64,000 nt of DNA from a virus. How positions within the stretch are numbered: position 1 is the first letter of the stretch; each line of letters starts with the position of its first letter. A program made the position numbers and the translations under genes. The stretch spans positions 1 to 64,000 of IMG/VR virus record IMGVR_UViG_3300032053_000038, one strand, 5' to 3'. Below the pieces are notes generated by a model. That model was not told the DNA's origin, made no database searches, and saw nothing but the letters and a program-made list of their open reading frames with translations. Positions 1 through 64,000 of the stretch are shown here, piece after piece.

Positions 1-111
1 TTCTAGTTGAATAATGTGTCCATACTTATGAGTGCACTTTACATTGCATGTTATCATACTTATGGGTGGAAGCATATCAGGACTTATAACTCGATCTTTT
101 ATAGAGGCCAT
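1..111 (-). CDS. partial small protein, runs off the left edge
   Basis: An open frame begins at an ATG at 109-111 and stays open for 37 codons to the window edge, so the C-terminus is missing. The visible part has a C-x3-C-x2-H arrangement (around residues 22-29) that could bind metal; no family is recognised. There is no Shine-Dalgarno sequence; the start lies 5 nt after a terminator-like hairpin. It could be a real downstream gene of the recA operon or a chance ORF. Confidence 0.4.
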   Translation of the reverse strand, partial: MASIKDRVISPDMLPPISMITCNVKCTHKYGHIIQLE

Positions 112-116
112 AAATA

Positions 117-142
117 AAATAAGCCCCGCGAGGGGCTTATTT
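117..142 (-). terminator. rho-independent terminator after recA
   Basis: An 11-bp perfect inverted repeat (arms 117-127 and 132-142, 4-nt loop) with a GC-rich core lies 12 nt beyond the recA stop. Read on the minus strand it is followed by the T-rich stretch TATTTTATTT-like sequence, as expected of an intrinsic terminator of the recA operon. Confidence 0.8.
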
Positions 143-153
143 CTCCTGTATAT

Positions 154-1131
154 TTACTTTGACTTCTGAATAATCCACTCTTCAATTTTTGCACGAAGAA
201 TGGGGTCTTCTTGTATTGCCTTGGTAACAGCAGCCTTACCTACCCACTTCTGATCACCCATAATATAAGTATGACCCGTATGTTCCATAAATTCCTTATT
301 TAGAGCATACTCAATCATATCTAGAGTAGTATCAATTCCCTTTCCAAATATAAAGGTTAATTCTGCCGTCCTGAGTGGAGGTGCTACCTTATTCTTTACA
401 ACATTAACATGAATGCGATGACCAAGAATAGTGTCACCATCTTTAATATCAGAACCACCTATACGACGAACATTCATGCGAACGGAACTATAGAACTTAA
501 GTGCTTCTCCGCCAGGCGTTGTTGTAGGATTACCATACATTACACCTATATTCTGGCGTGTCTGATTAATAAAGATAACACATGTTTTAGTCTTACCTAC
601 AATCGGTGTCAACTTTCTAAGAGCCTTACTCATCATACGCGGTTGAAGAGCCATAAACTGCTTCTCCATACCCGCTTCTGCTTCTTCCTTCGGAACAAGA
701 GCAGCAGTACTGTCAAGAACAATCATATCAAACTCATTTGTATTGACAAGTCGTTCAAGAGCTTCTAGAGCCTGCTCACCATAATCAGGTTGGTTAAAAT
801 ACAAGGCGTCTGTATTAATCCCTAAGGACTGTGCATAAGGAACACTAAATGCGTGCTCTACATCAATAAAAGCAGCTCTTCCTCCCGCTTTTTGAGCTTG
901 AGCAATCCCTAAAAGGCTCATGGTAGTCTTTCCACCACTGGGTTGCCCAAATATTTCAATAATGCGTCCTCGAGGATACCCGCCTACTCCAAGAGCTTCA
1001 TCGAGGAGGAATGACCCCGATCGGATTGCTTCCACTTGAAGTGTTGGCATTTCCGAAAGGGGTCTTACCGAAGTATCAAGATCTTTCTCTATACCTGAAA
1101 GAGTCTCTTTTAATGTTTTCCTCTCTTCCAT
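154..1131 (-). CDS. recA: RecA/UvsX-like recombinase
   Basis: ATP-dependent strand-exchange protein that coats ssDNA; in phages it serves recombination-dependent replication and repair. The 325-aa protein has the bacterial RecA core: a Walker A motif GQPSGGKTT (about residues 60-68), Walker B IVLDS near 137, and the conserved INQTRQ and TPGGEALKF segments of the L1/L2 region. It is slightly shorter than bacterial RecA (about 350 aa), mostly at the ends. The ATG overlaps the stop of the SSB-like gene upstream, implying translational coupling of the two ssDNA-binding partners. A terminator follows. It looks more like bacterial RecA than T4 UvsX. Confidence 0.95.
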   Translation of the reverse strand: MEERKTLKETLSGIEKDLDTSVRPLSEMPTLQVEAIRSGSFLLDEALGVGGYPRGRIIEIFGQPSGGKTTMSLLGIAQAQKAGGRAAFIDVEHAFSVPYAQSLGINTDALYFNQPDYGEQALEALERLVNTNEFDMIVLDSTAALVPKEEAEAGMEKQFMALQPRMMSKALRKLTPIVGKTKTCVIFINQTRQNIGVMYGNPTTTPGGEALKFYSSVRMNVRRIGGSDIKDGDTILGHRIHVNVVKNKVAPPLRTAELTFIFGKGIDTTLDMIEYALNKEFMEHTGHTYIMGDQKWVGKAAVTKAIQEDPILRAKIEEWIIQKSK

Positions 1132-1578
1132 TTAAAAAGGTACATCCTCAATGTCAGGAGATACAGGCGTCGGTGGTGCCTTTGCAGTAGCCTTCTGAAC
1201 AGCAGCTACGGGAGTCCTACGACTGTCAGAAACTCCTTTAACCTCTTCAACATTAGCAAAAACCTTACCGCGCTCTGTTGTCTTGTTAACGACGGTAACC
1301 TTAACTAGCCTACCCTTGAGTGTATCAACATCTAGCTCATCTTCAATAGTCAGCGTATCAATACCCATAGACTGAAGAGTCTTATCAAGTCTATTACCCG
1401 GGATAAGTTTCGCAGGACGAATCATCGAAACCTCAGTATCTGCGTACTCTCCATCCACTACTCTGAAGAAGAACTTTAAGCAAGGACCATACTGCCCCGC
1501 AGCCTGCTCAACATCAGATAATACGGCGTTATACTCGCCTTCCTGAATCGACTTAGACTTCTGTATCTTAAAACCCAT
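1132..1578 (-). CDS. single-stranded DNA-binding protein-like
   Basis: A 148-aa protein with a beta-rich N-terminal domain (about residues 1-105, OB-fold-like pattern), a low-complexity Pro/Ala/Thr linker and the acidic tail DIEDVPF. That tail resembles the DDDIPF tip by which bacterial SSBs recruit partner proteins. The position immediately upstream of recA supports a role in protecting ssDNA and helping load recombinase. A clear GGAGGAG sits before the ATG. The OB-fold assignment is inferred from length, tail and context, not from a recognised signature. Confidence 0.65.
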   Translation of the reverse strand: MGFKIQKSKSIQEGEYNAVLSDVEQAAGQYGPCLKFFFRVVDGEYADTEVSMIRPAKLIPGNRLDKTLQSMGIDTLTIEDELDVDTLKGRLVKVTVVNKTTERGKVFANVEEVKGVSDSRRTPVAAVQKATAKAPPTPVSPDIEDVPF

Positions 1579-1603
1579 TTGTACTCCTCCTATCTATATG
1601 ATA

Positions 1604-1789
1604 TTACACTTCGTTTTTCTTTTCAGCACCTAACGTAACTTTTAGATTCTTTTCCTTAATAAGTTTCCAAAAGCGCTTATTACATTCTGTTATAGGAACT
1701 ATTCCCGTGCCATAAATCTCTTCCACTGTCATATGCTTAATGGCGTCAAGATTAATACCAAAAGACTTTAGTCCTATCCTAGGCATCAT
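1604..1789 (-). CDS. small conserved-looking protein of unknown function
   Basis: A 61-aa, Lys-rich protein with no recognised domain. An upstream GTG at 1861 would give 85 aa but has no ribosome binding site and overlaps the previous gene by 83 nt. The ATGATG at 1784-1789 follows AGAAGGGA and overlaps the upstream stop in ATGATGCCTAG, a typical coupling arrangement, so I prefer it. The gene lies in the SSB-recA operon. Confidence 0.6.
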   Translation of the reverse strand: MMPRIGLKSFGINLDAIKHMTVEEIYGTGIVPITECNKRFWKLIKEKNLKVTLGAEKKNEV

Positions 1790-2324
1790 TCCCTTCTGAT
1801 TGGCGATGTACGCCAAGTGTCCTTTCTCGGAAAGGAGCCCCAGTACCTCTATTAATTTCACCGATATCTAATTGGAGTTGAATAACAGATATCTGCCGAG
1901 AGATATTAGTGTTGGCACTATCTAACAAGGCATATTTACTTTGTACTAATTTTTGAAATGCTTCCGCCTCGGATAGATCAATCATTGTTGCATTCGTTCT
2001 TGCGAACTCATCAGGAAGCTTTGCATTACAAGCAGCTCTGCGTAATCCTTCCGACTTTAGACTTTGAATACTAGTATCTTGCATTAGCAAGCTGTCAAAC
2101 TTCCTTTCGTAGTCTACTTTACATTCCTGATGAATACGATCTCTTTCATACACATTGGCAATAGCTGCACTGAGGACGGCTGAAACTCTTTCCTTGAGGG
2201 CATGAACTGCTGCTATCTTAGCATTTAAACTTCCAATGCCTGCTTGAGCTGGATCTGCATCTAACTCAATATTGATCCCAAGCAATTCCTTCCGGAGTTG
2301 CTCATACTGCAATTGATTAATCAT
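1779..2324 (-). CDS. hypothetical helical protein
   Basis: A 181-aa protein, mostly charged helix with likely coiled coil between residues 20 and 150 and one cluster rich in Ser/Thr/Asn. No family is recognised. The start overlaps the stop of the 84-aa gene upstream by 8 nt, so it belongs to the same operon of replication and recombination genes. A structural or accessory replication role is possible but unsupported. Confidence 0.65.
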   Translation of the reverse strand: MINQLQYEQLRKELLGINIELDADPAQAGIGSLNAKIAAVHALKERVSAVLSAAIANVYERDRIHQECKVDYERKFDSLLMQDTSIQSLKSEGLRRAACNAKLPDEFARTNATMIDLSEAEAFQKLVQSKYALLDSANTNISRQISVIQLQLDIGEINRGTGAPFRERTLGVHRQSEGNDA

Positions 2325-2571
2325 TAGTTGTCTCTAACTTACCGTCAGCCTTAGCTTGCTTTAGAAGTTCGGAGTTAGATTCACAATCGCGGTTAGTAAG
2401 TACTTTAACCTGCTTTGCTAACTTGTCATGCTCAGCCATATACTCTTCTTTAGAGCTAAAAATAATAGTACGACTCTCTTCCGTCATGAACTCCTCTGAC
2501 TGCCAATCATATGAAACCTTTCGTGAATATCTCTTTGTAATCGTTGCTGTCTGCTTTTCTTGTTTATCCAT
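2317..2571 (-). CDS. hypothetical protein
   Basis: An 84-aa, highly charged protein (Lys/Glu-rich) without a recognisable domain. It has a good ribosome binding site (GAGGAT) six bases before the ATG and is tightly packed between queC (7-nt gap) and the 181-aa gene (8-nt overlap). Only its operon membership can be stated. Confidence 0.6.
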   Translation of the reverse strand: MDKQEKQTATITKRYSRKVSYDWQSEEFMTEESRTIIFSSKEEYMAEHDKLAKQVKVLTNRDCESNSELLKQAKADGKLETTND

Positions 2572-2578
2572 TTTATCC

Positions 2579-3235
2579 TCACGCTATAATTAAACCATTA
2601 GCTTCAAAAGCTGCGATACGCTCACGACAAGCCGGACAGACCTTACAGCCACCTAGAACTCCCTTATAACATGAGTGAGTTAAGTTGTAAGGAACTTCTA
2701 ATGTCTTCCCTAAAGCGACTACTTCTGCTTTCCACATATGTACATAGGGTGTATGTACTACTACAGCCCTCTCAGCACTCCTACTTAAGGTCTCTTGTAA
2801 TGAATCAAAGAAGGGACGGCGGCAATCTGGATAGTTTTCATCATCATCTTTAACTGGCGTTAAAAATATATTATAGACTCCCAGTGATCCGCCGTAAGCT
2901 GCCGCGAGCGTTGTCATCAAAGTATTTCGATGAGGAACAACTGTCTTCGGCTGATCCTTCATGTTATCTGGTACAGGAATGCTAGAATCCGTTAAAGCTG
3001 AATTACCAATCTGTCTAAGATCAATGGTAATAATCTTATAAGGCTTTAATTGACCAGGATATTTTCTACTATAGAATCCGAAGACTTTGGCAGCTGCGTC
3101 GTTTTCTGCGATCCGATGTTGCTGTCCATAATCGAATACTACTGGATGAATAATCCATCCCTGATTTAAAATGTCTGCTAATAGAGTAGTCGAATCCATT
3201 CCGCCTGAAAGAAGTAAAATTCCTGTCTTTTCCAT
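2579..3235 (-). CDS. queC: 7-cyano-7-deazaguanine (preQ0) synthase QueC
   Basis: ATP-dependent amidation and dehydration of 7-carboxy-7-deazaguanine to preQ0, the precursor of queuosine and of phage DNA 7-deazaguanine modifications. The 218-aa protein is close to normal QueC length. It shows the PP-loop SGGMDS (residues 9-14), the DYGQQH segment, the VPHRN motif and the C-terminal four-cysteine zinc site (about residues 188-204). GGAG precedes the ATG. In phages QueC usually serves DNA base modification with a DpdA transglycosylase; no DpdA, QueD, QueE or FolE is visible here, so the rest must come from elsewhere in the genome or from the host. Confidence 0.95.
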   Translation of the reverse strand: MEKTGILLLSGGMDSTTLLADILNQGWIIHPVVFDYGQQHRIAENDAAAKVFGFYSRKYPGQLKPYKIITIDLRQIGNSALTDSSIPVPDNMKDQPKTVVPHRNTLMTTLAAAYGGSLGVYNIFLTPVKDDDENYPDCRRPFFDSLQETLSRSAERAVVVHTPYVHMWKAEVVALGKTLEVPYNLTHSCYKGVLGGCKVCPACRERIAAFEANGLIIA

Positions 3236-3236
3236 A

Positions 3237-3995
3237 CTATTCTCCTGTTACTGCCGGAACCTTCTCGGCAACTAATACAGCGTTACACTTATTTCTCATG
3301 CTCTTAATTTCATCGCTAAACGCTTTCATAAGGTCTAATGAAATATTTCTAGGATCTTCTTGAGTAAATTGATAAAGGTAAGCAACATCTAAAGGACAAT
3401 CTCCCTTGGATATGTTGATTGCATAATGCATTACACATGTATTATTAATTGTATTTGTAGCAATTCCTACACTTAACTTCTTCTTTCTAAAATAGATATC
3501 ATTCCCCTTAATGGAAAATTCCCCTGCAAAGCAGATGCAGGATTCCTTAAGTCTCTCGTAGGCTATGCGCGCAAATAATCTCTGGCATAGCATCATTTCA
3601 GTCAGCGTGGCGCTCTTAAACTCTGCGATAAAATGAAGCATATATCCCTTAATAAAAGGGGCCATCGTATTTAGATCATCTCGATCACACATTCCGTTAA
3701 ATGTTACATCGGCATTACCTATGAAAGAAACGATATAATCTTTCGCGGATAAATAGTAGTCGGATCTGAGGGTACCATCCTTATAATCCCGTAGACCCAG
3801 AAACCTCATATCTAGATACGAAAATTTATAATAATCGTTTAACTCGCATTCACAAGAAAGACATACTGGAATAAAGTTTTCAAAAGTCTTTTTAATACCT
3901 AGATGGAACATAATAGCTGATGCCTTACCACAGCGAGTGCATGGTAGATGTGCCTCTTCTAATCGTGTATAAATCGTCTCTTCTAATTCGCTCAT
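3237..3995 (-). CDS. DUF366-like protein with N-terminal zinc finger
   Basis: A 252-aa protein. Residues 15-55 hold two CxxC-type pairs (PCTRCG and CLSCEC), probably a zinc ribbon. Residues 60-240 resemble DUF366: an SFIG-NADV-like segment, a block resembling LHFIAEF, the RLFARIA helix, then KLSVGIAT and an HYAINI-like strand. The biochemical function of DUF366 is not something I can state with confidence. The gene is immediately upstream of queC in the same operon, which suggests an enzyme or binding protein acting on a 7-deazaguanine. A ribosome binding site (AGAGGTG) supports the start. The family match is from memory of the pattern. Confidence 0.6.
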   Translation of the reverse strand: MSELEETIYTRLEEAHLPCTRCGKASAIMFHLGIKKTFENFIPVCLSCECELNDYYKFSYLDMRFLGLRDYKDGTLRSDYYLSAKDYIVSFIGNADVTFNGMCDRDDLNTMAPFIKGYMLHFIAEFKSATLTEMMLCQRLFARIAYERLKESCICFAGEFSIKGNDIYFRKKKLSVGIATNTINNTCVMHYAINISKGDCPLDVAYLYQFTQEDPRNISLDLMKAFSDEIKSMRNKCNAVLVAEKVPAVTGE

Positions 3996-4002
3996 GTTAA
4001 TT

Positions 4003-4485
4003 TTACACCTCTTCTAATCTTTTCGTTACGAGACTAATTAATTCAGTTGCCTGACCTTGATTTAAATCTTGGGTCAACTTCTGATCAACTTCCTTCATCA
4101 CTTCTTTTACCCTTTCTAATCGTTCAGGGTGTTTAATAAGAAAACTGTGAAACTGTTTACTTAGAAGTTTAGTAACGGCGCCGTTATATGGTTTTTCTTT
4201 TACAACAGTTTCTTGTAGCTTTCCTATCAAAATTTGTAAGTCGTCAAATAAACGGAACTCAGCCTGCTGTCTTGTTATACCCTCTATCTCCGCGTAAAAG
4301 TCAATAGCATCTCCGCCTTTAGAGCAGGTATAACAAAAGAAACTATTTGTACTGGTATAAATAGTAAAATTGGGCCGCTTAACATCTCGATGAAATGGGC
4401 AGAAACAAACATATAAATCTCCCTGTTTCTTTGGGGAGAGACCATACTTTTCTGCAAGTTCAACTATATTAATTGAGTTAATCAT
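4003..4485 (-). CDS. stand-alone DnaG-type (CHC2) primase zinc-finger protein
   Basis: Residues 8-75 form a CHC2 zinc-binding domain as in bacterial DnaG primases: C29-P-F-H32 and C51-x2-C54, with the typical SFFCYTCSKGGDAIDF context. This domain recognises the ssDNA template during primer synthesis. The protein ends at 160 aa and has no TOPRIM catalytic domain; residues 85-160 are helical. The primase is therefore either split, with the catalytic part encoded elsewhere, or this is a regulatory homologue. The start has no Shine-Dalgarno sequence and lies 7 nt after a strong hairpin. Confidence 0.85.
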   Translation of the reverse strand: MINSINIVELAEKYGLSPKKQGDLYVCFCPFHRDVKRPNFTIYTSTNSFFCYTCSKGGDAIDFYAEIEGITRQQAEFRLFDDLQILIGKLQETVVKEKPYNGAVTKLLSKQFHSFLIKHPERLERVKEVMKEVDQKLTQDLNQGQATELISLVTKRLEEV

Positions 4486-4492
4486 AGGGGTT

Positions 4493-4524
4493 GGGGCGGT
4501 AGCATTAGTGGATGCTACCGCCCC
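4493..4524 (-). terminator. strong hairpin between csp and the primase zinc-finger gene
   Basis: A 13-bp perfect stem (arms 4493-4505 and 4512-4524, GGGGCGGTAGCAT and its complement, 6-nt loop) lies 6 nt after the cold-shock gene. There is no T-tract on the minus strand, so it may be a processing or mRNA-stability element rather than a true terminator. It occupies the place where the next gene's ribosome binding site would be. Confidence 0.6.
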
Positions 4525-4530
4525 AAATCT

Positions 4531-4746
4531 TTAACTCTTTACCATGGCTAACGACTTCACATTGGTAGCCTTAGGTCCCTTATCAGACTGCTCGAGATCA
4601 AACTCGACATTCTGCTTTTCCTTGAGCGTCTTAAATCCATCCATCAAGATAGATGTGTGATGAACAAAGACATCTTTAGATCCATCTTCTGGCGTGATGA
4701 ATCCATAACCCTTCTGATTATTAAACCATTTTACAACTCCACGCAT
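4531..4746 (-). CDS. cold-shock domain protein (CspA family)
   Basis: A 71-aa single OB-fold cold-shock domain that binds single-stranded RNA or DNA, acting as an RNA chaperone or antiterminator. The opening residues [15 protein letters not shown] include RNP1 (KGYGFI, 12-17), and DVFVHH is RNP2. Length and composition are normal for CspA. It has a strong AAAGGAG site. Its place between a tRNA and a strong hairpin suggests its own transcript end. Confidence 0.95.
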
Positions 4747-4788
4747 ATTAACTTCTCCTTTACTAATTTAACTAACTTCAACTACAAA

Positions 4789-4866
4789 TGGGCGCGGGAA
4801 TGGGAGTCGAACCCATTATCGCTCACCTTATGAGAGTGGCATGATCTTCCGTTTCACTCTCCCGCA
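4789..4866 (-). tRNA. tRNA with CAU anticodon (tRNA-Met or tRNA-Ile2)
   Basis: The minus strand folds into a cloverleaf with a 7-bp acceptor stem (first pair U-G), a 4-bp D stem, an anticodon loop CUCAUAA with the CAU anticodon at 4830-4832, a 5-bp T stem with a UUCGACU loop, and an encoded CCA at 4789-4791. Oddities are G instead of the usual U at position 8, a C-A mismatch at the top of the anticodon stem and a U-G at its base. It lies 6 nt after the sigma-factor stop, so it is probably processed from that transcript. Without U8 or comparative data, elongator Met and lysidine-modified Ile cannot be separated. Confidence 0.85.
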
Positions 4867-4872
4867 CAAATT

Positions 4873-5562
4873 CTAGAGAACCTTTGAGTCGTTCTCTGTA
4901 AAGTTTTCTCGAATTTTTCTGATGATGGTATTGATGTTCGTTCCCGTAACACCAAGTACCTTAGCTATTTCGCTCTGCGAATACCCAAGATAGATCCTCT
5001 TTAGTATTCTTTTCTGCTTTGGCGTCGATCTATTATACAACTGTCGAAGCGCCATCGCATTGAAATTATTATCAAGAGTTTCTTCCATCATTGCAAACTT
5101 ATCGGGTTGCACTTCAGAGAGGGTTTCAAGGGAGGCGGTTTTAGTTACATCACGCTTCCGCGCTCTTTCTTGCTTCCTTTTGTTGCGGAAAATATTTCTG
5201 TTGTACATCCAAAAGAAGGATGTAAACTTACAGAAGGGAACTGTGGTTGTCTTATACCGCATAATCGCTTCTAGTAAATGCTCATAAACATACGACTTAG
5301 CATCGTCATACGAGAAACAATTATACCAGCCGTAACTGATAGCATCTAAGAAGTCAGGAATCTGACCTATAACATCTGTAGCTATTTCGTTTCGTACTGT
5401 TTCAATCCTGAACTTTAAAGCGTCTGCTAATACAGGATCTTTAGCAGCTTCAAGATGAGCCTTTAATAATTCAAGATTCTTGAATTTAGGAAGGATGAAG
5501 TTATTGAGGTTGTCTAGACGTTGCTTCTGCAGCGCTCGTCCAGTTACCGTTTGAGTAGTCAT
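4873..5562 (-). CDS. sigma-70 family factor, probably late-transcription sigma
   Basis: A 229-aa protein with a region-2-like helical block (about residues 70-140, aromatic-rich, with FTSFFWMYNRNIFRNKRKQ resembling the core-binding and -10 segment) and a region-4 helix-turn-helix near the C-terminus (YSQSEIAKVLGVTGTNI). It would direct host RNA polymerase to phage promoters, like T4 gp55. A TTG 11 codons upstream (5595) is possible, but the ATG at 5560-5562 follows GAGGG and is preferred. A sigma-70-type promoter at 5811-5839 lies upstream, and a tRNA follows. Confidence 0.8.
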   Translation of the reverse strand: MTTQTVTGRALQKQRLDNLNNFILPKFKNLELLKAHLEAAKDPVLADALKFRIETVRNEIATDVIGQIPDFLDAISYGWYNCFSYDDAKSYVYEHLLEAIMRYKTTTVPFCKFTSFFWMYNRNIFRNKRKQERARKRDVTKTASLETLSEVQPDKFAMMEETLDNNFNAMALRQLYNRSTPKQKRILKRIYLGYSQSEIAKVLGVTGTNINTIIRKIRENFTENDSKVL

Positions 5563-5649
5563 TATCACTAACCCTCGTTTTTGGTACTTGGTCAAAATAC
5601 AACTGATAAGTTTCCATCAACAATATATTACACTTGTTTTGAGAGAAAC

Positions 5650-5805
5650 TTACCTGGATACTACATCTAACGTCTGGAACTGTAAGAGTTTAACGGTTTC
5701 TTGACTGCAATTTGTTTGACAGCTTGGCTTGGGACCGGCAGCAATTGTTAAGGCGACAGTAATGAATACTGTAAGGCATGTTGTAATTAATACTTTCTTC
5801 ATCAT
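5650..5805 (-). CDS. 51-aa secreted or membrane-anchored small protein
   Basis: The frame from ATGATG at 5800-5805 encodes 51 aa: a basic start (MMKK), about 18 hydrophobic residues (VLITTCLTVFITVALTIAA), then a short polar tail with two cysteines. This is a signal-peptide-like or single-span layout. The best promoter in this region has its -10 box only 5 nt before the ATG, so the message would be leaderless or nearly so. No Shine-Dalgarno sequence is present. It may instead be an untranslated leader of the sigma gene. Confidence 0.5.
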   Translation of the reverse strand: MMKKVLITTCLTVFITVALTIAAGPKPSCQTNCSQETVKLLQFQTLDVVSR

Positions 5806-5810
5806 GTTAT

Positions 5811-5839
5811 ATTATATAACATTAAAAATAAAAAAGCAA
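5811..5839 (-). promoter_or_regulatory. sigma-70-type promoter upstream of the sigma-factor gene
   Basis: On the minus strand TTGCTT (5839-5834) and a perfect TATAAT (5816-5811) are separated by 17 nt. The -10 box overlaps a 15-nt palindrome, GTTATATTATATAAC (5806-5820). The predicted start is at about 5804, on the ATG of the 51-aa ORF. Confidence 0.65.
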
Positions 5840-5883
5840 CTGGTAATACAAAAAGGGCTTATTTTATTTATGTAACTTACAAA

Positions 5884-7254
5884 TTATCTGTTTTCTGCAA
5901 CAGCTAGAGAACTTGCAAAAGGAGACATTATTGATGAAGAGCTAAGTGAAATAGATCTTTCTTGCATAAGCATTTTGTCGAAGCAAGCATCAATAGTAAA
6001 GCGGCAACCTTTATCATCTCTGATTGCAATCGTTGCTGCTGTCATCTCTACAACATCATTAATTTCTAATTCGTCTCTATCTACTAACCGAAGGGATAAT
6101 AGAATGTCGGCATGGGCTGTAATTAGATGGGACAACCCTACGTTTTCAACTCCGTACTTATATCTCTTGTTTTCTTTGATGCCTTCACGGTTAGCCTGTG
6201 CAGCTGTTATAATAGGAATATTTAATTCTCTTGCAATAGCTCTAACCTCTTCAGTTACCTTACCAATGGTTTCCCATTGATCCTTACCCCTTCTCATAGG
6301 AGTAACTAAAGTTAAGTAGTCTAGAACTACTAGATCGAACTTGTGTGGGAATGTTGTGAGCTTTGACTTTAATAAGGAGGTACTGCAATCGTGAGCATCT
6401 ATGACGTAAAACTTCCCAGGACGCGCCTTCTGCTTTGCAATGGTTTGCTTATAAATAAGTTCTTCACCTGGGGAAAGTTTACCATCCCGAATTTTACCAC
6501 AGGAAAGACCTGAATCTCTTGCATCATATCTACGTTCTACCTGAATCTTAGGCATCTCCACTGAAACGTATAATACATTTTTATTTTGGACAGCATGAGC
6601 ATAATAACCTATATTAGTAAGGGCTGCGCTCTTTCCTTCCTTTACACCACCGATAATAACCATTAATTGACCACCTCTAACACCATTAGTAACACTATCA
6701 AAAGAGGGCCAACCAATGTGAATACCCTTATACTTATCTGGATTATCTCTTACGTCACAATAATGAGTAAAGCGTTCATCAGCACTCTCATCAAGGAATC
6801 CTTCCCGTACATCTTCATGACCTGTTAAATCTAATTTAACAATTCCGCTCTTTAAGTCTGCGATAGCTTGATCTAGCTTTTTCTCTTCTAGGGAATTAAC
6901 GGAGGAAATTAACATCCTCTTTAATTCTGCATTCTTAAAGTCATGCTTTATCTCATCAATAAGAAAAGCTAAAGGTCTATCTTCGTAGGTCTTTCCGATT
7001 AATTCAGTGTACAGTAGAATTATTTTTTGTTTCGAGTCTTCTTCTATCTTACTTTTTGCCAAGATAGATTGAAGCATACTAGCTGATATAAGAGAGGAAT
7101 ACTTATTGTAGAACCATAAGACTATCTCAAATAGCTTCTTATTAGTAGCTTCCTGAAATAATATAAGTTCTACTCTCTTTTCAAGAGCTTGTGTGATATC
7201 ATTTTTAGATGTTAAAAGCTTACTTAAAAATTCCTTCTCAATATCCACGGACAT
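5884..7254 (-). CDS. dnaB: DnaB-like replicative helicase
   Basis: A 456-aa SF4 helicase that would unwind the fork ahead of the phage polymerase. An N-terminal helical domain (about 1-115) precedes the RecA-like motor. Walker A is GGVKEGKSA near residue 203, Walker B is DLVVLDYL near 309, and the TAAQANREG segment (about 350) corresponds to the DnaB glutamine and arginine-finger region. It overlaps the DnaC-like loader in a TTAAATG context with a GGAGAG site, giving a helicase-loader pair. Length is normal for the family. Confidence 0.9.
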   Translation of the reverse strand: MSVDIEKEFLSKLLTSKNDITQALEKRVELILFQEATNKKLFEIVLWFYNKYSSLISASMLQSILAKSKIEEDSKQKIILLYTELIGKTYEDRPLAFLIDEIKHDFKNAELKRMLISSVNSLEEKKLDQAIADLKSGIVKLDLTGHEDVREGFLDESADERFTHYCDVRDNPDKYKGIHIGWPSFDSVTNGVRGGQLMVIIGGVKEGKSAALTNIGYYAHAVQNKNVLYVSVEMPKIQVERRYDARDSGLSCGKIRDGKLSPGEELIYKQTIAKQKARPGKFYVIDAHDCSTSLLKSKLTTFPHKFDLVVLDYLTLVTPMRRGKDQWETIGKVTEEVRAIARELNIPIITAAQANREGIKENKRYKYGVENVGLSHLITAHADILLSLRLVDRDELEINDVVEMTAATIAIRDDKGCRFTIDACFDKMLMQERSISLSSSSIMSPFASSLAVAENR

Positions 7255-7956
7255 TTAATTCTCTCCTATCGAGGCCATTCCCTGACGAAAGTCTACGCCT
7301 TTAAATTCAATAGGTAGAGTACACTCGTTCAGAATAGAGTATACCTCATCGCCGTATACATTTTTTACCTTGTCGAAGAAAAGGTTACTGGTAAGAACTG
7401 TAGTCATTAAATTATTACTTCGCTGTCGTAGTATATCATTGAGACAGGTAGCTACTAGTGAAGTGTTGGTTCTCGTCTCGTTACCAACTTCATCAATAAC
7501 TAACAAGTCTACCCCCAAAATTATGTCGTTATATTTCTCTTTAAGCTCCTCATCCTTCCAACCGCCTGCGTACATATCAACACATTGGTCTAATGTCAAA
7601 AAATACCCGGAGTAGCCTTTCCATAGGGACTCCATTAGTACAATACATGCTAACCCCGTCTTTGCCAGACCTGTCGAACCATATAAGAATAAACCCATTC
7701 CGTCGTCTACATTCTTGTCTATAACGTTAAGATATTCTCCAACTTTATTACGCGAAGCTATCGTCTGTGGGTGGGATATCTGATTTAGAGTTAGGGTTCT
7801 GTACTTCAAAGGAATGTTAGCTTTATGCTTTTTAAACTCTAGACGATAATTATCAAGGCAGGAGCACGCATGATCTTTCCCGTGACACTTCGGGCACCTC
7901 GTGATAATTTTTTCTTTAAGCTTTAAAAGAAACTTCTTATCTCTTTCACTTAACAC
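7255..7956 (-). CDS. DnaC-like helicase loader (AAA+ ATPase)
   Basis: A 233-aa protein with an N-terminal cysteine cluster (CPKCHGKDHACSC, about residues 18-30), probably zinc-binding, and an AAA+ domain with Walker A GSTGLAKT (about 91-98), Walker B DLLVIDEVG (about 150) and a sensor segment LTSNLFF. This is the layout of DnaC/DnaI-type loaders that place DnaB on ssDNA. It is directly upstream of the DnaB-like gene. The start is GTG after AAGGGG. One difference from classical DnaC is the N-terminal zinc cluster. Confidence 0.85.
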   Translation of the reverse strand: MLSERDKKFLLKLKEKIITRCPKCHGKDHACSCLDNYRLEFKKHKANIPLKYRTLTLNQISHPQTIASRNKVGEYLNVIDKNVDDGMGLFLYGSTGLAKTGLACIVLMESLWKGYSGYFLTLDQCVDMYAGGWKDEELKEKYNDIILGVDLLVIDEVGNETRTNTSLVATCLNDILRQRSNNLMTTVLTSNLFFDKVKNVYGDEVYSILNECTLPIEFKGVDFRQGMASIGEN

Positions 7957-7960
7957 GATA

Positions 7961-8176
7961 TTACCCCTTATATTCTAAAACGATCTTTTCCTTTTTTCCT
8001 ATTTCTAAAATACAACCCCAAATATAGAAGACTTCATCGCGGCATTCTACAAATTCAGAACTCTGCCTCATCAACTCTCTGAATAATGTCTCGCTGATAA
8101 TAATTCTTGAAGGCTTTTTCCCTTCATGGATAGCCTTCATAATAGTGTCTACTACCTTATTGACAATTCGTTTCAT
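7961..8176 (-). CDS. hypothetical protein
   Basis: A 71-aa basic protein with a predicted alpha-beta pattern and no recognised family. It overlaps the 3' end of the zinc-finger gene upstream by 16 nt and ends 4 nt before the helicase-loader start, so it is part of the replication operon. There is no clear Shine-Dalgarno sequence; the overlap suggests coupled translation. Confidence 0.55.
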   Translation of the reverse strand: MKRIVNKVVDTIMKAIHEGKKPSRIIISETLFRELMRQSSEFVECRDEVFYIWGCILEIGKKEKIVLEYKG

Positions 8177-8399
8177 TTTTGTTTTTCAATATTCCAATAA
8201 CAGGAACTGTTAAAAGATATTCATACAAACACTCATCACAAATATATCCTATATAATCAAGGGACGCTGCTCTCATTATATAGCGAACGTGTTCTACACA
8301 ACAACGTCTCATGCATTGAGAACACTTCTGAACCGGATTAACTAAACAGCAGAGTCTCTCTGCTCTTTGAAATACTTTTCTTTCTGTGCCTTCAACCAT
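8157..8399 (-). CDS. cysteine-rich zinc-finger protein
   Basis: An 80-aa protein with CSQCMRRCC-x2-H (about residues 26-37) followed by CDEC (about 54-57), a treble-clef or B-box-like zinc-binding arrangement. The function is unknown; such small proteins often bind nucleic acid or partner proteins. It overlaps the previous gene by 58 nt in another frame. No later in-frame start keeps the first cysteines and has a better ribosome binding site, so the long start is kept with caution. Confidence 0.55.
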   Translation of the reverse strand: MVEGTERKVFQRAERLCCLVNPVQKCSQCMRRCCVEHVRYIMRAASLDYIGYICDECLYEYLLTVPVIGILKNKNETNCQ

Positions 8400-8761
8400 G
8401 CTTTCATCTCGTCATCTAATTCTACAGCAGGCGTTTTTACTTTGTTCTCAGCTTTTCTCTTAGGATTTTTCTTACTCAGATAAAGATCAACTACTCCTAG
8501 AAGAAATTGAATATCGATAGGCTTAACTCGTTTGCGCTTGGGATATTCTACGAACATATCATCAATAAATTTAAAAATTCCTCTAATAGGTTTTCCTTGT
8601 TGATTGAACCGTCTCAGAATACCTAACATAATAGTACAGTCCCTGGCAAATACAATCTGGTATTCTATATTATTATTAACTTCACGAAACTTCTTCATGA
8701 AGTATTTTACAAAGTCTGTCGTATTATATTCTGCAAAAAGTTTATCTCGTTTTATAACCAT
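8342..8761 (-). CDS. hypothetical helical protein in the replication operon
   Basis: A 139-aa basic helical protein (Lys/Arg-rich, few Gly/Pro) ending in a charged tail. The place between helicase-related genes would suit a replication accessory factor, but no motif supports this. The ATG comes right after a terminator T-tract (8762-8771) without a Shine-Dalgarno sequence, which makes either the start or the mode of initiation unusual. Confidence 0.6.
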   Translation of the reverse strand: MVIKRDKLFAEYNTTDFVKYFMKKFREVNNNIEYQIVFARDCTIMLGILRRFNQQGKPIRGIFKFIDDMFVEYPKRKRVKPIDIQFLLGVVDLYLSKKNPKRKAENKVKTPAVELDDEMKAWLKAQKEKYFKEQRDSAV

Positions 8762-8791
8762 AAAAGAAAAACTCCAGATTACGCGCTGGAG
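8762..8791 (-). terminator. rho-independent terminator
   Basis: On the minus strand CTCCAG (8786-8791) pairs with CTGGAG (8772-8777) around an 8-nt loop, and TTTTTCTTTT follows directly. It would end the transcript of the 123-aa gene at 8853. The next ATG is at 8761, immediately after the T-tract. Confidence 0.7.
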
Positions 8792-8817
8792 AACCGCGAG
8801 GAGGCAGCCTTGGAGAT

Positions 8818-8844
8818 GGTATTTATGGGCGAGACATAAATACC
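8818..8844. repeat. 10-bp perfect inverted repeat
   Basis: Arms GGTATTTATG (8818-8827) and CATAAATACC (8835-8844) flank a 7-nt spacer, just downstream of the 123-aa gene. It has no T-tract. Both arms carry CATAAATA, which resembles the T4 late-promoter core TATAAATA, once on each strand. A protein-binding site or an RNA hairpin are both possible. Confidence 0.6.
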
Positions 8845-8852
8845 GATTAAAC

Positions 8853-9224
8853 TTATACCTTCTTTAGCTTGGAGCGACGAACGCTAACAAGATTGCGAAC
8901 AGCCTTCTCCGTGTTATCGGGGAAAGAGGCTAGAACGTTCTTTACAATATCATCAGTGGCGAGACCATTCTTGAGACCGTCATCCACGATGTTAGACTTC
9001 TTCATCTTCTTCAAAGAAACGGGCTGTACAACTTCAGTTGTGGGGGTGGGTGTTACGTCGGACATTATAATCTCCTTTAATTCGTATTCTGGAGGAACCG
9101 ATATTAGATTCCCTGTTTCACAAGACTTTACAATAACTTTGTTATCAGATTTTTCCACTACTTCAATCTGAACGCCAGATCGAGTGGAATAAGCTCTACC
9201 TATTTCTGATTGTTTTGCTTGCAT
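8853..9224 (-). CDS. hypothetical two-part protein
   Basis: A 123-aa protein. Residues 1-52 look like a small beta domain, followed by a Thr/Pro-rich linker and a basic helical domain (residues 75-123). The ATG at 9224 has no ribosome binding site, whereas an internal ATG at about 9065 (residue 54) is preceded by AAGGAG at ideal spacing. A shorter second product of 70 aa, or a wrong long start, is therefore possible. A terminator follows. Confidence 0.55.
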   Translation of the reverse strand: MQAKQSEIGRAYSTRSGVQIEVVEKSDNKVIVKSCETGNLISVPPEYELKEIIMSDVTPTPTTEVVQPVSLKKMKKSNIVDDGLKNGLATDDIVKNVLASFPDNTEKAVRNLVSVRRSKLKKV

Positions 9225-9256
9225 GAAAATATTACAGTAATCCGACAGAAATCTTA

Positions 9257-9442
9257 CTAGAGTTTTTCTTCTTTACAAAAAGGGCAATAATCTTTTCCAT
9301 CTTTAGCCAGCCAGCCAGCACGAGTAAGAATAACATCAACTATTTTTTTGTCGTGAGCGTCATTCCCATTAATAGAAATTTTAATCTGAATCATGTCTGT
9401 ACAGTCATCACACACAACTTGTAGATAAGGGCCGTCTCTCAT
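9257..9442 (-). CDS. small zinc-ribbon protein
   Basis: A 61-aa protein with two CxxC knuckles (CDDC, about residues 11-14; CPFC, about 53-56) separated by about 38 residues, a rubredoxin or zinc-ribbon layout. The function is unknown. GGTGGG precedes the ATG, and it follows the 166-aa gene by 1 nt. Confidence 0.65.
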   Translation of the reverse strand: MRDGPYLQVVCDDCTDMIQIKISINGNDAHDKKIVDVILTRAGWLAKDGKDYCPFCKEEKL

Positions 9443-9443
9443 A

Positions 9444-9944
9444 TTAATCCCACCAGGTACGAATATATTTATATATGTATTTGTTAAAAAACATAATATC
9501 TTGGTTTCTTAAATAATCTCGGTGTTTATTAATTCTGTTAAACTCGACCTTCTGTACCTCATCCTTTAAATGGGGAATGAAAGTATAACCAGTCACGGGA
9601 TCTTTTTCCATTCTATCAAAAATAGAACCGTACTTCTGAGTATAAAGATCATACTCATAGGTACAGTAGTCGTCTTTAATAAGTCTTTCTAGAATAAGCT
9701 CTACTACCTTCATTCTGCGAGCACATATCTTATTACTAGGAGAAATATCGCAGGTTTCCATGTGATCTCGCATGCGAGAAATCTTATATTTCAAAATTCT
9801 CCAGATACATATATAATCGTAGTCGTAGTCTCCCCAGAGTACTTTCCCCCACTGAAACCATCTAACTAGGAACCACCCTACTCTCCGGAAGAACCATATA
9901 ATATTACGTACACGGTTGGATCTAAAATCGAAGATCGTTTTCAT
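9444..9944 (-). CDS. hypothetical basic, tryptophan-rich protein
   Basis: A 166-aa protein very rich in Trp, Tyr and Arg in its first 60 residues (for example NIIWFFRRVGWFLVRWF), suggesting membrane or interface association. No family is recognised. A TTG at 9965 would add 7 residues, but the ATG at 9944 is more plausible; it overlaps the helicase 3' end by 23 nt, so it is translationally coupled. Confidence 0.6.
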   Translation of the reverse strand: MKTIFDFRSNRVRNIIWFFRRVGWFLVRWFQWGKVLWGDYDYDYICIWRILKYKISRMRDHMETCDISPSNKICARRMKVVELILERLIKDDYCTYEYDLYTQKYGSIFDRMEKDPVTGYTFIPHLKDEVQKVEFNRINKHRDYLRNQDIMFFNKYIYKYIRTWWD

Positions 9945-12651
9945 CTTTAATTTTTCGAATTTCAAATTCGGGTTCAGTCTTATAAATATTTAAACGGCTC
10001 TTCGCGTGCTTCCCTAGATATTTACAGTGATCATCGTAGATATCAACTATGGTCACTCTATTTTTCGTGGGTGTTTTTCTCAAAGCCCTTCCAATTAATT
10101 GTAATGAATCTACAGACGATTGATTTGCTTTGGCGTTAATAAGAACATCTAGGGAGGGGCAATTATGTGCAATTAATCCATTCGCGGATAACGAATGTGA
10201 TTCAGGTAAAGTAACGTCATAAACAAAACCATCATAATGTGAGGTTTCAATAGTCTTAATCGGTACAAAAATATATCCTTCTTCGAAGCTGTAGTGATAT
10301 TTAAATTTTCTCTTACTTGAGGAATAAACATTCATCTTGCATAAACTAGCTAGGTCACTTAAGTAAGGGCCCGATATATTAAGGCCGTAAGTGTTATTAC
10401 TCTTCATAAAAATTATCGACCCATATATACCTTCACTGAGTAGTAAGTCACGAAGCTGCATTATTAATTTTTTAGACTGAGAGACATATCTTATTGTACC
10501 GTTACTGTATTTTTTACAGAAATGGCCGTCTCCCTGTATCATACCTTTAATTAATTGACCTTTACATTCGCGGGATGCCCCGAATACAAATGAAGGAATT
10601 TTCTTATTTACAGTTCTATCAGTGAGACTGTCAAATATATCTTTAAACCAAGATCTATGAAAGCGAATTACGGTACTATTTCCTTTTATAATTTTAATAC
10701 CATTTACTCCAAGAATTCTCTTTCCTAACTGCATAATATCTTTATGATACTCTGTTTCTTTAGTGTGAAATGCAAAAGAAACTCTGCCTTTATCAGCATG
10801 CCCCTCACTAAGAAAAAATCCAAATAATCTATAAGTGTCGGGGTCTTCCAAATCCAGAAATCTATTTGTGGAGGAGTTTTCTCTCAGCCATACCTTTTCT
10901 TTGTCCGACTTAATATTAAATGTTTTTCTTTTCTGAAGCAAAGGAACAATATCTATATTTTTTTCTATGTTCTTTTTAAATATTGGTATCTTGACAGCAA
11001 CTAGATCATTTAATTTTAAATCTTTGGCAAGAATCCATTCTTTTTTATAATGTTTCCAAAACGCATCCTTACAAGAGATAATGGAACATTTATGACAAAT
11101 CGTATATGTCCCTGAATTCTTATAAATACATTCTTTAGAAGGTATCGCTAAAATGGGGTGATTCGGCGTTACTTTGAGGGGTAACATTCCAGCTGCTTTA
11201 ATACTAAAAAGATCCCCTTTATAAGGTTTTTTAATAGTATTATCAACTTTTTCAAATGTACCACTCCCACCTAAAACGTAATCGCCCTTTGAAATATTAG
11301 CAATTTCCTTCACTCCCTGGGAAGTATGTACTAATGTTTCTCCATTAAAACAATCAATTCCTTCTCCGAAGACCGTTGTAGCTATAACAACATCTATCTT
11401 TCTGTCATTTAAATCAGCTAAAATTTGTTTTCGTTCCAACGAATCTATCTGTCCACTAGCGAATCTAACTTTACCGGGAACACACTCTTTGAGCATTGCT
11501 TCTAAAAGTTTGCCGTGTTCAATTCGCGTAACTGCAACTAGTGATGTCTTTTTTGCAGCCATGGCCTTTAGTACGGACTTTATAACAAGCCTATTGCGGA
11601 ATATATTATTTACAACTTGCTGTTCATACATGTGAGGATAACCATATGCGGTGGGTCTACCATGATCAAACTGCCATAAATATATAGTTGGCTTGGATAA
11701 ATAACCTCTGACTATTAAATCGGAAGCGGAAAGATCGACGCACCTAGCTCCAGTGTGAGCATCCAAGAGTATGTCAGCGTTATCCTCTCTAAAAGGTGTT
11801 GCGCTAAATCCTACACGGTAGTAAGCTTTTCCACATTCCCGCATTACCTTATCATAGATGTTACAACTACAATGATGTGCTTCGTCCACAATGACACATC
11901 CAACACGTTCAACAAATTGTTTAATTATCTCAGGCTTAGGAATAACAGTAATGTCATCATCTATATCTTTTACTCCCTTTAAAGAGCCCCCGTAGGCTTT
12001 ATGAATTGTTTGAATCATTCCTACAGTAATTTCTTCAGGGTATACGATGCCACAACCAATCTGCCCTATTTTAACACCTAAACTGCTTTTAAAAGTTTGA
12101 ACTAGCTGATGAAATATATCTTGTTTATGAATAAGCACAAGCGTTGGAATATTTAAACGACCAATTAGTTCAGCTGCAATTAAGCTCTTCCCACCGCCGG
12201 TAGCCACCCTTATCATCCCACGCTGCTTCTTTAAGATGGCATCTACTGCTTCCAATTGGTAGTCTCTAAGACTAATACCAATTAAAGGTATTGACTTACC
12301 TAACGAGGGCTTTTGTCTGAGATCAGACACTTTTAGCTCGACACGATTGTCAGCAGCTACTTCTCTTAAGATTGAAAAGAGTCCCGTGGGAAATGTTAAA
12401 TGTCTTTTATTGAAGAGATGTTTGCGACCATCCCAATGCTTGTTCTGAAACTGTTGTGAAAAGAAAGCGCCCGGTATCTCATATGACATCCTCTGATACA
12501 GCGCCTCCCAAAACAGAACAGGTATTTCACCATTAACCGAGGTCAATACATTTTCTATATAAACGTTACATGTATATATTGGGGGTTGTGGCGGGGGCTT
12601 AGGAGGTTGAATTTCTTTCAGAATTTCCCCTAATTTTATAATCTTTCCCAT
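9922..12651 (-). CDS. SF2 DNA helicase (UvsW-like) interrupted by an intein
   Basis: A 909-aa precursor. After removal of the 397-residue intein the helicase would be 512 aa, close to T4 UvsW. Motifs seen: ATGGGKS (150-156), DEAH (256-259), SAT (283-285), the ATTVFGEGID half of motif V up to residue 433, its continuation CPSLDVLIN from C831, and motif VI QLIGRALR (851-858). UvsW-type helicases unwind R-loops and branch-migrate recombination intermediates, which fits the RecA and SSB genes nearby. It is the first minus-strand gene after the divergent region. Confidence 0.92.
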   Translation of the reverse strand: MGKIIKLGEILKEIQPPKPPPQPPIYTCNVYIENVLTSVNGEIPVLFWEALYQRMSYEIPGAFFSQQFQNKHWDGRKHLFNKRHLTFPTGLFSILREVAADNRVELKVSDLRQKPSLGKSIPLIGISLRDYQLEAVDAILKKQRGMIRVATGGGKSLIAAELIGRLNIPTLVLIHKQDIFHQLVQTFKSSLGVKIGQIGCGIVYPEEITVGMIQTIHKAYGGSLKGVKDIDDDITVIPKPEIIKQFVERVGCVIVDEAHHCSCNIYDKVMRECGKAYYRVGFSATPFREDNADILLDAHTGARCVDLSASDLIVRGYLSKPTIYLWQFDHGRPTAYGYPHMYEQQVVNNIFRNRLVIKSVLKAMAAKKTSLVAVTRIEHGKLLEAMLKECVPGKVRFASGQIDSLERKQILADLNDRKIDVVIATTVFGEGIDCFNGETLVHTSQGVKEIANISKGDYVLGGSGTFEKVDNTIKKPYKGDLFSIKAAGMLPLKVTPNHPILAIPSKECIYKNSGTYTICHKCSIISCKDAFWKHYKKEWILAKDLKLNDLVAVKIPIFKKNIEKNIDIVPLLQKRKTFNIKSDKEKVWLRENSSTNRFLDLEDPDTYRLFGFFLSEGHADKGRVSFAFHTKETEYHKDIMQLGKRILGVNGIKIIKGNSTVIRFHRSWFKDIFDSLTDRTVNKKIPSFVFGASRECKGQLIKGMIQGDGHFCKKYSNGTIRYVSQSKKLIMQLRDLLLSEGIYGSIIFMKSNNTYGLNISGPYLSDLASLCKMNVYSSSKRKFKYHYSFEEGYIFVPIKTIETSHYDGFVYDVTLPESHSLSANGLIAHNCPSLDVLINAKANQSSVDSLQLIGRALRKTPTKNRVTIVDIYDDHCKYLGKHAKSRLNIYKTEPEFEIRKIKDENDLRF
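10162..11352 (-). mobile_element. intein with LAGLIDADG homing endonuclease in helicase motif V
   Basis: A self-splicing insert of 397 aa (residues 434-830). It starts with Cys1 (CFNGETLV, block A), has a block-B-like TPNHP, and ends ANGLIAHN followed by Cys+1, so all splicing nucleophiles are present. Two LAGLIDADG-like helices (LFGFFLSEG near 610 and LIKGMIQGDG near 700) indicate a homing endonuclease. A small cysteine cluster (CHKC, with flanking Cys) lies in the N-terminal third. Insertion inside a catalytic motif is the usual intein strategy, since imprecise loss would kill the helicase. Confidence 0.93.
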
Positions 12652-12693
12652 CTTTTATATTACCTTTTTTCTTAATACTTCTGACACTGTTAT

Positions 12694-12723
12694 ACTATAA
12701 GAATTCAATTGTATTATTGTCAT
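12694..12723 (-). promoter_or_regulatory. possible promoter for the helicase operon
   Basis: On the minus strand ATGACA (12723-12718) and TATAGT (12699-12694) are 18 nt apart in the AT-rich divergent gap between the helicase and the plus-strand island. The match is moderate; no experimental or comparative support is available. Confidence 0.35.
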
Positions 12724-12958
12724 GCAAAAATATATTGTTGTTTATATTAAAGCTGTCGCGGGATTTCCTTCGGAAATGAGAGTGCTTTCTTTAAACCCAT
12801 GGAATACGTACCAAGAACTAATTCGTTTTCCATCTGAAGATGCAAAGACGGTCGCTAATTTAATTCTTTCGCATCCTTCTTTGAAGGACAGAGCTGTTAT
12901 TGCCAAGAATAAGACAAAGGCTACTAAACGTAAAAATCTTCGTGCGGTTCGCAAATAA
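12722..12958 (+). CDS. hypothetical small basic protein
   Basis: A 78-aa protein, the first plus-strand gene, diverging from the helicase. Its C-terminus is strongly basic (NKTKATKRKNLRAVRK), as in nucleic-acid-binding peptides. It has no Shine-Dalgarno sequence and the ATG overlaps the predicted -35 box of the opposite promoter. An antisense frame of similar length is also open, so the coding call is tentative. Confidence 0.5.
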   Translation: MQKYIVVYIKAVAGFPSEMRVLSLNPWNTYQELIRFPSEDAKTVANLILSHPSLKDRAVIAKNKTKATKRKNLRAVRK

Positions 12959-13070
12959 ACGCGATTTAAGCCTATATATGCAAGCTGTTGCCAAGCTGTT
13001 TATGTCGAGAAAATCATCGATAATTGTACCGTGTCAGAAAATGTGGCGACGGATTGTATTATTGAGTGCC

Positions 13071-13118
13071 GCAACATCGCAACATCGCAACATCGCAACA
13101 GCTATAGCTATAGCTATA
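13071..13118 (+). repeat. two adjacent tandem repeats in the leader region
   Basis: Three and three-quarter copies of GCAACATC (13071-13100) are followed at once by three copies of GCTATA (13101-13118). They sit in about 280 bases without a convincing gene between 12958 and 13241. Iteron-like binding sites, slippage-prone control DNA or replication-origin elements are possible; nothing in the sequence decides. Confidence 0.85.
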
Positions 13119-13168
13119 ATAATTTGAATTCAATTGGATTCTTAAATTTATCATCCAATTATAAATTA

Positions 13169-13209
13169 CGGATTATATATCAAAAGATATATAATCCGGG
13201 AAAGCCCGG
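13169..13209 (+). promoter_or_regulatory. two overlapping, mutually exclusive hairpins in a 5' leader
   Basis: Stem 1 pairs 13169-13181 with 13186-13198 (13 bp, AAAA loop). Stem 2 pairs CCGGG (13196-13200) with CCCGG (13205-13209). They share bases 13196-13198, so only one can form at a time. They end about 30 nt before the ATG at 13241. The layout resembles an attenuator or a translational switch, but no ligand class is recognised. Confidence 0.5.
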
Positions 13210-13240
13210 AACAGAAATCGTAATAGAAAAGGGGAATTAA

Positions 13241-13486
13241 ATGCGTATTTTAAAGGAAATCAAGACGTATCCGATGCGAGGAGATCGTATAACTACCGAG
13301 GATATCAAGATTACCGATAAGATAGTTTGCGATAAGTGTGCGGCCACATTATGGGAAGCATCTCACCCGAGTCATAAGGATTTCTTTTCCTCGACGGCTA
13401 CCTGGGGAAAGAAGCAGCTAGAGGACATTCACCTTTGTTTGGGGTGTTATACAGGTCTAGAGAAGAGCTTTACGGCGAAGGCTTAA
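13241..13486 (+). CDS. small zinc-ribbon-like protein
   Basis: An 81-aa protein with CDKC (about residues 30-33) and CLGC (about 66-69), a two-knuckle zinc site. The function is unknown. It has a strong AAGGGG site and is separated by one base from the deaminase gene, so both are probably co-translated. It may be a regulatory or accessory partner of nucleotide metabolism; that is inference from position. Confidence 0.7.
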   Translation: MRILKEIKTYPMRGDRITTEDIKITDKIVCDKCAATLWEASHPSHKDFFSSTATWGKKQLEDIHLCLGCYTGLEKSFTAKA

Positions 13487-13487
13487 T

Positions 13488-13874
13488 ATGATAGGTAGGG
13501 AAACCTTTGGTAAGAATAATACTGGTGAGATTAATATTCCGGAAAGTATTATAAGGTTAGCAAAGCGTAGTGCAGATAGGTCGTGTCACCGTTTCAGACT
13601 AGGTGCTGTTATATTTAATGGTCACAATGTAATCGGTAAGGGTTGGAATAATGCTTGCAAAACTCACCCGCGCTCTCCTACCCCGTATAATACTATACAC
13701 GCCGAGTTCGCGGCGATAGCTGATGCCCTCTACAGCGTTCGTGGTTGTGATATTTATGTTCACCGACTATTAGCAGACGGGGCGCCTGGTCTTGCTAGGC
13801 CTTGTTCTAAGTGCTTGAAAATGTTGATTGATGCAGGGGTACGTAATGTTTACTTCAGTATTGAGGGAGAATAA
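13488..13874 (+). CDS. CMP/dCMP deaminase-family protein
   Basis: A 128-aa zinc-dependent deaminase with the proton-shuttle motif H71-A-E73 and the zinc ligands in P105-C-S-K-C109. The family includes dCMP deaminases, which feed dUMP to thymidylate synthesis, as well as cytidine and other base deaminases. In a phage the dCMP role is most common, but substrate residues cannot be read here. It overlaps the convergent minus-strand gene by 20 nt at the 3' end, and no terminator is visible. Confidence 0.85.
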   Translation: MIGRETFGKNNTGEINIPESIIRLAKRSADRSCHRFRLGAVIFNGHNVIGKGWNNACKTHPRSPTPYNTIHAEFAAIADALYSVRGCDIYVHRLLADGAPGLARPCSKCLKMLIDAGVRNVYFSIEGE

Positions 13875-15162
13875 TCAAGCGGAGTAAATAGTAAGCTACT
13901 AAGAAATCCATTCCATTATAAGTTTCAACAACTTCTTTAATACCTATATCACCATCTAGAGATCTCGGGTCTCGCTGCCAAAAGAAATCTGCGCCTGGTC
14001 TTCGCCAGATAGGGAGTGGTTGTCTCGCTATAGTTTGTTTCTTAGAAAAATATCCCCAAGTAACTTTTGGTATGCTGGGATTGAAAGAATTAATCTTTTC
14101 CACCTTCTGCTTACCTCTATTAAATTCCGTATCAAATTCCCTTAATGTTTTTAGTGATTGCTTTCCCTGTTCCAGGAATTCTTTTTCGGTCGATAGTCTA
14201 TACATTGCATAATAGAAAGGATTTCCATCCCTGTTTGTTTTCTCCCACAGAACATCAAAAGACTTCGTAAGATCTTTAATTAGACCATCATCCTTATCGA
14301 CGAGTCCCTTCTCCGTTGTAAGTAACATTGTAAGACACATGTATGCAAGTACATCTTGATAAAAAGGATGTATCCATAAGAAATGAGTTTCTGGGTGGGT
14401 TAAGGCCCCTCTGTATGCTTTGTGTATCTTGTTATATTCTTCGCGGTAAATAGGCTTTTGTGTTATAGCATACGCTAGAGAAAATAGAGAACATAGAGCC
14501 GCAATTCTAATAGGGGCTGTTAGAAACCCCGGTTTAAGATTACCGAATTTGGGAGTACTTCCATCAGTATTCTTTAATATGTAACCATCTGCAATAAGTT
14601 GATCTGCAAGATCACTTATCATCTGCGTCACTAACGGATTCTTAAGACCTGTATAGTGAAAAGCCCATAGCCCAAATAGATGACCAATTAATGTACTCTC
14701 GCTTACATTATCAATATAAACGTATTCTCCATTAAAATAATACTTTCGGCTAGGATCTTTTGCGTATGGACCATTTATGCTGTCTGAGCCCCTAACTAAC
14801 TTATTAGCTCCACTCAGAGTTTGTAGTTTATTCATTCCGAAAAGAGCTTGGAGTGTTGCTTTCAGGACTAAAGGTTCTGGTTCCTTAACATACTTAAAAG
14901 CACACATCGCAGTGTATACTCCCTGCCATATGCACATATCTCCTAAGTCGTTTCTACTTGCATGCCAGTAGAATTCTCTCTTCGGACCAAATAGCCAATT
15001 TGCTTGAATATCCTTCCAGTAATAGTCAGCTTTGACACGTAGACCCTTAGTATCCGCCTCATCAGTATCCCTAGTAAAAGGGTCAAAGGGACTAAAGCTT
15101 ATGTTGATTTGATCTATTACTGATAAAGTGAGTCCCTTCAAGCAATCCAATAGATGAATCAT
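13855..15162 (-). CDS. unidentified helical protein, possibly carbohydrate-active
   Basis: A 435-aa protein at the end of the structural operon. Paired amphipathic helices with many Trp, Tyr and His (for example ANWLFGPKREFYWHASRNDL, about residues 54-73) resemble an alpha/alpha-toroid glycosidase or lyase, as in some phage depolymerases, but I cannot assign a family. Its start overlaps the stop of the previous gene (TAATG). The neighbouring lysis and tail-fibre genes fit a host-surface role. Equally it may be a virion structural protein. Confidence 0.6.
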   Translation of the reverse strand: MIHLLDCLKGLTLSVIDQINISFSPFDPFTRDTDEADTKGLRVKADYYWKDIQANWLFGPKREFYWHASRNDLGDMCIWQGVYTAMCAFKYVKEPEPLVLKATLQALFGMNKLQTLSGANKLVRGSDSINGPYAKDPSRKYYFNGEYVYIDNVSESTLIGHLFGLWAFHYTGLKNPLVTQMISDLADQLIADGYILKNTDGSTPKFGNLKPGFLTAPIRIAALCSLFSLAYAITQKPIYREEYNKIHKAYRGALTHPETHFLWIHPFYQDVLAYMCLTMLLTTEKGLVDKDDGLIKDLTKSFDVLWEKTNRDGNPFYYAMYRLSTEKEFLEQGKQSLKTLREFDTEFNRGKQKVEKINSFNPSIPKVTWGYFSKKQTIARQPLPIWRRPGADFFWQRDPRSLDGDIGIKEVVETYNGMDFLVAYYLLRLIILPQY

Positions 15163-15818
15163 TATAAGGTTACAGGGCCATTAATAGTAGCGTCAACTAC
15201 GACCGTAGTTCTATTATCGAGGTTAAATACTCGAGCCTTCCACTGAGCCGCTAGTAGATTAGCTTTAGCCTTTAGCTCATTTAAGTCAATGTAACTTGTC
15301 ATCTCAGTACCCGCAACAGGAACTTCGATTGAACTATATTTACCTGCTCCGTCTGTTAGAAAATAATGCACCATATAAGAAACACCCGCAGCCATACTAC
15401 CCACAGTTTCAACTCCACCGTTAGCTACACCTAATTTCAAAGGAACAGCAGCTGTTCCCCCTGTTATCACAATAGAGCTAGTTGGGCCTACTGTTTCTGA
15501 TGTAAGAGTATATTGAATCTTAATTGAATCGAAAGCGCAGATAAACTGAGTATAACCTAGAGCTCTAACCAGAGATTGAATATAATCGGCTACCATATCC
15601 CCTGTATGCATTGCATTAACAAGAATAATAGTTTGAGGAATCCCACCATCTACGATCATAGTAAGTGTTGCACCGGCAATTGTGACCGACGCAGCTGTTA
15701 TTGCCGAGATGGACTTTCCCGCTTGCAGAAATGGATTCTCAGTTTTAGTTGTAGCTAAGATAGTATCTACAGGAGCTAAGATAGGACTAATACTTGGATT
15801 GCCATAAGATTGTGTCAT
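15162..15818 (-). CDS. tail or appendage structural protein with the recurring GG-TE module
   Basis: A 218-aa beta-rich protein. Residues about 35-145 contain a module that ends ITGGTAAVPLKLGVANGGVE; near-copies occur in the sheath (37262), the I-like protein (22931) and the fibre (20546). The C-terminal part (150-218) includes a helix and strands and may be the oligomerisation region. AGGAATAAATAA precedes the ATG. It is probably a virion surface protein, an inference from shared modules and position. Confidence 0.65.
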   Translation of the reverse strand: MTQSYGNPSISPILAPVDTILATTKTENPFLQAGKSISAITAASVTIAGATLTMIVDGGIPQTIILVNAMHTGDMVADYIQSLVRALGYTQFICAFDSIKIQYTLTSETVGPTSSIVITGGTAAVPLKLGVANGGVETVGSMAAGVSYMVHYFLTDGAGKYSSIEVPVAGTEMTSYIDLNELKAKANLLAAQWKARVFNLDNRTTVVVDATINGPVTL

Positions 15819-15863
15819 TTATTTATTCCTCATTGAGTGTTAAAATTAAAGGTGATAGAGATT

Positions 15864-16595
15864 TTACCAATTATTTCTTAAGTAGAAGTCAATACGATTT
15901 CCTCCCGTATATTTTAATCCACCAGTAAGACCAACTTCTAAATTGAGTAGATGTAAGAAGTTCGGGGTTATATCATCAATATGACGTGTAATACCAGGAC
16001 CAAAATAAACTGGGTTAACTTGAAGAGTCCCAGAATAACGACTCCAATAGACCCACTTCCAGTCTATTAAAGGCATTAGAGGTAAAGTATATCCATTAAC
16101 ACCGAGATTAAGTCCAGGACCTATAATTATACCAGAACCAAATCTAGAAGTAAATCCTTTGTCATGAATAATAACTTCCGGAGGATTATTTATATCCTCC
16201 ATTATTTGGCCAAGCTCCTCTTTAATCTTTTGAATCTCTTCAGGAGTTTTGGCCTCCAGCAACTTTTTAACAAGCTCATTATACTTCTTTATAGCCTCGT
16301 CCCGCTTTTTAGATATAATTTCGATTTTACCTTCGTCGGGAACATATACTGTACGTATTTTTACTTTACCTCGTGCATCTCTTACAGCTTGTTGAAGTTT
16401 TCTGTTTTCAATGACAAACTTAGCTATTACATCATCCGGAAGGCTTCCCGCCATCTCCTGATCTGTTCTGTTTGCAACCTCTTTGTTATATAGATAACTA
16501 AATGCACATGCAAAACAGATAGCGATAACTAGAAGCAGTCGTTCAGTCGTTCTTATATATACTTTTAACGAATTAGTCAGAGCCTGAAATATCAT
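15864..16595 (-). CDS. membrane-anchored coiled-coil protein of the lysis cassette (spanin-like candidate)
   Basis: A 243-aa protein: one N-terminal transmembrane segment (about residues 19-37), a long charged coiled coil (about 60-135), and a beta-rich C-terminal domain (about 145-243) with many Gly/aromatic strands. It is third in the order amidase, holin candidate, this gene, overlapping the holin gene by 23 nt with GGAG before the ATG. That order and topology fit an envelope-disrupting protein of spanin type and hence a Gram-negative host. The large beta domain is not typical of Rz, so the call is tentative. Confidence 0.5.
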   Translation of the reverse strand: MIFQALTNSLKVYIRTTERLLLVIAICFACAFSYLYNKEVANRTDQEMAGSLPDDVIAKFVIENRKLQQAVRDARGKVKIRTVYVPDEGKIEIISKKRDEAIKKYNELVKKLLEAKTPEEIQKIKEELGQIMEDINNPPEVIIHDKGFTSRFGSGIIIGPGLNLGVNGYTLPLMPLIDWKWVYWSRYSGTLQVNPVYFGPGITRHIDDITPNFLHLLNLEVGLTGGLKYTGGNRIDFYLRNNW

Positions 16596-16884
16596 CGGTT
16601 AACTCCAAAGGCTTCGCAGCAGTTCTCATTCCATTCTTCTTTTCAAGATAAGTAGTTACAACATATCCTGTAAATATGACCGATATTAGTCCACCATTAA
16701 TAGTGAGAACGGTATTACCACATTTTTCCGCATAGAAAAGAACTAACCATATACTTGTCCAGACATGTAATGACAGATATACCCAGTTCCAAACGACACG
16801 AAGAGAATGTAAGTCCTTAACAAACGTCTCTATAAGACTATAGCTTCTTTTTCCAAACCATGCAACTACAGAAGAACCTATCAT
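16573..16884 (-). CDS. holin candidate
   Basis: A 103-aa protein with two hydrophobic segments (about residues 33-51 and 60-80) and a charged C-terminal tail, the size and topology of class II holins, which would permeabilise the inner membrane to release the endolysin. It overlaps the amidase gene by 4 nt (ATGA). No sequence family was recognised, so the call rests on topology and position. Confidence 0.6.
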   Translation of the reverse strand: MIGSSVVAWFGKRSYSLIETFVKDLHSLRVVWNWVYLSLHVWTSIWLVLFYAEKCGNTVLTINGGLISVIFTGYVVTTYLEKKNGMRTAAKPLELTDDISGSD

Positions 16885-17570
16885 AGCTGACTCCTAAAGA
16901 GATCCATAGACCAAAGATCTCCTGGACAACTTTTCTGTTGCGGTACACTTAAAAGATCAAAAACTTCTCTATGGCCTATTACATCTGCAGCTTCAATATT
17001 ATATGCTGACATAAATGCTCTGGTCAGAGAAAGACAATACTCCCATAACTCCGCAGAAGGAACTGTACTATCAAAGTTACCAATAGCACATAAACCTATA
17101 TGAGTTTTATTGAACTCATTAGAAACTTTAGCTACGGCAGCATGAGCTCCCGCCATACTTAAAGGTCGTCCCCATCTAAAAATGAGTCTATTATCCTCTG
17201 ATTCTACACCACCGTGATAGCCAACTGCCTGCCACGGAGGCTCAAAGAGGTGTCCCTTCCCTTCTTTCTTTAGCCTTTCAAACTCTTCTTTAGTTACGAT
17301 GACACCATCAATTCTATAACTGGTATGATATTTTACAATACCATCCCAATTTTTTGAAACAGGATCATCCTTAGTAGCTGAATGATGCCACACAATCCCT
17401 TTCCAGGAATAAGAAGAATCGATAGCAATATTCAGCATTGGTTTTGTTATTGTATCCCTTACGGCGGGAAGTTGTAACTTTGGGGGAACATAGATACCCT
17501 CGGAAGTAGTATGCCAGTTTCCGTTAGCTAGAGACGCTAGAAGATATTTTAAGCTCTCAAACCATGTCAT
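16881..17570 (-). CDS. N-acetylmuramoyl-L-alanine amidase (endolysin)
   Basis: A 229-aa amidase_2/PGRP-type enzyme that cuts the bond between MurNAc and L-Ala in peptidoglycan. Zinc ligands and catalytic residues appear as H62/H63 (IVWHHSAT), the GYHGGVE segment near 118-123 and GHREV near 199-203 with C215-P-G. No signal peptide is seen, so it needs a holin, and the two following genes fit that. There is no separate cell-wall-binding domain, as is usual for endolysins of Gram-negative phages. Confidence 0.9.
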   Translation of the reverse strand: MTWFESLKYLLASLANGNWHTTSEGIYVPPKLQLPAVRDTITKPMLNIAIDSSYSWKGIVWHHSATKDDPVSKNWDGIVKYHTSYRIDGVIVTKEEFERLKKEGKGHLFEPPWQAVGYHGGVESEDNRLIFRWGRPLSMAGAHAAVAKVSNEFNKTHIGLCAIGNFDSTVPSAELWEYCLSLTRAFMSAYNIEAADVIGHREVFDLLSVPQQKSCPGDLWSMDLFRSQL

Positions 17571-17595
17571 TTAAAGATACCTCTAGGATTTGTCA

Positions 17596-18003
17596 TCACC
17601 AAATTCCAGGAGTACCCGGGTTAGTTACTCGATCGCCTATTGCTACTACAGCCACGTGCGCAGGATCTGTTGCGCTAGCATTAGCTAGCTGTAGTTGAGT
17701 ATAAGTAGCATTCACCATGATAAAGTCGGTAATCTCGAAGTCTTTATCGATAGCATTTTGTGTCAGGGTTACTTGAATAGGTTTATCTGTTCTAATCCAG
17801 AGTGTCTTAGCTGTAGCAATACTTCCAATTGGAAGAACCGTTACAGTGGTAGTAGGATTAACGGTAAACGTATTAGCAAAGTAGTCGCCCATGCTAACAT
17901 TAGCCGAAGAAAGGGATGGGTTAGCTAATAGAGTAATTCCCGATCCTGCAGTGGGAGTAATACCATTAATTGATATTGAAGCCGACTGTGAAACATTAAT
18001 CAT
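17596..18003 (-). CDS. small virion structural protein
   Basis: A 135-aa beta-rich, Thr/Ala/Ser-rich protein of low charge, like other appendage proteins in this block. No domain is recognised. Its ATG overlaps the stop of a 43-aa zinc-ribbon ORF (ATGATTAA), and GAGGAAATAA supplies the ribosome binding site. It lies between the tail fibre and lysis genes. Confidence 0.6.
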   Translation of the reverse strand: MINVSQSASISINGITPTAGSGITLLANPSLSSANVSMGDYFANTFTVNPTTTVTVLPIGSIATAKTLWIRTDKPIQVTLTQNAIDKDFEITDFIMVNATYTQLQLANASATDPAHVAVVAIGDRVTNPGTPGIW

Positions 18004-18127
18004 TTTTTATTTCCTCATTAGATTGCTTTTTCTTTGCACATTCAGGACATACTTTAGACCCACTAATAGAACCAGATGTTCTTCCTATCCATTTGTCACA
18101 TCGAGGACAATAGTATCTATCTGTCAA
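17996..18127 (-). CDS. 43-aa zinc-ribbon protein (TTG start)
   Basis: The frame starting at TTG (18125-18127) with GAGGAG eight bases upstream encodes 43 aa with CPRC near the start (about residues 7-10) and CPEC about 19 residues later, followed by a Lys/Glu-rich tail. The CxxC pairs, the good ribosome binding site and the tight overlap with the next gene argue for a real gene. The role is unknown. Confidence 0.7.
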   Translation of the reverse strand: MTDRYYCPRCDKWIGRTSGSISGSKVCPECAKKKQSNEEIKND

Positions 18128-18147
18128 TGTAGTTCTCCTCAAAACTA

Positions 18148-20133
18148 TTATTGCCACTCCACAAGGCCAGCAATACCCGCGTTGAAACTTACTATATAGT
18201 AATAAAGCGGTGGAACTACGAAAAAGAGTTTAACGGGACTATTATTAACATCAGGAGTGTGATAATCCGCAGCTACCAATGTAGTTGGAGGAGAAAAAGA
18301 ATTACAATAGGCACCTCCGCTCGGATTCGAAGCATATCCTGACCAAGTAGATACAAAAAGAGGCTTTGTGGTAGATGTATTTTGATATACACTTCCAGAA
18401 GTACGTGAAGCAGTAGGTACACCTGCCCACGGAGCAGACGCATACTGAGATTGAGCGAGAAGAGGAGAAGCAACATCTTGAACAGATGCATCCGGGAATG
18501 TAATGCCCTGCTCAGTAAGAACAACTTTATTTACAAGACCTGTTGCAGAATCCTTAACTATAAATCCTGGTTGATTAAGAGCGGGAGGAATAGTAATTAT
18601 AGTTGGTGCAGTTACATTTTTTGTAATGTCTACGTTATGATCAATAGTAACTGTATCTGTAGCAGAATCTCTTAAAAGATCATCTGACCCCGTTACGCCA
18701 AATAAACGAAGATCAGCGACGTTAGTGAAGTTGCCCGGACCTGCCCCATTAAAATATGTAAAGGAGTATAATACAAAATCTGTTACAGGGGTAATGATAG
18801 GTAGTGTAGCAACGGTTCGTGTTTCATACACTCCAGTAGGGGATCCAATTTTAACTAGATATTGATCAGTAGTAGTCGGCCCCTGCAATTTGATAGTTTG
18901 AGTTACAGTGTCTAGTACAATTTTGTAATTACCACTGCTACAAGGAGTACCATTATCAACCAAGAAAAATTCGTGGAGACTTCCTATATTGGTAGTTGAG
19001 GATGTGAAAGTTTTACTTTCATTCCCCGTACCTTTGATATGTACAATTTCAGAAGAAGTTAATCCGAAGACACGAAAACTATCCCTTCCATATGTAGGAT
19101 ATCCAGCTCCCGCGGCAGGCTGCACATTTCCATAAAAGCTTGAAGATGTAGATAACTGATCTCCTGCTATACCGGCGCTATGAAAATATTGTTCATGCGA
19201 CTCTGTTGTTTTTCCAGTAAGTCCTAAATCAATAGCAGAGAATCCGTGAGGATTATTCGGCGAAACTGTTCCCACACCTACCGCACGCACGTGCTCTTCG
19301 AAAGTTACAGTCTGTCCTGGAGAATATACAGATGTTACTGGATATACAGGAGGAGCCGCTACTATAGCCTTAACATTGTCAATCTTAATAAAAACAGGTG
19401 TTAAATCCTGTCCACCAGTTGCACTAGAAAAGATAATGTTACCAGGTGCAATGGACCCCGCACCTGTAGGAATTCTATTTACAATTCCAATAAAGATCCA
19501 AAGAGATGGATCAGTAAATCCGGCAGCGGTAAGAACAGCTGTCGGACTATCTGATGTGTTGTTGTTAGGAATTACTATTATTTGATAACCATCATTTATG
19601 GTAGTAAATAATCTCTTATTAGTTATTTTCTGTAGTGTGAATATACTAGTATCTACCACTTCTAGATAAGAAATAAAAATGTAATTTGCTTTAGGTGTCC
19701 CTGAAACCATTCCATACGTAGAAATAGATTTAGAACCAGATATCTGTGGAGCAGGAATAAAATTATCAATTCCATCATCAGCCTTAGTTAAAGGGCCGTT
19801 GGGATCATCATTTACTATAGTAGGATCTCCGGAAGAGTAGTAAAGGCTACTATTATCATATGCATTTACATAATTGACACTGTCATTAATTATAATACGC
19901 TCGCCTACAGAGCTATACGCTACGCCCGTTCCTATATCTACCCGAGTAGGATCTAAAGAGTTAACAGTAATATTAAAGGGACGAGGCTCTGCGAGCACCT
20001 GCGACTGAGCTACAATACCCGTTTGATAAAGATCCGTCAATCTTTCACGGATAGCATCTTCTTTAGAAGACTGTGCTAAGGAAAGATCTTCCTTGAAAAT
20101 AGGTTGATCCGATTGAAAATTTTCTCTTTTCAT
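18148..20133 (-). CDS. tail fibre or baseplate appendage protein (paralogue A)
   Basis: A 661-aa beta-rich protein. Its first 70 residues (QPIFKEDL, a charged helix, then a short VGERIII strand) closely match the start of the 791-aa protein at 20546, so both probably attach to the same site on the baseplate. The distal part differs, as expected for receptor-binding regions that diversify. The C-terminus (about 560-661) is rich in Ser, Tyr and Pro. Position after the baseplate genes supports a tail-fibre role. Confidence 0.75.
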   Translation of the reverse strand: MKRENFQSDQPIFKEDLSLAQSSKEDAIRERLTDLYQTGIVAQSQVLAEPRPFNITVNSLDPTRVDIGTGVAYSSVGERIIINDSVNYVNAYDNSSLYYSSGDPTIVNDDPNGPLTKADDGIDNFIPAPQISGSKSISTYGMVSGTPKANYIFISYLEVVDTSIFTLQKITNKRLFTTINDGYQIIVIPNNNTSDSPTAVLTAAGFTDPSLWIFIGIVNRIPTGAGSIAPGNIIFSSATGGQDLTPVFIKIDNVKAIVAAPPVYPVTSVYSPGQTVTFEEHVRAVGVGTVSPNNPHGFSAIDLGLTGKTTESHEQYFHSAGIAGDQLSTSSSFYGNVQPAAGAGYPTYGRDSFRVFGLTSSEIVHIKGTGNESKTFTSSTTNIGSLHEFFLVDNGTPCSSGNYKIVLDTVTQTIKLQGPTTTDQYLVKIGSPTGVYETRTVATLPIITPVTDFVLYSFTYFNGAGPGNFTNVADLRLFGVTGSDDLLRDSATDTVTIDHNVDITKNVTAPTIITIPPALNQPGFIVKDSATGLVNKVVLTEQGITFPDASVQDVASPLLAQSQYASAPWAGVPTASRTSGSVYQNTSTTKPLFVSTWSGYASNPSGGAYCNSFSPPTTLVAADYHTPDVNNSPVKLFFVVPPLYYYIVSFNAGIAGLVEWQ

Positions 20134-20145
20134 GAGCTATACCAT

Positions 20146-20532
20146 TTACTTGTATTCAACTACTGTGAAATATACTGTAACAGTTCCAGCACCGGTACTA
20201 CGACATTGACTAGCGTGAGCAGTTACTGTAGTAGTGTTAGTTAACTCCACACTTGCAGTAGTATCCACATTACTGACTGTAGTAGCTACTGTGGAAGTCA
20301 TCCCATTAAAAATCACAAATGATTTAGATGTAGTAACTGCGGTGATAGTAGATGTATTAGAAGAAGTATTATACTTGTTTGCGGTTCCCGCGGGAATCGT
20401 AATGACAATAGATCCCTTTTGAATAGAATTAACAACTGTCATACTTGCAGGAGTAGTAACTACAGTATAAATATCATCAACTACGGTTTTAATTTGTTGT
20501 GTCTTACTCAAAACAGCTGCAAATAGACTCAT
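20146..20532 (-). CDS. small Thr/Val-rich structural protein
   Basis: A 128-aa protein, over a third Thr, Val and Ser, predicted all-beta after a short N-terminal helix. It lies between the two paralogous fibre genes and has GGGG before the ATG. It may be a fibre tip, an accessory subunit or a decoration protein; no family is recognised. Confidence 0.6.
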   Translation of the reverse strand: MSLFAAVLSKTQQIKTVVDDIYTVVTTPASMTVVNSIQKGSIVITIPAGTANKYNTSSNTSTITAVTTSKSFVIFNGMTSTVATTVSNVDTTASVELTNTTTVTAHASQCRSTGAGTVTVYFTVVEYK

Positions 20533-20545
20533 GTAATATACCCCG

Positions 20546-22921
20546 TTAAGCTATACTTTCCGTTATTGAAACGATGTTATCAGTTGCATCATACGTGAAA
20601 GTAGAAGATAAAACCTTATTCCCGGTACGAGTAGTTACACTTGATATTCTGGAAAAAGTATCATAGGTAAGAATAATTTCAGTATCAGCTAATCCCGTTG
20701 CAGTTAATGGCTTCCCAATAGTAGCTGAATCTCCAGAAACAACTATTTCTCGGAGAAGACCTGAATCAGTTGTTCCATTTATAAAACCTAAAACAGTATT
20801 GTTAGCATCAATGCTCAAGGAAGTTTTTGTAAGCAGCTTAATAATGTCTCCTCCCACGGCTTCTGTACCACCATTAGCGACACCTATTTTAAGATCCGCT
20901 GCAATGTTATTAAGGCCTATACCATCAGTAACAATTACAGAACTACCCACTCCACTTATACCCGAAGTAAAGGTATAAACTCCCGTATCATACACTGCAG
21001 TAAAATTGTCATAAGCACCCTGTTTAGCTAGGGTAGCTGCTGTTAATGTCCTCACAGCTGTTTGAATAGCCGCAGCAATAAGTGAGCCAGTTGTTAACAA
21101 AGTTGTTGTAACTGAAACAGTCTGAACACCATCGTCATTAAGATTAACAACAAACGTCCCAGGTGTAGTATGCGCTGAGAGGTCTGTTGAGGGGGTTGTA
21201 TCAGAAATACTAGTTCCTATTAAACCTTGTGAGACCCTAACAGCTAATATGTCTGAAACATTAGTATTGATTAATGAAGTAACTGAATCAATAGGCTGAT
21301 CAGCAGGTAAAGCTGGGAATGTATATACTACTGGAGCTCCGCCATCGACGGTAACACTTAAAGAAGTTCCACCAATTCCTATATATTTAACAAAGCCCGC
21401 AGATTCGACTGCTGGTTGATTTCCCGTAATAGATGCATTATAAAGAGTATAACTCCTATTACCAGTAGCCGCACCAAAAGTAAGGCCATCTAACAACTCC
21501 ATTCTTAGATTGCTTGAGGATGTGGTACCAAATAGACGAAGGTCTGTAGCATAAATAATAGAGGCGTCGTGAAGACCTAAATTAGTAATCGTCCAGTAAA
21601 CTGACGCTAAATAAAATCTATTTGGATCAGGGATTGCTGCACCAAATACTTTGTCAATAACCTTTGTATCCTTCCTCACAAAGAAAGAATAAGTTCCCTC
21701 AGCAAGAGGTACTCCTCCACTATCAACAAATCTAAAGTCGACATCATAAGGAATGTCCGCGTTAGAGACAACAGTCCCTTCTATATTGATATATTCACCA
21801 TCACCTAAAGCCTTAAAAGTTATAAGGTTAGCATAGTCAGTCTGAGAAATAGTTATTACAGGAAAAAGCGCTGATAGCGTTGTTCCAGGTGTAGGTGAAA
21901 CTATACCAGAATCATTTAAAATAGCTCCCAGCTCTTCAATCCCTATGATGCCTAGATCCGCGGCAGTTAGTGCATGAGGATTAAAAGGAGTAATAATGCC
22001 CGTGCCTCTCGCGTTAGAATGATCTTTAAAGGTTGCACCAATACCTATTCTATAAGTAGACGGTCTAGCTACTACCTCTATATTAGTAGCTGCTCTCTTA
22101 GGTTGTATTCGTCCAAACTGCCTGTTTACTATTTCTCTGTCATATACTACTACAATAGAAGCACTGGCATTAGAAATATCAAAAGTCAATACACCTGTAG
22201 CAAAGTCGACAGTGAAAGCATTTGGTCCCACTGTAGTCGAATAGGTGAATCCGGAGATAGTTGGTATACTTTTCGGAATAAAAGATAATGTAATTGTAAA
22301 TGGTCCAGAAGCAGGAACCGTTGTAGAAGTTGATTGACTTACAATACTGTTAGTTGTTGTAATAGTTGTAACCAACCCTCCAGATAGAACTACAGTACCA
22401 ATCAGAATAAATCTAGTTGGGTCAGGATTTGTTCCTGTAAGATTTGTTTGAATTTCAAATCCATCATTCGAATTAACAAATAGTCTTTCACTTGTAAACT
22501 TACTAAGGGTAAAAACCGCCGGGTCAATAGTTTGAAGATAGCCTAACCAAACATAGTTCGTTCCATCTACCAAAGTACTTATATTAACCGAGCCAGATGA
22601 TTGAGGTGTTAAGGTAGTCCCACCAATTCCATTGTCAGTTGTAGTAGTAACATTAGCTGCATTATAAGAAATAAGGGAATCGATTATAATTCTCTCACCC
22701 ACGGGAGAAAAGGCAGTACCCGTAGTAATAGTTATCTTACCCGCGCCGGCATCCAGAATATTTAGCGCTTGAGGCTCCAGCGACAATTGAGAATCCTCGA
22801 GAACACCTACACTACATAAATCTAATAGGCGATTTCGGATAGAATCTTCTTTTGTGGACTGTGCCCTTTCCAGATCTTCCTTGAAAATTGGCTGATCGGG
22901 ATACCAGTTCTCTTTTTTCAT
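20546..22921 (-). CDS. tail fibre or baseplate appendage protein (paralogue B)
   Basis: A 791-aa protein sharing its N-terminal attachment region with the protein at 18148. A beta module with TTGVLTF-type turns lies near residue 240. The module starting DLSAHTTPGTF and running to GVANGGTE lies at about 575-690; its DNA nearly matches the copy in the sheath gene. The C-terminal 60 residues are a distinct beta segment. It is a likely long tail-fibre or baseplate-attached protein. Confidence 0.75.
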   Translation of the reverse strand: MKKENWYPDQPIFKEDLERAQSTKEDSIRNRLLDLCSVGVLEDSQLSLEPQALNILDAGAGKITITTGTAFSPVGERIIIDSLISYNAANVTTTTDNGIGGTTLTPQSSGSVNISTLVDGTNYVWLGYLQTIDPAVFTLSKFTSERLFVNSNDGFEIQTNLTGTNPDPTRFILIGTVVLSGGLVTTITTTNSIVSQSTSTTVPASGPFTITLSFIPKSIPTISGFTYSTTVGPNAFTVDFATGVLTFDISNASASIVVVYDREIVNRQFGRIQPKRAATNIEVVARPSTYRIGIGATFKDHSNARGTGIITPFNPHALTAADLGIIGIEELGAILNDSGIVSPTPGTTLSALFPVITISQTDYANLITFKALGDGEYINIEGTVVSNADIPYDVDFRFVDSGGVPLAEGTYSFFVRKDTKVIDKVFGAAIPDPNRFYLASVYWTITNLGLHDASIIYATDLRLFGTTSSSNLRMELLDGLTFGAATGNRSYTLYNASITGNQPAVESAGFVKYIGIGGTSLSVTVDGGAPVVYTFPALPADQPIDSVTSLINTNVSDILAVRVSQGLIGTSISDTTPSTDLSAHTTPGTFVVNLNDDGVQTVSVTTTLLTTGSLIAAAIQTAVRTLTAATLAKQGAYDNFTAVYDTGVYTFTSGISGVGSSVIVTDGIGLNNIAADLKIGVANGGTEAVGGDIIKLLTKTSLSIDANNTVLGFINGTTDSGLLREIVVSGDSATIGKPLTATGLADTEIILTYDTFSRISSVTTRTGNKVLSSTFTYDATDNIVSITESIA

Positions 22922-22930
22922 GGTTGTGCC

Positions 22931-24766
22931 TTAAGGATTTGTTATCAATACAAATCGTGTATGAGCCGGAACAATTTGTTTAATTAAGAATGAAATTATA
23001 CTTAGGTCCAGAGTAAAGCCTGCCGGATTATTTAAAGTTATCAAAATAGAGAATCCAGTTTCAGTTCTATCATAGATGTTAGGTGTATATGACGGAACGG
23101 TCGGAATTGTAGGATAGAGTGCAGGCTTTTCTGGTACATAGGTATAAATAGTATCTGTTGCATTATACAAGATGTAGAACGGGCCTTGCCCCGAATTAGC
23201 TGCATTAAATGTGACTTCACCTGTTGTAAAGTTTATTGAGTATTCTCCCACTGCAGGAGTAGAACTATAAGGCGAAGGTACAGATAATCCTGTTGTCTCA
23301 GTACCCCCGTTAGCAATACCTAATTTTAAATCAGCTGCTGCGGTGCCACCTAATATAACTACAGTACTCAACGTTGAATCTGTTCCAGATGCAAGAATAT
23401 ACTGAAGTGTCGCTGGTACAAATTCGACTATAAAATTGTCAAAAGCTATTTGATTAGCTGGAGTAACAGCTGTGAGAGCTTGTATCTTCGTTTGTATATC
23501 AGTAGCTATATCAAAGCCATTATTATCTATTGCTAGCGTAATAGTTTGAACTCCATCTCCATTAATATTAACAAAGAGAGTCTTTACTGAAGCTAGGGCA
23601 GTAGCAGCTCCAATTGCAGAAATAGATGACCCTCTAACAGAGGGAAGATTCCTAGGTATTTTCGATAATGTTATTTGAAACGGAAATAATCCTGGAACCG
23701 TAACGGTTTCACTCGTAGTCGTCTCCGCTGCTGTAATAAAATTAGCTAATTCTGAAAAAGGAGTAATAATAGGATCTACTCCCGTAAATGATCTACCAAC
23801 AAACTTGATTGCGTTATAAGTCCCACCGATTAAAGAAGCCCTCCACATCGATTCAACAATATATCTATAATCAGTAAACTCCATTGAGTTTGACTTTAAG
23901 AATCCAAACTTTCGACCATACACATCATAAATACGCGCGTCACGCGTTCTCGCGGTTAAACCATCTTCCTGCGTCAGTGTCATTTCAAGATTAAGTAGAT
24001 CAAACTCATTACCCAACATTTCATAAATAAAAGAAATATTCTTCGTTCTCTGACTCAAAGGTTTGAGAGCTTCTTCATATGGATAAACATGTCTATCAGG
24101 AAGTCCATTAATAAGATCATCAGCAGCTGCACGAGTTGTATCTGGTAATGTTTGTAAGGATAGAGTAGACGACCAACTCGTAAAAGTTATTGGACCAGAT
24201 TTTGATCTCACTCTTGCATAGAATGGAATAGAATCATCTGTTCGAACGTAAATGGGTATGCTAAACCCTTTAACAACATTGCCTCGATGAAATTCTAAAA
24301 TGTCTGTACTACCAACATCCACATATATAACTCGAATAGCAGCGCCGGCATTCGCAGCGTTGAAGGTTAAAATACCTGTAGACAAATCAACAAGATATTG
24401 ACCGGCTGCCGGAGCAGTAGCTACCGGAGTAAACTTTGTAGTTCCACTCTCTACAACGAGAATTCTCTGAGGAATTAAACTTAAAGTTATAGTGTATGTA
24501 GGTACAGCCGGAATTGTGAAATCTTCTGTGCTAGTAGTATATGTAAATAAATTAACAGAATCAAAAGTAGAAACTTGATCTATTTGTAATTGAAAATCTA
24601 AATCTTTAAGAGTTGAAGTGAAAAAATTCTGATCGAAGGTCCACCTAAAAGTATAGATGTTATCCATATCAGTCCTAGTAAAATCTAGAGAGATAGGAAC
24701 GTCTACACCTGTAGGTGAGAAGAAAGATCCAGAACCGTAAAAAGTACCGTCGCCGTAAAAGCTCAT
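22931..24766 (-). CDS. baseplate/tail protein I-like with inserted beta modules
   Basis: A 611-aa protein. The centre (about residues 215-345) has the helical pattern of a tail-protein-I or wedge-type component and follows the J-like gene, as gpI follows gpJ in P2. It is flanked by repeated beta modules: TGILTFNAANAG (about 130), TGEVTFNAANSG (about 505) and the GVQTI...GIANGGTE module (about 395-475). The N-terminus is Gly/Tyr/Phe-rich. Identity as an I-type protein is inferred from order and the central segment. Confidence 0.6.
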   Translation of the reverse strand: MSFYGDGTFYGSGSFFSPTGVDVPISLDFTRTDMDNIYTFRWTFDQNFFTSTLKDLDFQLQIDQVSTFDSVNLFTYTTSTEDFTIPAVPTYTITLSLIPQRILVVESGTTKFTPVATAPAAGQYLVDLSTGILTFNAANAGAAIRVIYVDVGSTDILEFHRGNVVKGFSIPIYVRTDDSIPFYARVRSKSGPITFTSWSSTLSLQTLPDTTRAAADDLINGLPDRHVYPYEEALKPLSQRTKNISFIYEMLGNEFDLLNLEMTLTQEDGLTARTRDARIYDVYGRKFGFLKSNSMEFTDYRYIVESMWRASLIGGTYNAIKFVGRSFTGVDPIITPFSELANFITAAETTTSETVTVPGLFPFQITLSKIPRNLPSVRGSSISAIGAATALASVKTLFVNINGDGVQTITLAIDNNGFDIATDIQTKIQALTAVTPANQIAFDNFIVEFVPATLQYILASGTDSTLSTVVILGGTAAADLKLGIANGGTETTGLSVPSPYSSTPAVGEYSINFTTGEVTFNAANSGQGPFYILYNATDTIYTYVPEKPALYPTIPTVPSYTPNIYDRTETGFSILITLNNPAGFTLDLSIISFLIKQIVPAHTRFVLITNP

Positions 24767-24767
24767 G

Positions 24768-25652
24768 TTATCCCAGTATTACGATTGCTGTACCATTAAA
24801 TCCTTTGAACTGACCGTCTACAACATTAAACCACATAACACCCGCATCAGTTGGGCCTAAGGAAGAAACGAAAGCCGTTTCATTTGGAGTAGTAGTTGAA
24901 TCAATTGTTTGTAGTTGTACCCCTCCTGCATTTCTTACCTTGAAAAGAGTTGTCTTATCTGGAAATACATCATCTGTTGAAAGAAACTGCCAAGAATAAT
25001 TCCCCACAGCTTCATACCAGACTAACTGTGGATCTTTATTAGCTGCATAAGGAAATACCCGTTGAACCTCTATTCCTAAATAACTAGAGGTCGGCGCCGC
25101 CGATCCACTATTAAGAAGAAGTATATCATCTGTAGTTTTTAAGATTTCAGTAACAGTTTCGTTGATTACTGAAACGTTTAGAGTCCCAGTAACAGTTACA
25201 TCTCCAGGAAATGTAAAAGTTTGAGTCGCTGGGATATCCGGAACGATTCCATTCAACTTTGCATAGAAAGGAGCAAGAGGCGTTATAATATTATTGATGT
25301 GAGCAGCATCAATTACAGAGCCTATTCCATTATATGAAATAACAGCTTTCTTTCCCACGTCTCCAGTAAAGAAAGTAATTATCCCCGTGATATAGTCTAC
25401 GGAAAAATGATAAGTACTGGGAGTTGAAGAAAAAGTTTCAATAAAGGGAACAGCTGTATTCTGTTCAACAATAGTCACACCTGTTGGGATAGTGTTACTT
25501 AACTTCTGAGGGGCTTCTCTCAGAAGAACTGTCCCTGAAGCAGGAATAATATAAGTCTCTATGTAAGGCTGAAAGGAAGTTATAACTCTCTTATCATGAA
25601 GAGTTAACAAAGAATCAGAACTTATTTCAGCTGGATCAAGATCAAAAGCCAT
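24768..25652 (-). CDS. baseplate-associated structural protein
   Basis: A 294-aa protein. Residues about 85-110 contain another ITGIITF-type beta module, and the C-terminus (FNVVDGQFKGFNGTAIVILG) matches the end of the 149-aa protein at 48971, a feature seen in trimeric fibre tips. It lies between the J-like and I-like genes, starting after GGGAG. It is probably a short fibre or a baseplate protein. Confidence 0.6.
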   Translation of the reverse strand: MAFDLDPAEISSDSLLTLHDKRVITSFQPYIETYIIPASGTVLLREAPQKLSNTIPTGVTIVEQNTAVPFIETFSSTPSTYHFSVDYITGIITFFTGDVGKKAVISYNGIGSVIDAAHINNIITPLAPFYAKLNGIVPDIPATQTFTFPGDVTVTGTLNVSVINETVTEILKTTDDILLLNSGSAAPTSSYLGIEVQRVFPYAANKDPQLVWYEAVGNYSWQFLSTDDVFPDKTTLFKVRNAGGVQLQTIDSTTTPNETAFVSSLGPTDAGVMWFNVVDGQFKGFNGTAIVILG

Positions 25653-25666
25653 ACTTGAATCTCCCG

Positions 25667-27106
25667 TTAAACAATTACGAGAACATCTGGACGAGCATAT
25701 TCCGTTCTAGAAATTAAAATGTCTGTTACAGTTATAAATGCGGGATCTGTTGGTCTCTTTACTTCAATTAGCAATGTGGTCGTATCTACAGAGTCAACTC
25801 CAGGAGTATTTTGAATGTTAGTAATAACATCAGATCTGTCAACTTTTTCCCCAAGCAACTTACTATTTAAAAGATTACTTAAGTTAGTCGTTGCTTCTGT
25901 AACTACGTCAGCGTGAACATATCCAGCTAAGTTAGTAATAGAAGCATTAACTTTCACTAAAACTTTAACTGCTTCTCTCACTTCAACATCAGTACCTATA
26001 ATCTTAGTGTCATCAGAATCTAGAGAGGATTGTAGACTCGTCACTAAACTATTAACCTCATACAATACGCTAAAAGAACTACCTACATCAGGATAAGGAC
26101 CTCCCAAGAATCTTATCTTTGTTTTAGCATGAGTAGTCCCGCCCGTTAAAGATGTGGTATCAAAAACTACTGAATAATGAGTATCTTTAATAAATGTAAA
26201 AGCTACGCTACTCGCAACGCCTGTAATAGTATCTCCTACAGCAACAATAGGCTGCTGACTCAAAACATATTCAAGTGCATCTGCTGTAAAGGTTCTAGAT
26301 TCAGTAACTTCTTGGAGAATTTGTCCAATAATAACTACATCCGCTGCATTTCCAAATTGGTCACGTGTTAATTCAATATCACCAGGTCTTACCATTAAAG
26401 AATCAACTACTGAGGCATTCTGATTAATTAGTGATAAAATACCGTTTGCAGTTCCAATATTATTTCCTACAAGCTTAGTGTTAATACGACTTAATAAGAC
26501 TGCGTCTGTTTCAACGTCCGCACCTCCAGATGTTGAAAGAGTGTTAGTAATAAGTAAACTCCCCGACAGAGACGTAACTATAGTATCAATGGCACCCACC
26601 GCCACATTTCCAGAAGCGCCTGCTTGAGTAGCTTGAATAGGAACATTTAACTCAAAATATCCCGTAACAGGATTAAAATAAGAATCAGCATTAACCGCCA
26701 GAAAGGTACGTGTAGTAGTTGTCTGAAACGTTATAATGTCCGGAGATAAAGTAGTTGGAGAAGTACTAACTTCTGTACTAATAGGAACAGAAATATCAGA
26801 TGACGCTGTCGAAAAGGTTCGAAGACGAAATATTGCTGTACCTGATGACTGAACTCCCGGCTCGCGCGTTAGCCCTATATTATTAGCATAAGCTGTTAGT
26901 TGATCAGATGTCCAAACAGTCGCATCAGTTAAGGTTTGTTGTATTTGAACATCATTTATAGAGGTATAGGCTGTATTAAATTCGTTAGCTGGCGATTCAA
27001 TTACAACGTCTCTAGTAACAGTTCCTTCCAGCGTTGAGAGCGCAGGAATTTTTGTTGCTATAAAAGCTATAGCTGTATCTATGATCTGACCTAAAGTTCT
27101 AATCAT
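25667..27106 (-). CDS. baseplate J-like protein (gp47/gpJ family)
   Basis: A 479-aa protein with the usual J features: an early DVVIESPANEF block (about residues 34), the AGASGNVAVGAI segment near 172 and TDAVLLSRI near 203, then alternating beta-rich domains. J/gp47 is a wedge component that joins inner to outer baseplate. It follows the gp25/W-like gene by 10 nt, the same order as W-J in P2-like tails. Length is normal for the family. Confidence 0.88.
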   Translation of the reverse strand: MIRTLGQIIDTAIAFIATKIPALSTLEGTVTRDVVIESPANEFNTAYTSINDVQIQQTLTDATVWTSDQLTAYANNIGLTREPGVQSSGTAIFRLRTFSTASSDISVPISTEVSTSPTTLSPDIITFQTTTTRTFLAVNADSYFNPVTGYFELNVPIQATQAGASGNVAVGAIDTIVTSLSGSLLITNTLSTSGGADVETDAVLLSRINTKLVGNNIGTANGILSLINQNASVVDSLMVRPGDIELTRDQFGNAADVVIIGQILQEVTESRTFTADALEYVLSQQPIVAVGDTITGVASSVAFTFIKDTHYSVVFDTTSLTGGTTHAKTKIRFLGGPYPDVGSSFSVLYEVNSLVTSLQSSLDSDDTKIIGTDVEVREAVKVLVKVNASITNLAGYVHADVVTEATTNLSNLLNSKLLGEKVDRSDVITNIQNTPGVDSVDTTTLLIEVKRPTDPAFITVTDILISRTEYARPDVLVIV

Positions 27107-27116
27107 TGTTTTAGCC

Positions 27117-27575
27117 CTATGTAAGCTGTAAGACTAGAGAAGCAACAGACCTACCCGTTTTTGTAATAACATTGAAGCTTACGTCTATGCGGTCAATAGC
27201 AGTTTGTTGTATTCTCATAGAAGTTAAAGTATCAACTTGTTCATCTAAATTAGAATTATTTCTATTAATAAATTGATAGATACGAAGGGCGTCAATAATT
27301 TCTGTCTTAATCTTAGCCCTTAAAAAGTCTATTTCCAGATTGTTACCAATTAAAGATTGTAGTCCAGAACCATATAACGCAAAGAAGGTATTTGCCCCTT
27401 GCTCGGTCACAAGAATCTTTGCAGTTGATTGTTTAAGACATTCAACGCCCTGTACCAATGCAAAGTCGCCATTTTGTACTAAAAGGTCGTTTTCGCCCTG
27501 ACCCCAGAATGTCGGAGACTGTCCAACATGGAGAGGATTATTTGAGTCTTTTTGAGTTCGTAGATATAAATCCAT
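27117..27575 (-). CDS. baseplate wedge protein, gp25/W-like
   Basis: A 152-aa protein with an N-terminal DLYLRTQKDSN segment, a central helix (SLIGNNLEIDFLRAKIKTEI) and a beta strand end, as in gp25/gpW or DUF2634-type wedge proteins that nucleate sheath assembly. It directly precedes the J-like gene. The exact subfamily is uncertain. Confidence 0.7.
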   Translation of the reverse strand: MDLYLRTQKDSNNPLHVGQSPTFWGQGENDLLVQNGDFALVQGVECLKQSTAKILVTEQGANTFFALYGSGLQSLIGNNLEIDFLRAKIKTEIIDALRIYQFINRNNSNLDEQVDTLTSMRIQQTAIDRIDVSFNVITKTGRSVASLVLQLT

Positions 27576-27577
27576 AA

Positions 27578-28216
27578 TTATAATTTTGAAGAAGCTTCTT
27601 TCACCAGATCATCTGTATACTTAATAGTAGTAGTAACTAAAAATTGTAAAAATTCAATCTGTATTTTTAAAAGATCAATAAGAGCTGTTAACTTTTCTAC
27701 TTGTTTCACTCTTCTTCGTATTTCAAATTCAAGGCGTTTAATCTTATTCTTGTAAGAGTTATATCCTTTAACATATTTATTATTACTAAGTGCTGAAGGC
27801 ATCGACGGTTTAGGTATTAACTTTTTAATTGTTTTTACAACAAATTGAACTGGAGGACAATCAGCAAATTCTTTAAAGGGATATTGCCCGCCAAAATTCC
27901 CACCAGTTACCTTACTTGCTGCCCCCCTGTATAAACTAATTGCGCTTGATGTTAACTGATTAAGAAGATTTAATTGATTTACTAAAAGCTGCACAGCTGT
28001 AAGAGTCGCGGTAGCAGTTGATAATAGTCCGTTTAAAAAAGAAGTAAACTGAGATAATAAAGCTGGATTTTTAGCTAAAAGTATGAGAAACTGCTTTAAA
28101 CATAACAGTTTAGCCAACCCGTCAAAGGCGGCTAGAGCAACAGTAGCTACTGCCCCATACTGTCGTTTGATCTCTTTTACCTTAGTATCTAATTCTTTTA
28201 CTATATCTTCAGCCAT
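27578..28216 (-). CDS. hypothetical baseplate-region protein
   Basis: A 212-aa helical protein with a hydrophobic stretch (about residues 38-100) and a basic coiled coil at the end (about 150-205). No family is recognised. It sits between the spike-like and gp25-like genes with overlapping starts (TAATG), so it is a baseplate or assembly factor by position only. Confidence 0.55.
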   Translation of the reverse strand: MAEDIVKELDTKVKEIKRQYGAVATVALAAFDGLAKLLCLKQFLILLAKNPALLSQFTSFLNGLLSTATATLTAVQLLVNQLNLLNQLTSSAISLYRGAASKVTGGNFGGQYPFKEFADCPPVQFVVKTIKKLIPKPSMPSALSNNKYVKGYNSYKNKIKRLEFEIRRRVKQVEKLTALIDLLKIQIEFLQFLVTTTIKYTDDLVKEASSKL

Positions 28217-29310
28217 TAGCCTATACTCGTTATAATACCATTAGTTACCATTACAGGTCCACTTAAAGAAGCAAATGATCCGGTAACTCCCGGAAGAGTT
28301 CCAACAAGTAATGTCCCCGGAGCTATTGGTAATGATACTATTCCTAAAAATTCAGCTGCCCCGCCTACAAAAAGATTACCAGTAATTTCTGTAGCACCTA
28401 CAGTAAGAGTATTACCTACAAATGTAGATAGTCCTTCTACAGTAAACGCCCCCGAGAAGTTTATAACAGGAGCAACTACAGCGAAGGCAGCTTCTAACAT
28501 TCCGATAAAAGTAGGTCCCACAATCTTCGTCCCTAAAGGATTAATAGTTAATTCGGATGCAGCTATCATTGCTCTTAAAGTAATCTGTGGGGCTAATGGT
28601 GTCGTAATTCCTGGAATAGGATTATAAGAAATTCCAGAAAGAAGGACCAAGTTAAGAGGATCAGTTATACCTAAACTTATAGCGCCACCGGAAGATACAT
28701 CTCCTATTTCTATTCTACTTATAAAAGTATCTAAAACAGGATCTTTATATCCCCAGGTAGATGTAGTCGCTCCCAGTAAATTAGGTCGAATAACAAATGC
28801 ATGTGTTCCAGTAAGAAGACCCGTTCCTTGAATTGTAACAGTGTTTCCAAATATATCGACGGAGTCAGACGAATCATTTACAGATATCTGATTAGCCATC
28901 GTTCCGGAATATAAAGAAACATCACCGCAGTTTTTAGCCCAGAATAATCCTCCCTCTGTCGGAGGAAAATCATCATCATTGCCTGCAGCTTGTATAGCTA
29001 CTTCTCCGGGAAGAAATGTTTGCTCCCCAGTCTCTATTTCATCCTCTGCAGTATCTCTATCTATAGGAGAAGAAACTGGAGTTGGATCACTCAGTAGACA
29101 AACGAATTTAGCAATAGAAGCAGAATCACAATAGAATAAAATTTTTGAGCCAATCTTATATTGTTCTTGGCGTGAAACTGTAATGGGTAGTTGTACTTCC
29201 TGAACTTCGAAGCCCATTGTTGTTTGAACAGAAAGGGAGGTTGAATTATCAGAAGCCCCTTTTTGTGGGCGATTTATTCGGGATACATACCCTTCGAAAA
29301 ATTGAATCAT
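28216..29310 (-). CDS. baseplate spike-like protein
   Basis: A 364-aa protein with an N-terminal OB-like beta domain (about 1-75) and a long, repetitive beta region with many Gly, Ile and Thr (about 150-364), the layout of gpV/gp5-type membrane-piercing spikes. It follows the hub gene, as expected. No terminal iron-binding HxH tip is seen at the C-terminus. The call rests on fold pattern and gene order. Confidence 0.6.
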   Translation of the reverse strand: MIQFFEGYVSRINRPQKGASDNSTSLSVQTTMGFEVQEVQLPITVSRQEQYKIGSKILFYCDSASIAKFVCLLSDPTPVSSPIDRDTAEDEIETGEQTFLPGEVAIQAAGNDDDFPPTEGGLFWAKNCGDVSLYSGTMANQISVNDSSDSVDIFGNTVTIQGTGLLTGTHAFVIRPNLLGATTSTWGYKDPVLDTFISRIEIGDVSSGGAISLGITDPLNLVLLSGISYNPIPGITTPLAPQITLRAMIAASELTINPLGTKIVGPTFIGMLEAAFAVVAPVINFSGAFTVEGLSTFVGNTLTVGATEITGNLFVGGAAEFLGIVSLPIAPGTLLVGTLPGVTGSFASLSGPVMVTNGIITSIG

Positions 29311-32300
29311 TTATTTAGAATACCAGGCTCCAGGTAATCCTCCATTGGGCCCCAAACCTGGATCGTGACTAATCATTTTAGCTGGAGACCCTGGAGTAGC
29401 TGGCTTTATTTGCTTCAAAATTGATTGCATGACCAACGCTTCCTTAGTGGGCGCTATTTTAGTACTTGGAGTAGATGGTTTATCATCTACAGAGCCTCCA
29501 AATTTTTCAATGATGTCACTAAGATAAGGTAGCTTCCTAAAAGGTTCTCCCGAACCAACAGCATCCCTTACTGCATGTAGACTAAAGGATGTAGTATATG
29601 ACCCGCCAACAACTAGATTTTTTACTACACTTGTAATATAACCAAACTTACCTTTCTCAAAATCAAAGTAGGTTTTACCTACTTGTATACTGGGATCACC
29701 AACACATTGTACTTCCCCATAAAATCTATTCATATTTTTAAATTCTAAAAAGAAACGACAATACTCAAAAATACCATTAAGATAACTAGTAGTAGTCAGA
29801 CCGGAAGATTTCAATTCTTTTTTAAACGGTTTCATTCTTACGTTTGGATTAACCTGAACAACGTCGGTAAAAAGACCATACTGAGAGAGAATCTTCCCAT
29901 TAGTGTAGTGATAGTATAAAAATGGAGCAACTAGTCCAATTAAATCTACACCGGGGCCGGCTATGTGTTGTTTTGCTATAAAATTATAGGCGTCTTCAGC
30001 ATAAGACGTACGTATTATATTAAGATGAATAGAAGAAATCATATTTCCCATTAGATGATTTGGATCATAGGGATCGGTTTCATTCCACTGGGGAGCTCTA
30101 AGAATGATTCTTCCTCCAGGAGTTTCAAAGAATTCTAAGTAAGACGATGTTTTAACATCATTCATTATTTCCCAAGGAGTCTTCATCTCAGGAATATAAG
30201 AACCCAGCGAACTATTTAAGAATAGAAAGTAAGGTTTAAAACCCTCTGTTCTTTTAAAGTCAACCATTTCAAGAGTACTTCCACCGGCAGCATCACATTC
30301 TTTTTGATGTTTGGTAGTTTGGTGAATTTGAAAATTCGCAGAAGCGTACGCCGCTTTCGTCGGTACCCTTACATTAAACTTACGCATGCGCATTACATTC
30401 GCATATAAAAACATAGGTAAGTTAAATAATAACTTACTGCCCTCCAGATTTAAATTACCATTTTTATTTTTATATTGATTAAGAAAAATCATATCTGAGA
30501 TATCAAAAACGGCCGCGATCTCTTCAATACCGTCCAAATTGCTACTATCTCGAATATACGGTCCATTTAATAAAGCATCTCTACTCTTATAAAATGTCAA
30601 GTTCTTTTCAATAGCCTCCTTTTCAGCCGCCGCTTCATGAAGAGCCTGAAGTTGCTTACCCAAAATAACTAAAATCCCCTGGGGTGGAGTAGTATCCGTA
30701 GCAGGAGTTTCTATGCTAGAAATTGCCCGGTCAACAAAAGTTAAAAGTTCCACTACACCGTTAGAAGGAGAAGACAAAGCTGCATTATTGTAATCCGATA
30801 GATAGGCTTTCAAAGTTGCTATTTTATTATAAACGGTATTACTCATTGGAACAGTAATGGGGAGTTGCCGGAAAAGGAGTTCGGGTGTAGCTTCAGGGGG
30901 CTGAAAGATTACTAACTCCCGAGTCTTAGTAGTTACGACGCTAGGACGATAAGGAGTAGGGCCAGCCAGATTATCCCCTCTATTTTCTGTAGTTTCTATA
31001 GGCAAATCAGGATAGGCCAAGAGTGTATCTATTTTATTAACTAATGCTGTAGTATCAGCTATAAGATTATTATTTTGTAAATTAGGTGTTAAACCCGCTT
31101 GTGTAAACAGTGGTCTAATACTTTGCAAAAAAGCTAAAAGACCTGCGGCATTATTATAAGAAACATCTTCTTTGCGAAGTTCCTGTGTAGTAAGTATTCT
31201 TGCTGCGGTAGAGGTCTTACCTAAGTCTCTTATCTTGAGCTTGTATACACCTTCAAGAAGCAATTCTAAAATTTCATTTGGAGCTAAATCTGCAAATAGA
31301 TTTTGGAAGACAGTAAAGAGGTCGTCTCCCATCGCCTCAGCAGCATCGAAGATAGTCTTCTGCCAGATTGTCGTATTAAATAACCGACGTGAAGCGGCAA
31401 ATAATCCAAGACCACCCTCTCCAGTAATATTTAATAGATTAACTTTTCCAGAAACTTCCATGGAAGATTTCTTCTTGACAAATCCAGTAAACTCTGGTTC
31501 GTACAACGAGAAATATTGGTCAACCACCTCAGGAATTACCTTCTGCAAAGGATAATATAAAAAGTTAGCTTCCTTATCAAAGAAATCTGGATCCATTTGC
31601 AATAAAAGATCTTCAAAGGATGTCGGAGAAATAGGCCACTTATAAACAAAAATGCTTAAAACATCATATTTCTGTACCAAATCACTTAAAGCAATTCCAT
31701 CGACCTCCGGATTAGTTATGCTCTTTAGAAAAGCTATTCTTATTTTCTCGCTTGTATCTAGTTTAAATTCATCTTGAAGAATTTGTACACCGTTCAAGAT
31801 TGAAACAGCACGAAACGGAGCACCTTCGAAATAGATTTTTTTACTTTCAAGGAGCTTTATAAGAGATTCATGAGGTGACAATCCCCTAAAAAGATCAATA
31901 CAGCCCCTTCTAACAGCTAAATCTTTAATTCCCCTTAAACGAATTGCCAGCTCTATCCGGTCAATATCTCTATCGTAATGATCCCCATCATCAACAGATT
32001 GATAAGTAGCTATTCTCTCAATTAAAATATCAGGATCTAATTCAGAAACTAATTCCCCAGAAATAGGATCGTTATTACGGTAGCTTCTGCCTTCGGGAGA
32101 TATTGGGGCTGTTGGAACTGTTGGAGTATATTCTTGAACTGGACCTACAAAAGTTCCTTGAGAAGGCCCTTCAGGACCCACAGGACCCGATGACACTTCC
32201 TCTGCGTAGTTTCCTTTTTCGTCAGGAAAAAAAATAGGGCGTCTTATAGCGTTTGGCGTATCCATCCTTAGTTGATTCATCGGAATAATGACATCCTGTA

Positions 32301-33129
32301 ATGAAACAACCCAATTAATAGTACCAGATGATAAATCTTGTCTTGTATTGTAGCTAGTTACAAATTGTGAAATATCAAAACGAGAAAGATCCTTTGTGTG
32401 TAAGTCGTGAGCAAATTTAACAACTTTAAATTGGGAGCGATCAGCAGCTAAACCTGCTGCAACTGCCTTTGCTGCGTCAACACTGCTCTGACTCTTCAGC
32501 AATTCTTTATCTAAAGTGTTTAATGTAGCTATGGCGCGATTATCTAAGAAGTAAAGAAGATGTGTAATTGTAGCCTCGGTAAATTTATCAAACCTTCCCT
32601 TACCACTCCCTACCCAATATGAAACAGAATATTTAATATTATCAACTAGAGCTGTCCAATCATTAGTAAGAGGAGAATAAGTTAGAACACCCGGCTGTCC
32701 TTGTACAGGCGTTTTCTTTATTGTAATCGAAGAAATATTTTCCGTAGTTATTACTAAGTATTTGGTACCGGCAACATCATTCCAAGATAGAAAAGTTCTA
32801 TAGACGACATCCAGTCTTTCTATTAAAGGTTCTATATGAATAGGGCTATAAGGCAGAACTAAATCATTAAGTGCTCGCTGAATATTCTTCAACTCCTTAC
32901 TTAAAGTAGCAATGTTTACACGCAAAGTTTGCGCCTTATTAGCAACAGTCCTTATAGCATTATAATTCGCCGTAGCTGCTTTAATGGCATCACTCTGCAT
33001 GTCAGGGCGTACTTTACCCTTACCAAGTTTGGTAAAATCGGGCGAGAATTTATAAAGGTATGCTCTTACCTTTAGATATTGAGCGGCATCAAACGTCGAT
33101 AGCTGTTCAAACGTTGGTGAGGTTTCCAT
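29311..33129 (-). CDS. large baseplate hub or tail protein
   Basis: A 1272-aa protein, the largest in the window. Residues about 45-80 form a coiled coil; a Pro-rich collagen-like linker with GPVGPEGPS lies near 310-350; the C-terminal part (about 1150-1215, VGDPSIQVGKTYFDFEKG...) resembles the gpD/gp27 hub domain, where the strand pair ends in an FSLHAVRD segment. The middle is unassigned. Located after the tape measure and the 167-aa protein, it is the most likely hub, to which the spike binds. Confidence 0.6.
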   Translation of the reverse strand: METSPTFEQLSTFDAAQYLKVRAYLYKFSPDFTKLGKGKVRPDMQSDAIKAATANYNAIRTVANKAQTLRVNIATLSKELKNIQRALNDLVLPYSPIHIEPLIERLDVVYRTFLSWNDVAGTKYLVITTENISSITIKKTPVQGQPGVLTYSPLTNDWTALVDNIKYSVSYWVGSGKGRFDKFTEATITHLLYFLDNRAIATLNTLDKELLKSQSSVDAAKAVAAGLAADRSQFKVVKFAHDLHTKDLSRFDISQFVTSYNTRQDLSSGTINWVVSLQDVIIPMNQLRMDTPNAIRRPIFFPDEKGNYAEEVSSGPVGPEGPSQGTFVGPVQEYTPTVPTAPISPEGRSYRNNDPISGELVSELDPDILIERIATYQSVDDGDHYDRDIDRIELAIRLRGIKDLAVRRGCIDLFRGLSPHESLIKLLESKKIYFEGAPFRAVSILNGVQILQDEFKLDTSEKIRIAFLKSITNPEVDGIALSDLVQKYDVLSIFVYKWPISPTSFEDLLLQMDPDFFDKEANFLYYPLQKVIPEVVDQYFSLYEPEFTGFVKKKSSMEVSGKVNLLNITGEGGLGLFAASRRLFNTTIWQKTIFDAAEAMGDDLFTVFQNLFADLAPNEILELLLEGVYKLKIRDLGKTSTAARILTTQELRKEDVSYNNAAGLLAFLQSIRPLFTQAGLTPNLQNNNLIADTTALVNKIDTLLAYPDLPIETTENRGDNLAGPTPYRPSVVTTKTRELVIFQPPEATPELLFRQLPITVPMSNTVYNKIATLKAYLSDYNNAALSSPSNGVVELLTFVDRAISSIETPATDTTPPQGILVILGKQLQALHEAAAEKEAIEKNLTFYKSRDALLNGPYIRDSSNLDGIEEIAAVFDISDMIFLNQYKNKNGNLNLEGSKLLFNLPMFLYANVMRMRKFNVRVPTKAAYASANFQIHQTTKHQKECDAAGGSTLEMVDFKRTEGFKPYFLFLNSSLGSYIPEMKTPWEIMNDVKTSSYLEFFETPGGRIILRAPQWNETDPYDPNHLMGNMISSIHLNIIRTSYAEDAYNFIAKQHIAGPGVDLIGLVAPFLYYHYTNGKILSQYGLFTDVVQVNPNVRMKPFKKELKSSGLTTTSYLNGIFEYCRFFLEFKNMNRFYGEVQCVGDPSIQVGKTYFDFEKGKFGYITSVVKNLVVGGSYTTSFSLHAVRDAVGSGEPFRKLPYLSDIIEKFGGSVDDKPSTPSTKIAPTKEALVMQSILKQIKPATPGSPAKMISHDPGLGPNGGLPGAWYSK

Positions 33130-33633
33130 TTAAATAAATTTTCCCAGAGTCTTATTTAGTGCGTTTGAGGCTCTCGCAATAGGTGCGTTAATATTTTCTT
33201 CAAGGAAATCTTGAGCTTCTCCAACAATACCACTAGGCTGAAGAGAAAGATCGTGAATATTAAAAGACTGTCCAGCTAATAACTGAAAGTTAATTTCGTA
33301 AGGAAATCGTAAGAAATTATCAAGAGAGTGGCCTACTGTCAAATTAGTTATAAAACCTTTATAAGCGGTTAACTTATAGTAGAGCTCGCTTAAATTATTT
33401 GTAGTAGTATATTCAAAGTTACTCTTAAGAGATAATAATTCACTATATGCGGATTCTCCCGCTGACCAACCAGTAATAACTATCATCTCAGGCTGACTAT
33501 ACCAAATTTGATATATGATTCCTCCTTGAGTTTGGAGATTTCCATATACCAAAGGGCTTGTAACTCTGATGCTTCTAGGGTTTACAAGAAACTTGACGCC
33601 ATTTATAATTAACGGAAATTTGGTATTAGACAT
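33130..33633 (-). CDS. tail protein between tape measure and hub
   Basis: A 167-aa protein of beta-rich N-terminal 125 residues with conserved-looking aromatic and Gly positions and a helical tail. Its position between tape measure and hub matches the small distal-tail or hub-adaptor proteins of contractile tails (gp48/gp54 or LysM-type in other phages). Family membership is not certain. Confidence 0.6.
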   Translation of the reverse strand: MSNTKFPLIINGVKFLVNPRSIRVTSPLVYGNLQTQGGIIYQIWYSQPEMIVITGWSAGESAYSELLSLKSNFEYTTTNNLSELYYKLTAYKGFITNLTVGHSLDNFLRFPYEINFQLLAGQSFNIHDLSLQPSGIVGEAQDFLEENINAPIARASNALNKTLGKFI

Positions 33634-33635
33634 AA

Positions 33636-35351
33636 TTAGGGAACGCGACCCATGTTATTTTGGTTATCCTGACTATTAACTATATGCTCCAGCCCTTTGT
33701 ATGTAGCATATCCTCCAGCAGCAAACGCCCCAGCAAATGCAATAGGTGGTCCCGCTGTCGCAAGTAACGCAGCACCCCCAGCTCTTATAGCAGATCCAGC
33801 ACCTAATGCTAGAGCAAGCTGTGTAATAGCCGTCCCCGCGTGCACAGCTCCAGCAGCCATAGTACCCACATCTCTACCCATCCAAGTACCTAATGCACCG
33901 GCAAGAGGGCCGGCTACTATCTGCATTATATTCTTTGTATGATTCTCAATCTGCTTGAGAGGCTCTATCATATTTGTTAACTTCTCGATACCAGCAGCTG
34001 TTCTCTTCTGAGGGTCACCTAACTCAGCTAATTTGTCATGCATACCTTGTTCTGTTAAAGCTGAATTCTCCATTACATTTCTAAGTAAGAGAACCTCTTT
34101 AGGTGTAGTGGCATTTATACCCAGAAGTTCAGATACTTTCTGGGCTGCCATAGATTGAGTAGCAAAGTCGCCCGGCAGTGTAGAAGTTATCTGATCAAAA
34201 ACTCTTCTTGCGCTCTCAAAAGGCTTATCAAAGAACTTACCAAAATCTTTTTCCCCTATAGAAGTAACAGGCATACCTGTCGCGAAAGACATTATACCTA
34301 ATGCCTTATCCATTGGCATTTGACCTAAACCAGTAGCAATACGTTCGGCCATCTGTGCAATTTCTACCTGCGTGGTAGACTGACCTAATATTGTAATATC
34401 TCGAGAGAAGGCAGCCATAATGTTGGTGGCTTCTCCCAGATCTGCGCCTACACCACGGAGAGACTTACCCATATTAAGTAAGTGGTCCCCAACTTCTTTT
34501 GTATGCATCCCGGTCTGCTGAGAAAGGATGCTAGCTTCATTATATGCTTTAGTTAGACCACCAGTATCTAAATTTAAATTTCTTGTAGCGGTAATTAATA
34601 TATCAATAGAATCTTTTGTTTGCAATCCAAAATTGGCGAGAGTACCAATTAAGGTAGTCATACCCTCTTCAGTATTCTTAAATGCCGTAGGAGCCTTGAA
34701 AGCAACGTCTGTTAAGAGTTGCATCCTTTCAACTGGGTCCATTGCGCCCGCAGGCACCCCACCTAAGAGGCGACTTGTCGCCATCCCAGGACCCATACCT
34801 CCACCACCTACGGCAGCACTCAATTTTGCTGAAGCAGCTTCGAGTTGGGATGCTAATCCTATAATGGGATTTTTTTCGATCTCTCCTAACAGAGCTCCAC
34901 CCTTAGCGAAAGGGGATTCCGTTATTAGTGCCCTAGATAAGGCTACATCTCGCTCCCTATTTATGTCCGCTTCTGCTTTTCTTATTTTTTCAAGTAGTTC
35001 AGGTTGATCCCTCTCTAACAGTCTTAAAGAGGCCTTTCTTCTATCAAATTGTTCATCCAACTGAGCTTTTATTTTATCTTCTGCAGAACCTATTTCCGCA
35101 TAAGCTTCTTTTTCAAGTTCCCTCTGAGCTTTTAACCCATCTAATTGTGTCTGAATAGCTCTTATTCTATCTTTGTCTTTGTCGTCTTCCCCTTGCTTAT
35201 AAGAAATAGCTTTCTCAATTAGCTGATTTATTTCAGCTAAGGAGCGAGCTATTTCCTTCTGGGAAATGCTTTGATTATAGAGTAAGTCAGCCTCCTTCTG
35301 GAGAGAAGAAATTCTATCATCACCAGAAGATGGATCAGCCGGATCTACCAT
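33636..35351 (-). CDS. tape measure protein
   Basis: A 571-aa protein: a long charged coiled coil (about residues 1-145), a central helical region, and a hydrophobic Ala/Gly-rich segment near the end (about 480-560) as in tape measure proteins, which set tail length and enter the host membrane. It directly follows the frameshifted chaperone, the canonical position, and shares one base with its stop. It is short for a contractile tail, suggesting a modest tail length, unless part of the tape is in other genes. Confidence 0.85.
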   Translation of the reverse strand: MVDPADPSSGDDRISSLQKEADLLYNQSISQKEIARSLAEINQLIEKAISYKQGEDDKDKDRIRAIQTQLDGLKAQRELEKEAYAEIGSAEDKIKAQLDEQFDRRKASLRLLERDQPELLEKIRKAEADINRERDVALSRALITESPFAKGGALLGEIEKNPIIGLASQLEAASAKLSAAVGGGGMGPGMATSRLLGGVPAGAMDPVERMQLLTDVAFKAPTAFKNTEEGMTTLIGTLANFGLQTKDSIDILITATRNLNLDTGGLTKAYNEASILSQQTGMHTKEVGDHLLNMGKSLRGVGADLGEATNIMAAFSRDITILGQSTTQVEIAQMAERIATGLGQMPMDKALGIMSFATGMPVTSIGEKDFGKFFDKPFESARRVFDQITSTLPGDFATQSMAAQKVSELLGINATTPKEVLLLRNVMENSALTEQGMHDKLAELGDPQKRTAAGIEKLTNMIEPLKQIENHTKNIMQIVAGPLAGALGTWMGRDVGTMAAGAVHAGTAITQLALALGAGSAIRAGGAALLATAGPPIAFAGAFAAGGYATYKGLEHIVNSQDNQNNMGRVP

Positions 35352-35713
35352 TAGATTCTCTCAATTACATCTATATCAACATCAACAACAGCAGGAGTAA
35401 TACTTTGCTCCGTAATATTAAGTCTAGTTAATTCTTCTTCACTTAATTTTCGCCCAGCCATTTTTTCAATATCACTTAAGAATTCAGTAGACTCTTGTTT
35501 TCCTTCCAACTCATCTTGATATGCTTCCGGTCTAATATGGATACAGAGATATTTTAAAAGATCTACCTGCTCTCCTCTATCTTTGTTAATATTAGATATT
35601 AACCAAAGCTTCTGCGGAAGAGTCAAGCTCAAAAACTTTTCATCGTTCGGAGAACAATGAAAGAGTTTACATATCTCGTAATCAGTTCTAAAAAGAGGCG
35701 ACTCTACGTTTTT
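35351..35713 (-). CDS. T-domain extension of the tail assembly chaperone, expressed by -1 frameshift
   Basis: This frame has no credible start of its own: the first candidate is a TTG (35632) with no ribosome binding site. Upstream it remains open through 27 further codons up to the slippery run at 35709-35719, so it is best read as the downstream part of a fusion, giving about 250 aa together with the upstream ORF. In lambda the corresponding gpGT binds the tape measure and recruits tube protein. It ends on the first base of the tape measure start, again as in lambda-like order. Confidence 0.8.
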   Translation of the reverse strand, partial: KNVESPLFRTDYEICKLFHCSPNDEKFLSLTLPQKLWLISNINKDRGEQVDLLKYLCIHIRPEAYQDELEGKQESTEFLSDIEKMAGRKLSEEELTRLNITEQSITPAVVDVDIDVIERI

Positions 35714-36102
35714 TTTAAACCAGTCAGAACTAGATCCTGATCGGTGACTAGTTCCATATAAAAACCGTAGAATTCTCTCAGTACACGGGTTTGTAGCCCC
35801 GCATAGAACTTACGTAATGTATCCACATCAGCTTCGGTATATACTGCATCGTTGATAGCTACCGTAGCATAGGCTAATGTTTCCACCTGCAATTGCGTAT
35901 ACTTGGCAATTGCGTCAACATTTTCGGAGGCGGGAAGAGTCGAGAGGATTTTATGTTGGCGGGCAGCCGACAGAGTTTGTAGCGATACTACAACACCAGT
36001 AAGAATCTCCTTGGTCTTTTTTATGTAACCAAGTTGAGAAATATCTTTTAGTTCAAGAGGCTTTACAGACTTTTCTTCTTTCTTTTCTTCGACGTTAGAC
36101 AT
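35704..36102 (-). CDS. tail assembly chaperone (gpG-like, unshifted product)
   Basis: A 132-aa helical protein that would coat the tape measure during tail assembly. The ATG at 36102 has AAAGGAG at good spacing and is preferred over a TTG at 36126. The C-terminus reads ...TGLKKT and stops just after the slippery run. The position between tube and tape measure genes is the classical one for gpG/gpGT. The Lys/Glu-rich start is probably flexible. Confidence 0.8.
   Translation of the reverse strand: MSNVEEKKEEKSVKPLELKDISQLGYIKKTKEILTGVVVSLQTLSAARQHKILSTLPASENVDAIAKYTQLQVETLAYATVAINDAVYTEADVDTLRKFYAGLQTRVLREFYGFYMELVTDQDLVLTGLKKT
35713..35719 (-). promoter_or_regulatory. -1 ribosomal frameshift slippery site
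   Basis: On the minus strand the heptamer T TTA AAA is followed by more A (eight A in a row, 35709-35716) and then, in the zero frame, a TAG at 35704-35706. A -1 slip on the heptamer or the A-run joins the upstream frame to the open downstream frame. No downstream stem or pseudoknot was worked out. Confidence 0.8.
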
Positions 36103-36115
36103 TAAAATGTCTCCT

Positions 36116-36658
36116 TTAGGAAGCAACCTCTACAACTTCTCTTTCTGTATAAGCAATATTAACGTCCTGTACGATCTTTAGATCTGATCCACCACCACCT
36201 AATGTATAAGCCTTAGGGTTAGTAGTTAGCCAGCACTTTCTATAAATAGTAATGTTAGTTGGCTGATTAGATCCTTCTGGTACAGCCTCAATTTTGATAA
36301 GAGCAAATGGTTTATACTGGAATACTACGTCGCCATTTTCTATAACGAAGGTTTGTGTAACATCGGAGTCGTACAGAACAACTCGAGTTAGACGTACCGT
36401 TCGCATTTGAACTAGCCCAGGATATACTTCAGTTACAACGCCTGGCTTAGTATAATCCATCTCAAAACGCATGTGAGCTGGGCGATCGTTGGATTCAGTT
36501 AATGATTGAACAGCACCAATCGGCGTATTCTGTACAGCTGTAAGAATAGCTGCCGGATTCGAAAGTTGTCCTGCGTCTAGAGTATCTTCTGGAATGAGTT
36601 TGATTGTAATCGACGTTGCAAGTCGAGCTACAGTTTTTGGAAGCTTTGGAATTGACAT
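36116..36658 (-). CDS. tail tube protein (paralogue 2)
   Basis: A 180-aa beta-rich protein. The opening MSIPKLPKTVARLATSI, the LTRVVLYDSD strand and the ALIKIEAVPEGS and RKCWLTTNPKAY segments parallel the neighbour at 36672, so the two are diverged tandem duplicates. Tube proteins stack as hexameric rings inside the sheath. GGGAG precedes the ATG. One copy may be the major tube and the other a special ring or terminator; the sequence does not say which. Confidence 0.8.
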   Translation of the reverse strand: MSIPKLPKTVARLATSITIKLIPEDTLDAGQLSNPAAILTAVQNTPIGAVQSLTESNDRPAHMRFEMDYTKPGVVTEVYPGLVQMRTVRLTRVVLYDSDVTQTFVIENGDVVFQYKPFALIKIEAVPEGSNQPTNITIYRKCWLTTNPKAYTLGGGGSDLKIVQDVNIAYTEREVVEVAS

Positions 36659-36671
36659 TGGTTAAATCTCC

Positions 36672-37262
36672 CTAAGAATTCAACGTAATTTGCTGTCTTG
36701 GTCCATAGCCGATAACAGCGTCTTCAAATACAGCTGGGTCAGACCCAGGAGTTCGTACAGCATATTCACGAGTTAAGTTTGTTAATAAACACTGCCTAAA
36801 AAAAGTTACTGTTGCAGCAACACCTGATCCCTCTGGAGCACTTTCATGTCTTATAATTATAAATGGTATCTTGATTTGTTGAGAAAGCAAACTCGCCTCA
36901 TTAATACCCGACTGCTTCATTACATCTTCATATCCTAAGATCTGAATAAGATCGCTCTTATATAGAACAGCCCTTCTTAAATTGATTCTCCGCTGTAATG
37001 GAGAACCCATAATCTCTAAAGGCTGTCCTGGAATATCAGAATCAAGCTCGTGTCTAGGTGTACCCGTTCTTTCCTGAGTATCAGTAAAACTAACAACACC
37101 ATCTAACAACTTCATTTGAGTCTGAATTGCTGAAAGAACCGTCCTCGGTTGAAAGATAGACTTAAAGAAAGTTCCCAGACTGATTGCGTCTTCCCGCAGC
37201 GTATAAAAACTAACCGATGTGGCAAGACGAATCTGTGTCTTAGGAAGATTCGGAATAGCCAT
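36672..37262 (-). CDS. tail tube protein (paralogue 1)
   Basis: A 196-aa protein that aligns by eye with the next gene over most of its length (IPNLPKTQIRLATS start, LRRAVLYKSD, IIIRHESAPEGS, RQCLLTNLTREY). An extra loop with an FFKSIFQPR stretch lies near residues 32-40. It starts on the last base of the sheath gene's stop region (TTTAATGG), the usual sheath-tube order. Two tube genes side by side are less common than one. Confidence 0.8.
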   Translation of the reverse strand: MAIPNLPKTQIRLATSVSFYTLREDAISLGTFFKSIFQPRTVLSAIQTQMKLLDGVVSFTDTQERTGTPRHELDSDIPGQPLEIMGSPLQRRINLRRAVLYKSDLIQILGYEDVMKQSGINEASLLSQQIKIPFIIIRHESAPEGSGVAATVTFFRQCLLTNLTREYAVRTPGSDPAVFEDAVIGYGPRQQITLNS

Positions 37263-39286
37263 TAAATGGTAAACTTAACGTTAATCCACCGAAGGGTTCT
37301 TACAGGCTGAATCTTAAACGATACATCGATCTGTCGGGGATCCAGCGAATTAATAGTCGAACGAATGTTACTGTAACTATTAAGAATTGTTAAAGCAACT
37401 AAGTTATCTAGAATGGTCTGAATAGTGGCTATTACTAGGTTAGGTGTATCCGGTAGTAACTTAACACCTATGAAGATGTTCTCAAGTAGTCGCCGAATTA
37501 CCTTTGCAGTAAAGTCAGTGATTTCAGTAACAGCAAATTCCTGACCATCTACTGTAGAGCGATCAGCTGTAGTATCTTCTGTAATACGGGCAATGGTATC
37601 AATAGTTTCAATTACAGTTACACCACCGTTTCTAAGTAAGAGCTTGTCTGTTCTAAGAAGACCAGTTATCACCGTCTGAAAACCAGTTACTTCCTTTCTA
37701 AGCAGCGGTTCGGCTACGTCATAGTTTGCATTAATACGAATACCAGCTACAGCAGCTGCTAGGAAGGAACCATCTAGAGCAGTTTCTGTTCCATTTAATA
37801 GCATCGTTACAGATGATGGATACACCAGCATGATTCTACGGCCATTACCACCAGAGGCTAATGCTGCCGCATAACCAGTTGCCTGAGCGACGGAAGGATT
37901 ACCCTGTAGCCCAAGAATCGATGTTCTCTCTTTCTTCTCAAGAGGCGCACTGGAATTCACTACATGAGATAGAACGAAAGAGTATAAGTTAGGATCAGCG
38001 GTTAGTGGAACCACGATGTTAACATTTTCGACAGCAGCTAGTCTGTTAAGAGCATTAATATATCCAAGAAGATCAGGCTGATCGGCCGGATTAATCTGAA
38101 CTGCTACGATTCCACCTGTATTACCACTATTCTCGAAGATAAGCTGAGAGCCTAGGGACAATGAGTTAGCAACACTCGGATCTCCATAAGTGGCCATTAA
38201 CTGATCGTGGCTGCTGAAGAACTGCGGCGCATAGTCAGCAGTTACTTTAGGAGTATTATACGTTAAGGAATAAGTAACAGCAGCTACAGGCTCTTTAGGA
38301 GATAATGCAATTAGCCCACCGAAGAAGCCTAGTAATGTGTTAGCTGAGCCATTTCCAATAGAAAGGCTTGCGTTATCAGTTTCAGTAGTTTCTACTTTAA
38401 TATACTTACTGGAAACAACAGATACAGTTACACCTAAGAAGCCAGCACTCAGGGCAACTTGAACAGCTGCAGCGTTCGCATAAACACCGCTGAGCGTAAC
38501 TGCTTGGAGTTGATCTACGTAACCACTTCCAGTAGTATCATGGACAATAATAGAGAAGACGGCTGGAGTAGCGAAAGTAATGCCACCACTAAGATCTACA
38601 CTTCCAGTAAAAGCAGCTGCGAAAGCGGGACTCCAGTCTACATCTCCACCAGCGCGTTCGGTACCAGTATTAGTGATACCTAGCTTAAGATCCCCGGCAA
38701 TATCATTTAATGTTCCAACAGTAACAACTGCGGAGCTACTAGCACCAGCTACTCCAGAAGTCAATGTATAAACTCCAGCAGCAAATACCGCTGTGAAATC
38801 GCTATAGACTAATGCATTAGCTATGCTAATGGGGGTTAACGCTCTCACAGCTACTTGAATGGCGGCGGCAATGAGTGATCCAGTTGTTAACAAAGTTGTC
38901 GTAATTGAAACAGTCTGAACCCCATCACCGTTAAGATTAATCTTAAAGGTGCCAGGAGTTGCATGAGCAGATAGATCCGCAGATGCTCCACCACCAGATA
39001 CACTTGTACCATATGATAGAATATAATCTAGGTCCCGAGTATACTGGACCATGTTAACATCCATAATATTTGCAGGCAAAGCAGTAGCCTTCGGGGTTAG
39101 AACATCATAAGAAAGAGTTCCTGATCGGGTAATGGTACTCGATTGAACTAACTTAGTTATCTCTCCCTTTCCTATAAGGCCTACTGTCCTTACACCGCCA
39201 GGAACTGAGGGAAGAGCTGTTGATGGTACGAATTGAACAACTACTCCGGACTCAGCGTTCTGCGCGCTTAATGGTGCTTCACTCAT
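37262..39286 (-). CDS. tail sheath protein with an inserted variable module
   Basis: A 674-aa protein. The C-terminal half shows the sheath pattern (LGYINALNRLAAVENVNIVV, RRIMLVYPSS, FLAAAVAGI..., and the end strand LRWINVKFTI, which hooks to neighbouring subunits). Residues about 97-213 hold the DLSAHATPGTF...LGITNTGTE module also found in the fibre at 20546. Such insertions decorate the sheath surface. GGAG precedes the ATG. The sheath contracts to drive the tube through the envelope. Confidence 0.92.
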   Translation of the reverse strand: MSEAPLSAQNAESGVVVQFVPSTALPSVPGGVRTVGLIGKGEITKLVQSSTITRSGTLSYDVLTPKATALPANIMDVNMVQYTRDLDYILSYGTSVSGGGASADLSAHATPGTFKINLNGDGVQTVSITTTLLTTGSLIAAAIQVAVRALTPISIANALVYSDFTAVFAAGVYTLTSGVAGASSSAVVTVGTLNDIAGDLKLGITNTGTERAGGDVDWSPAFAAAFTGSVDLSGGITFATPAVFSIIVHDTTGSGYVDQLQAVTLSGVYANAAAVQVALSAGFLGVTVSVVSSKYIKVETTETDNASLSIGNGSANTLLGFFGGLIALSPKEPVAAVTYSLTYNTPKVTADYAPQFFSSHDQLMATYGDPSVANSLSLGSQLIFENSGNTGGIVAVQINPADQPDLLGYINALNRLAAVENVNIVVPLTADPNLYSFVLSHVVNSSAPLEKKERTSILGLQGNPSVAQATGYAAALASGGNGRRIMLVYPSSVTMLLNGTETALDGSFLAAAVAGIRINANYDVAEPLLRKEVTGFQTVITGLLRTDKLLLRNGGVTVIETIDTIARITEDTTADRSTVDGQEFAVTEITDFTAKVIRRLLENIFIGVKLLPDTPNLVIATIQTILDNLVALTILNSYSNIRSTINSLDPRQIDVSFKIQPVRTLRWINVKFTI

Positions 39287-39377
39287 TTTATTTCTCCAAT
39301 AAATTTAGCTTTTTAACAATATCAACCCTTTGGAAAGAGGTTTTCTTCTTTTTCTTGAGAACACTTCGTGCAATTCA

Positions 39378-39995
39378 TTAGAAATCTACTTTGAAATCTT
39401 GTGCTATAAAATCAGTATAAATATGACCACTGAAATTATCCACAGTGGAATTAGGATCGATAGTTGATTCTTCAACCCACTCTGCATAAAGTTTCATCTC
39501 TATGCCAGAAGTATAATACCAACGATCGTTAATATATTCTCGTCCATCTCTCGATAATGACGTTCTGATAATACCCACACCTCTATCAGCTAGGTCATCA
39601 GTTACAATCTTTAATTTTTGATACATCCTGTCCATTACTTCGTCGCGAGTAATCACATCTAGAGACATAGCTGTTACCCCAACGGTAAATGTAATGGGTG
39701 CGCCTCTTCTTTCTACCTGATTACCATTTTCAACTGAATATTGAAAATAATCTTCCTGTAAGAATCTTTGCTCTTCTCCCGACAACGTCATTACGTTAAT
39801 TGAAGGAAGAAAATAAAAATCTTGCGGCGTTGCATCATTAATCGCTATCTTAGTACAATCCCAAACAACCTGATGTGTCACAGGATCTTCTACATAAGTA
39901 TAAAGTGCATCTGTAGAAAAGACTCGACGAAACTCTAAAATAATAGCATCGCGAACTCGCTTCGCGATTAGTGGTCCCAGAACATACTCTGGCAT
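39378..39995 (-). CDS. tail completion or tail terminator protein candidate
   Basis: A 205-aa protein upstream of the sheath, the usual place of tail-terminator or neck proteins. It has an N-terminal helix and a mixed alpha-beta body with conserved-looking VGVTAMSLD, IIRTSLSRDGREYIND blocks. AAGGAATAA precedes the ATG. Function is inferred from order only; a tiny cysteine-containing ORF overlaps its stop. Confidence 0.6.
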   Translation of the reverse strand: MPEYVLGPLIAKRVRDAIILEFRRVFSTDALYTYVEDPVTHQVVWDCTKIAINDATPQDFYFLPSINVMTLSGEEQRFLQEDYFQYSVENGNQVERRGAPITFTVGVTAMSLDVITRDEVMDRMYQKLKIVTDDLADRGVGIIRTSLSRDGREYINDRWYYTSGIEMKLYAEWVEESTIDPNSTVDNFSGHIYTDFIAQDFKVDF

Positions 39996-40039
39996 TAGAT
40001 TATTCCTTGATTTTTAAGAACCAAATAAATATCATTTGA

Positions 40040-40606
40040 TTAAGGTGCAGGCGGCACAACAGGGCACGTTAAGCCTGTCATATTGGTAGGTAATCCCTCA
40101 ATAGCAACATTGTAAATAGGATTACTCCGCTCAATCTCTGTAGATGTAAATAGTTGTCTTAATATATGGTGACGCCATTTAGTCTGTTGTACGTTATTAA
40201 TCCAAAATCTCTGATTGTTTCGACGTACAAAGAAGTCCTTATTGTCTATTCGGGGCTCCCATAAAGCCCAATCAGTAGACGTAAAATCGCGCCTTAGGCC
40301 CTGTTCGTAAACACGTATCTGTTGAGCTGCTACAGTGCTAAAACTAATAAAAATTTCGAATGGCCCAAAGTATCCACCCACGAAACCAGTACCATAACAA
40401 ATTGTATCAGTAAGATCAACCTTATGCTGCCTTCTGACAGTGTCGAAGTTAGGACATACTACTCCAGCCCACATCCTCTTATAAAGGAGAACGCGCTCGC
40501 CACCCATCGCTTGCATCCACCGTAAGCGATCTCTTATATCAAGAAATCTTTCTACTGGTGGATCAATGCGATCCTCTACAGCTGGAAGAATTTGTAAGTG
40601 ACTCAC
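40040..40606 (-). CDS. neck or head-tail connector protein candidate
   Basis: A 188-aa protein with many Arg, Trp and aromatic residues, starting at GTG after GAGGGTG. The FDTVRRQHKVDLTDTICYGTG segment and a short Pro-rich end are the notable features. No family is recognised; position between head and tail genes suggests a connector or baseplate-neck component. Confidence 0.55.
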   Translation of the reverse strand: MSHLQILPAVEDRIDPPVERFLDIRDRLRWMQAMGGERVLLYKRMWAGVVCPNFDTVRRQHKVDLTDTICYGTGFVGGYFGPFEIFISFSTVAAQQIRVYEQGLRRDFTSTDWALWEPRIDNKDFFVRRNNQRFWINNVQQTKWRHHILRQLFTSTEIERSNPIYNVAIEGLPTNMTGLTCPVVPPAP

Positions 40607-40607
40607 T

Positions 40608-41183
40608 TTACACCCTCAAGTAGCTAACTAATAATGTTCCCGATACAGGAGCTGTATTCACCGTAAGAGTAGCCTGATTTGTTCCTTCTGTATAATCGGT
40701 TCCTCGAATAAGTAAATGAGATGTAGATCCGACGTTAAGAACTACTTGGGTTGTATTATATCTAAATAAAGAAGCTGTTGTAAAGGCGTGGTTTGATCCG
40801 TCGATAGCACCTGAAGGTATCTCACCCATTACAAAGGAATCAAAGGTAACTGTAGTAGCTCTGAATGGTTTTTCTTCAAAGCCGTCAAAAGTTGTATCTG
40901 AAACTGGAGGTGTTTGAGAAATATCACTGCTCATCCCAGAAGCATCAACAGCTACTACTTTATAAAAGAAGTTTAATCCAAAGGTATAAGGAACCTTATC
41001 GACATACTGTTTGTAAGGAGATATGATGTCAGCAATTTTTGCATAACTTTCATATTCAAGATTTGAACGCCAAACCTGATAGATAGTTACACCCTCCGCA
41101 GCGTCATTTAATTCCCACTCAACCAGTATACGACGACCGGCGAGCAAATTAGTGACGACCGGATGCCTAACTATACTAGGCAT
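40608..41183 (-). CDS. fibronectin-III-like virion protein
   Basis: A 191-aa protein. Residues about 8-92 look like an FN3 domain (RRILVEWELND...VTIYQVWRS...FFYKVVAVDASG). The second half (about 110-191) is the VNG-type fibre module (DGSNHAFTT...VVLNVGS...GTDYTEG...LLVSYLRV) that recurs at 53397 and in the fibre at 47369. Such Ig/FN3 proteins decorate virions and bind cell-surface carbohydrates weakly. The gene overlaps its neighbour by one base. Confidence 0.7.
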   Translation of the reverse strand: MPSIVRHPVVTNLLAGRRILVEWELNDAAEGVTIYQVWRSNLEYESYAKIADIISPYKQYVDKVPYTFGLNFFYKVVAVDASGMSSDISQTPPVSDTTFDGFEEKPFRATTVTFDSFVMGEIPSGAIDGSNHAFTTASLFRYNTTQVVLNVGSTSHLLIRGTDYTEGTNQATLTVNTAPVSGTLLVSYLRV

Positions 41184-41713
41184 TATTCAACCTCACAAAC
41201 GCAAGGCATTGTGTCGCAAGTTTCACAGGTACCACTATATCTAATCACAATATTACTAGGGAGTTCAATGATACCTAGATACGCGCGCTTATCATTAATA
41301 ATAATTGAATCTCCTGCGAAGAGGAGCTCCACCTTATCATTTATAGCTGTCTTATTAACCTCTGCAACGGCTCCAGCAGATAGAACTATAGCATACGTGC
41401 CGACCTTCTCAACATTGTCGGAAACATAATCTGTAATGACCAGGTTGCCTTGTGAATCCAAAAAGATATCTTTTTCACAAGCGTAGTCGCTGACTAGTTC
41501 AACTACATCACCTGTTCTAAAAGAATTAGTAGGTAGATGCTTTTGAATATCAACATCTTCGACATCTCCCATTGTTTTCACTAATTCCTTAACAGTTTCC
41601 ACGTTCCATTTCTTGTCGGCGGAAACGCGAAGATCTACAGTAACTCTATATAGACCATCTAGTTCCTGCTCTCCCGATGCTTCTTTTGTCGACAAACTAG
41701 TCAGTTTCTCCAT
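41183..41713 (-). CDS. hypothetical structural-region protein
   Basis: A 176-aa acidic protein, mixed alpha-beta, with a C-terminal cysteine cluster (CETCDTMPCVCEVE) that may bind metal. The start is ATG with weak AAGAATAT upstream. It lies in the neck block. No family is recognised. Confidence 0.55.
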   Translation of the reverse strand: MEKLTSLSTKEASGEQELDGLYRVTVDLRVSADKKWNVETVKELVKTMGDVEDVDIQKHLPTNSFRTGDVVELVSDYACEKDIFLDSQGNLVITDYVSDNVEKVGTYAIVLSAGAVAEVNKTAINDKVELLFAGDSIIINDKRAYLGIIELPSNIVIRYSGTCETCDTMPCVCEVE

Positions 41714-41767
41714 AATATTCTTATCCTATTAATAAATGACATTATACTAAATAGTCGGTTATTTTCC

Positions 41768-42655
41768 TTACTTTAAAGAATCTAGGCCAGTGAAATTACC
41801 TGTTTTAATGTCATGTTCCCAAATACGAGCAACAACATATCCGGCTTTTTTTAATTGGGAATCAACAAAATTATCATGACTTCTAGTGTATTTAAGTCCG
41901 GAATTTCTATCACTTACATTACAAGTAGGACACCCATGCCAATAACATCCGTCGGCATAGATACAAATATTTGGTTTAATAAAGACATCAGGAACCGTAA
42001 GATTTATAATTTTAGGGTGCAACTCAAATGAAACACCTCGACGAGTAAGTTCCGCTTGAAGGGCAATTTCGATAGAGGTATTTTTAAAAATTTCAGGCTG
42101 ATTCATTCGATTTTCACGACACTGTTGACTCCACGCTACAGTTTCAGTTAGAGCTTTATGAGGACCTGCTACCAATTGAATGTTCAATTTATTTGCTCTA
42201 TCACGTACAGAGGATTGTGAGCAGCTAAGTTCTTTAGCTAAATTTAAAATTCCTCTAAATTCTACTGCTTCCCTAAAAAGTCCATCAGGAATAGATAGCA
42301 TTTGATGATTACGTCTATGAGGCTGCTTTCGATTACGTTGTATATTTAACTCAGTCATTCGCGCAACTATTTGACCTGGATGAGAATCATACTTAGTAGC
42401 CACTTGCTTAATAGTATTACTCTTTAAAAGTAACTCTAAATTTTCTTTCGTAAGATGACTAAGTTTTTTAACAACTAAGGGTTTGTGACAAAATTTACCA
42501 ATAGGAATATTATAGTGATTAAATACTTTTACCAGAGTAGCATAGTCACATTGAACAGTATCAGCTACTTTATAGATGTTACGTTGTTCGTCGTAGATAT
42601 TGATTAAATCTTCTTTTTTATAGACCGATAAAATATTTTGTATTGAGTTTCTCAT
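41768..42655 (-). CDS. Vsr-like homing endonuclease
   Basis: A 295-aa protein. Residues 1-190 contain several helix-turn-helix-like repeats for DNA recognition; residues 193-285 match the very-short-patch-repair nuclease fold: TSIEIALQAEL (E196), PDVF (222-225), ADGCYWHGC (235-242) and WEHDI (279-283). This two-part design is that of free-standing phage homing endonucleases of the I-Bth0305I type. It sits between structural genes with untidy 43- and 54-nt flanks, typical of an intergenic mobile gene. Confidence 0.88.
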   Translation of the reverse strand: MRNSIQNILSVYKKEDLINIYDEQRNIYKVADTVQCDYATLVKVFNHYNIPIGKFCHKPLVVKKLSHLTKENLELLLKSNTIKQVATKYDSHPGQIVARMTELNIQRNRKQPHRRNHQMLSIPDGLFREAVEFRGILNLAKELSCSQSSVRDRANKLNIQLVAGPHKALTETVAWSQQCRENRMNQPEIFKNTSIEIALQAELTRRGVSFELHPKIINLTVPDVFIKPNICIYADGCYWHGCPTCNVSDRNSGLKYTRSHDNFVDSQLKKAGYVVARIWEHDIKTGNFTGLDSLK

Positions 42656-42698
42656 ATATCTTATAACAAATAGATAATAGAAATCAATGGCGTTTCGG

Positions 42699-43190
42699 TT
42701 AAAAGCTACTCCAGAGGAAGCTGGACCCTAAACTTATTTTTAAGAATTGACCTAGCTGACTTTGATACCGAGGAGTACCTAAACCACGACCACCCTGCGC
42801 AATAATACGGGTCTTTTTAAAGTTAGTAATCATTCGCTCGTAGGCTTTTGTCATGGTAATGAGAGAGGCATTAATCTTGGAGGTTTGATCTATAGCAACA
42901 GTAACGCCTTGATCGCTCCAAGAGAAGTCATCAAGAGTAGCTCTCATCTGCATAAAAACTGATGCGTAGTAGCTAGCACCGAATCGAATAATAGGGGATA
43001 GTGTCCCAGGCATCGAGTCTATTGTGTAATATTCAGCTGGAGGAACGTTGTTAATATCAGACAAGACTATCTCTAAAAACTGTAGAACTCTTGCCGGTGT
43101 AGCCGTACCTCGAAAACGTTCAGGCATCAATACATAAGCTTCCTGGACTAGCTGTTGCTCCTTAGCTGTTAAAACTTCTCCGGTTGGCAT
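42699..43190 (-). CDS. virion structural protein, neck or head completion
   Basis: A 163-aa helical protein with an FGASYYASVFMQMRA segment and a QGGRGLGTPRYQSQLGQF C-terminal region, probably assembling into a ring, as neck and connector proteins do. A very good AGGAGG lies 9 nt before the ATG, inside the end of the preceding small ORF. No named family is recognised. Confidence 0.6.
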   Translation of the reverse strand: MPTGEVLTAKEQQLVQEAYVLMPERFRGTATPARVLQFLEIVLSDINNVPPAEYYTIDSMPGTLSPIIRFGASYYASVFMQMRATLDDFSWSDQGVTVAIDQTSKINASLITMTKAYERMITNFKKTRIIAQGGRGLGTPRYQSQLGQFLKISLGSSFLWSSF

Positions 43191-43193
43191 ATA

Positions 43194-43370
43194 TTATGGC
43201 CTCCTAATCCACCAGACCCAATCGTCGGATTTGATTAAACCTTTTTCGAGTAAGTCTTGTTTAGTTGCTTTCCGAAGACACTGCTTATGAAAAGTATACT
43301 CTTTACCTTGAGTGTATATCTTCTTTTTGTCAGAAGCCTTTACCAATTCATTACACAGAGCGCAAATCAT
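43194..43370 (-). CDS. 58-aa treble-clef zinc protein
   Basis: An ATG at 43368-43370 overlaps the TGA of the 103-aa gene (ATGA) and opens a 58-codon frame with CALC at residues 3-6 and H28-x2-C31, a one-helix zinc-binding layout, ending in a Trp-rich basic tail. The overlap upstream and the AGGAGG for the next gene inside its end argue that it is a real operon member. The function is unknown. Confidence 0.7.
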   Translation of the reverse strand: MICALCNELVKASDKKKIYTQGKEYTFHKQCLRKATKQDLLEKGLIKSDDWVWWIRRP

Positions 43371-43678
43371 AATTCGTTAATAACTCTGTTGAGACATTTC
43401 ACACAAATTACTTCGTCTCGTAATTCAAACTTTCTTTTTGAGATTCTGTGCCAGATCTGCTTATTAAGTACGTTGTCGTGTGTACAAAGTAACTGACGCT
43501 TCTTAAGAGCAAGAGCTTCTAATAGCGTTAACTGTTTAGGTAGCTCTTCACAACTGATGGGATTGCCTGGAGTTACTACTTCCATAGGTAATATTTGGGC
43601 AACTACATCTTTAACATCAGCTTTTAAAGTCTGAATTGTTTTAAATGCGTAATAGTTTAATGTATCGTTCCAGTTCAT
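43367..43678 (-). CDS. zinc-finger protein
   Basis: A 103-aa protein with C-T-H-D (about residues 65-68) and CVKC (about 92-95), probably a zinc site, preceded by a helical domain. The stop of the preceding gene overlaps its start by one base. This is the second of two adjacent small zinc proteins (the 58-aa one follows). The role is unknown. Confidence 0.6.
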   Translation of the reverse strand: MNWNDTLNYYAFKTIQTLKADVKDVVAQILPMEVVTPGNPISCEELPKQLTLLEALALKKRQLLCTHDNVLNKQIWHRISKRKFELRDEVICVKCLNRVINEL

Positions 43679-43986
43679 TATTTTTCGACGAAGTAATAAA
43701 GAATGCCATTCGTAACAGATGTTACTAAAAAAGTAACTAAAGCTACGCCTGCGGCCATCTTACCAGAGATACCTCTTACTTGTTCGACTAATCCCGGCTT
43801 ATCACCATCAATACCATATACAGTTGCTTCTAGACGGTCACATCTCTTACAGCTAGTTTTATGATAATCATCAACTTTATTAGAAAGATTCTTTTGATCA
43901 GTTTTAATTTCTCTCTGATCAGTTTTAATTTCTCCAACTAGCTTCATTAGGTCCGACCGCCACTGAATATCTTCATTACGGGGCAT
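43678..43986 (-). CDS. coiled-coil protein with C-terminal membrane segment
   Basis: A 102-aa protein: an N-terminal coiled coil with the direct repeat EIKTDQR/EIKTDQK, a cysteine pair in a CKRC motif (about residue 46-49), and a hydrophobic segment near the C-terminus (about 78-97). The layout resembles XhlA-type accessory lysis proteins or a membrane-associated chaperone. GAAAGGAG precedes the ATG. It could be a second holin or antiholin far from the main lysis cassette. Confidence 0.5.
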   Translation of the reverse strand: MPRNEDIQWRSDLMKLVGEIKTDQREIKTDQKNLSNKVDDYHKTSCKRCDRLEATVYGIDGDKPGLVEQVRGISGKMAAGVALVTFLVTSVTNGILYYFVEK

Positions 43987-44051
43987 TTGATTGCTCCTTT
44001 CTCTTACGTGGCGCTAAGCGTGCGTCTAATAAGCTATTCTATAAATACTAA

Positions 44052-44480
44052 TTACTCTGCGCTAACGGTTACAGTAGAGGCATCACTTGTTACACTATTG
44101 CCACCAACGGTAACTACACAAGAGTAGCTTCCACTATCACCAACGGCACTAGGATCTATCGAAAGAGAAGCAGAGGTAGCATCCTGAATATTATCTTCGC
44201 CCTTCTTCCATTGATAAGACTTTACGCCATCAGCTACAGCACTCACACCGAGAGAAATTGCTGCAGGTGCTATTACGCTAAGGTCGCTCATCGGCGCCAC
44301 AAATATTCCATTGCCTTCTTTATAGCCGATACCTACTTTATCGGGAGTTAGTATCCAAGAACCAGCAGCATCACCATACTGTGCTCTAATCTCATTGCCA
44401 TGAGTGGTAACGAAATCAGCATCAGCAACGATAACGGCCTTTACCTTTGTATCAATTCCTACGAGTGCGTATTCTGCCAT
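44052..44480 (-). CDS. Ig-like domain virion protein
   Basis: A 142-aa protein. Residues about 66-142 form an I-set Ig-like domain, with KSYQWKKGEDNIQDA and GDSGSYSCVV blocks as in Ig folds; the N-terminal part is a separate alpha-beta domain that may anchor it. Phage Ig-like proteins such as T4 Hoc are decoration proteins that bind mucins or bacterial surface glycans. Strong GGAGATAC site. Confidence 0.8.
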   Translation of the reverse strand: MAEYALVGIDTKVKAVIVADADFVTTHGNEIRAQYGDAAGSWILTPDKVGIGYKEGNGIFVAPMSDLSVIAPAAISLGVSAVADGVKSYQWKKGEDNIQDATSASLSIDPSAVGDSGSYSCVVTVGGNSVTSDASTVTVSAE

Positions 44481-44499
44481 CTTTGTATCTCCTATTAAA

Positions 44500-45357
44500 T
44501 TATTCGTACCACATTACGAAACAGTATCCACTACCACCATTGCCGCCGTTATAGGTGGAACTAGTGCCACCACCGCCCCCACCCGTATTTGCGACACCAT
44601 TTCCCCCGCCAGTGAAAGAACCATCTCCCCCGCCACTGCTACCTGCACCACATGAGTAGGTACTGCCGCCTCCGCCGCCTCCGCCACCAAAAGCAGTTAA
44701 GCTAGTAGAACCACTAAAACATATTCCGCAGCCACCGTTTCCAGCAGCTATTTGAGGACCTCCCGCTGCACCAAAAGCACAGCCCCCACCCCCACCAGTC
44801 GAACCATTACCACCATTTCTTGAATTTAATTGCGAATCCGTTCCAGAACCTACGCGCACAGCATTGCCGCCAAAGGTCGAAGCACCGCCTCCACCCCCAC
44901 CAGCCGAATTGTTCGTCGAAGTTGTGGAACAACCGCCTCCGCCTCCACAACCTCCAGAGCCGCCAATATTACCATCAGTGGAGGAATTACCACTCCCTCC
45001 TCCTCCACCCCCTCCCTGAGCAGTTAATAAGGCACCAAAGGTACTAGAAGTACCAGTACTACCAGAACTACCAGAAGTGCTACCACCCCCAGCACCTCCG
45101 CTACCAAGAGTAACAGAAACATTCCCAGCAACAGTTACAAATGAATGTACGACTGCGCCCCCACCGCCACCGCCACCAGCCGGTATAGAAGTATTTGCTT
45201 TTGAACCCCCACCGCCGCCGCCACCACCTACAAGAAATACTTCTGCAGTATTTACTCCGGAAGGTTTAGTCCAAGTACCCGAAGAAAGAAATTCTTGAAA
45301 TTTAAAAGTTTTACCAGAACCGCTAGAACCACCAAGTCCCGTTAATGTAATTGTCAT
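44500..45357 (-). CDS. glycine-rich adhesin-like protein A
   Basis: A 285-aa protein. A short beta start (KTFKFQEFLSSGTWTKP, about residues 20) is followed by more than ten glycine tracts of 4-9 residues separated by short polar or aromatic turns. This is the layout of polyglycine-II receptor-binding tips such as gp38 of T2 or S16 phages. The ATG at 45357 with AAGGA is preferred over one at 45387. A second copy with the same design is at 46699. Confidence 0.75.
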   Translation of the reverse strand: MTITLTGLGGSSGSGKTFKFQEFLSSGTWTKPSGVNTAEVFLVGGGGGGGGSKANTSIPAGGGGGGGAVVHSFVTVAGNVSVTLGSGGAGGGSTSGSSGSTGTSSTFGALLTAQGGGGGGGSGNSSTDGNIGGSGGCGGGGGCSTTSTNNSAGGGGGGASTFGGNAVRVGSGTDSQLNSRNGGNGSTGGGGGCAFGAAGGPQIAAGNGGCGICFSGSTSLTAFGGGGGGGGSTYSCGAGSSGGGDGSFTGGGNGVANTGGGGGGTSSTYNGGNGGSGYCFVMWYE

Positions 45358-45359
45358 AA

Positions 45360-45782
45360 TTATTGAGTCCTTGTTATCCAGACCCATACATCAACTGAGC
45401 CTGCAGATAAAGTATTTAGATTAACATTTGAAGTTAGAGCTAACCTGATAGAAGTTGCTGAGCCATGATTTTCACTTCCAACTACGCTATTAATATTAAA
45501 GGTAGTAGCAGCAACAGGATTAGCAGTAGCATCTATCTCATACTGAGGATGATACTTAGTAAGAGTTCCTACAATACCTACGCTTGCCTTACAGGTAGTC
45601 TGACCCGCAGCAACAAAGCCGGTAGAGTGTTTCATCTTTACCATAGTAATAATACCCGCAGCAGGAAGGGAAAGTAGTTCCACATCACCTGTAACTGCGG
45701 CGAATCCAGAGAAAGCTGTATAAGGAACTGTGACCCTAGCTAAGCTTCCTTCTTGACTAAGATTTATTGAAGTTTGACTCAT
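45360..45782 (-). CDS. fibre-tip-like beta protein
   Basis: A 140-aa beta protein whose whole length resembles the C-terminal domain of the 525-aa fibre at 47369 (VPYTAFSGF/VPYGSFTAA starts, SVGIVGTLTKY/SVGIIGTLAKY and a DTANPV/DATANPV block). It may be a detached fibre tip, or a separate subunit that binds beside it. The gene starts 3 nt after the adhesin A start region, in operon order. Confidence 0.7.
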   Translation of the reverse strand: MSQTSINLSQEGSLARVTVPYTAFSGFAAVTGDVELLSLPAAGIITMVKMKHSTGFVAAGQTTCKASVGIVGTLTKYHPQYEIDATANPVAATTFNINSVVGSENHGSATSIRLALTSNVNLNTLSAGSVDVWVWITRTQ

Positions 45783-45794
45783 AGTTTAAATTCC

Positions 45795-46178
45795 TTACCA
45801 AGTAAATGCTAATACCGCTGCAACAGTCTCTAAAGCATTGATATCACTTTCTGCTTGTGTTTGTGCCGTACGGAAAGCTTGAATACCACTTTTAATAGCT
45901 ATGGTAGTAGATTCATCATAGAATCCATTGGCACAGTTAGCTTGTTTCCAGATAGGATAAGTGGCATAAATACGAGTTTGACATTCTTCTTTAGATTTAG
46001 TTATACTCCAAATTTTAGCGGTAGCGAGTTCAGCATTGAGGAGTTGTTGCTCAGTGGGTTTATCTGATTGATCGAGCCACTCTAATTTGGAGTAATCCTT
46101 CATATCTTCGCGGATACCCCACTGCTTTCCCGCCCAGCCACCATTCTGAAGAATCGTAGGTATATCAAGTACAAACAT
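45795..46178 (-). CDS. tail fibre assembly-like protein
   Basis: A 127-aa protein with a hydrophobic N-terminal beta part, the DYSKLEWLDQSDKPT segment typical of fibre-assembly (DUF4376/Tfa-like) proteins, and a helical C-terminus with four cysteine/aromatic positions. It probably helps fibre folding or is a small subunit. The ATG at 46178 with GAGGAG is preferred over a TTG 6 codons upstream. Confidence 0.6.
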   Translation of the reverse strand: MFVLDIPTILQNGGWAGKQWGIREDMKDYSKLEWLDQSDKPTEQQLLNAELATAKIWSITKSKEECQTRIYATYPIWKQANCANGFYDESTTIAIKSGIQAFRTAQTQAESDINALETVAAVLAFTW

Positions 46179-46197
46179 TTTTTTCTCCTCGCTCAAA

Positions 46198-46689
46198 TTA
46201 TGCGACTATCTCCACAATCCTGATGAATGACCCAGCTCCATAGCTTGCTCCCAATTCCACATAATCGTGATTGAAACGTCCCTGGACTCCAGTATATGTC
46301 CCACCGCGTGCGGTTAATGTAACTGGCGATGTAGTCCCTGCGATCTTATACCCCTCACATCTAACTATAGTACGAGATAATGCGGTTGAAGCATGAGTCG
46401 TCGCGTTGATGAACGCCGTTGTTTCTGAACCGAAAAGCAACCCAACTTCTCCATAAAAAGCACCCCAAGGACTATTCAGTCCGCATTGTAGTACACAATG
46501 TAAAATGTTGCCCACCGCTTTCGGCGTAATTGTGGCAGTGAATAGCAACGCTCCATTTGAAGTGGTCATTGGACCGGCCATATTGATGGAAGCGGTCGTA
46601 TCCAAATATCCTAGCCAAGGCTGATGAACCACCTGAACTACACACCCCGGCAATGCATCTAATGATAAATTTAATTTTGTTTCAGCCAT
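46198..46689 (-). CDS. structural appendage protein
   Basis: A 163-aa beta-rich protein with several Cys (about residues 15, 65, 69, 130), low charge and a C-terminal GASYGAGSFIRIVE strand. No family recognised. It lies between the fibre-assembly-like gene and adhesin B, so a tip or capsid-like decoration role is likely. Confidence 0.6.
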   Translation of the reverse strand: MAETKLNLSLDALPGCVVQVVHQPWLGYLDTTASINMAGPMTTSNGALLFTATITPKAVGNILHCVLQCGLNSPWGAFYGEVGLLFGSETTAFINATTHASTALSRTIVRCEGYKIAGTTSPVTLTARGGTYTGVQGRFNHDYVELGASYGAGSFIRIVEIVA

Positions 46690-46698
46690 ATGTTTACC

Positions 46699-47358
46699 TT
46701 ATGCGTACCACTCGACGCGGCAGTAACCCTGAGTTCCTAAACCTCCGGTGCCGCCGGCTAAAACGTTAGCCGTAGCAGCTTTGATTGCACCACTTCCTCC
46801 GCCACCGCCAGCGCCATAGCCGGCAGCAGTTGCACCAGCGTTGCCCACAGCCATACCGACGGCTGGAATTCCTCCCAGACCTCCTATACCGTAACTTGTA
46901 CTTCCTCCCACTCCTCCGTAACTAGAGTAAGCTGGCGTGCCGTCACCCAGACCTCCCTCAGTCCCCCAACTTGTTCCACTACCCGTCTGTCCCCTAGGGC
47001 CATTCGAAACGCCCGATACGGCTGTGCCCCCCGCAATTCCTCCAGAAGCGGAAACTGCTCCGAAGGAACTAGCAGAACCGTTTCCACCGCCACCTGCTCC
47101 AATAGTGATGAGCACGTCTCCCGCAACCATTACTGGAAGACGTATTTCTTGTCCTGCTGCACCACCCCCACCTCCTCCACACGCCTGTGCCGGTATAGAA
47201 CTATTGGTTCCGCCTCCTCCCCCTCCTTGACCTCCTCCCCCAAGTAGAGTAATTGTTACCGTACTAACGCCAGAAGGTCTAGTCCAAGTACCTGAAGAAG
47301 TGAATTCTTGAAAATAAAAAGTTTTACTAAAAGCGGAACCATCAGTTATAAAAGACAT
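46699..47358 (-). CDS. glycine-rich adhesin-like protein B
   Basis: A 219-aa protein sharing the FYFQEFTSSGTWTRPSG start with adhesin A and the same glycine-tract design, but different loops between tracts. The loops are the parts that contact receptors in gp38-type adhesins, so divergence between two copies may broaden host range. The gene lies directly before the 525-aa fibre in transcription order reversed, so fibre and tip are neighbours. Confidence 0.75.
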   Translation of the reverse strand: MSFITDGSAFSKTFYFQEFTSSGTWTRPSGVSTVTITLLGGGGQGGGGGGTNSSIPAQACGGGGGGAAGQEIRLPVMVAGDVLITIGAGGGGNGSASSFGAVSASGGIAGGTAVSGVSNGPRGQTGSGTSWGTEGGLGDGTPAYSSYGGVGGSTSYGIGGLGGIPAVGMAVGNAGATAAGYGAGGGGGSGAIKAATANVLAGGTGGLGTQGYCRVEWYA

Positions 47359-47368
47359 TTAATTCTCC

Positions 47369-48946
47369 TTAGAATACCTGCGATACTAGGACCTTTATGG
47401 TCACAGATCCTGCCGCAGCGGTATTTAAGTTTCCACCTACCGAGGTAGCGGTGATCTTAATAGAAACAGGATTAGCTGTATCTTCCATACCTGGATTACT
47501 TGATACTTGACCTAACGTGGTCGCAGGAGCTTGGAAGACATTAAATGCGTTAGCATATTTTGCTAATGTACCAATAATACCCACGCTGACGGTGTAAGCT
47601 GAAATGCTTCCACCGGTAAATGATGCAGTGTGAGATATTACGACATTATGAATCATTTGACCAGCAGCTAACGTAAATAGTGTAATAGATTCAGTAAGGC
47701 CTGCAGCTGTAAACGAACCATAAGGAACAGTATAAGTTTGCCACTGAGGTGTTCTAGATGTAATAGCAGTAGCAGATGTCCATAATTCAATTACTACCCT
47801 ATCACCAAGACCCCTTCCAGCATTAAATACAATACTGTTACCACTGATAGTATAGTCGTTACTTGCCCCGTACGACTTTCTTAATCCGTTAGCATAAACG
47901 CTCTCTTGGCCTGATACGAGCGTGTTTGTTAGTGCAAACGTAGTTTGACCCGCAGTAGCAGTGAACTCTTCAACGGTTGGAGCGTTTGCAGTGTTTAATA
48001 CGGTTAGAATCTCTACTGTTACTTTATCATCAACGGAAAGACCTGTATTAAAGACAATGTTCTGACCAGAAACTTGATAGTCGTAAGAGGCACCGTTCCT
48101 CATTAAGCGACCGTTCCAGTATACCCACTCATTTCCTGAAGTAAATGTCTGAACTACTACAAACGTAGTCTGACCAGCAGTAGCTACGAAATTCTCCCGA
48201 ACAGGCTGTGAACCATTACCACTAACAGTAACTATCGAAGCATCGTTACCAACATCATCCGAAACAGTTACCGCTGCGCCCACGAAGTTAAGTTTTAGGC
48301 GTTGTGTTACAGAACTTCCTTCATCTTGAATGGTATGACCTGCACCAACAGGATTCCATAAAGCACCGTCAAATCTATAAAGTTTGTTATCTGTTGTACT
48401 ATCAATAACTAGACCCTGTATAGCAGAAATTGAATTTCTCTGCGTATTGGTCATCTGAGGGAAACGAACACCTTTAGCTGTAGAGACCATATCTAAGATG
48501 GCTACAGAGTTAGGAGACGCGGCCCCTATAGATAGCGTACCAGCAGAAACATTATTTGACGCGGCAATAGCTCCAGCTACATCTAAATCTAAAGTAGGTG
48601 TCTTATTAATACCAACCCAATTATTACCAACGTCTACTAAAAGAACATTAGTGTCAACAGCTACGTTACCAGAAATTGCAACAGCTCCGCTTACATCAAG
48701 AGGGACCGCTGGAGTTTTATTAATACCAACCCAATTGTTGCCAACATCAACTAAAAGAACATTAGTATCTATTGCAACATTCCCCGAGATAGCTACAGCT
48801 CCAGAAACATCTAGGGGGACAGTCGGAGTTTTATTAATACCAACCCAATTGTTGCCAGCATCAACTAAAAGAACATTAGTATCAACAGCTAGGTCATTAG
48901 TAAGAGTTACCTTACCATCATTAGCTACAGTATATGTTGTGCCCAC
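47369..48946 (-). CDS. tail fibre protein with 38-aa repeats
   Basis: A 525-aa protein. Three copies of a 38-aa repeat (NNWVGINKTP, PLDVSGAVAISGN core) span about residues 10-120. Two VNG-type modules (about 250-395) follow, and a C-terminal tip domain (about 400-525) like that of the 140-aa protein at 45360. The GIN-P repeats are found in trimeric fibre shafts. Start GTG with GGAG. It is a probable receptor-binding fibre with the adhesin genes downstream. Confidence 0.8.
   Translation of the reverse strand: MGTTYTVANDGKVTLTNDLAVDTNVLLVDAGNNWVGINKTPTVPLDVSGAVAISGNVAIDTNVLLVDVGNNWVGINKTPAVPLDVSGAVAISGNVAVDTNVLLVDVGNNWVGINKTPTLDLDVAGAIAASNNVSAGTLSIGAASPNSVAILDMVSTAKGVRFPQMTNTQRNSISAIQGLVIDSTTDNKLYRFDGALWNPVGAGHTIQDEGSSVTQRLKLNFVGAAVTVSDDVGNDASIVTVSGNGSQPVRENFVATAGQTTFVVVQTFTSGNEWVYWNGRLMRNGASYDYQVSGQNIVFNTGLSVDDKVTVEILTVLNTANAPTVEEFTATAGQTTFALTNTLVSGQESVYANGLRKSYGASNDYTISGNSIVFNAGRGLGDRVVIELWTSATAITSRTPQWQTYTVPYGSFTAAGLTESITLFTLAAGQMIHNVVISHTASFTGGSISAYTVSVGIIGTLAKYANAFNVFQAPATTLGQVSSNPGMEDTANPVSIKITATSVGGNLNTAAAGSVTIKVLVSQVF
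48597..48920 (-). repeat. 114-bp tandem repeat, three copies, in the tail fibre gene
   Basis: Copies begin near 48603, 48717 and 48831, with a constant period of 114 nt (38 codons). The core NNWVGINKTP is nearly identical in each. Such repeats allow change of fibre length by slippage or recombination. Confidence 0.85.
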
Positions 48947-48970
48947 TTTATCTCTCCTACTATCCTATGT

Positions 48971-49420
48971 TTAGCCCAGGATGACAATCGCCGTGCTAAA
49001 GCCTTTAAATTGTTTATCGGTGCTGTTATACCAAAATTGTCCCTCTACAGGACTTCCAGGATCCCCTGCAACTACACCTAAAAAGAAAGTAGCCCCGGAA
49101 ATGTTCCCGGTAGTTACTACATTTTGAGCGACGAAATTGGCTGAAATCTTTGAACCAGAAATAGCGGCAGTAGATGATACTTTGTTATCATAAATAGCAT
49201 TATCATAAATAGCTGCAGTTGATACTGCCGATGTAGCCAACTTACCATCCGTTACATTGGCATCAGCAATAGCTGCAGATAATACCGATGAAGTAGCTAA
49301 CTTAGTAGAAGTTACATTGGCATCAGCTATATGAGTTGTTCTTACCGCAGAAGTACCAATATCTACAGCTTGGATAGTACTATCTGTAATCTGCCCGCCA
49401 TTGATTGTAGTTCGGCCCAT
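48971..49420 (-). CDS. short fibre-like protein with IADANVT repeats
   Basis: A 149-aa protein. Two 20-aa repeats of the kind found in the next gene (ADANVTSTKLATSSVL) occupy residues about 30-70; the end (FWYNSTDKQFKGFSTAIVILG-like) is the same tip motif seen in the 294-aa protein at 24768. The shared DNA between this and the 823-aa gene suggests it arose by duplication or partial deletion. Strong AGGGGG site. Confidence 0.75.
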   Translation of the reverse strand: MGRTTINGGQITDSTIQAVDIGTSAVRTTHIADANVTSTKLATSSVLSAAIADANVTDGKLATSAVSTAAIYDNAIYDNKVSSTAAISGSKISANFVAQNVVTTGNISGATFFLGVVAGDPGSPVEGQFWYNSTDKQFKGFSTAIVILG

Positions 49421-49463
49421 TATTAATTCCCCCTCATGAAGAGAAATTTATCTTCAATCAGGA

Positions 49464-51935
49464 TTAGTACCGATAGGTACTTCTTAACTTTTCACCTGAT
49501 GCGGGCGCTGTCGCAAAGGCAAAACTCTTATCCTTTATTGCGTAGTCGTCCCCAACGACAACAAAATTAATAGTACCACCTACTTGAGTAGTTCCGAGCC
49601 ATACCTGCTCTAGAACTAAGGTGCTAACTGTCTTAGAAGCTACAGCTCCTAGGGCTAGCGTTTCACCACTGCGAGTTACAATATCACCTGCGACAAAGCC
49701 AGAGGTATCAGCGATGTTCGAGATAGTATTATTGCCATTAGCGAAGTTACCTGTCTGTCCCGAAGAAACCTCAGAAACGTTATTTCTATCCTGCAGCTGT
49801 CCATTTAGATAAATGTTTTCACTACCGGTAACTGGTGAATATACAAGCTCGAAATACTTCTTTACACCATCAGGAGTTATGGCTGGAGCTTCACGGGTAA
49901 CAAATCTAAAGCTAAGTTTATTTTCAGATATTGCATTATCTGCAAGTTTAACAGTCGTAACGTTACTATCAGCTATAGCATTAGATAATACCGATGAAGT
50001 AGCTAGTTTAGTAGCTGTTACATTAGCATCTGCAATAGCATTAGATAATACCGATGAAGTAGCTAACTTAGTAGAAGTTACATTGGCATCAGCTATAGCA
50101 TTAGATAATACTGAAGATGTAGCTAGTTTAGTAGAAGTTACATTGGCATCTGCTATAGCATTAGATAATACCGATGAAGTAGCTAACTTAGTAGAAGTTA
50201 CATTGGCATCAGCTATAGCATTGGTAAGAACAGAAGATGTAGCTAATTTGTCACTAGTTACATTAGCATCAGCTATAGAATTAGATAATACTGAAGATGT
50301 AGCTAACTTAGTAGCTGTTACATTGGCATCAGCTATAGCATTAGATAATACTGATGATGTAGCTAGTTTAGTAGAAGTTACATTAGCATCTGCAATAGCA
50401 TTAGTTAATACCGATGAAGTAGCTAGTTTAGTAGCTGTTACATTAGCATCTGCAATAGCATTAGTTAATACCGATGAAGTAGCTAGTTTAGTAGAAGTTA
50501 CATTAGCATCTGCAATAGCATTAGATAATACCGATGAAGTAGCTAGTTTAGTAGCTGTTACATTGGCATCAGCAATCAGGTTGGAAGTAACACCACTAAC
50601 ATCAATACTAACGGAGTTAGCATCAATGATAATACCTGTTCCTGCTCCTACGTTAAGTGTATTACCATCCTTTGTTAAGCCATCACCTGCGTTAATGCCC
50701 GCCGCACCAGTCCATTCTATCCAACTTCCTGTAGGACCCGTTCCTTCAAATACGAAGCCCTCGTTGTCATTAAAAGGTATAGGGACATTGTGAATTAATA
50801 TAGAATTACCATTAGCAGGAGCTGTTAAAGTAGCAGTAAGGCTAGCCCCACCGAACTCCGCAATTTTGTTGTCATCAGCACCTTCTGTATATGGTGCGAT
50901 AAGCGCAGTAGTTTTGGCGAGAAGGGCTCGGGTATGATTTGGAGGGAAACCACCGGAGTTAGCTACAATCTTAACCCAGATTGTACCATTATCTTCAACC
51001 AGGTCTCCGGCAACTACACTAACAGTACCACGAGTAAGTATACCGGCATCAGTTACAACGTAAGAATCTCCACCTACAATAGATAGACCGTCTAAGGTAG
51101 CAACAGTTGCGTTACCGACTAGGGATCGAACTGCAGCAGGCTCAATCCATAGGAGGCCGGAAACCAAATTATCTACATAGCTCTTGTTAGCTGCTTCATT
51201 AGCATTAAGCGGAGTAGCTAGAGATGTAATATAAAAGCTGTTAGCACTAAGATTACCCGATAATGCGCGAGTACCGTTTGCATAAAGATAGACCGCCGCT
51301 AACTTACCATCAGTTACATTAGCATCAGCTATAGCATTAGATAATACCGATGATGTAGCTAGTTTATCGCTAGTTACATTGGCATCTGCTATAGCATTAG
51401 ATAATACCGATGATGTAGCTAACTTAGTAGAAGTTACATTAGCATCAGCTATAGCATTAGATAATACCGATGAAGTAGCTAGTTTAGTAGCTGTTACATT
51501 AGCATCTGCAATAGCATTAGATAATACCGATGAAGTAGCTAACTTAGTAGAAGTTACATTGGCATCTGCTATAGCATTAGATAATACCGATGATGTAGCT
51601 AACTTAGTAGAAGTTACATTGGCATCTGCTATAGCATTAGATAATACCGATGAAGTAGCTAGTTTAGTAGCTGTTACATTAGCATCTGCAATAGCATTAG
51701 TTAATACCGATGAAGTAGCTAGTTTAGTAGCTGTTACATTAGCATCAGCTATAGCATTAGATAATACCGATGAAGTAGCTAATTTAGTAGATGTTACATT
51801 GGCATCTGCTATCTGATTAGACTGTACTGCAGAATAAGCAATCTTCTCAGTTGTTACATTATTGTCTGCTATTTTAGCAGTGACTAACGAATTATCTTGG
51901 CCCTGTTTACCAAGATCAATTTGAGTTCTCGCCAT
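49464..51935 (-). CDS. long tail fibre protein with 20-aa tandem repeats
   Basis: An 823-aa protein. Nine copies (N-terminal block, about residues 32-212) and eleven copies (about 450-672) of a 20-aa repeat, ANVTSTKLATSSVLSNAIAD, flank a central non-repeat domain (about 215-440). The C-terminal domain (about 680-823) has a VNG-type module. The period matches trimeric or solenoidal fibre shafts. Antisense frames in the repeats stay open but are by-products. The Thr/Ser-rich repeats are candidate targets for the glycosyltransferase nearby. Confidence 0.85.
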   Translation of the reverse strand: MARTQIDLGKQGQDNSLVTAKIADNNVTTEKIAYSAVQSNQIADANVTSTKLATSSVLSNAIADANVTATKLATSSVLTNAIADANVTATKLATSSVLSNAIADANVTSTKLATSSVLSNAIADANVTSTKLATSSVLSNAIADANVTATKLATSSVLSNAIADANVTSTKLATSSVLSNAIADANVTSDKLATSSVLSNAIADANVTDGKLAAVYLYANGTRALSGNLSANSFYITSLATPLNANEAANKSYVDNLVSGLLWIEPAAVRSLVGNATVATLDGLSIVGGDSYVVTDAGILTRGTVSVVAGDLVEDNGTIWVKIVANSGGFPPNHTRALLAKTTALIAPYTEGADDNKIAEFGGASLTATLTAPANGNSILIHNVPIPFNDNEGFVFEGTGPTGSWIEWTGAAGINAGDGLTKDGNTLNVGAGTGIIIDANSVSIDVSGVTSNLIADANVTATKLATSSVLSNAIADANVTSTKLATSSVLTNAIADANVTATKLATSSVLTNAIADANVTSTKLATSSVLSNAIADANVTATKLATSSVLSNSIADANVTSDKLATSSVLTNAIADANVTSTKLATSSVLSNAIADANVTSTKLATSSVLSNAIADANVTSTKLATSSVLSNAIADANVTATKLATSSVLSNAIADSNVTTVKLADNAISENKLSFRFVTREAPAITPDGVKKYFELVYSPVTGSENIYLNGQLQDRNNVSEVSSGQTGNFANGNNTISNIADTSGFVAGDIVTRSGETLALGAVASKTVSTLVLEQVWLGTTQVGGTINFVVVGDDYAIKDKSFAFATAPASGEKLRSTYRY
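49921..50580 (-). repeat. 60-bp tandem repeat block, eleven copies
   Basis: Eleven consecutive 60-nt units with few differences between them, aligned exactly in phase (49921-50580). Two alternating variants (TSTKL and TATKL) can be seen. Near-identity suggests recent expansion or gene conversion. Confidence 0.93.
51301..51840 (-). repeat. 60-bp tandem repeat block, nine copies
   Basis: Nine consecutive 60-nt units of the same family (51301-51840), in the 5' part of the fibre gene. The last units are more diverged. Two further copies occur in the gene at 48971. Confidence 0.93.
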
Positions 51936-51945
51936 TATATATCTC

Positions 51946-52062
51946 CTAAACTGGTTTTAAAACTATTCCACAATTAGTGCAACATTGTAATCTGCCAATA
52001 CCAGCAGATGTTAATCTATGAAAGCCGAAAAAGCATTTGATACGTCGTAGTCGTCTTATCAT
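51946..52062 (-). CDS. 38-aa zinc-finger-like small protein
   Basis: A 38-aa basic frame starting at an ATG (52060-52062) that overlaps the TGA of the methyltransferase gene. It has C10, H15 and C27-C28-x2-C31, a compact zinc-binding pattern. The Shine-Dalgarno sequence for the long fibre gene lies within its stop region. Similar small C..H..C..C proteins occur in phages. The call rests on the motif and overlap. Confidence 0.55.
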   Translation of the reverse strand: MIRRLRRIKCFFGFHRLTSAGIGRLQCCTNCGIVLKPV

Positions 52063-52658
52063 ATTTTCATATACTTTAAGACACCACGACCTACTCTATA
52101 AATCTTTCCACCTACTAGGGAATATCCCTCTAAAATCCTATCTACTTGTCTACGATTATCTTCACCATGATATTCTAATAAAATAATAGAATATGTTAGC
52201 TTGTTAAAATCTTTTAATTTGGAAAGAATATAACCCTCAGCTCCCTCTACGTCTAATTTTAATATAGTTGTTTCAGGTATAGTCTCAGGGGCTACGGTTA
52301 TAATATCTTCAAATTCGTCGGACTGTTCCCCAATCTTATATAAGCTACATTCGCCGATGTTATTCTTTCCTTTATAAAGCCTTGTTAGTGACTTATCACC
52401 TACAGCCTCGTTTCTACAAATAACAGTAGAATTGCTTATTTGAGAAATATTTTTCGACAGTAATTCAAAGTTAGACTTTGAGGGCTCATAACAATGAATA
52501 GTACAACCTGGCCACTTCATTGAAGCCCATACAGCAAAGCTACCAACATTAGCACCTAAGTCTGTAATTGTTGGTGTTCCTTCGTATTGGATATTATATT
52601 CTCCATCTAATACTTGCTGTACATGTGGTACCATCGATTGGGGGCAAGTAATATTCAT
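52059..52658 (-). CDS. FkbM-family SAM-dependent methyltransferase
   Basis: A 199-aa methyltransferase with the SAM-binding motif ITDLGANVGSFA (31-42), the acidic loop IHCYEPSKSNFELL (about 54-67) and KLDVEGAE (about 133-140), typical of FkbM enzymes that O-methylate sugars. Overlap by one base with the glycosyltransferase suggests a two-step modification of the same glycan. The target may be the fibre repeats, the capsid decoration or a host glycan; this is inference. Confidence 0.85.
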   Translation of the reverse strand: MNITCPQSMVPHVQQVLDGEYNIQYEGTPTITDLGANVGSFAVWASMKWPGCTIHCYEPSKSNFELLSKNISQISNSTVICRNEAVGDKSLTRLYKGKNNIGECSLYKIGEQSDEFEDIITVAPETIPETTILKLDVEGAEGYILSKLKDFNKLTYSIILLEYHGEDNRRQVDRILEGYSLVGGKIYRVGRGVLKYMKI

Positions 52659-53368
52659 TATGGTCTAAAGGTATAAGTACCTGCATGTTCTAATACAACA
52701 TTGGTGTTTAGATACACAGGAATTCCATTTTCACGCGCTATACTACAGAATGCCCAATCCTCAGACTCTAAAATGTTGTTTTTAATTCTAATTGGAAAAA
52801 ATTCATATAAGGTTGATATTTCACCTGTATGATGATCCCGTTGCTGATAAGTAGCAACCTTACTCTTTAGGCGATCAAGAACGTTAATATTGATGGCCAT
52901 AAAGCCAGTAGGAACATGCATTACTTCTACTTCCCCATTCACGTCTGCGCATTTTTCCTTATATGTCTTATACTTATCTAAGGACTTATTGTACATAGTA
53001 CCCTTATCACTCTTCTCCGCAAAATATTCAAAGTGTTGAGGTAGAGCATTAAAATTCAAACATATAGGAAGGGTCTTGAGAGGATACGTACCCCCTACAA
53101 TCCCCTTATCTGAATTGCACACAGCGCACAGATCCGCGTAGGTCCAACCCATATCCGCATCAATGAATACTAACTTCTCATATCCCATTTTAAGAGCTTC
53201 ATTAGCTATAGTATTTCTTCCCCGGTTAATCAAGCTCTCATTAGTGAGTGTATAAACTACGAACTCTGCATTGTCTCTAACAAAACATCTAGTAGTTTGA
53301 ATCATGGAGATTAGATAATTTGTCATTACCATCCCCCCATAAGCCGGCGTACCTATAATTACTTTCAT
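52658..53368 (-). CDS. GT-A-type glycosyltransferase
   Basis: A 236-aa enzyme with the pattern of GT2/GT-A folds: KVIIGTPAYGGM at the N-terminus, NRGRNTIANEAL (about 48-59) and the metal-binding D70-A-D72 in FIDADMGW, then an EDWAF segment near residue 210 that may carry the catalytic acid. It would transfer a sugar from a nucleotide donor. AAAGGAAAG precedes the ATG. Coupled with the methyltransferase downstream. Confidence 0.8.
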   Translation of the reverse strand: MKVIIGTPAYGGMVMTNYLISMIQTTRCFVRDNAEFVVYTLTNESLINRGRNTIANEALKMGYEKLVFIDADMGWTYADLCAVCNSDKGIVGGTYPLKTLPICLNFNALPQHFEYFAEKSDKGTMYNKSLDKYKTYKEKCADVNGEVEVMHVPTGFMAININVLDRLKSKVATYQQRDHHTGEISTLYEFFPIRIKNNILESEDWAFCSIARENGIPVYLNTNVVLEHAGTYTFRP

Positions 53369-53396
53369 TTTGCTTTCCTTTTCTTTTTTCTTTTCT

Positions 53397-53723
53397 TTAC
53401 ATTCTGTAACTAAACGAAACTTTTCCTGTCGGCGCTTCTACGAATGTTACTGTAGGAAATGCAAGAGTATAATCGGTTCCACTACCATATACTAACTGAC
53501 CATTCACATATACATGAAGAGAATCGTCAAGGGGTAAATTATCAATAGTAAAAACTAAATTGAATCCGTCGACAGCTTCTGATGGTATCTCGTTGTCTAT
53601 ATATGTTGCAGAAACGGGCACTCCATTAGAATAGACAAAGAAACCGCCTGATAGAATGATATTACCATCTACGACGGTTAAATCACCAATAATTTCACTA
53701 GGGCTTGAGAAAAATCCAGACAT
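53397..53723 (-). CDS. small VNG-module structural protein
   Basis: A 108-aa protein consisting of a VNG-type fibre module: DGFNLVFTI, LHVYVNGQL, GTDYTLAFPTVTFVEAP, FSYRM. The ATG at 53723 comes directly after the stop of the next gene upstream and has GGAG; an earlier in-frame ATG at 53774 is less likely. The module also occurs at 40608 and 47369. Confidence 0.7.
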   Translation of the reverse strand: MSGFFSSPSEIIGDLTVVDGNIILSGGFFVYSNGVPVSATYIDNEIPSEAVDGFNLVFTIDNLPLDDSLHVYVNGQLVYGSGTDYTLAFPTVTFVEAPTGKVSFSYRM

Positions 53724-53724
53724 T

Positions 53725-54267
53725 TTAGTAACTCCAGCTGCGGTAAAGGCCGCTACCAGGTGTAGGTATTCCATCTACCTTTTTTAACCAGATACTGGAA
53801 TGTGCTCGATTATCCATTGAAAAGCCTTCACCCGGTCTTAATCGCCCATGAGTATTAACACCATTAAAACTATATATTAGTGTATCTTTGGTATCATCAT
53901 TGGCTACTGTGATACTAATAGAAGTAAATCCAAATGAACGTTGAACAAAAGAAGTGGTAAGTGCTGCTACGGTATTATCTATATAAAAAGCGTTTGCAGA
54001 GGGAGTAACAGCTGTTTTAATCAACGCAAGTGTTTCTTCTGTTGCCGGATTAATACGAACAGAGTCAACGTCATCAATTCCGATAGCAGTACCTACATCA
54101 AGAGTTACCCCGGTAACATTTGAAGCAAGAACTCCATTATCATCTACTTGAATGGCTATAAGACTTCCATCTGTTTTACGTCCGTAGAGAACAACTATAC
54201 CTTTATTAGCAGTAGTGAGTTCCTGTTGCTGCAAATCCTTCGGAAGTGAATTCTTAAATAGTTGCAT
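53725..54267 (-). CDS. hypothetical structural protein
   Basis: A 180-aa mixed beta protein with a helical start and a Gly/Pro-containing C-terminal half. No family recognised. It lies between the 213-aa protein and the small VNG protein with tight spacing (one- to three-base gaps), so it is probably one of a set of appendage proteins. Confidence 0.6.
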   Translation of the reverse strand: MQLFKNSLPKDLQQQELTTANKGIVVLYGRKTDGSLIAIQVDDNGVLASNVTGVTLDVGTAIGIDDVDSVRINPATEETLALIKTAVTPSANAFYIDNTVAALTTSFVQRSFGFTSISITVANDDTKDTLIYSFNGVNTHGRLRPGEGFSMDNRAHSSIWLKKVDGIPTPGSGLYRSWSY

Positions 54268-54269
54268 AA

Positions 54270-54911
54270 TTATGCCCCGTTACTAATCTCCTTTAGACGT
54301 AGTTGGGCATTATGTATAAGCTGTGGATAAGAATCCTTTTCAACTATAAGATGTAAAAGTTCCCTGTCATTCATGTCCTTAATAGCTTTTAACTTTTGGA
54401 AATAACGTAATTTCGAAAAGTTGCTATAAGAAGGAATATTTCTAATACTTTTTTCTGTTATAGCAAAAGTATTAACCGTACGGGAATCCTTTACAGAAAT
54501 AATTTCGTGAACAGGAAGAGCCTTATCCTTTGGGAATGGATCCATACCAATAGGCTGTGCAGCCGTAGATATAGGATTCGTCAGATCACTAGCTTTAACA
54601 ATGCCGGCTTCCACTTCGTTAATTCCTCTTGAAGGAGCTGAAAATTTTACCTCAACAGGCTTTCGTATAGATCCAATCTCGGTCGCTGGATTTTCCACAA
54701 TGATATAGCCTAATTCTATTAGTCGCTTTAGACAGCCATATAACCTTGACTTTTTAATATCATCGGATGATAAGATCTCTGTAGGTAGATAGTCGCCTCT
54801 TTTTAACGTAACGACCCTCATTCCATTTGTCATCTTAATGAAAAGGTCGGAGATTGTAACTTCGTTAAAATTGCAAATGTATTTCTCTTTCTCTAGCTGT
54901 TCTTTTGTCAT
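54270..54911 (-). CDS. hypothetical protein with possible winged-helix start
   Basis: A 213-aa Lys/Glu-rich protein. Residues about 15-95 look like a winged-helix or beta-wing domain, the rest is flexible with helix near the C-terminus. Function unknown. GGAGAAACG precedes the ATG. The gene marks the boundary of the normal-composition region; beyond it lies the GC-rich cassette. Confidence 0.55.
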   Translation of the reverse strand: MTKEQLEKEKYICNFNEVTISDLFIKMTNGMRVVTLKRGDYLPTEILSSDDIKKSRLYGCLKRLIELGYIIVENPATEIGSIRKPVEVKFSAPSRGINEVEAGIVKASDLTNPISTAAQPIGMDPFPKDKALPVHEIISVKDSRTVNTFAITEKSIRNIPSYSNFSKLRYFQKLKAIKDMNDRELLHLIVEKDSYPQLIHNAQLRLKEISNGA

Positions 54912-55023
54912 TTTTTCGTTTCTCCATCTATATTAAAAGATACATATACTATTCTTTTCCGTAGTTAACTACAGAGTTCTACCCACGGATGCCAAGTATC
55001 ATGTCCGGACCCCCACGTGGAGC

Positions 55024-55140
55024 TTATACCTTCCAGAATAAGCTCCAGCCCTCTATCCGAGTATCTGGGCTAGTGATGGCCACCTTCAGCCGCATCTGCG
55101 TTCCTTCGAGCTCAGTCGTGAACGTAAACTCCCCGCAGTC
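55024..55140 (-). pseudogene. C-terminal remnant of a paralogue of the 968-aa appendage protein
   Basis: In the same frame, directly after the stop of the YkgJ-like gene, about 38 codons read without any start codon up to a TAA at 55024-55026. They include EGTQMRLKVAITSPDT and end SLFWK, matching the end of the 968-aa protein (SGTQMRYKVVLPSLTS...AMFWK). This looks like a truncated duplicate left when the cassette was inserted or recombined. The remaining bases 54912-55023 hold nothing recognisable. Confidence 0.65.
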
Positions 55141-55419
55141 TCATCGCATTATCTTCTTGCACATTTCCCAGTCCGGATTGAAGTCTCTACACACTAGAGG
55201 CCTGTGCTCATAATCCTTGCAGAGCCTGGTGACAGAATCGAACATGACGCAGTCGCCATTCTCTTTTCGGTCCATCCACCACGAAAGCGGACCTTTACAG
55301 GCCCTACGAAACGAACAGAACCCGGTGAGTTGGGCGGCCTCGGCTGGAGTCAGTTTCACTTCCAGATCGGGGTCGCTCGCCAACTGGCAGCATCGCCCAC
55401 AGCCCCTGCAACCCGCCAT
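55141..55419 (-). CDS. YkgJ-like zinc/iron-chelating cluster protein
   Basis: A 92-aa protein with the CxxCxxCC start (CRGCGRCC, residues 4-11) and further cysteines at about 34, 41, 57, 67 and 76, ending HRPLVCRDFNPDWEMC, the pattern of the YkgJ family. The biochemical role of that family is poorly defined; metal binding is expected. GC content is clearly higher than in flanking genes. The start overlaps the upstream stop (TAGATG). Confidence 0.8.
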   Translation of the reverse strand: MAGCRGCGRCCQLASDPDLEVKLTPAEAAQLTGFCSFRRACKGPLSWWMDRKENGDCVMFDSVTRLCKDYEHRPLVCRDFNPDWEMCKKIMR

Positions 55420-58326
55420 CTACTTCCAGAACATTGCGATGTTGTCCAACACTGAGGTCAAACTTGGAAGCACGACCTTGTATCGCATCTGCGTCCCGCT
55501 CGCCTGTCCCGAGATATCGGTCAACTCGGAGTTGGGAACCTCGTAAAACGTCGCCCCGTTATCCCGGCTCGCAAACAGTTGAAGGTCTGGTGTCCCCTCC
55601 GCTACAATGAACGCCTGCGCTGGCTCGACGGATGTAGTGTGAGCCTTGGATACGACATTGGCTGGTATGGCCGCGCTTTCCAGCGATATGGTCCCGACGT
55701 TATACATCCAGAGGATTTCGGCAGGCGTTAGGACTCGGTCAAAGACCGCCACCTCGTCGAGTGTGCCCTTGGCCTGATTGGAACCGGGGTCCCATCCCAT
55801 GATGGTGCTGAGCCCTGTCGATGGGACATAGGGTGTGGTCTCCTCGAACGTCCCGATGGACAGCCCATTCACGAAAAATTCGACATAAGAGGGCACTCCG
55901 TCGGAGTAGTGCTGAACGGCAGAGACATAGTAGAAGACCCCAGCTAGGAACAAATACGGCACATACTGGTCCGCAATCGGGTTTTTCAACAGAGATATCC
56001 CGTAAGCATTTATCTTGAAGCCGAGACCCACAGCCCCATCCTCCAACGAGGTGGTGAATATCGGGATGTCGTTGAGCGTGGCACCTCCCTTCGACGTATA
56101 ACTGGTAGGTTTGACCCAGGCGCACACGCTGAACTCCTGTGTCTCGACGGATTTTAGCGTGGATCCGAGGTTGACCCAGTTGTCCTCTCCCCCAGGAAAC
56201 TCCAATGCGGTGCCCGCCAACCCGGGGACATACGGAATCGGGCTCGCCATTGAGCCGTCAAGACCGTTCCCCGAGCTATCCACAGCTGCCAGCCCCGAGC
56301 CCTCGTCGAACTTCCAGTAACCAGCCAGCCCGGACGGCTTCCCCTGGCTCACTACTAGTTTTTTCTCCCTAGAATACTGATACCCAGTAGATAGGGCGTC
56401 GTCCATATCACCCGCGTTGCTGAAAACGTCGATGAATCCTTTCTCCAACTCGTTGTTGCCGATATTCAGGAGCGTATCGACCTTGAAGTTGGTCTTGGCG
56501 AGATTGGTATTCATCTCACGGTCGAACTCTCCTCCACCAGTCGGAGCATTGACCCACTGAACCGTCCCTTCCGCATCTACAGCGGAAAGGACCTGACCCA
56601 TTGTTGGTGCTGTGACGGTAGGAATCCTAACAGCGCCACTGATGACCACTTTTCCGTCGTGGACTCCTCCACTACTGGAACCACCTTGGATTACGACATC
56701 ACCACCTATAAAGCTGACCGTAGTCTTGACATTGTGAACGAGGATGCCTGTGGCGAAGTAGGAATGTGTGTTCTTAACCTCGAAGTTGTAGGTGGGAATC
56801 TCCTCTACCACCTTCGTGGAAGAGGCTAGGGTCTCCGTCTCACCCTTGTCATTCAGTAGCTCGTCCCCAACCTTGAGGACAGCGGCTTCCTTCCACACTC
56901 CCTTGGAGTGGAAGAGGTGGTTCGGGGTTACCTTTATCTCCCGGCCCCCACTTGTCTTGAGGAGAAGGTACTCGGGCGCTAACTCCTCGGAAGTGGTGTG
57001 GTGCTTGAGGGCCGTGACCTCCGAGGCCCGCAAGGTCTTGGTGCGATTATCATACGACTTCACCACATCGCCGACCTTGATGTCCTCAATTCCCTTGAAG
57101 GTTCCATCCGCCATGGAGATTGGAGTACCGGCAGCGAAGCAGTAGTTGTGAACTAGAACACCAGCGAAATAGGCCTCCGTTCCCTTTACCTCGAAGCTGA
57201 AGGTGGAGATAGGAGACTTGATGAGCACGGACGCCGATACTGACTCCGAGGTTCCTGCCGGAGTGAGCAAAGCATCTCCCACGGATAGGGAGTGTGCTTC
57301 CTTCCACGCACCGTTGACATAAAACAGATGTTCCGGAGTCACCTTCAGTTCGTTACCGGCGCTTGTCCTTAGTGAGATGTACTCCAGGGCGTTGTACTGG
57401 AATGTTCGTGTCACTTCAGAGTTGGTGTAGAGTCCGGTCACCACATCGAAGGACTTGATGAAATCCCCAGCCTTAACCTCCTCGATGGGCTTAGTTGAAC
57501 CATCGGCCATGGAGACTGGGGTTCCGGCGGCGAAACAGTGAAGTGTGTAGTCGGCATCACCACCCACAAGTCGCAGCGTTCCTCCAGTGTATACCGCACT
57601 GATACTTTGCGGCTGTGCCCCCTTGATGTGTCCACCAGATATCGTGTTCTGCCCACCAGTTGCGGTCACTGTCCCCGCATCAAGACCAAGCGGACGAATC
57701 TGGATGGCACCGCCGGGATTCAGCGAGTCGATGAAGGTTGTTCCAGGAGATAGAAGGTCGTTGTAGACATTGGAGATTCCATCTCCACCCACTCCGACTT
57801 CCACCAAGTAATCCCTCACGGAGTTGTCAATCATCTCCGCCGTGACCTGTGTTGCGCCTGACGGGACAGTCACCTCGGCAACGAGGATCGCACCGGAGTC
57901 CGTCACTGGAGCCTGTGCTTCCACCGTCAAGTCTCCCCTGTCAAAGTCCTTCCTCTCAAAACCGTCGGACCCGACTATGTGCTTCGGGCGAAGGACAATG
58001 TACTGCTTCCCAACCGCGACGGTCAGGTCAGCGAGTCTGTTCGGCTCGAACTGCTCCTTGTTCTTATCACTGAGGACAGTGCCATCAATCATGGCAACGT
58101 AGTCCCTGACGCGAATCTGTAGTCCGGTACCCGGAATCGTTTCACCGTTAAGATCCTTGATGTTGCGAACGACACCACCTACGACCATTGTCCCCTTGAT
58201 GGGGAAAAAACCGTCACCCAACTGATTAAGTGCGAGTTGAAGCGAATCTGCTAGCTTAAAGTGGTCCGGAACGGTAACCACCTTAGCGGAACATGAAGTA
58301 ATAGGAATTTGAATTTTTTCTGCCAT
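55420..58326 (-). CDS. virion appendage protein with two tandem Hint (intein-like) domains and a LamG-like domain
   Basis: A 968-aa protein. Residues 1-263 are beta-rich (shaft-like, with a QPQSISAVYTGGTLRLVGGD segment). Two Hint domains follow (264-394 and 396-532). Residues 533-660 are again shaft-like, and 665-870 form a LamG/concanavalin-like domain (GYWKFDEGSG, DSSGNGLDG, FSVCAWVKP, LDEVAVFDRVLTP), likely sugar-binding. The GC-rich codon use is unlike the neighbours. Autoprocessing could cleave the chain and release the Hints, or tether them. Confidence 0.88.
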   Translation of the reverse strand: MAEKIQIPITSCSAKVVTVPDHFKLADSLQLALNQLGDGFFPIKGTMVVGGVVRNIKDLNGETIPGTGLQIRVRDYVAMIDGTVLSDKNKEQFEPNRLADLTVAVGKQYIVLRPKHIVGSDGFERKDFDRGDLTVEAQAPVTDSGAILVAEVTVPSGATQVTAEMIDNSVRDYLVEVGVGGDGISNVYNDLLSPGTTFIDSLNPGGAIQIRPLGLDAGTVTATGGQNTISGGHIKGAQPQSISAVYTGGTLRLVGGDADYTLHCFAAGTPVSMADGSTKPIEEVKAGDFIKSFDVVTGLYTNSEVTRTFQYNALEYISLRTSAGNELKVTPEHLFYVNGAWKEAHSLSVGDALLTPAGTSESVSASVLIKSPISTFSFEVKGTEAYFAGVLVHNYCFAAGTPISMADGTFKGIEDIKVGDVVKSYDNRTKTLRASEVTALKHHTTSEELAPEYLLLKTSGGREIKVTPNHLFHSKGVWKEAAVLKVGDELLNDKGETETLASSTKVVEEIPTYNFEVKNTHSYFATGILVHNVKTTVSFIGGDVVIQGGSSSGGVHDGKVVISGAVRIPTVTAPTMGQVLSAVDAEGTVQWVNAPTGGGEFDREMNTNLAKTNFKVDTLLNIGNNELEKGFIDVFSNAGDMDDALSTGYQYSREKKLVVSQGKPSGLAGYWKFDEGSGLAAVDSSGNGLDGSMASPIPYVPGLAGTALEFPGGEDNWVNLGSTLKSVETQEFSVCAWVKPTSYTSKGGATLNDIPIFTTSLEDGAVGLGFKINAYGISLLKNPIADQYVPYLFLAGVFYYVSAVQHYSDGVPSYVEFFVNGLSIGTFEETTPYVPSTGLSTIMGWDPGSNQAKGTLDEVAVFDRVLTPAEILWMYNVGTISLESAAIPANVVSKAHTTSVEPAQAFIVAEGTPDLQLFASRDNGATFYEVPNSELTDISGQASGTQMRYKVVLPSLTSVLDNIAMFWK
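56731..57141 (-). other. Hint domain 2 (BIL-like, 137 aa)
   Basis: Starts C396-FAAGTP one residue after the first domain and ends ILVHN532, followed by Val, so again without a nucleophile. Block B is TPNHLF. The two copies differ at many positions, so the duplication is not very recent. Confidence 0.88.
57145..57537 (-). other. Hint domain 1 (BIL-like, 131 aa)
   Basis: Starts C264-FAAGTP and ends VLVHN394; block B has TPEHLF. The residue after the terminal Asn is Tyr, not Cys/Ser/Thr, so ligation of the flanks is not expected and cleavage is more likely, as in type-A bacterial intein-like domains. No endonuclease is present. Confidence 0.88.
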
Positions 58327-58336
58327 TATTTTTACC

Positions 58337-58939
58337 TTAGGATAGATTTACGGTAGCCGTATCAGAATGATCTAGCGACGTATTCCCGTTCTGAAGCCCT
58401 AGAAGAACGCTTCCTGCACCAGAAGCAGAAATGGTAGCTGACGCCATACCATGCGACACTGTTAGAAGGACTGGACCAACAACTCCGTTAATCTTCGGAG
58501 AAGCAGCTGTACCACCAGTAATTGCTAGCTCTATGGTAGCAGTATTATTAAATGGATCGAGCACACCAACGCCGTTTGTTACACCGACATTAACTAATGT
58601 ACCTGCATGAGGTCCAGAATAAGTATTATCTGAGCTAGGACCATTTACAGAGAAAAACTGAATAATCATATCACCTGATTGTACCCAAGTTTCAAGAGCT
58701 TCTTGAGAACTGGCTGCACTTAATTCTACGGAAGAATTAACTGTTAATAGGCCGGAATCTCTAAGATGCTTTAAATGAAAAGACTTTGCAAGAACTTCTT
58801 CGGGAGCGTAATCGAGAAGTTCTACGGCAACACCAGGCGTTAGCTGAATGGGTTTTCCTGCAAAATCCACGATGTCGCGTAGATAAACAGGATGAGCCAC
58901 TGATGCGGATAATGTTACATTGTGTGGAACTAAAGACAT
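58337..58939 (-). CDS. small appendage protein sharing an anchor domain with the next gene
   Basis: A 200-aa protein. Residues 1-75 (charged strand, then PEEVLAKSFHLKHLRDSGLL helix) resemble the first 75 residues of the 656-aa protein upstream (EDIAKSNHLARLVALGHIYV), which suggests a common attachment domain. The rest is beta-rich, with a LAITGGTAASPKI segment like the recurring GG module. AAAGGAG site. It may be a fibre or capsid appendage. Confidence 0.7.
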   Translation of the reverse strand: MSLVPHNVTLSASVAHPVYLRDIVDFAGKPIQLTPGVAVELLDYAPEEVLAKSFHLKHLRDSGLLTVNSSVELSAASSQEALETWVQSGDMIIQFFSVNGPSSDNTYSGPHAGTLVNVGVTNGVGVLDPFNNTATIELAITGGTAASPKINGVVGPVLLTVSHGMASATISASGAGSVLLGLQNGNTSLDHSDTATVNLS

Positions 58940-58993
58940 TATGTTTTTCTCCTTTTATGTTTACAAATATATTTCTTTTCCCGTATAAATAAA

Positions 58994-60964
58994 TTATGCA
59001 AACTTAACACGGGTTACTGTAACAGGAAAACCCCCGTCAAAAATTACAAGATTATTTCCAGATATGCTATAGAAGGGAGCTACCCCACCAGTGAGCGCAA
59101 CTCTCCACACGAAATCCGTAACACTTGCGTAATACAGTTGACTCGTGGCACCACTCATCGAGAATTGAAACACCCTACCATTACCCGCAGCTAACATAGC
59201 CATACCAGAAGCACACTGTATCTGTATCGAAGAAGACGAAAGGTCGAAGGGAACAACATAGATAGATGGGCTTGAACTCGCTTTCAAGAAATATTGAGAA
59301 GAGACTTCATCAAACCGGATTGGAGAGGATACATCTGCATCTATTCCACCCGCGAAAGTATAGATAAGTGCACCTGCTTCATCCACAACGGTAAAGGCGT
59401 ATGGAGATGAGCCATCTGTACGTAATACCGCAACCGTCGACTTTCCCGCAACTTCTGATCCAAACGCTAGATAGGGTGCGCTTGTTACAGTCCCTAACTT
59501 CACATAAGAACCCGCCACAAAGTCTGTAGGCGAGTTTGGATCAATTGCCCCATAGAATGAGTCTGTGCCACCATTTAATGTTCCCGATATCCAGATGAGA
59601 CCTCGAGTATCAATGTGACGCACTATCCTCTGAAAATCTATATTATCCAACGTATCTGTTCCGAATGATGTAAATGTGGCTACGTCAAATAACGCGGCCG
59701 TACTCATCACCCCAGTTGTCATGTTGATGTCGTGGAACGCTGTACCCACAACTCCAAATAAAGCGGGTACTCCTGCCAACCTACCTGTAGCAAGACCACC
59801 AGATATCACAGTAATGGAAGAATGCGTAATCGGAGTTATCTCATCCAAAGTTTCTGCATTTCGGATGGATGCTATTGAACCATCTGCATTGGGTACAGAA
59901 TATACGACAACTACTGCATCTACAGCAAGGCCAAACTCTAAGTCTGGTAAAGCAATTCCAAGTAGACTAATCATCGCGGGCGTATTAGACAGAGATGATA
60001 CTCCCATCATTTTATAAATCACATCAGGAACTGTGGACGCTTGCCACGAAGCTACTCCACCTGCATCACTACTAGTAAGAACTTTGCCAGGACCCGCTGT
60101 ACCATCAGAAATTGCGATAGTCCCGTTGAGTAAGATTTTACCATTTATTCCACCGCCAGCGCCAGTTCCAGGACTTAGACTAATTTGACCTCCGCTTCCA
60201 CTGGTGCTTGCACTACCTGCAGTCAAATTGATCGGTCCACCACCGCCCATAGCGCCGACTTCATCACCGGCTGTTATTTCAATAGGCCCCCCACCAGAAG
60301 TGTCACTTGTGTCTCCTGCGTTAAGGTAAATATAGCCACCGGGACCTGTGCTTGCTGCTACGCCCGCATCAACTATAAAAGAACCCCCACGACCGGCCGT
60401 AGAAAAAGGAGTAATTTTAACACCCACATTAAGTCCAGTGATTGCATCCAGGATGCTTGAATCAACAATTCCTGTTCCGGTATTATCGAACTTGACGGCT
60501 TTGTTCGGAGTGCCGCTATAAGAAACTCCGAGAGGAAGACCTACTGTACCATTTCCATCTAAGGTTGTATCTGTAGTTACAAAGGCTAACCCGCCACTTC
60601 CGGGTGTTTGCCAATCAGCTGCAGCTGATCCTGAGGCAGTTAAAACCTGTCCATGAATTGGGGGAACTGAGCCACTTGTACTTATAGGCCCTGAAGTAGA
60701 TTGTAAAGCACCCTCTGAAGCTATCTCTAAAGCATCTACAGAAAGAGCATCGAGATCGAAAGTGTCTACCACATATATATGACCTAGAGCTACCAGTCGA
60801 GCTAAGTGATTAGACTTGGCAATATCCTCTCCAGAAGCATTCGCAGATAGATCAAAGGAGGTCCCTGGATGTAAAATTATTAGTGATCCATCATAATTAA
60901 GTAAGTCATTAATGATGACGTTACCTGTGACAAGATTTGTGACTGTTTTTGGAAGAAGCCTCAT
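58994..60964 (-). CDS. appendage or fibre protein with glycine-rich repeats
   Basis: A 656-aa protein: the shared N-terminal anchor (1-75), a shaft with imperfect Gly/Ser/Thr-rich repeats (about 185-285, each about 22 residues, such as GPGGYIYLNAGDTS), and a C-terminal beta region that may be a propeller-like domain (about 310-656) with repeated FD/YS strand motifs. It lies just downstream of the major capsid gene and could be a capsid or tail fibre. AAGGATAAATAA precedes the ATG. Confidence 0.7.
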   Translation of the reverse strand: MRLLPKTVTNLVTGNVIINDLLNYDGSLIILHPGTSFDLSANASGEDIAKSNHLARLVALGHIYVVDTFDLDALSVDALEIASEGALQSTSGPISTSGSVPPIHGQVLTASGSAAADWQTPGSGGLAFVTTDTTLDGNGTVGLPLGVSYSGTPNKAVKFDNTGTGIVDSSILDAITGLNVGVKITPFSTAGRGGSFIVDAGVAASTGPGGYIYLNAGDTSDTSGGGPIEITAGDEVGAMGGGGPINLTAGSASTSGSGGQISLSPGTGAGGGINGKILLNGTIAISDGTAGPGKVLTSSDAGGVASWQASTVPDVIYKMMGVSSLSNTPAMISLLGIALPDLEFGLAVDAVVVVYSVPNADGSIASIRNAETLDEITPITHSSITVISGGLATGRLAGVPALFGVVGTAFHDINMTTGVMSTAALFDVATFTSFGTDTLDNIDFQRIVRHIDTRGLIWISGTLNGGTDSFYGAIDPNSPTDFVAGSYVKLGTVTSAPYLAFGSEVAGKSTVAVLRTDGSSPYAFTVVDEAGALIYTFAGGIDADVSSPIRFDEVSSQYFLKASSSPSIYVVPFDLSSSSIQIQCASGMAMLAAGNGRVFQFSMSGATSQLYYASVTDFVWRVALTGGVAPFYSISGNNLVIFDGGFPVTVTRVKFA

Positions 60965-61192
60965 TTATTTATCCTTAGATTAAAAATTGTCTTTTATAGA
61001 TTGTAAGATACAGAACGAAGCTAAACGTTAAATGCTAAAAAGGAAATAGGAAGACGCGTAATAGGATCCCCTATTGAATGTTACTTAGGAGAGACCGCGT
61101 AATGTCTGGCGAGAGGCAAACGCGATTTCTCTTTCTTTTGATACTTTGCGCTTCTGCCCGTAAACTGATGGGAGGACTAATTAAAATGTCTA

Positions 61193-61226
61193 TAGGAGGG
61201 GCTACAAGTTAATGTAGCCCCTCCTA
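61193..61226 (-). terminator. hairpin terminator after the major capsid gene
   Basis: A 14-bp stem (12 bp GC-rich core, arms 61195-61206 and 61213-61224, 6-nt loop) lies 28 nt after the capsid gene stop. Its minus-strand T-tract is weak (TATAGACATTTT). It may partly terminate, or stabilise the capsid message. The rest of the 289 bases between 60965 and 61253 shows no convincing gene. Confidence 0.75.
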
Positions 61227-61253
61227 ATAGATACCCGCTAATTCATTAAAAAA

Positions 61254-62222
61254 TTAGAGGTCAATGCGTACGATTCCCTTGGCGTATCGGATAACGAACC
61301 CGATATCTTCCCAAATAGCAAATACATCAGCAAATTTATTGGAATCCTTTAGGGTCTCTACGGAAACGTCTGTACGAACAGCTAGTACACCAAGGTAATC
61401 AGCCGGAGCTAGTACGTATACCATGTTGTCGGGGACGATAATGTCCTCTAGTACCTCTACGCCCCAAATGCTTCCAACGCGGCCAGCCTTAAGAGCCTGA
61501 TCCTGGAAGTTAGGTGCGAAGATACCTGCACCGCCGTTCATGCCAACGACGCTATTAAACAGCATTAGGTCGCGACCACGAACTGGGTTCATGAAGACCT
61601 TATTTGCGACAAGTAGCTTAGAACGAAGAGCTACGATACCCTCTACGAGAGACTCCATTGAAACCTTTGTAAGACCTACGGATGTGGTTACAACGGTAGG
61701 GTTAGCACTTGTTGCATCCGAGCCAGCGAGAGAAACAACTTCAGGCTGGTTAGTTAGATTAGACGCATACTCGAGGAGTGCGTATCCACGGCCATCTTCC
61801 TGGAACTGAATGGAAGCCTTACCGCGCTCTTGCGCACGATTGAGAATGTCAAACTTACGGAAGTTTGACTCGTTCCAACGTACCATAGGACGAACGGTAA
61901 TTGGAGACGTCTCACAACGAATACGATCGGATCTAACTTCTAGCTGCTCTGGAAGACCCTCGATAGAGATTCGAGCTGCGGGAACGTCAAGGTCCGCATC
62001 GAAGACTGCCTCTTCACCTAGGGCTAACTTATAAGTCTGATAGATCTGACGAATTCGACCTTCGAATAATAGATCGCGCTTTAGCGGCGATAACATCTGC
62101 TGTGCGATCTTCTGAAGCCCACCAGGAGAATTCATCAGCCTGGAAAGCCTTTCCTCTACCTGTGAACTGGTGAGGTTAATACCATAGACCTGCTCATCCG
62201 CAGGAGTGTTTTTCTGTTCCAT
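61254..62222 (-). CDS. major capsid protein (HK97-fold type)
   Basis: A 322-aa protein with an N-terminal helical arm (about 15-60), a spine-helix segment (LVEGIVALRSKLLVANKVFM, about 187-206), a WGVEVLEDIIVP segment and a C-terminal FVIRYAKGIVRI strand, as expected of HK97-type coats. It follows a decoration-like protein and a scaffold-like protein, the standard head order. It has a strong GGAGATAAAG site and a hairpin after it, as for a highly expressed gene. Confidence 0.85.
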   Translation of the reverse strand: MEQKNTPADEQVYGINLTSSQVEERLSRLMNSPGGLQKIAQQMLSPLKRDLLFEGRIRQIYQTYKLALGEEAVFDADLDVPAARISIEGLPEQLEVRSDRIRCETSPITVRPMVRWNESNFRKFDILNRAQERGKASIQFQEDGRGYALLEYASNLTNQPEVVSLAGSDATSANPTVVTTSVGLTKVSMESLVEGIVALRSKLLVANKVFMNPVRGRDLMLFNSVVGMNGGAGIFAPNFQDQALKAGRVGSIWGVEVLEDIIVPDNMVYVLAPADYLGVLAVRTDVSVETLKDSNKFADVFAIWEDIGFVIRYAKGIVRIDL

Positions 62223-62236
62223 TTTCTTTATCTCCG

Positions 62237-62716
62237 TTAGATGGTTAGCTTGAGCTGGAGTCGCATGGTTGTAGCGTTACCGGCATTGACTACCTTCATG
62301 CAGTATCCAACAAGCATATTTCCAGCGGCGTCCGCTGTGCTAAGACCAGAACCATTAGCATAAACTGGCTTGTTAAGAGCATATGGTGCTACAGGGGCTA
62401 ATACAAACGGATTCCCTGTACCATCATTATATAGCTCAAATACGCCGCCGTTAAGGAAACAACCAATGAGACCACCACGGTTGAAATTCGTGTAGTCATA
62501 TCCTACACCAACCGTAAGGCCGCCAGCACCCTGTAGGGGCTGTGTAACATTTGAGTCAGAAGCGAGCCCGAGGGGCACCGTTCCACCAGCAGCTAAAAAC
62601 GGCTTAACTGTGTCAGCAGTATCTAGCTGGATAGCTACACCAGCGATAATGCTCGCACCTACTGATGGTAGTCGGCCACCGTCTCGGCTAACTTCCTTTA
62701 GGATTCTAATAGCCAT
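62237..62716 (-). CDS. capsid decoration or head-stabilising protein
   Basis: A 159-aa Gly/Ala/Val-rich beta protein (GASIIAGVAIQLDTAD start, GGLTVGVGYDY, ATTMRLQLKLTI end), typical of trimeric cement proteins that bind between capsomers. It precedes the capsid gene by 14 nt. CGGAGAATAG precedes the ATG. Identity is from composition and position. Confidence 0.7.
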   Translation of the reverse strand: MAIRILKEVSRDGGRLPSVGASIIAGVAIQLDTADTVKPFLAAGGTVPLGLASDSNVTQPLQGAGGLTVGVGYDYTNFNRGGLIGCFLNGGVFELYNDGTGNPFVLAPVAPYALNKPVYANGSGLSTADAAGNMLVGYCMKVVNAGNATTMRLQLKLTI

Positions 62717-62827
62717 TCTATTCTCCGATTTGGATTAATTTGAAAAACTTTCGTCATCTATCTTTTCTTTTTCTTTTCTGGTACGATTGACCTCGCACCT
62801 ATCCACTCTGCGCTGCTTTGCTAATAC

Positions 62828-64000
62828 TTACTGATTACGACTCTTTTGTGAACCCATCTGGTTGAAAACACCATTGAGCCAGGTATCTTCTACCATATTC
62901 TCGTTATAATGAAGGTTGAATGCCTTCTTCAGCATTCCCGGCTTTGCACTCGACCGCATCTTCATCCTGGTTACTGTCTGTGCGAAGGCTTTTAGTGTAG
63001 GTTCCTCCATTGCTAGGAGGTCTTTGCATTGCTTATCAATTGCGTTCTTAAGTGCGGCCGCTCGTGCATCGAAAAGCGGCTTTCCAGAAGCAACTTCGGC
63101 CTGAATGTCAGCCTCATCTGGAGAGATGAGATCTTTATCAAGCATCTCACTTACTATCATTTGACAGCGGCCTACCTTCTCACGAAGGGACTGCTCTATC
63201 TTCATCTGGCGTAGCTGAGCCTCTAGCTCACGCTCACGCTCTGAAACTTGTGGAGCTTCTACAACAGGTTCCTCTACCTTAGGAGTTTCCTCAGCCTTCT
63301 TCTCTATAATAGGCTGTTCCGGTACTACGGGAATTTCAGGCTTTACTTCTTCGGTCTTAGGAGTTTCGACTACAGGAGTTTCAACCTTAGGAAGTTCCTC
63401 AGCAGTCTTTTCCATTTTCTCTTCCTTTGGTTTCTCTTCCTTCTTAGCAAAGGGATTTTCTCCCTTTTCTTTAGGCTCGGGCTTCTCTTCCTTGGGCTCG
63501 GGCTTCTCTTCCTTGGGCTCGGGCTTCTCTTCTTTCTTCTCTTCCTTCTCCGCAGCCTTCTCCTCTTTAGCCTTTGCCTTATCAGCAGCAGCCTGTTCCT
63601 TCTCAGCTTCCTTTGCAGCCTTTTCCTCGGCCTTTGCAAGGGCTAACTCTAACTTCTCAACAGCCTTATGTGCAGCGGCTAGTGCCTTTGTAATGTCCTT
63701 TGATTCGCCGATGGCGCCAAGGAGCTCTTCCATATGCTCCATCTTTCCATGATCATCACCAGTGAGATACTCACACTTTCCAGCACCAGGAAGATCACCA
63801 ACGGGAGCTTCAACCGGAGGCATCTCTGCCATAGGCTTTACTTCAGGAGCTAGCTCAACGGGCTTCTCCATTAGAGGAGCCTCGGGCATATCAGGAGCAG
63901 CAGTCTTCTCCATGTACTCTGACTTTGCCTTAGGACCACCACCGCCAGCTGCGCTATATTGACTCTTTCCAATAGCCTTCGAGGAAGGAGCCTTATCCCC
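62828..64000 (-). CDS. scaffold-like protein with Lys/Glu-rich repeats (partial, cut at the right edge)
   Basis: The frame is open through the window edge; an internal ATG at 63913 is only one possible start, so the N-terminus is probably missing. Residues after that ATG include a Pro/Glu-rich stretch, EEKPEPK repeats (about 130-165) and a coiled-coil region, then a helical C-terminal domain (about 240-361). Such acidic-basic repeats are typical of prohead scaffolds or of protease-scaffold fusions. Position before the decoration and capsid genes supports this. Confidence 0.6.
   Translation of the reverse strand, partial: GDKAPSSKAIGKSQYSAAGGGGPKAKSEYMEKTAAPDMPEAPLMEKPVELAPEVKPMAEMPPVEAPVGDLPGAGKCEYLTGDDHGKMEHMEELLGAIGESKDITKALAAAHKAVEKLELALAKAEEKAAKEAEKEQAAADKAKAKEEKAAEKEEKKEEKPEPKEEKPEPKEEKPEPKEKGENPFAKKEEKPKEEKMEKTAEELPKVETPVVETPKTEEVKPEIPVVPEQPIIEKKAEETPKVEEPVVEAPQVSERERELEAQLRQMKIEQSLREKVGRCQMIVSEMLDKDLISPDEADIQAEVASGKPLFDARAAALKNAIDKQCKDLLAMEEPTLKAFAQTVTRMKMRSSAKPGMLKKAFNLHYNENMVEDTWLNGVFNQMGSQKSRNQ

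Follow-up and report, generated by a model that had tools for sequence, protein, structure and literature searches.

A duplicated intein-like Hint module in a putative phage fibre protein, and tandem Hint arrays in uncultured phages

Phage virions mature through the action of proteases and, in some capsids, through covalent cross-links. Bacterial intein-like domains (BILs) without a nucleophile at the +1 position mainly cleave (PMC7664689), type-A BILs sometimes splice (PMC5874633), and BIL2 of the Tetrahymena BUBL1 locus has been reported to form an isopeptide bond with a lysine ε-amine (PMC8616854). In the open-access literature on phage structural proteins with Hint domains, the only cases we met were inteins, in proteins such as terminase, helicase, dCTP deaminase and RNR. 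Here we analyse two tandem Hint domains in a fibre-like protein (Table 1) encoded within a window of 64,000 bases, which comprises bases 1-64000 of a 77,806-base IMG/VR virus record.

The two domains lie exactly where a sequence-only reading had placed them, from Cys264 to His393-Asn394 and from Cys396 to His531-Asn532, with a one-residue gap. In sequence, both retain Cys1, the block-B TPxH motif and the C-terminal His-Asn pair, and the residues that follow them, Tyr395 and Val533, are non-nucleophilic, as had been claimed. Pfam matches of the full-length protein are to PT-HINT (8.9e-29, two stretches), Intein_splicing (1.5e-15) and Laminin_G_3 (2.4e-16, residues 713-871); NCBIfam adds intein_Nterm (2.5e-15) and intein_Cterm (1.2e-4), and a phmmer search of the PDB gave the BIL structures 2lwy (1.3e-10) and 6tmm/6y75, in the range of 1e-9 to 1e-10. 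An AlphaFold2 model of residues 200-600, built from an alignment of nineteen viral two-Hint segments, has the Hint fold in both domains with a pLDDT of about 90, the shaft flanks remaining without a prediction. When this model was compared with the PDB using Foldseek, BIL2 of BUBL1 came top (TM by target 0.81 for 6y75) and CthBIL4 just behind it (2lwy, TM 0.83), ahead of class 1 inteins and hedgehog. Among predicted viral structures there were many matches, several of them to uncultured Caudovirales proteins named by domain only ("Hint domain containing"). Pfam, NCBIfam, phmmer and structural matches thus agree on the type-A BIL signature that had been proposed. The two Hints (131 and 137 residues, without LAGLIDADG) combine the Hint fold, an N-terminal Cys and a block-B TxxH with a terminal HN that does not precede Cys, Ser or Thr; they lie in a non-conserved protein, within a region that varies, the shaft module being missing from an ortholog described below, and contain no homing endonuclease. 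Canonical class 1 inteins have Cys, Ser or Thr at +1 and are inserted in essential proteins at conserved functional sites; the window Hints have Tyr395 and Val533 in this position, and their insertion site is a swappable shaft.

Table 1. Features of the tandem-Hint protein and its neighbours (window positions).
Feature	Position	Strand	Remarks
Fibre-like putative appendage protein, 968 aa	55420..58326	-	N-terminal domain, shaft, two Hints, shaft, LamG domain, C-terminal domain
N-terminal domain, residues 1-180	57787..58326	-	Common to Hint-less ortholog L146 (53% identity) and L185 (48%)
Glycine-rich shaft before Hints, residues 181-263 (GGAIQI..GGTLRL)	57538..57786	-	Missing from ortholog L146
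Hint1, residues 264-394	57145..57537	-	Cys264, TPEH, His393-Asn394; Glu at block-F His position
Tyr395	57142..57144	-	Hint1 +1; sole residue between Hint1 and Hint2
Hint2, residues 396-532	56731..57141	-	Cys396, TPNH, His531-Asn532
Val533-Lys534	56725..56730	-	Hint2 +1 and +2; no Cys/Ser/Thr at +1
Shaft resuming after Hints, residues 533-620	56467..56730	-	Matches uninterrupted shaft of neighbouring 656-aa protein
Laminin_G_3 domain, residues 713-871	55714..56190	-	Also in ortholog L146
200-aa neighbour	58337..58939	-	Syntenic in L146
Neighbouring fibre-like protein, 656 aa	58994..60964	-	Uninterrupted GG-repeat shaft (period 16-17), Hint-less
Major capsid protein	61254..62222	-	phrog_2522; relatives Bacillus phage G gp27, Tunturiibacter phage Tunturi_5 gp334

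The Hints sit between a shaft and a LamG domain, in line with the sequence-only reading. We regard the Hint-flanking region as genuine shaft, because what follows the Hints aligns (E 1e-8) with the GG-repeat shaft of the neighbouring fibre-like protein, whose repeats of 16-17 residues run on without interruption. Residues 1-180 probably form an attachment domain; an AlphaFold2 model of this domain reached a pLDDT of 40 and was set aside. A peptide-pattern search with the full protein returned a LamG match only, a pattern search with the two Hints returned terminase inteins only, and tblastn of the N-terminal part against isolates gave only weak matches to P1/P7/D6 tail fibres (E 0.1-0.3). A search of IMG/VR with the capsid protein yielded 54 relatives. 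The closest of these, L146 (capsid 85% identical), encodes a syntenic ortholog of 579 residues that matches residues 1-177 of the window protein (53%) as well as its LamG part at the C-terminus (34%). The whole middle of the protein, from about residue 184 to 617, is missing from this ortholog, Hints and shaft alike, and in L185 its place is taken by a long coiled-coil-like stretch. As these middles differ, the Hints are part of a swappable shaft module that lies between the conserved N-terminal domain and the LamG domain. The L146 ortholog has anchor and LamG domain in one continuous chain, so cutting is not required in every member of the family.

The major capsid gene is followed by two fibre-like genes and then by the tandem-Hint gene; tail-fibre genes likewise occur soon after the capsid gene in Tunturi_5. 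Tail sheath, baseplate wedge subunit and a tail-fibre protein are also encoded on the contig. With a capsid gene nearby, fibre genes as neighbours, a LamG domain and a Hint-less syntenic ortholog, synteny and domain content suggest that the tandem-Hint protein is a virion appendage. A gene for an FkbM-type methyltransferase (window 52059-53368, minus strand) and a neighbouring glycosyltransferase-like gene also lie inside the fibre gene region.

The same phage genome contains three true inteins, one in a helicase gene and two in a portal gene. The UvsW-like helicase (window 9922-12651, minus strand) has a LAGLIDADG intein ending HN|C, and the portal-like gene, encoding 1337 residues (L005:4517-8530, minus strand; contig bases 67516-71529), has two inteins with the junctions HN|C and GN|S, the first of them also with a LAGLIDADG domain. 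The +1 residues of these inteins are thus C, C and S, and neither fibre Hint has such a residue. Similar Hint-containing genes are present upstream of the capsid gene in the capsid relatives L146, L155, L196 and L197.

Identity between Hint1 and Hint2 is 51-53%, and no other Hint in our set exceeds 39% to either of them; the pair is therefore a local duplication. They are sisters in a tree of 78 Hints (support 100/98), on branches of very different length (0.84 for Hint1 vs 0.19 for Hint2). Block F reads NTHSY in Hint2 vs GTEAY in Hint1, where Glu replaces His. Given this loss and the longer branch, Hint1 may be the weaker copy, degenerate or inactive.

A survey of homologues by Hint number, which had been proposed together with the original claim, turned up not only the Hint-less ortholog but also arrays of two to seven Hints in IMG/VR. 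Using a DNA-level junction pattern with a one-residue spacer (VHN-x-CFxxGT), we obtained 23 loci and confirmed 19 of them as tandem arrays; allowing zero or two residues between the Hints added new arrays at 2 of 4 and 47 of 58 loci, respectively. The total is 60 distinct arrays of 2-7 Hints each, a number that derives from pattern searches biased towards VHN/CFxxGT and includes several architectures known from contigs alone. Array spacers are 0-17 residues long. Chance or an assembly artefact is ruled out as an explanation, since many contigs, assembled from different metagenomes, carry such arrays and the copies are 26% to 93% identical.

The arrays are found in several unrelated protein architectures. 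Many are in fibres or in baseplate-fibre connectors, and the Hints occupy linkers or shafts. Besides the LamG fibre of the window, there are glycine-rich fibres (family C), a collagen-like fibre (family D) and the DUF4815/VrlC baseplate-fibre connectors (family B), which contain zero to four Hints at one site and have Hint-less homologs in isolates. Family A, found in large phages, comprises proteins starting MKGTLFSADF.. in which the Hints extend to the last residue but one, giving an HN-K end; no virion role is evident for this family. Its members (MKGTLFSADF..LEFNTDT; L037, L018, L043, L076 and others) have two to four Hints, the last HN being followed by a single C-terminal Lys, and their N-terminal domain has no Pfam match; the neighbouring genes are unlike virion genes. 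In Caulobacter phage Cr30 (L094), the DUF4815 connector is encoded by two genes; we considered this split as a marker of the Hint cleavage site, but dropped the idea because it lies about 130 residues upstream of the site occupied by Hints in other connectors.

The one-residue pattern gave 43 matches in 84,980 bacterial and archaeal genomes (257 billion bases), none of them a tandem Hint. When five representative proteins were used as tblastn queries on 50,697 records of isolate phages, we found single inteins, polymorphic-toxin-like Hints and Hint-less homologs only, and no tandem array (for the DUF4815 query, among the best 40 of 1530 records). Viruses are not alone in having tandem Hints, since spirochaete secreted proteins have them with a 20-residue spacer. 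In one such protein (L235:1-2073, minus strand), two Hints 20 residues apart are followed by VWA domains; the first Hint starts with Ser and has no terminal HN. A spirochaete serpin (L236:1363-3096, minus strand) has a Hint directly after the serpin match, near the expected reactive loop, with Lys at +1. Ruminococcus phage NatCom_3870 (L003) carries three PT-HINT genes, polymorphic-toxin-like, upstream of an FtsK/SpoIIIE-like gene. In uncultured phages, the tandem Hint array is a widespread architecture that has apparently gone unrecognised so far.

The catalytic residues are strongly conserved. Of the 104 distinct viral tandem Hints that are complete, 103 have Cys1 (the remaining one is truncated by a contig end), and all 104 have TxxH or SxxH as well as the terminal HN; some of these positions are fixed by the search pattern itself. 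Positions independent of the pattern are equally well conserved: the Cys of the first Hint in 51/52, the HN of the last Hint in 27/27, and the block-B His in 55/55 cluster representatives, where clusters are viral Hints of <70% mutual identity. Five columns are invariant over the 55 representatives, namely Cys1, Phe2, the block-B His, the penultimate His and the Asn, and this invariance argues for chemistry under selection.

At +1, the 104 Hints have Lys in 79 cases, Arg in 21, Phe in two, and Tyr and Val in one each, but never Cys, Ser or Thr. The lone Tyr and the lone Val are those of the window, which is thus an outlier against the Lys or Arg of 100/104. By cluster, Lys or Arg at +1 is found in 52 of 55 viral clusters vs 3 of 25 bacterial PT-HINTs, whose +1 residues are diverse (Fisher p 1.7e-13, with shared ancestry ignored); on the Hint tree, this label requires 7 changes. 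In DUF4815 proteins with one to four Hints, Lys or Arg always stands ahead of a DP[LIV][AS]QTF motif (with two extra residues between in L058/L066), and four Hint-less DUF4815 isolates have other residues there. Since Lys or Arg stands beside DPLAQTF only where a Hint precedes, it travels with the Hint.

We think it probable, if by no means assured, that the window protein is a fibre shaft with a duplicated type-A BIL Hint module, and that this module processes itself by cleavage and/or amine ligation and not by canonical splicing. Once folded, the Hints would convert the peptide bond preceding Cys264 (and that preceding Cys396) into an activated thioester, and cyclisation of the asparagine would break the bond after Asn394 or Asn532. 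Because neither +1 residue is Cys, Ser or Thr, the thioester would be resolved by water or by an amine, as opposed to canonical splicing. With water, the fibre would be cut in two, an anchor and a LamG tip; with an amine, the parts would be rejoined, or one of them cross-linked to a neighbour. Self-processing is supported by the presence of Cys1, the block-B His, the penultimate His and the Asn in both Hints; counting against it are the loss of the block-F His and the longer branch in Hint1, the Tyr and Val in place of the usual Lys or Arg, and the single chain of the L146 ortholog. We infer catalytic activity, products and virion presence of the window protein. The sequence-only reading had held that such domains cleave rather than splice. 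Cleavage is indeed likely, but the statement is too strict, as some type-A BILs splice (PMC5874633) and BUBL BIL2 is reported to ligate (PMC8616854). For the window protein, with Tyr and Val at +1 and a Lys at +2 of Hint2, cleavage would be the safer prediction.

If ligation were the main outcome, a lysine ε-amine, provided by the +1 or +2 residue, a neighbouring subunit or the host surface, would attack the Hint thioester, and the resulting isopeptide bonds would cross-link or attach fibres. The top structural match reportedly forms just such a bond with lysine (PMC8616854), and Lys534 is at +2 of Hint2; the prevalence of Lys or Arg at +1 of the viral Hints relative to bacterial PT-HINTs, and their position beside DPLAQTF only after a Hint, are also suggestive. 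Arg is incapable of forming this bond, yet one in five of these Hints has it in place of Lys; the window Hints themselves have Tyr and Val, and many arrays end HN-K at the end of the protein, where ligation would add one lysine only. We regard an amine ligase as unlikely. Excision of both Hints by an alternative, traceless or near-traceless splicing route, leaving a rejoined shaft and a Hint-less fibre, would fit the shaft sequence on both flanks, the continuous shaft of the neighbouring protein and the single chain of L146, and some type-A BILs do splice without a +1 nucleophile (PMC5874633). This seems quite unlikely to us: a +1 nucleophile is present in the true inteins of the same phage but in 0/104 Hints, the arrays of family A reach the C-terminus and leave nothing to rejoin, and single-residue spacers would demand several successive reactions.

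The Hints could also be inert β-rich spacers or decoration without any chemistry. Their tandem repetition is reminiscent of decoration domains and Hint1 has lost its block-F His, but the five invariant columns in 55 divergent representatives are what selection for chemistry predicts, and we consider inert modules very improbable. Next to negligible, in our judgement, is a polymorphic-toxin-like protein in which a PT-HINT frees a C-terminal effector. PT-HINT is the best Pfam family, and bacterial toxins combining tail-fibre repeats with a HINT are known (PMC3482391); against this, the LamG domain downstream of the Hints recurs in the fibre ortholog without Hints, and the tandem-Hint gene belongs to a cluster of phage structural genes. 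We rejected this explanation, as the Pfam scan revealed no toxin family downstream of the Hints.

Beyond the self-processing shaft that we favour for the window protein, we put forward a broader proposal tentatively, and consider it doubtful as a whole: in many uncultured phages, though as yet in no isolate, the arrays may be an ATP-free covalent processing or ligation device of virions. Lys/Arg-tagged Hints, duplicated in situ to give as many as seven copies, would act through amide or isopeptide bonds, cutting fibres or baseplate connectors and cross-linking them, or anchoring them on the host surface. If this is true, phages would have one more route to maturation, through Hint arrays that process themselves in fibres and baseplate connectors. 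In IMG/VR the arrays are so frequent that a simple junction pattern detects them, and the Lys/Arg signature at +1 of most of them points to an amine chemistry that can be tested. Protein engineers, too, would find in them compact Hint domains of unusual specificity.

Among known systems, the type-A BIL CthBIL4 (2lwy) resembles the phage Hints in fold (TM 0.83), Cys1, TxxH and terminal His-Asn; type-A BILs also share the lack of a +1 nucleophile and of a homing endonuclease and the location in variable regions. Unlike type-A BILs, the phage Hints occur in tandem, with spacers of 0-17 residues, in fibre and baseplate proteins, and most of them, though not those of the window, have Lys or Arg at +1. 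BUBL BIL2 of Tetrahymena (6y75, 6tmm) is the best structural match, comes from a gene with several Hints per polyprotein, and has a reported lysine isopeptide chemistry of its own; BUBL is eukaryotic, however, with ubiquitin-like flanks, of which Pfam found none in the phage proteins scanned. The PT-HINT domains of polymorphic toxins are the best Pfam family and share the C-terminal His-Asn, but the phage protein has no downstream toxin domain, and the bacterial +1 residue is diverse (Lys or Arg in 3/25). Phage inteins (in terminase, portal, helicase and RNR) belong to the same superfamily, with three in this phage genome, and differ from the window Hints in having Cys or Ser at +1 and in interrupting essential proteins. 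The Hog domain of hedgehog uses a Cys1 thioester, as predicted for the phage Hints, and the arrays of family A are C-terminal as in hedgehog, whereas the Hints of the window are internal.
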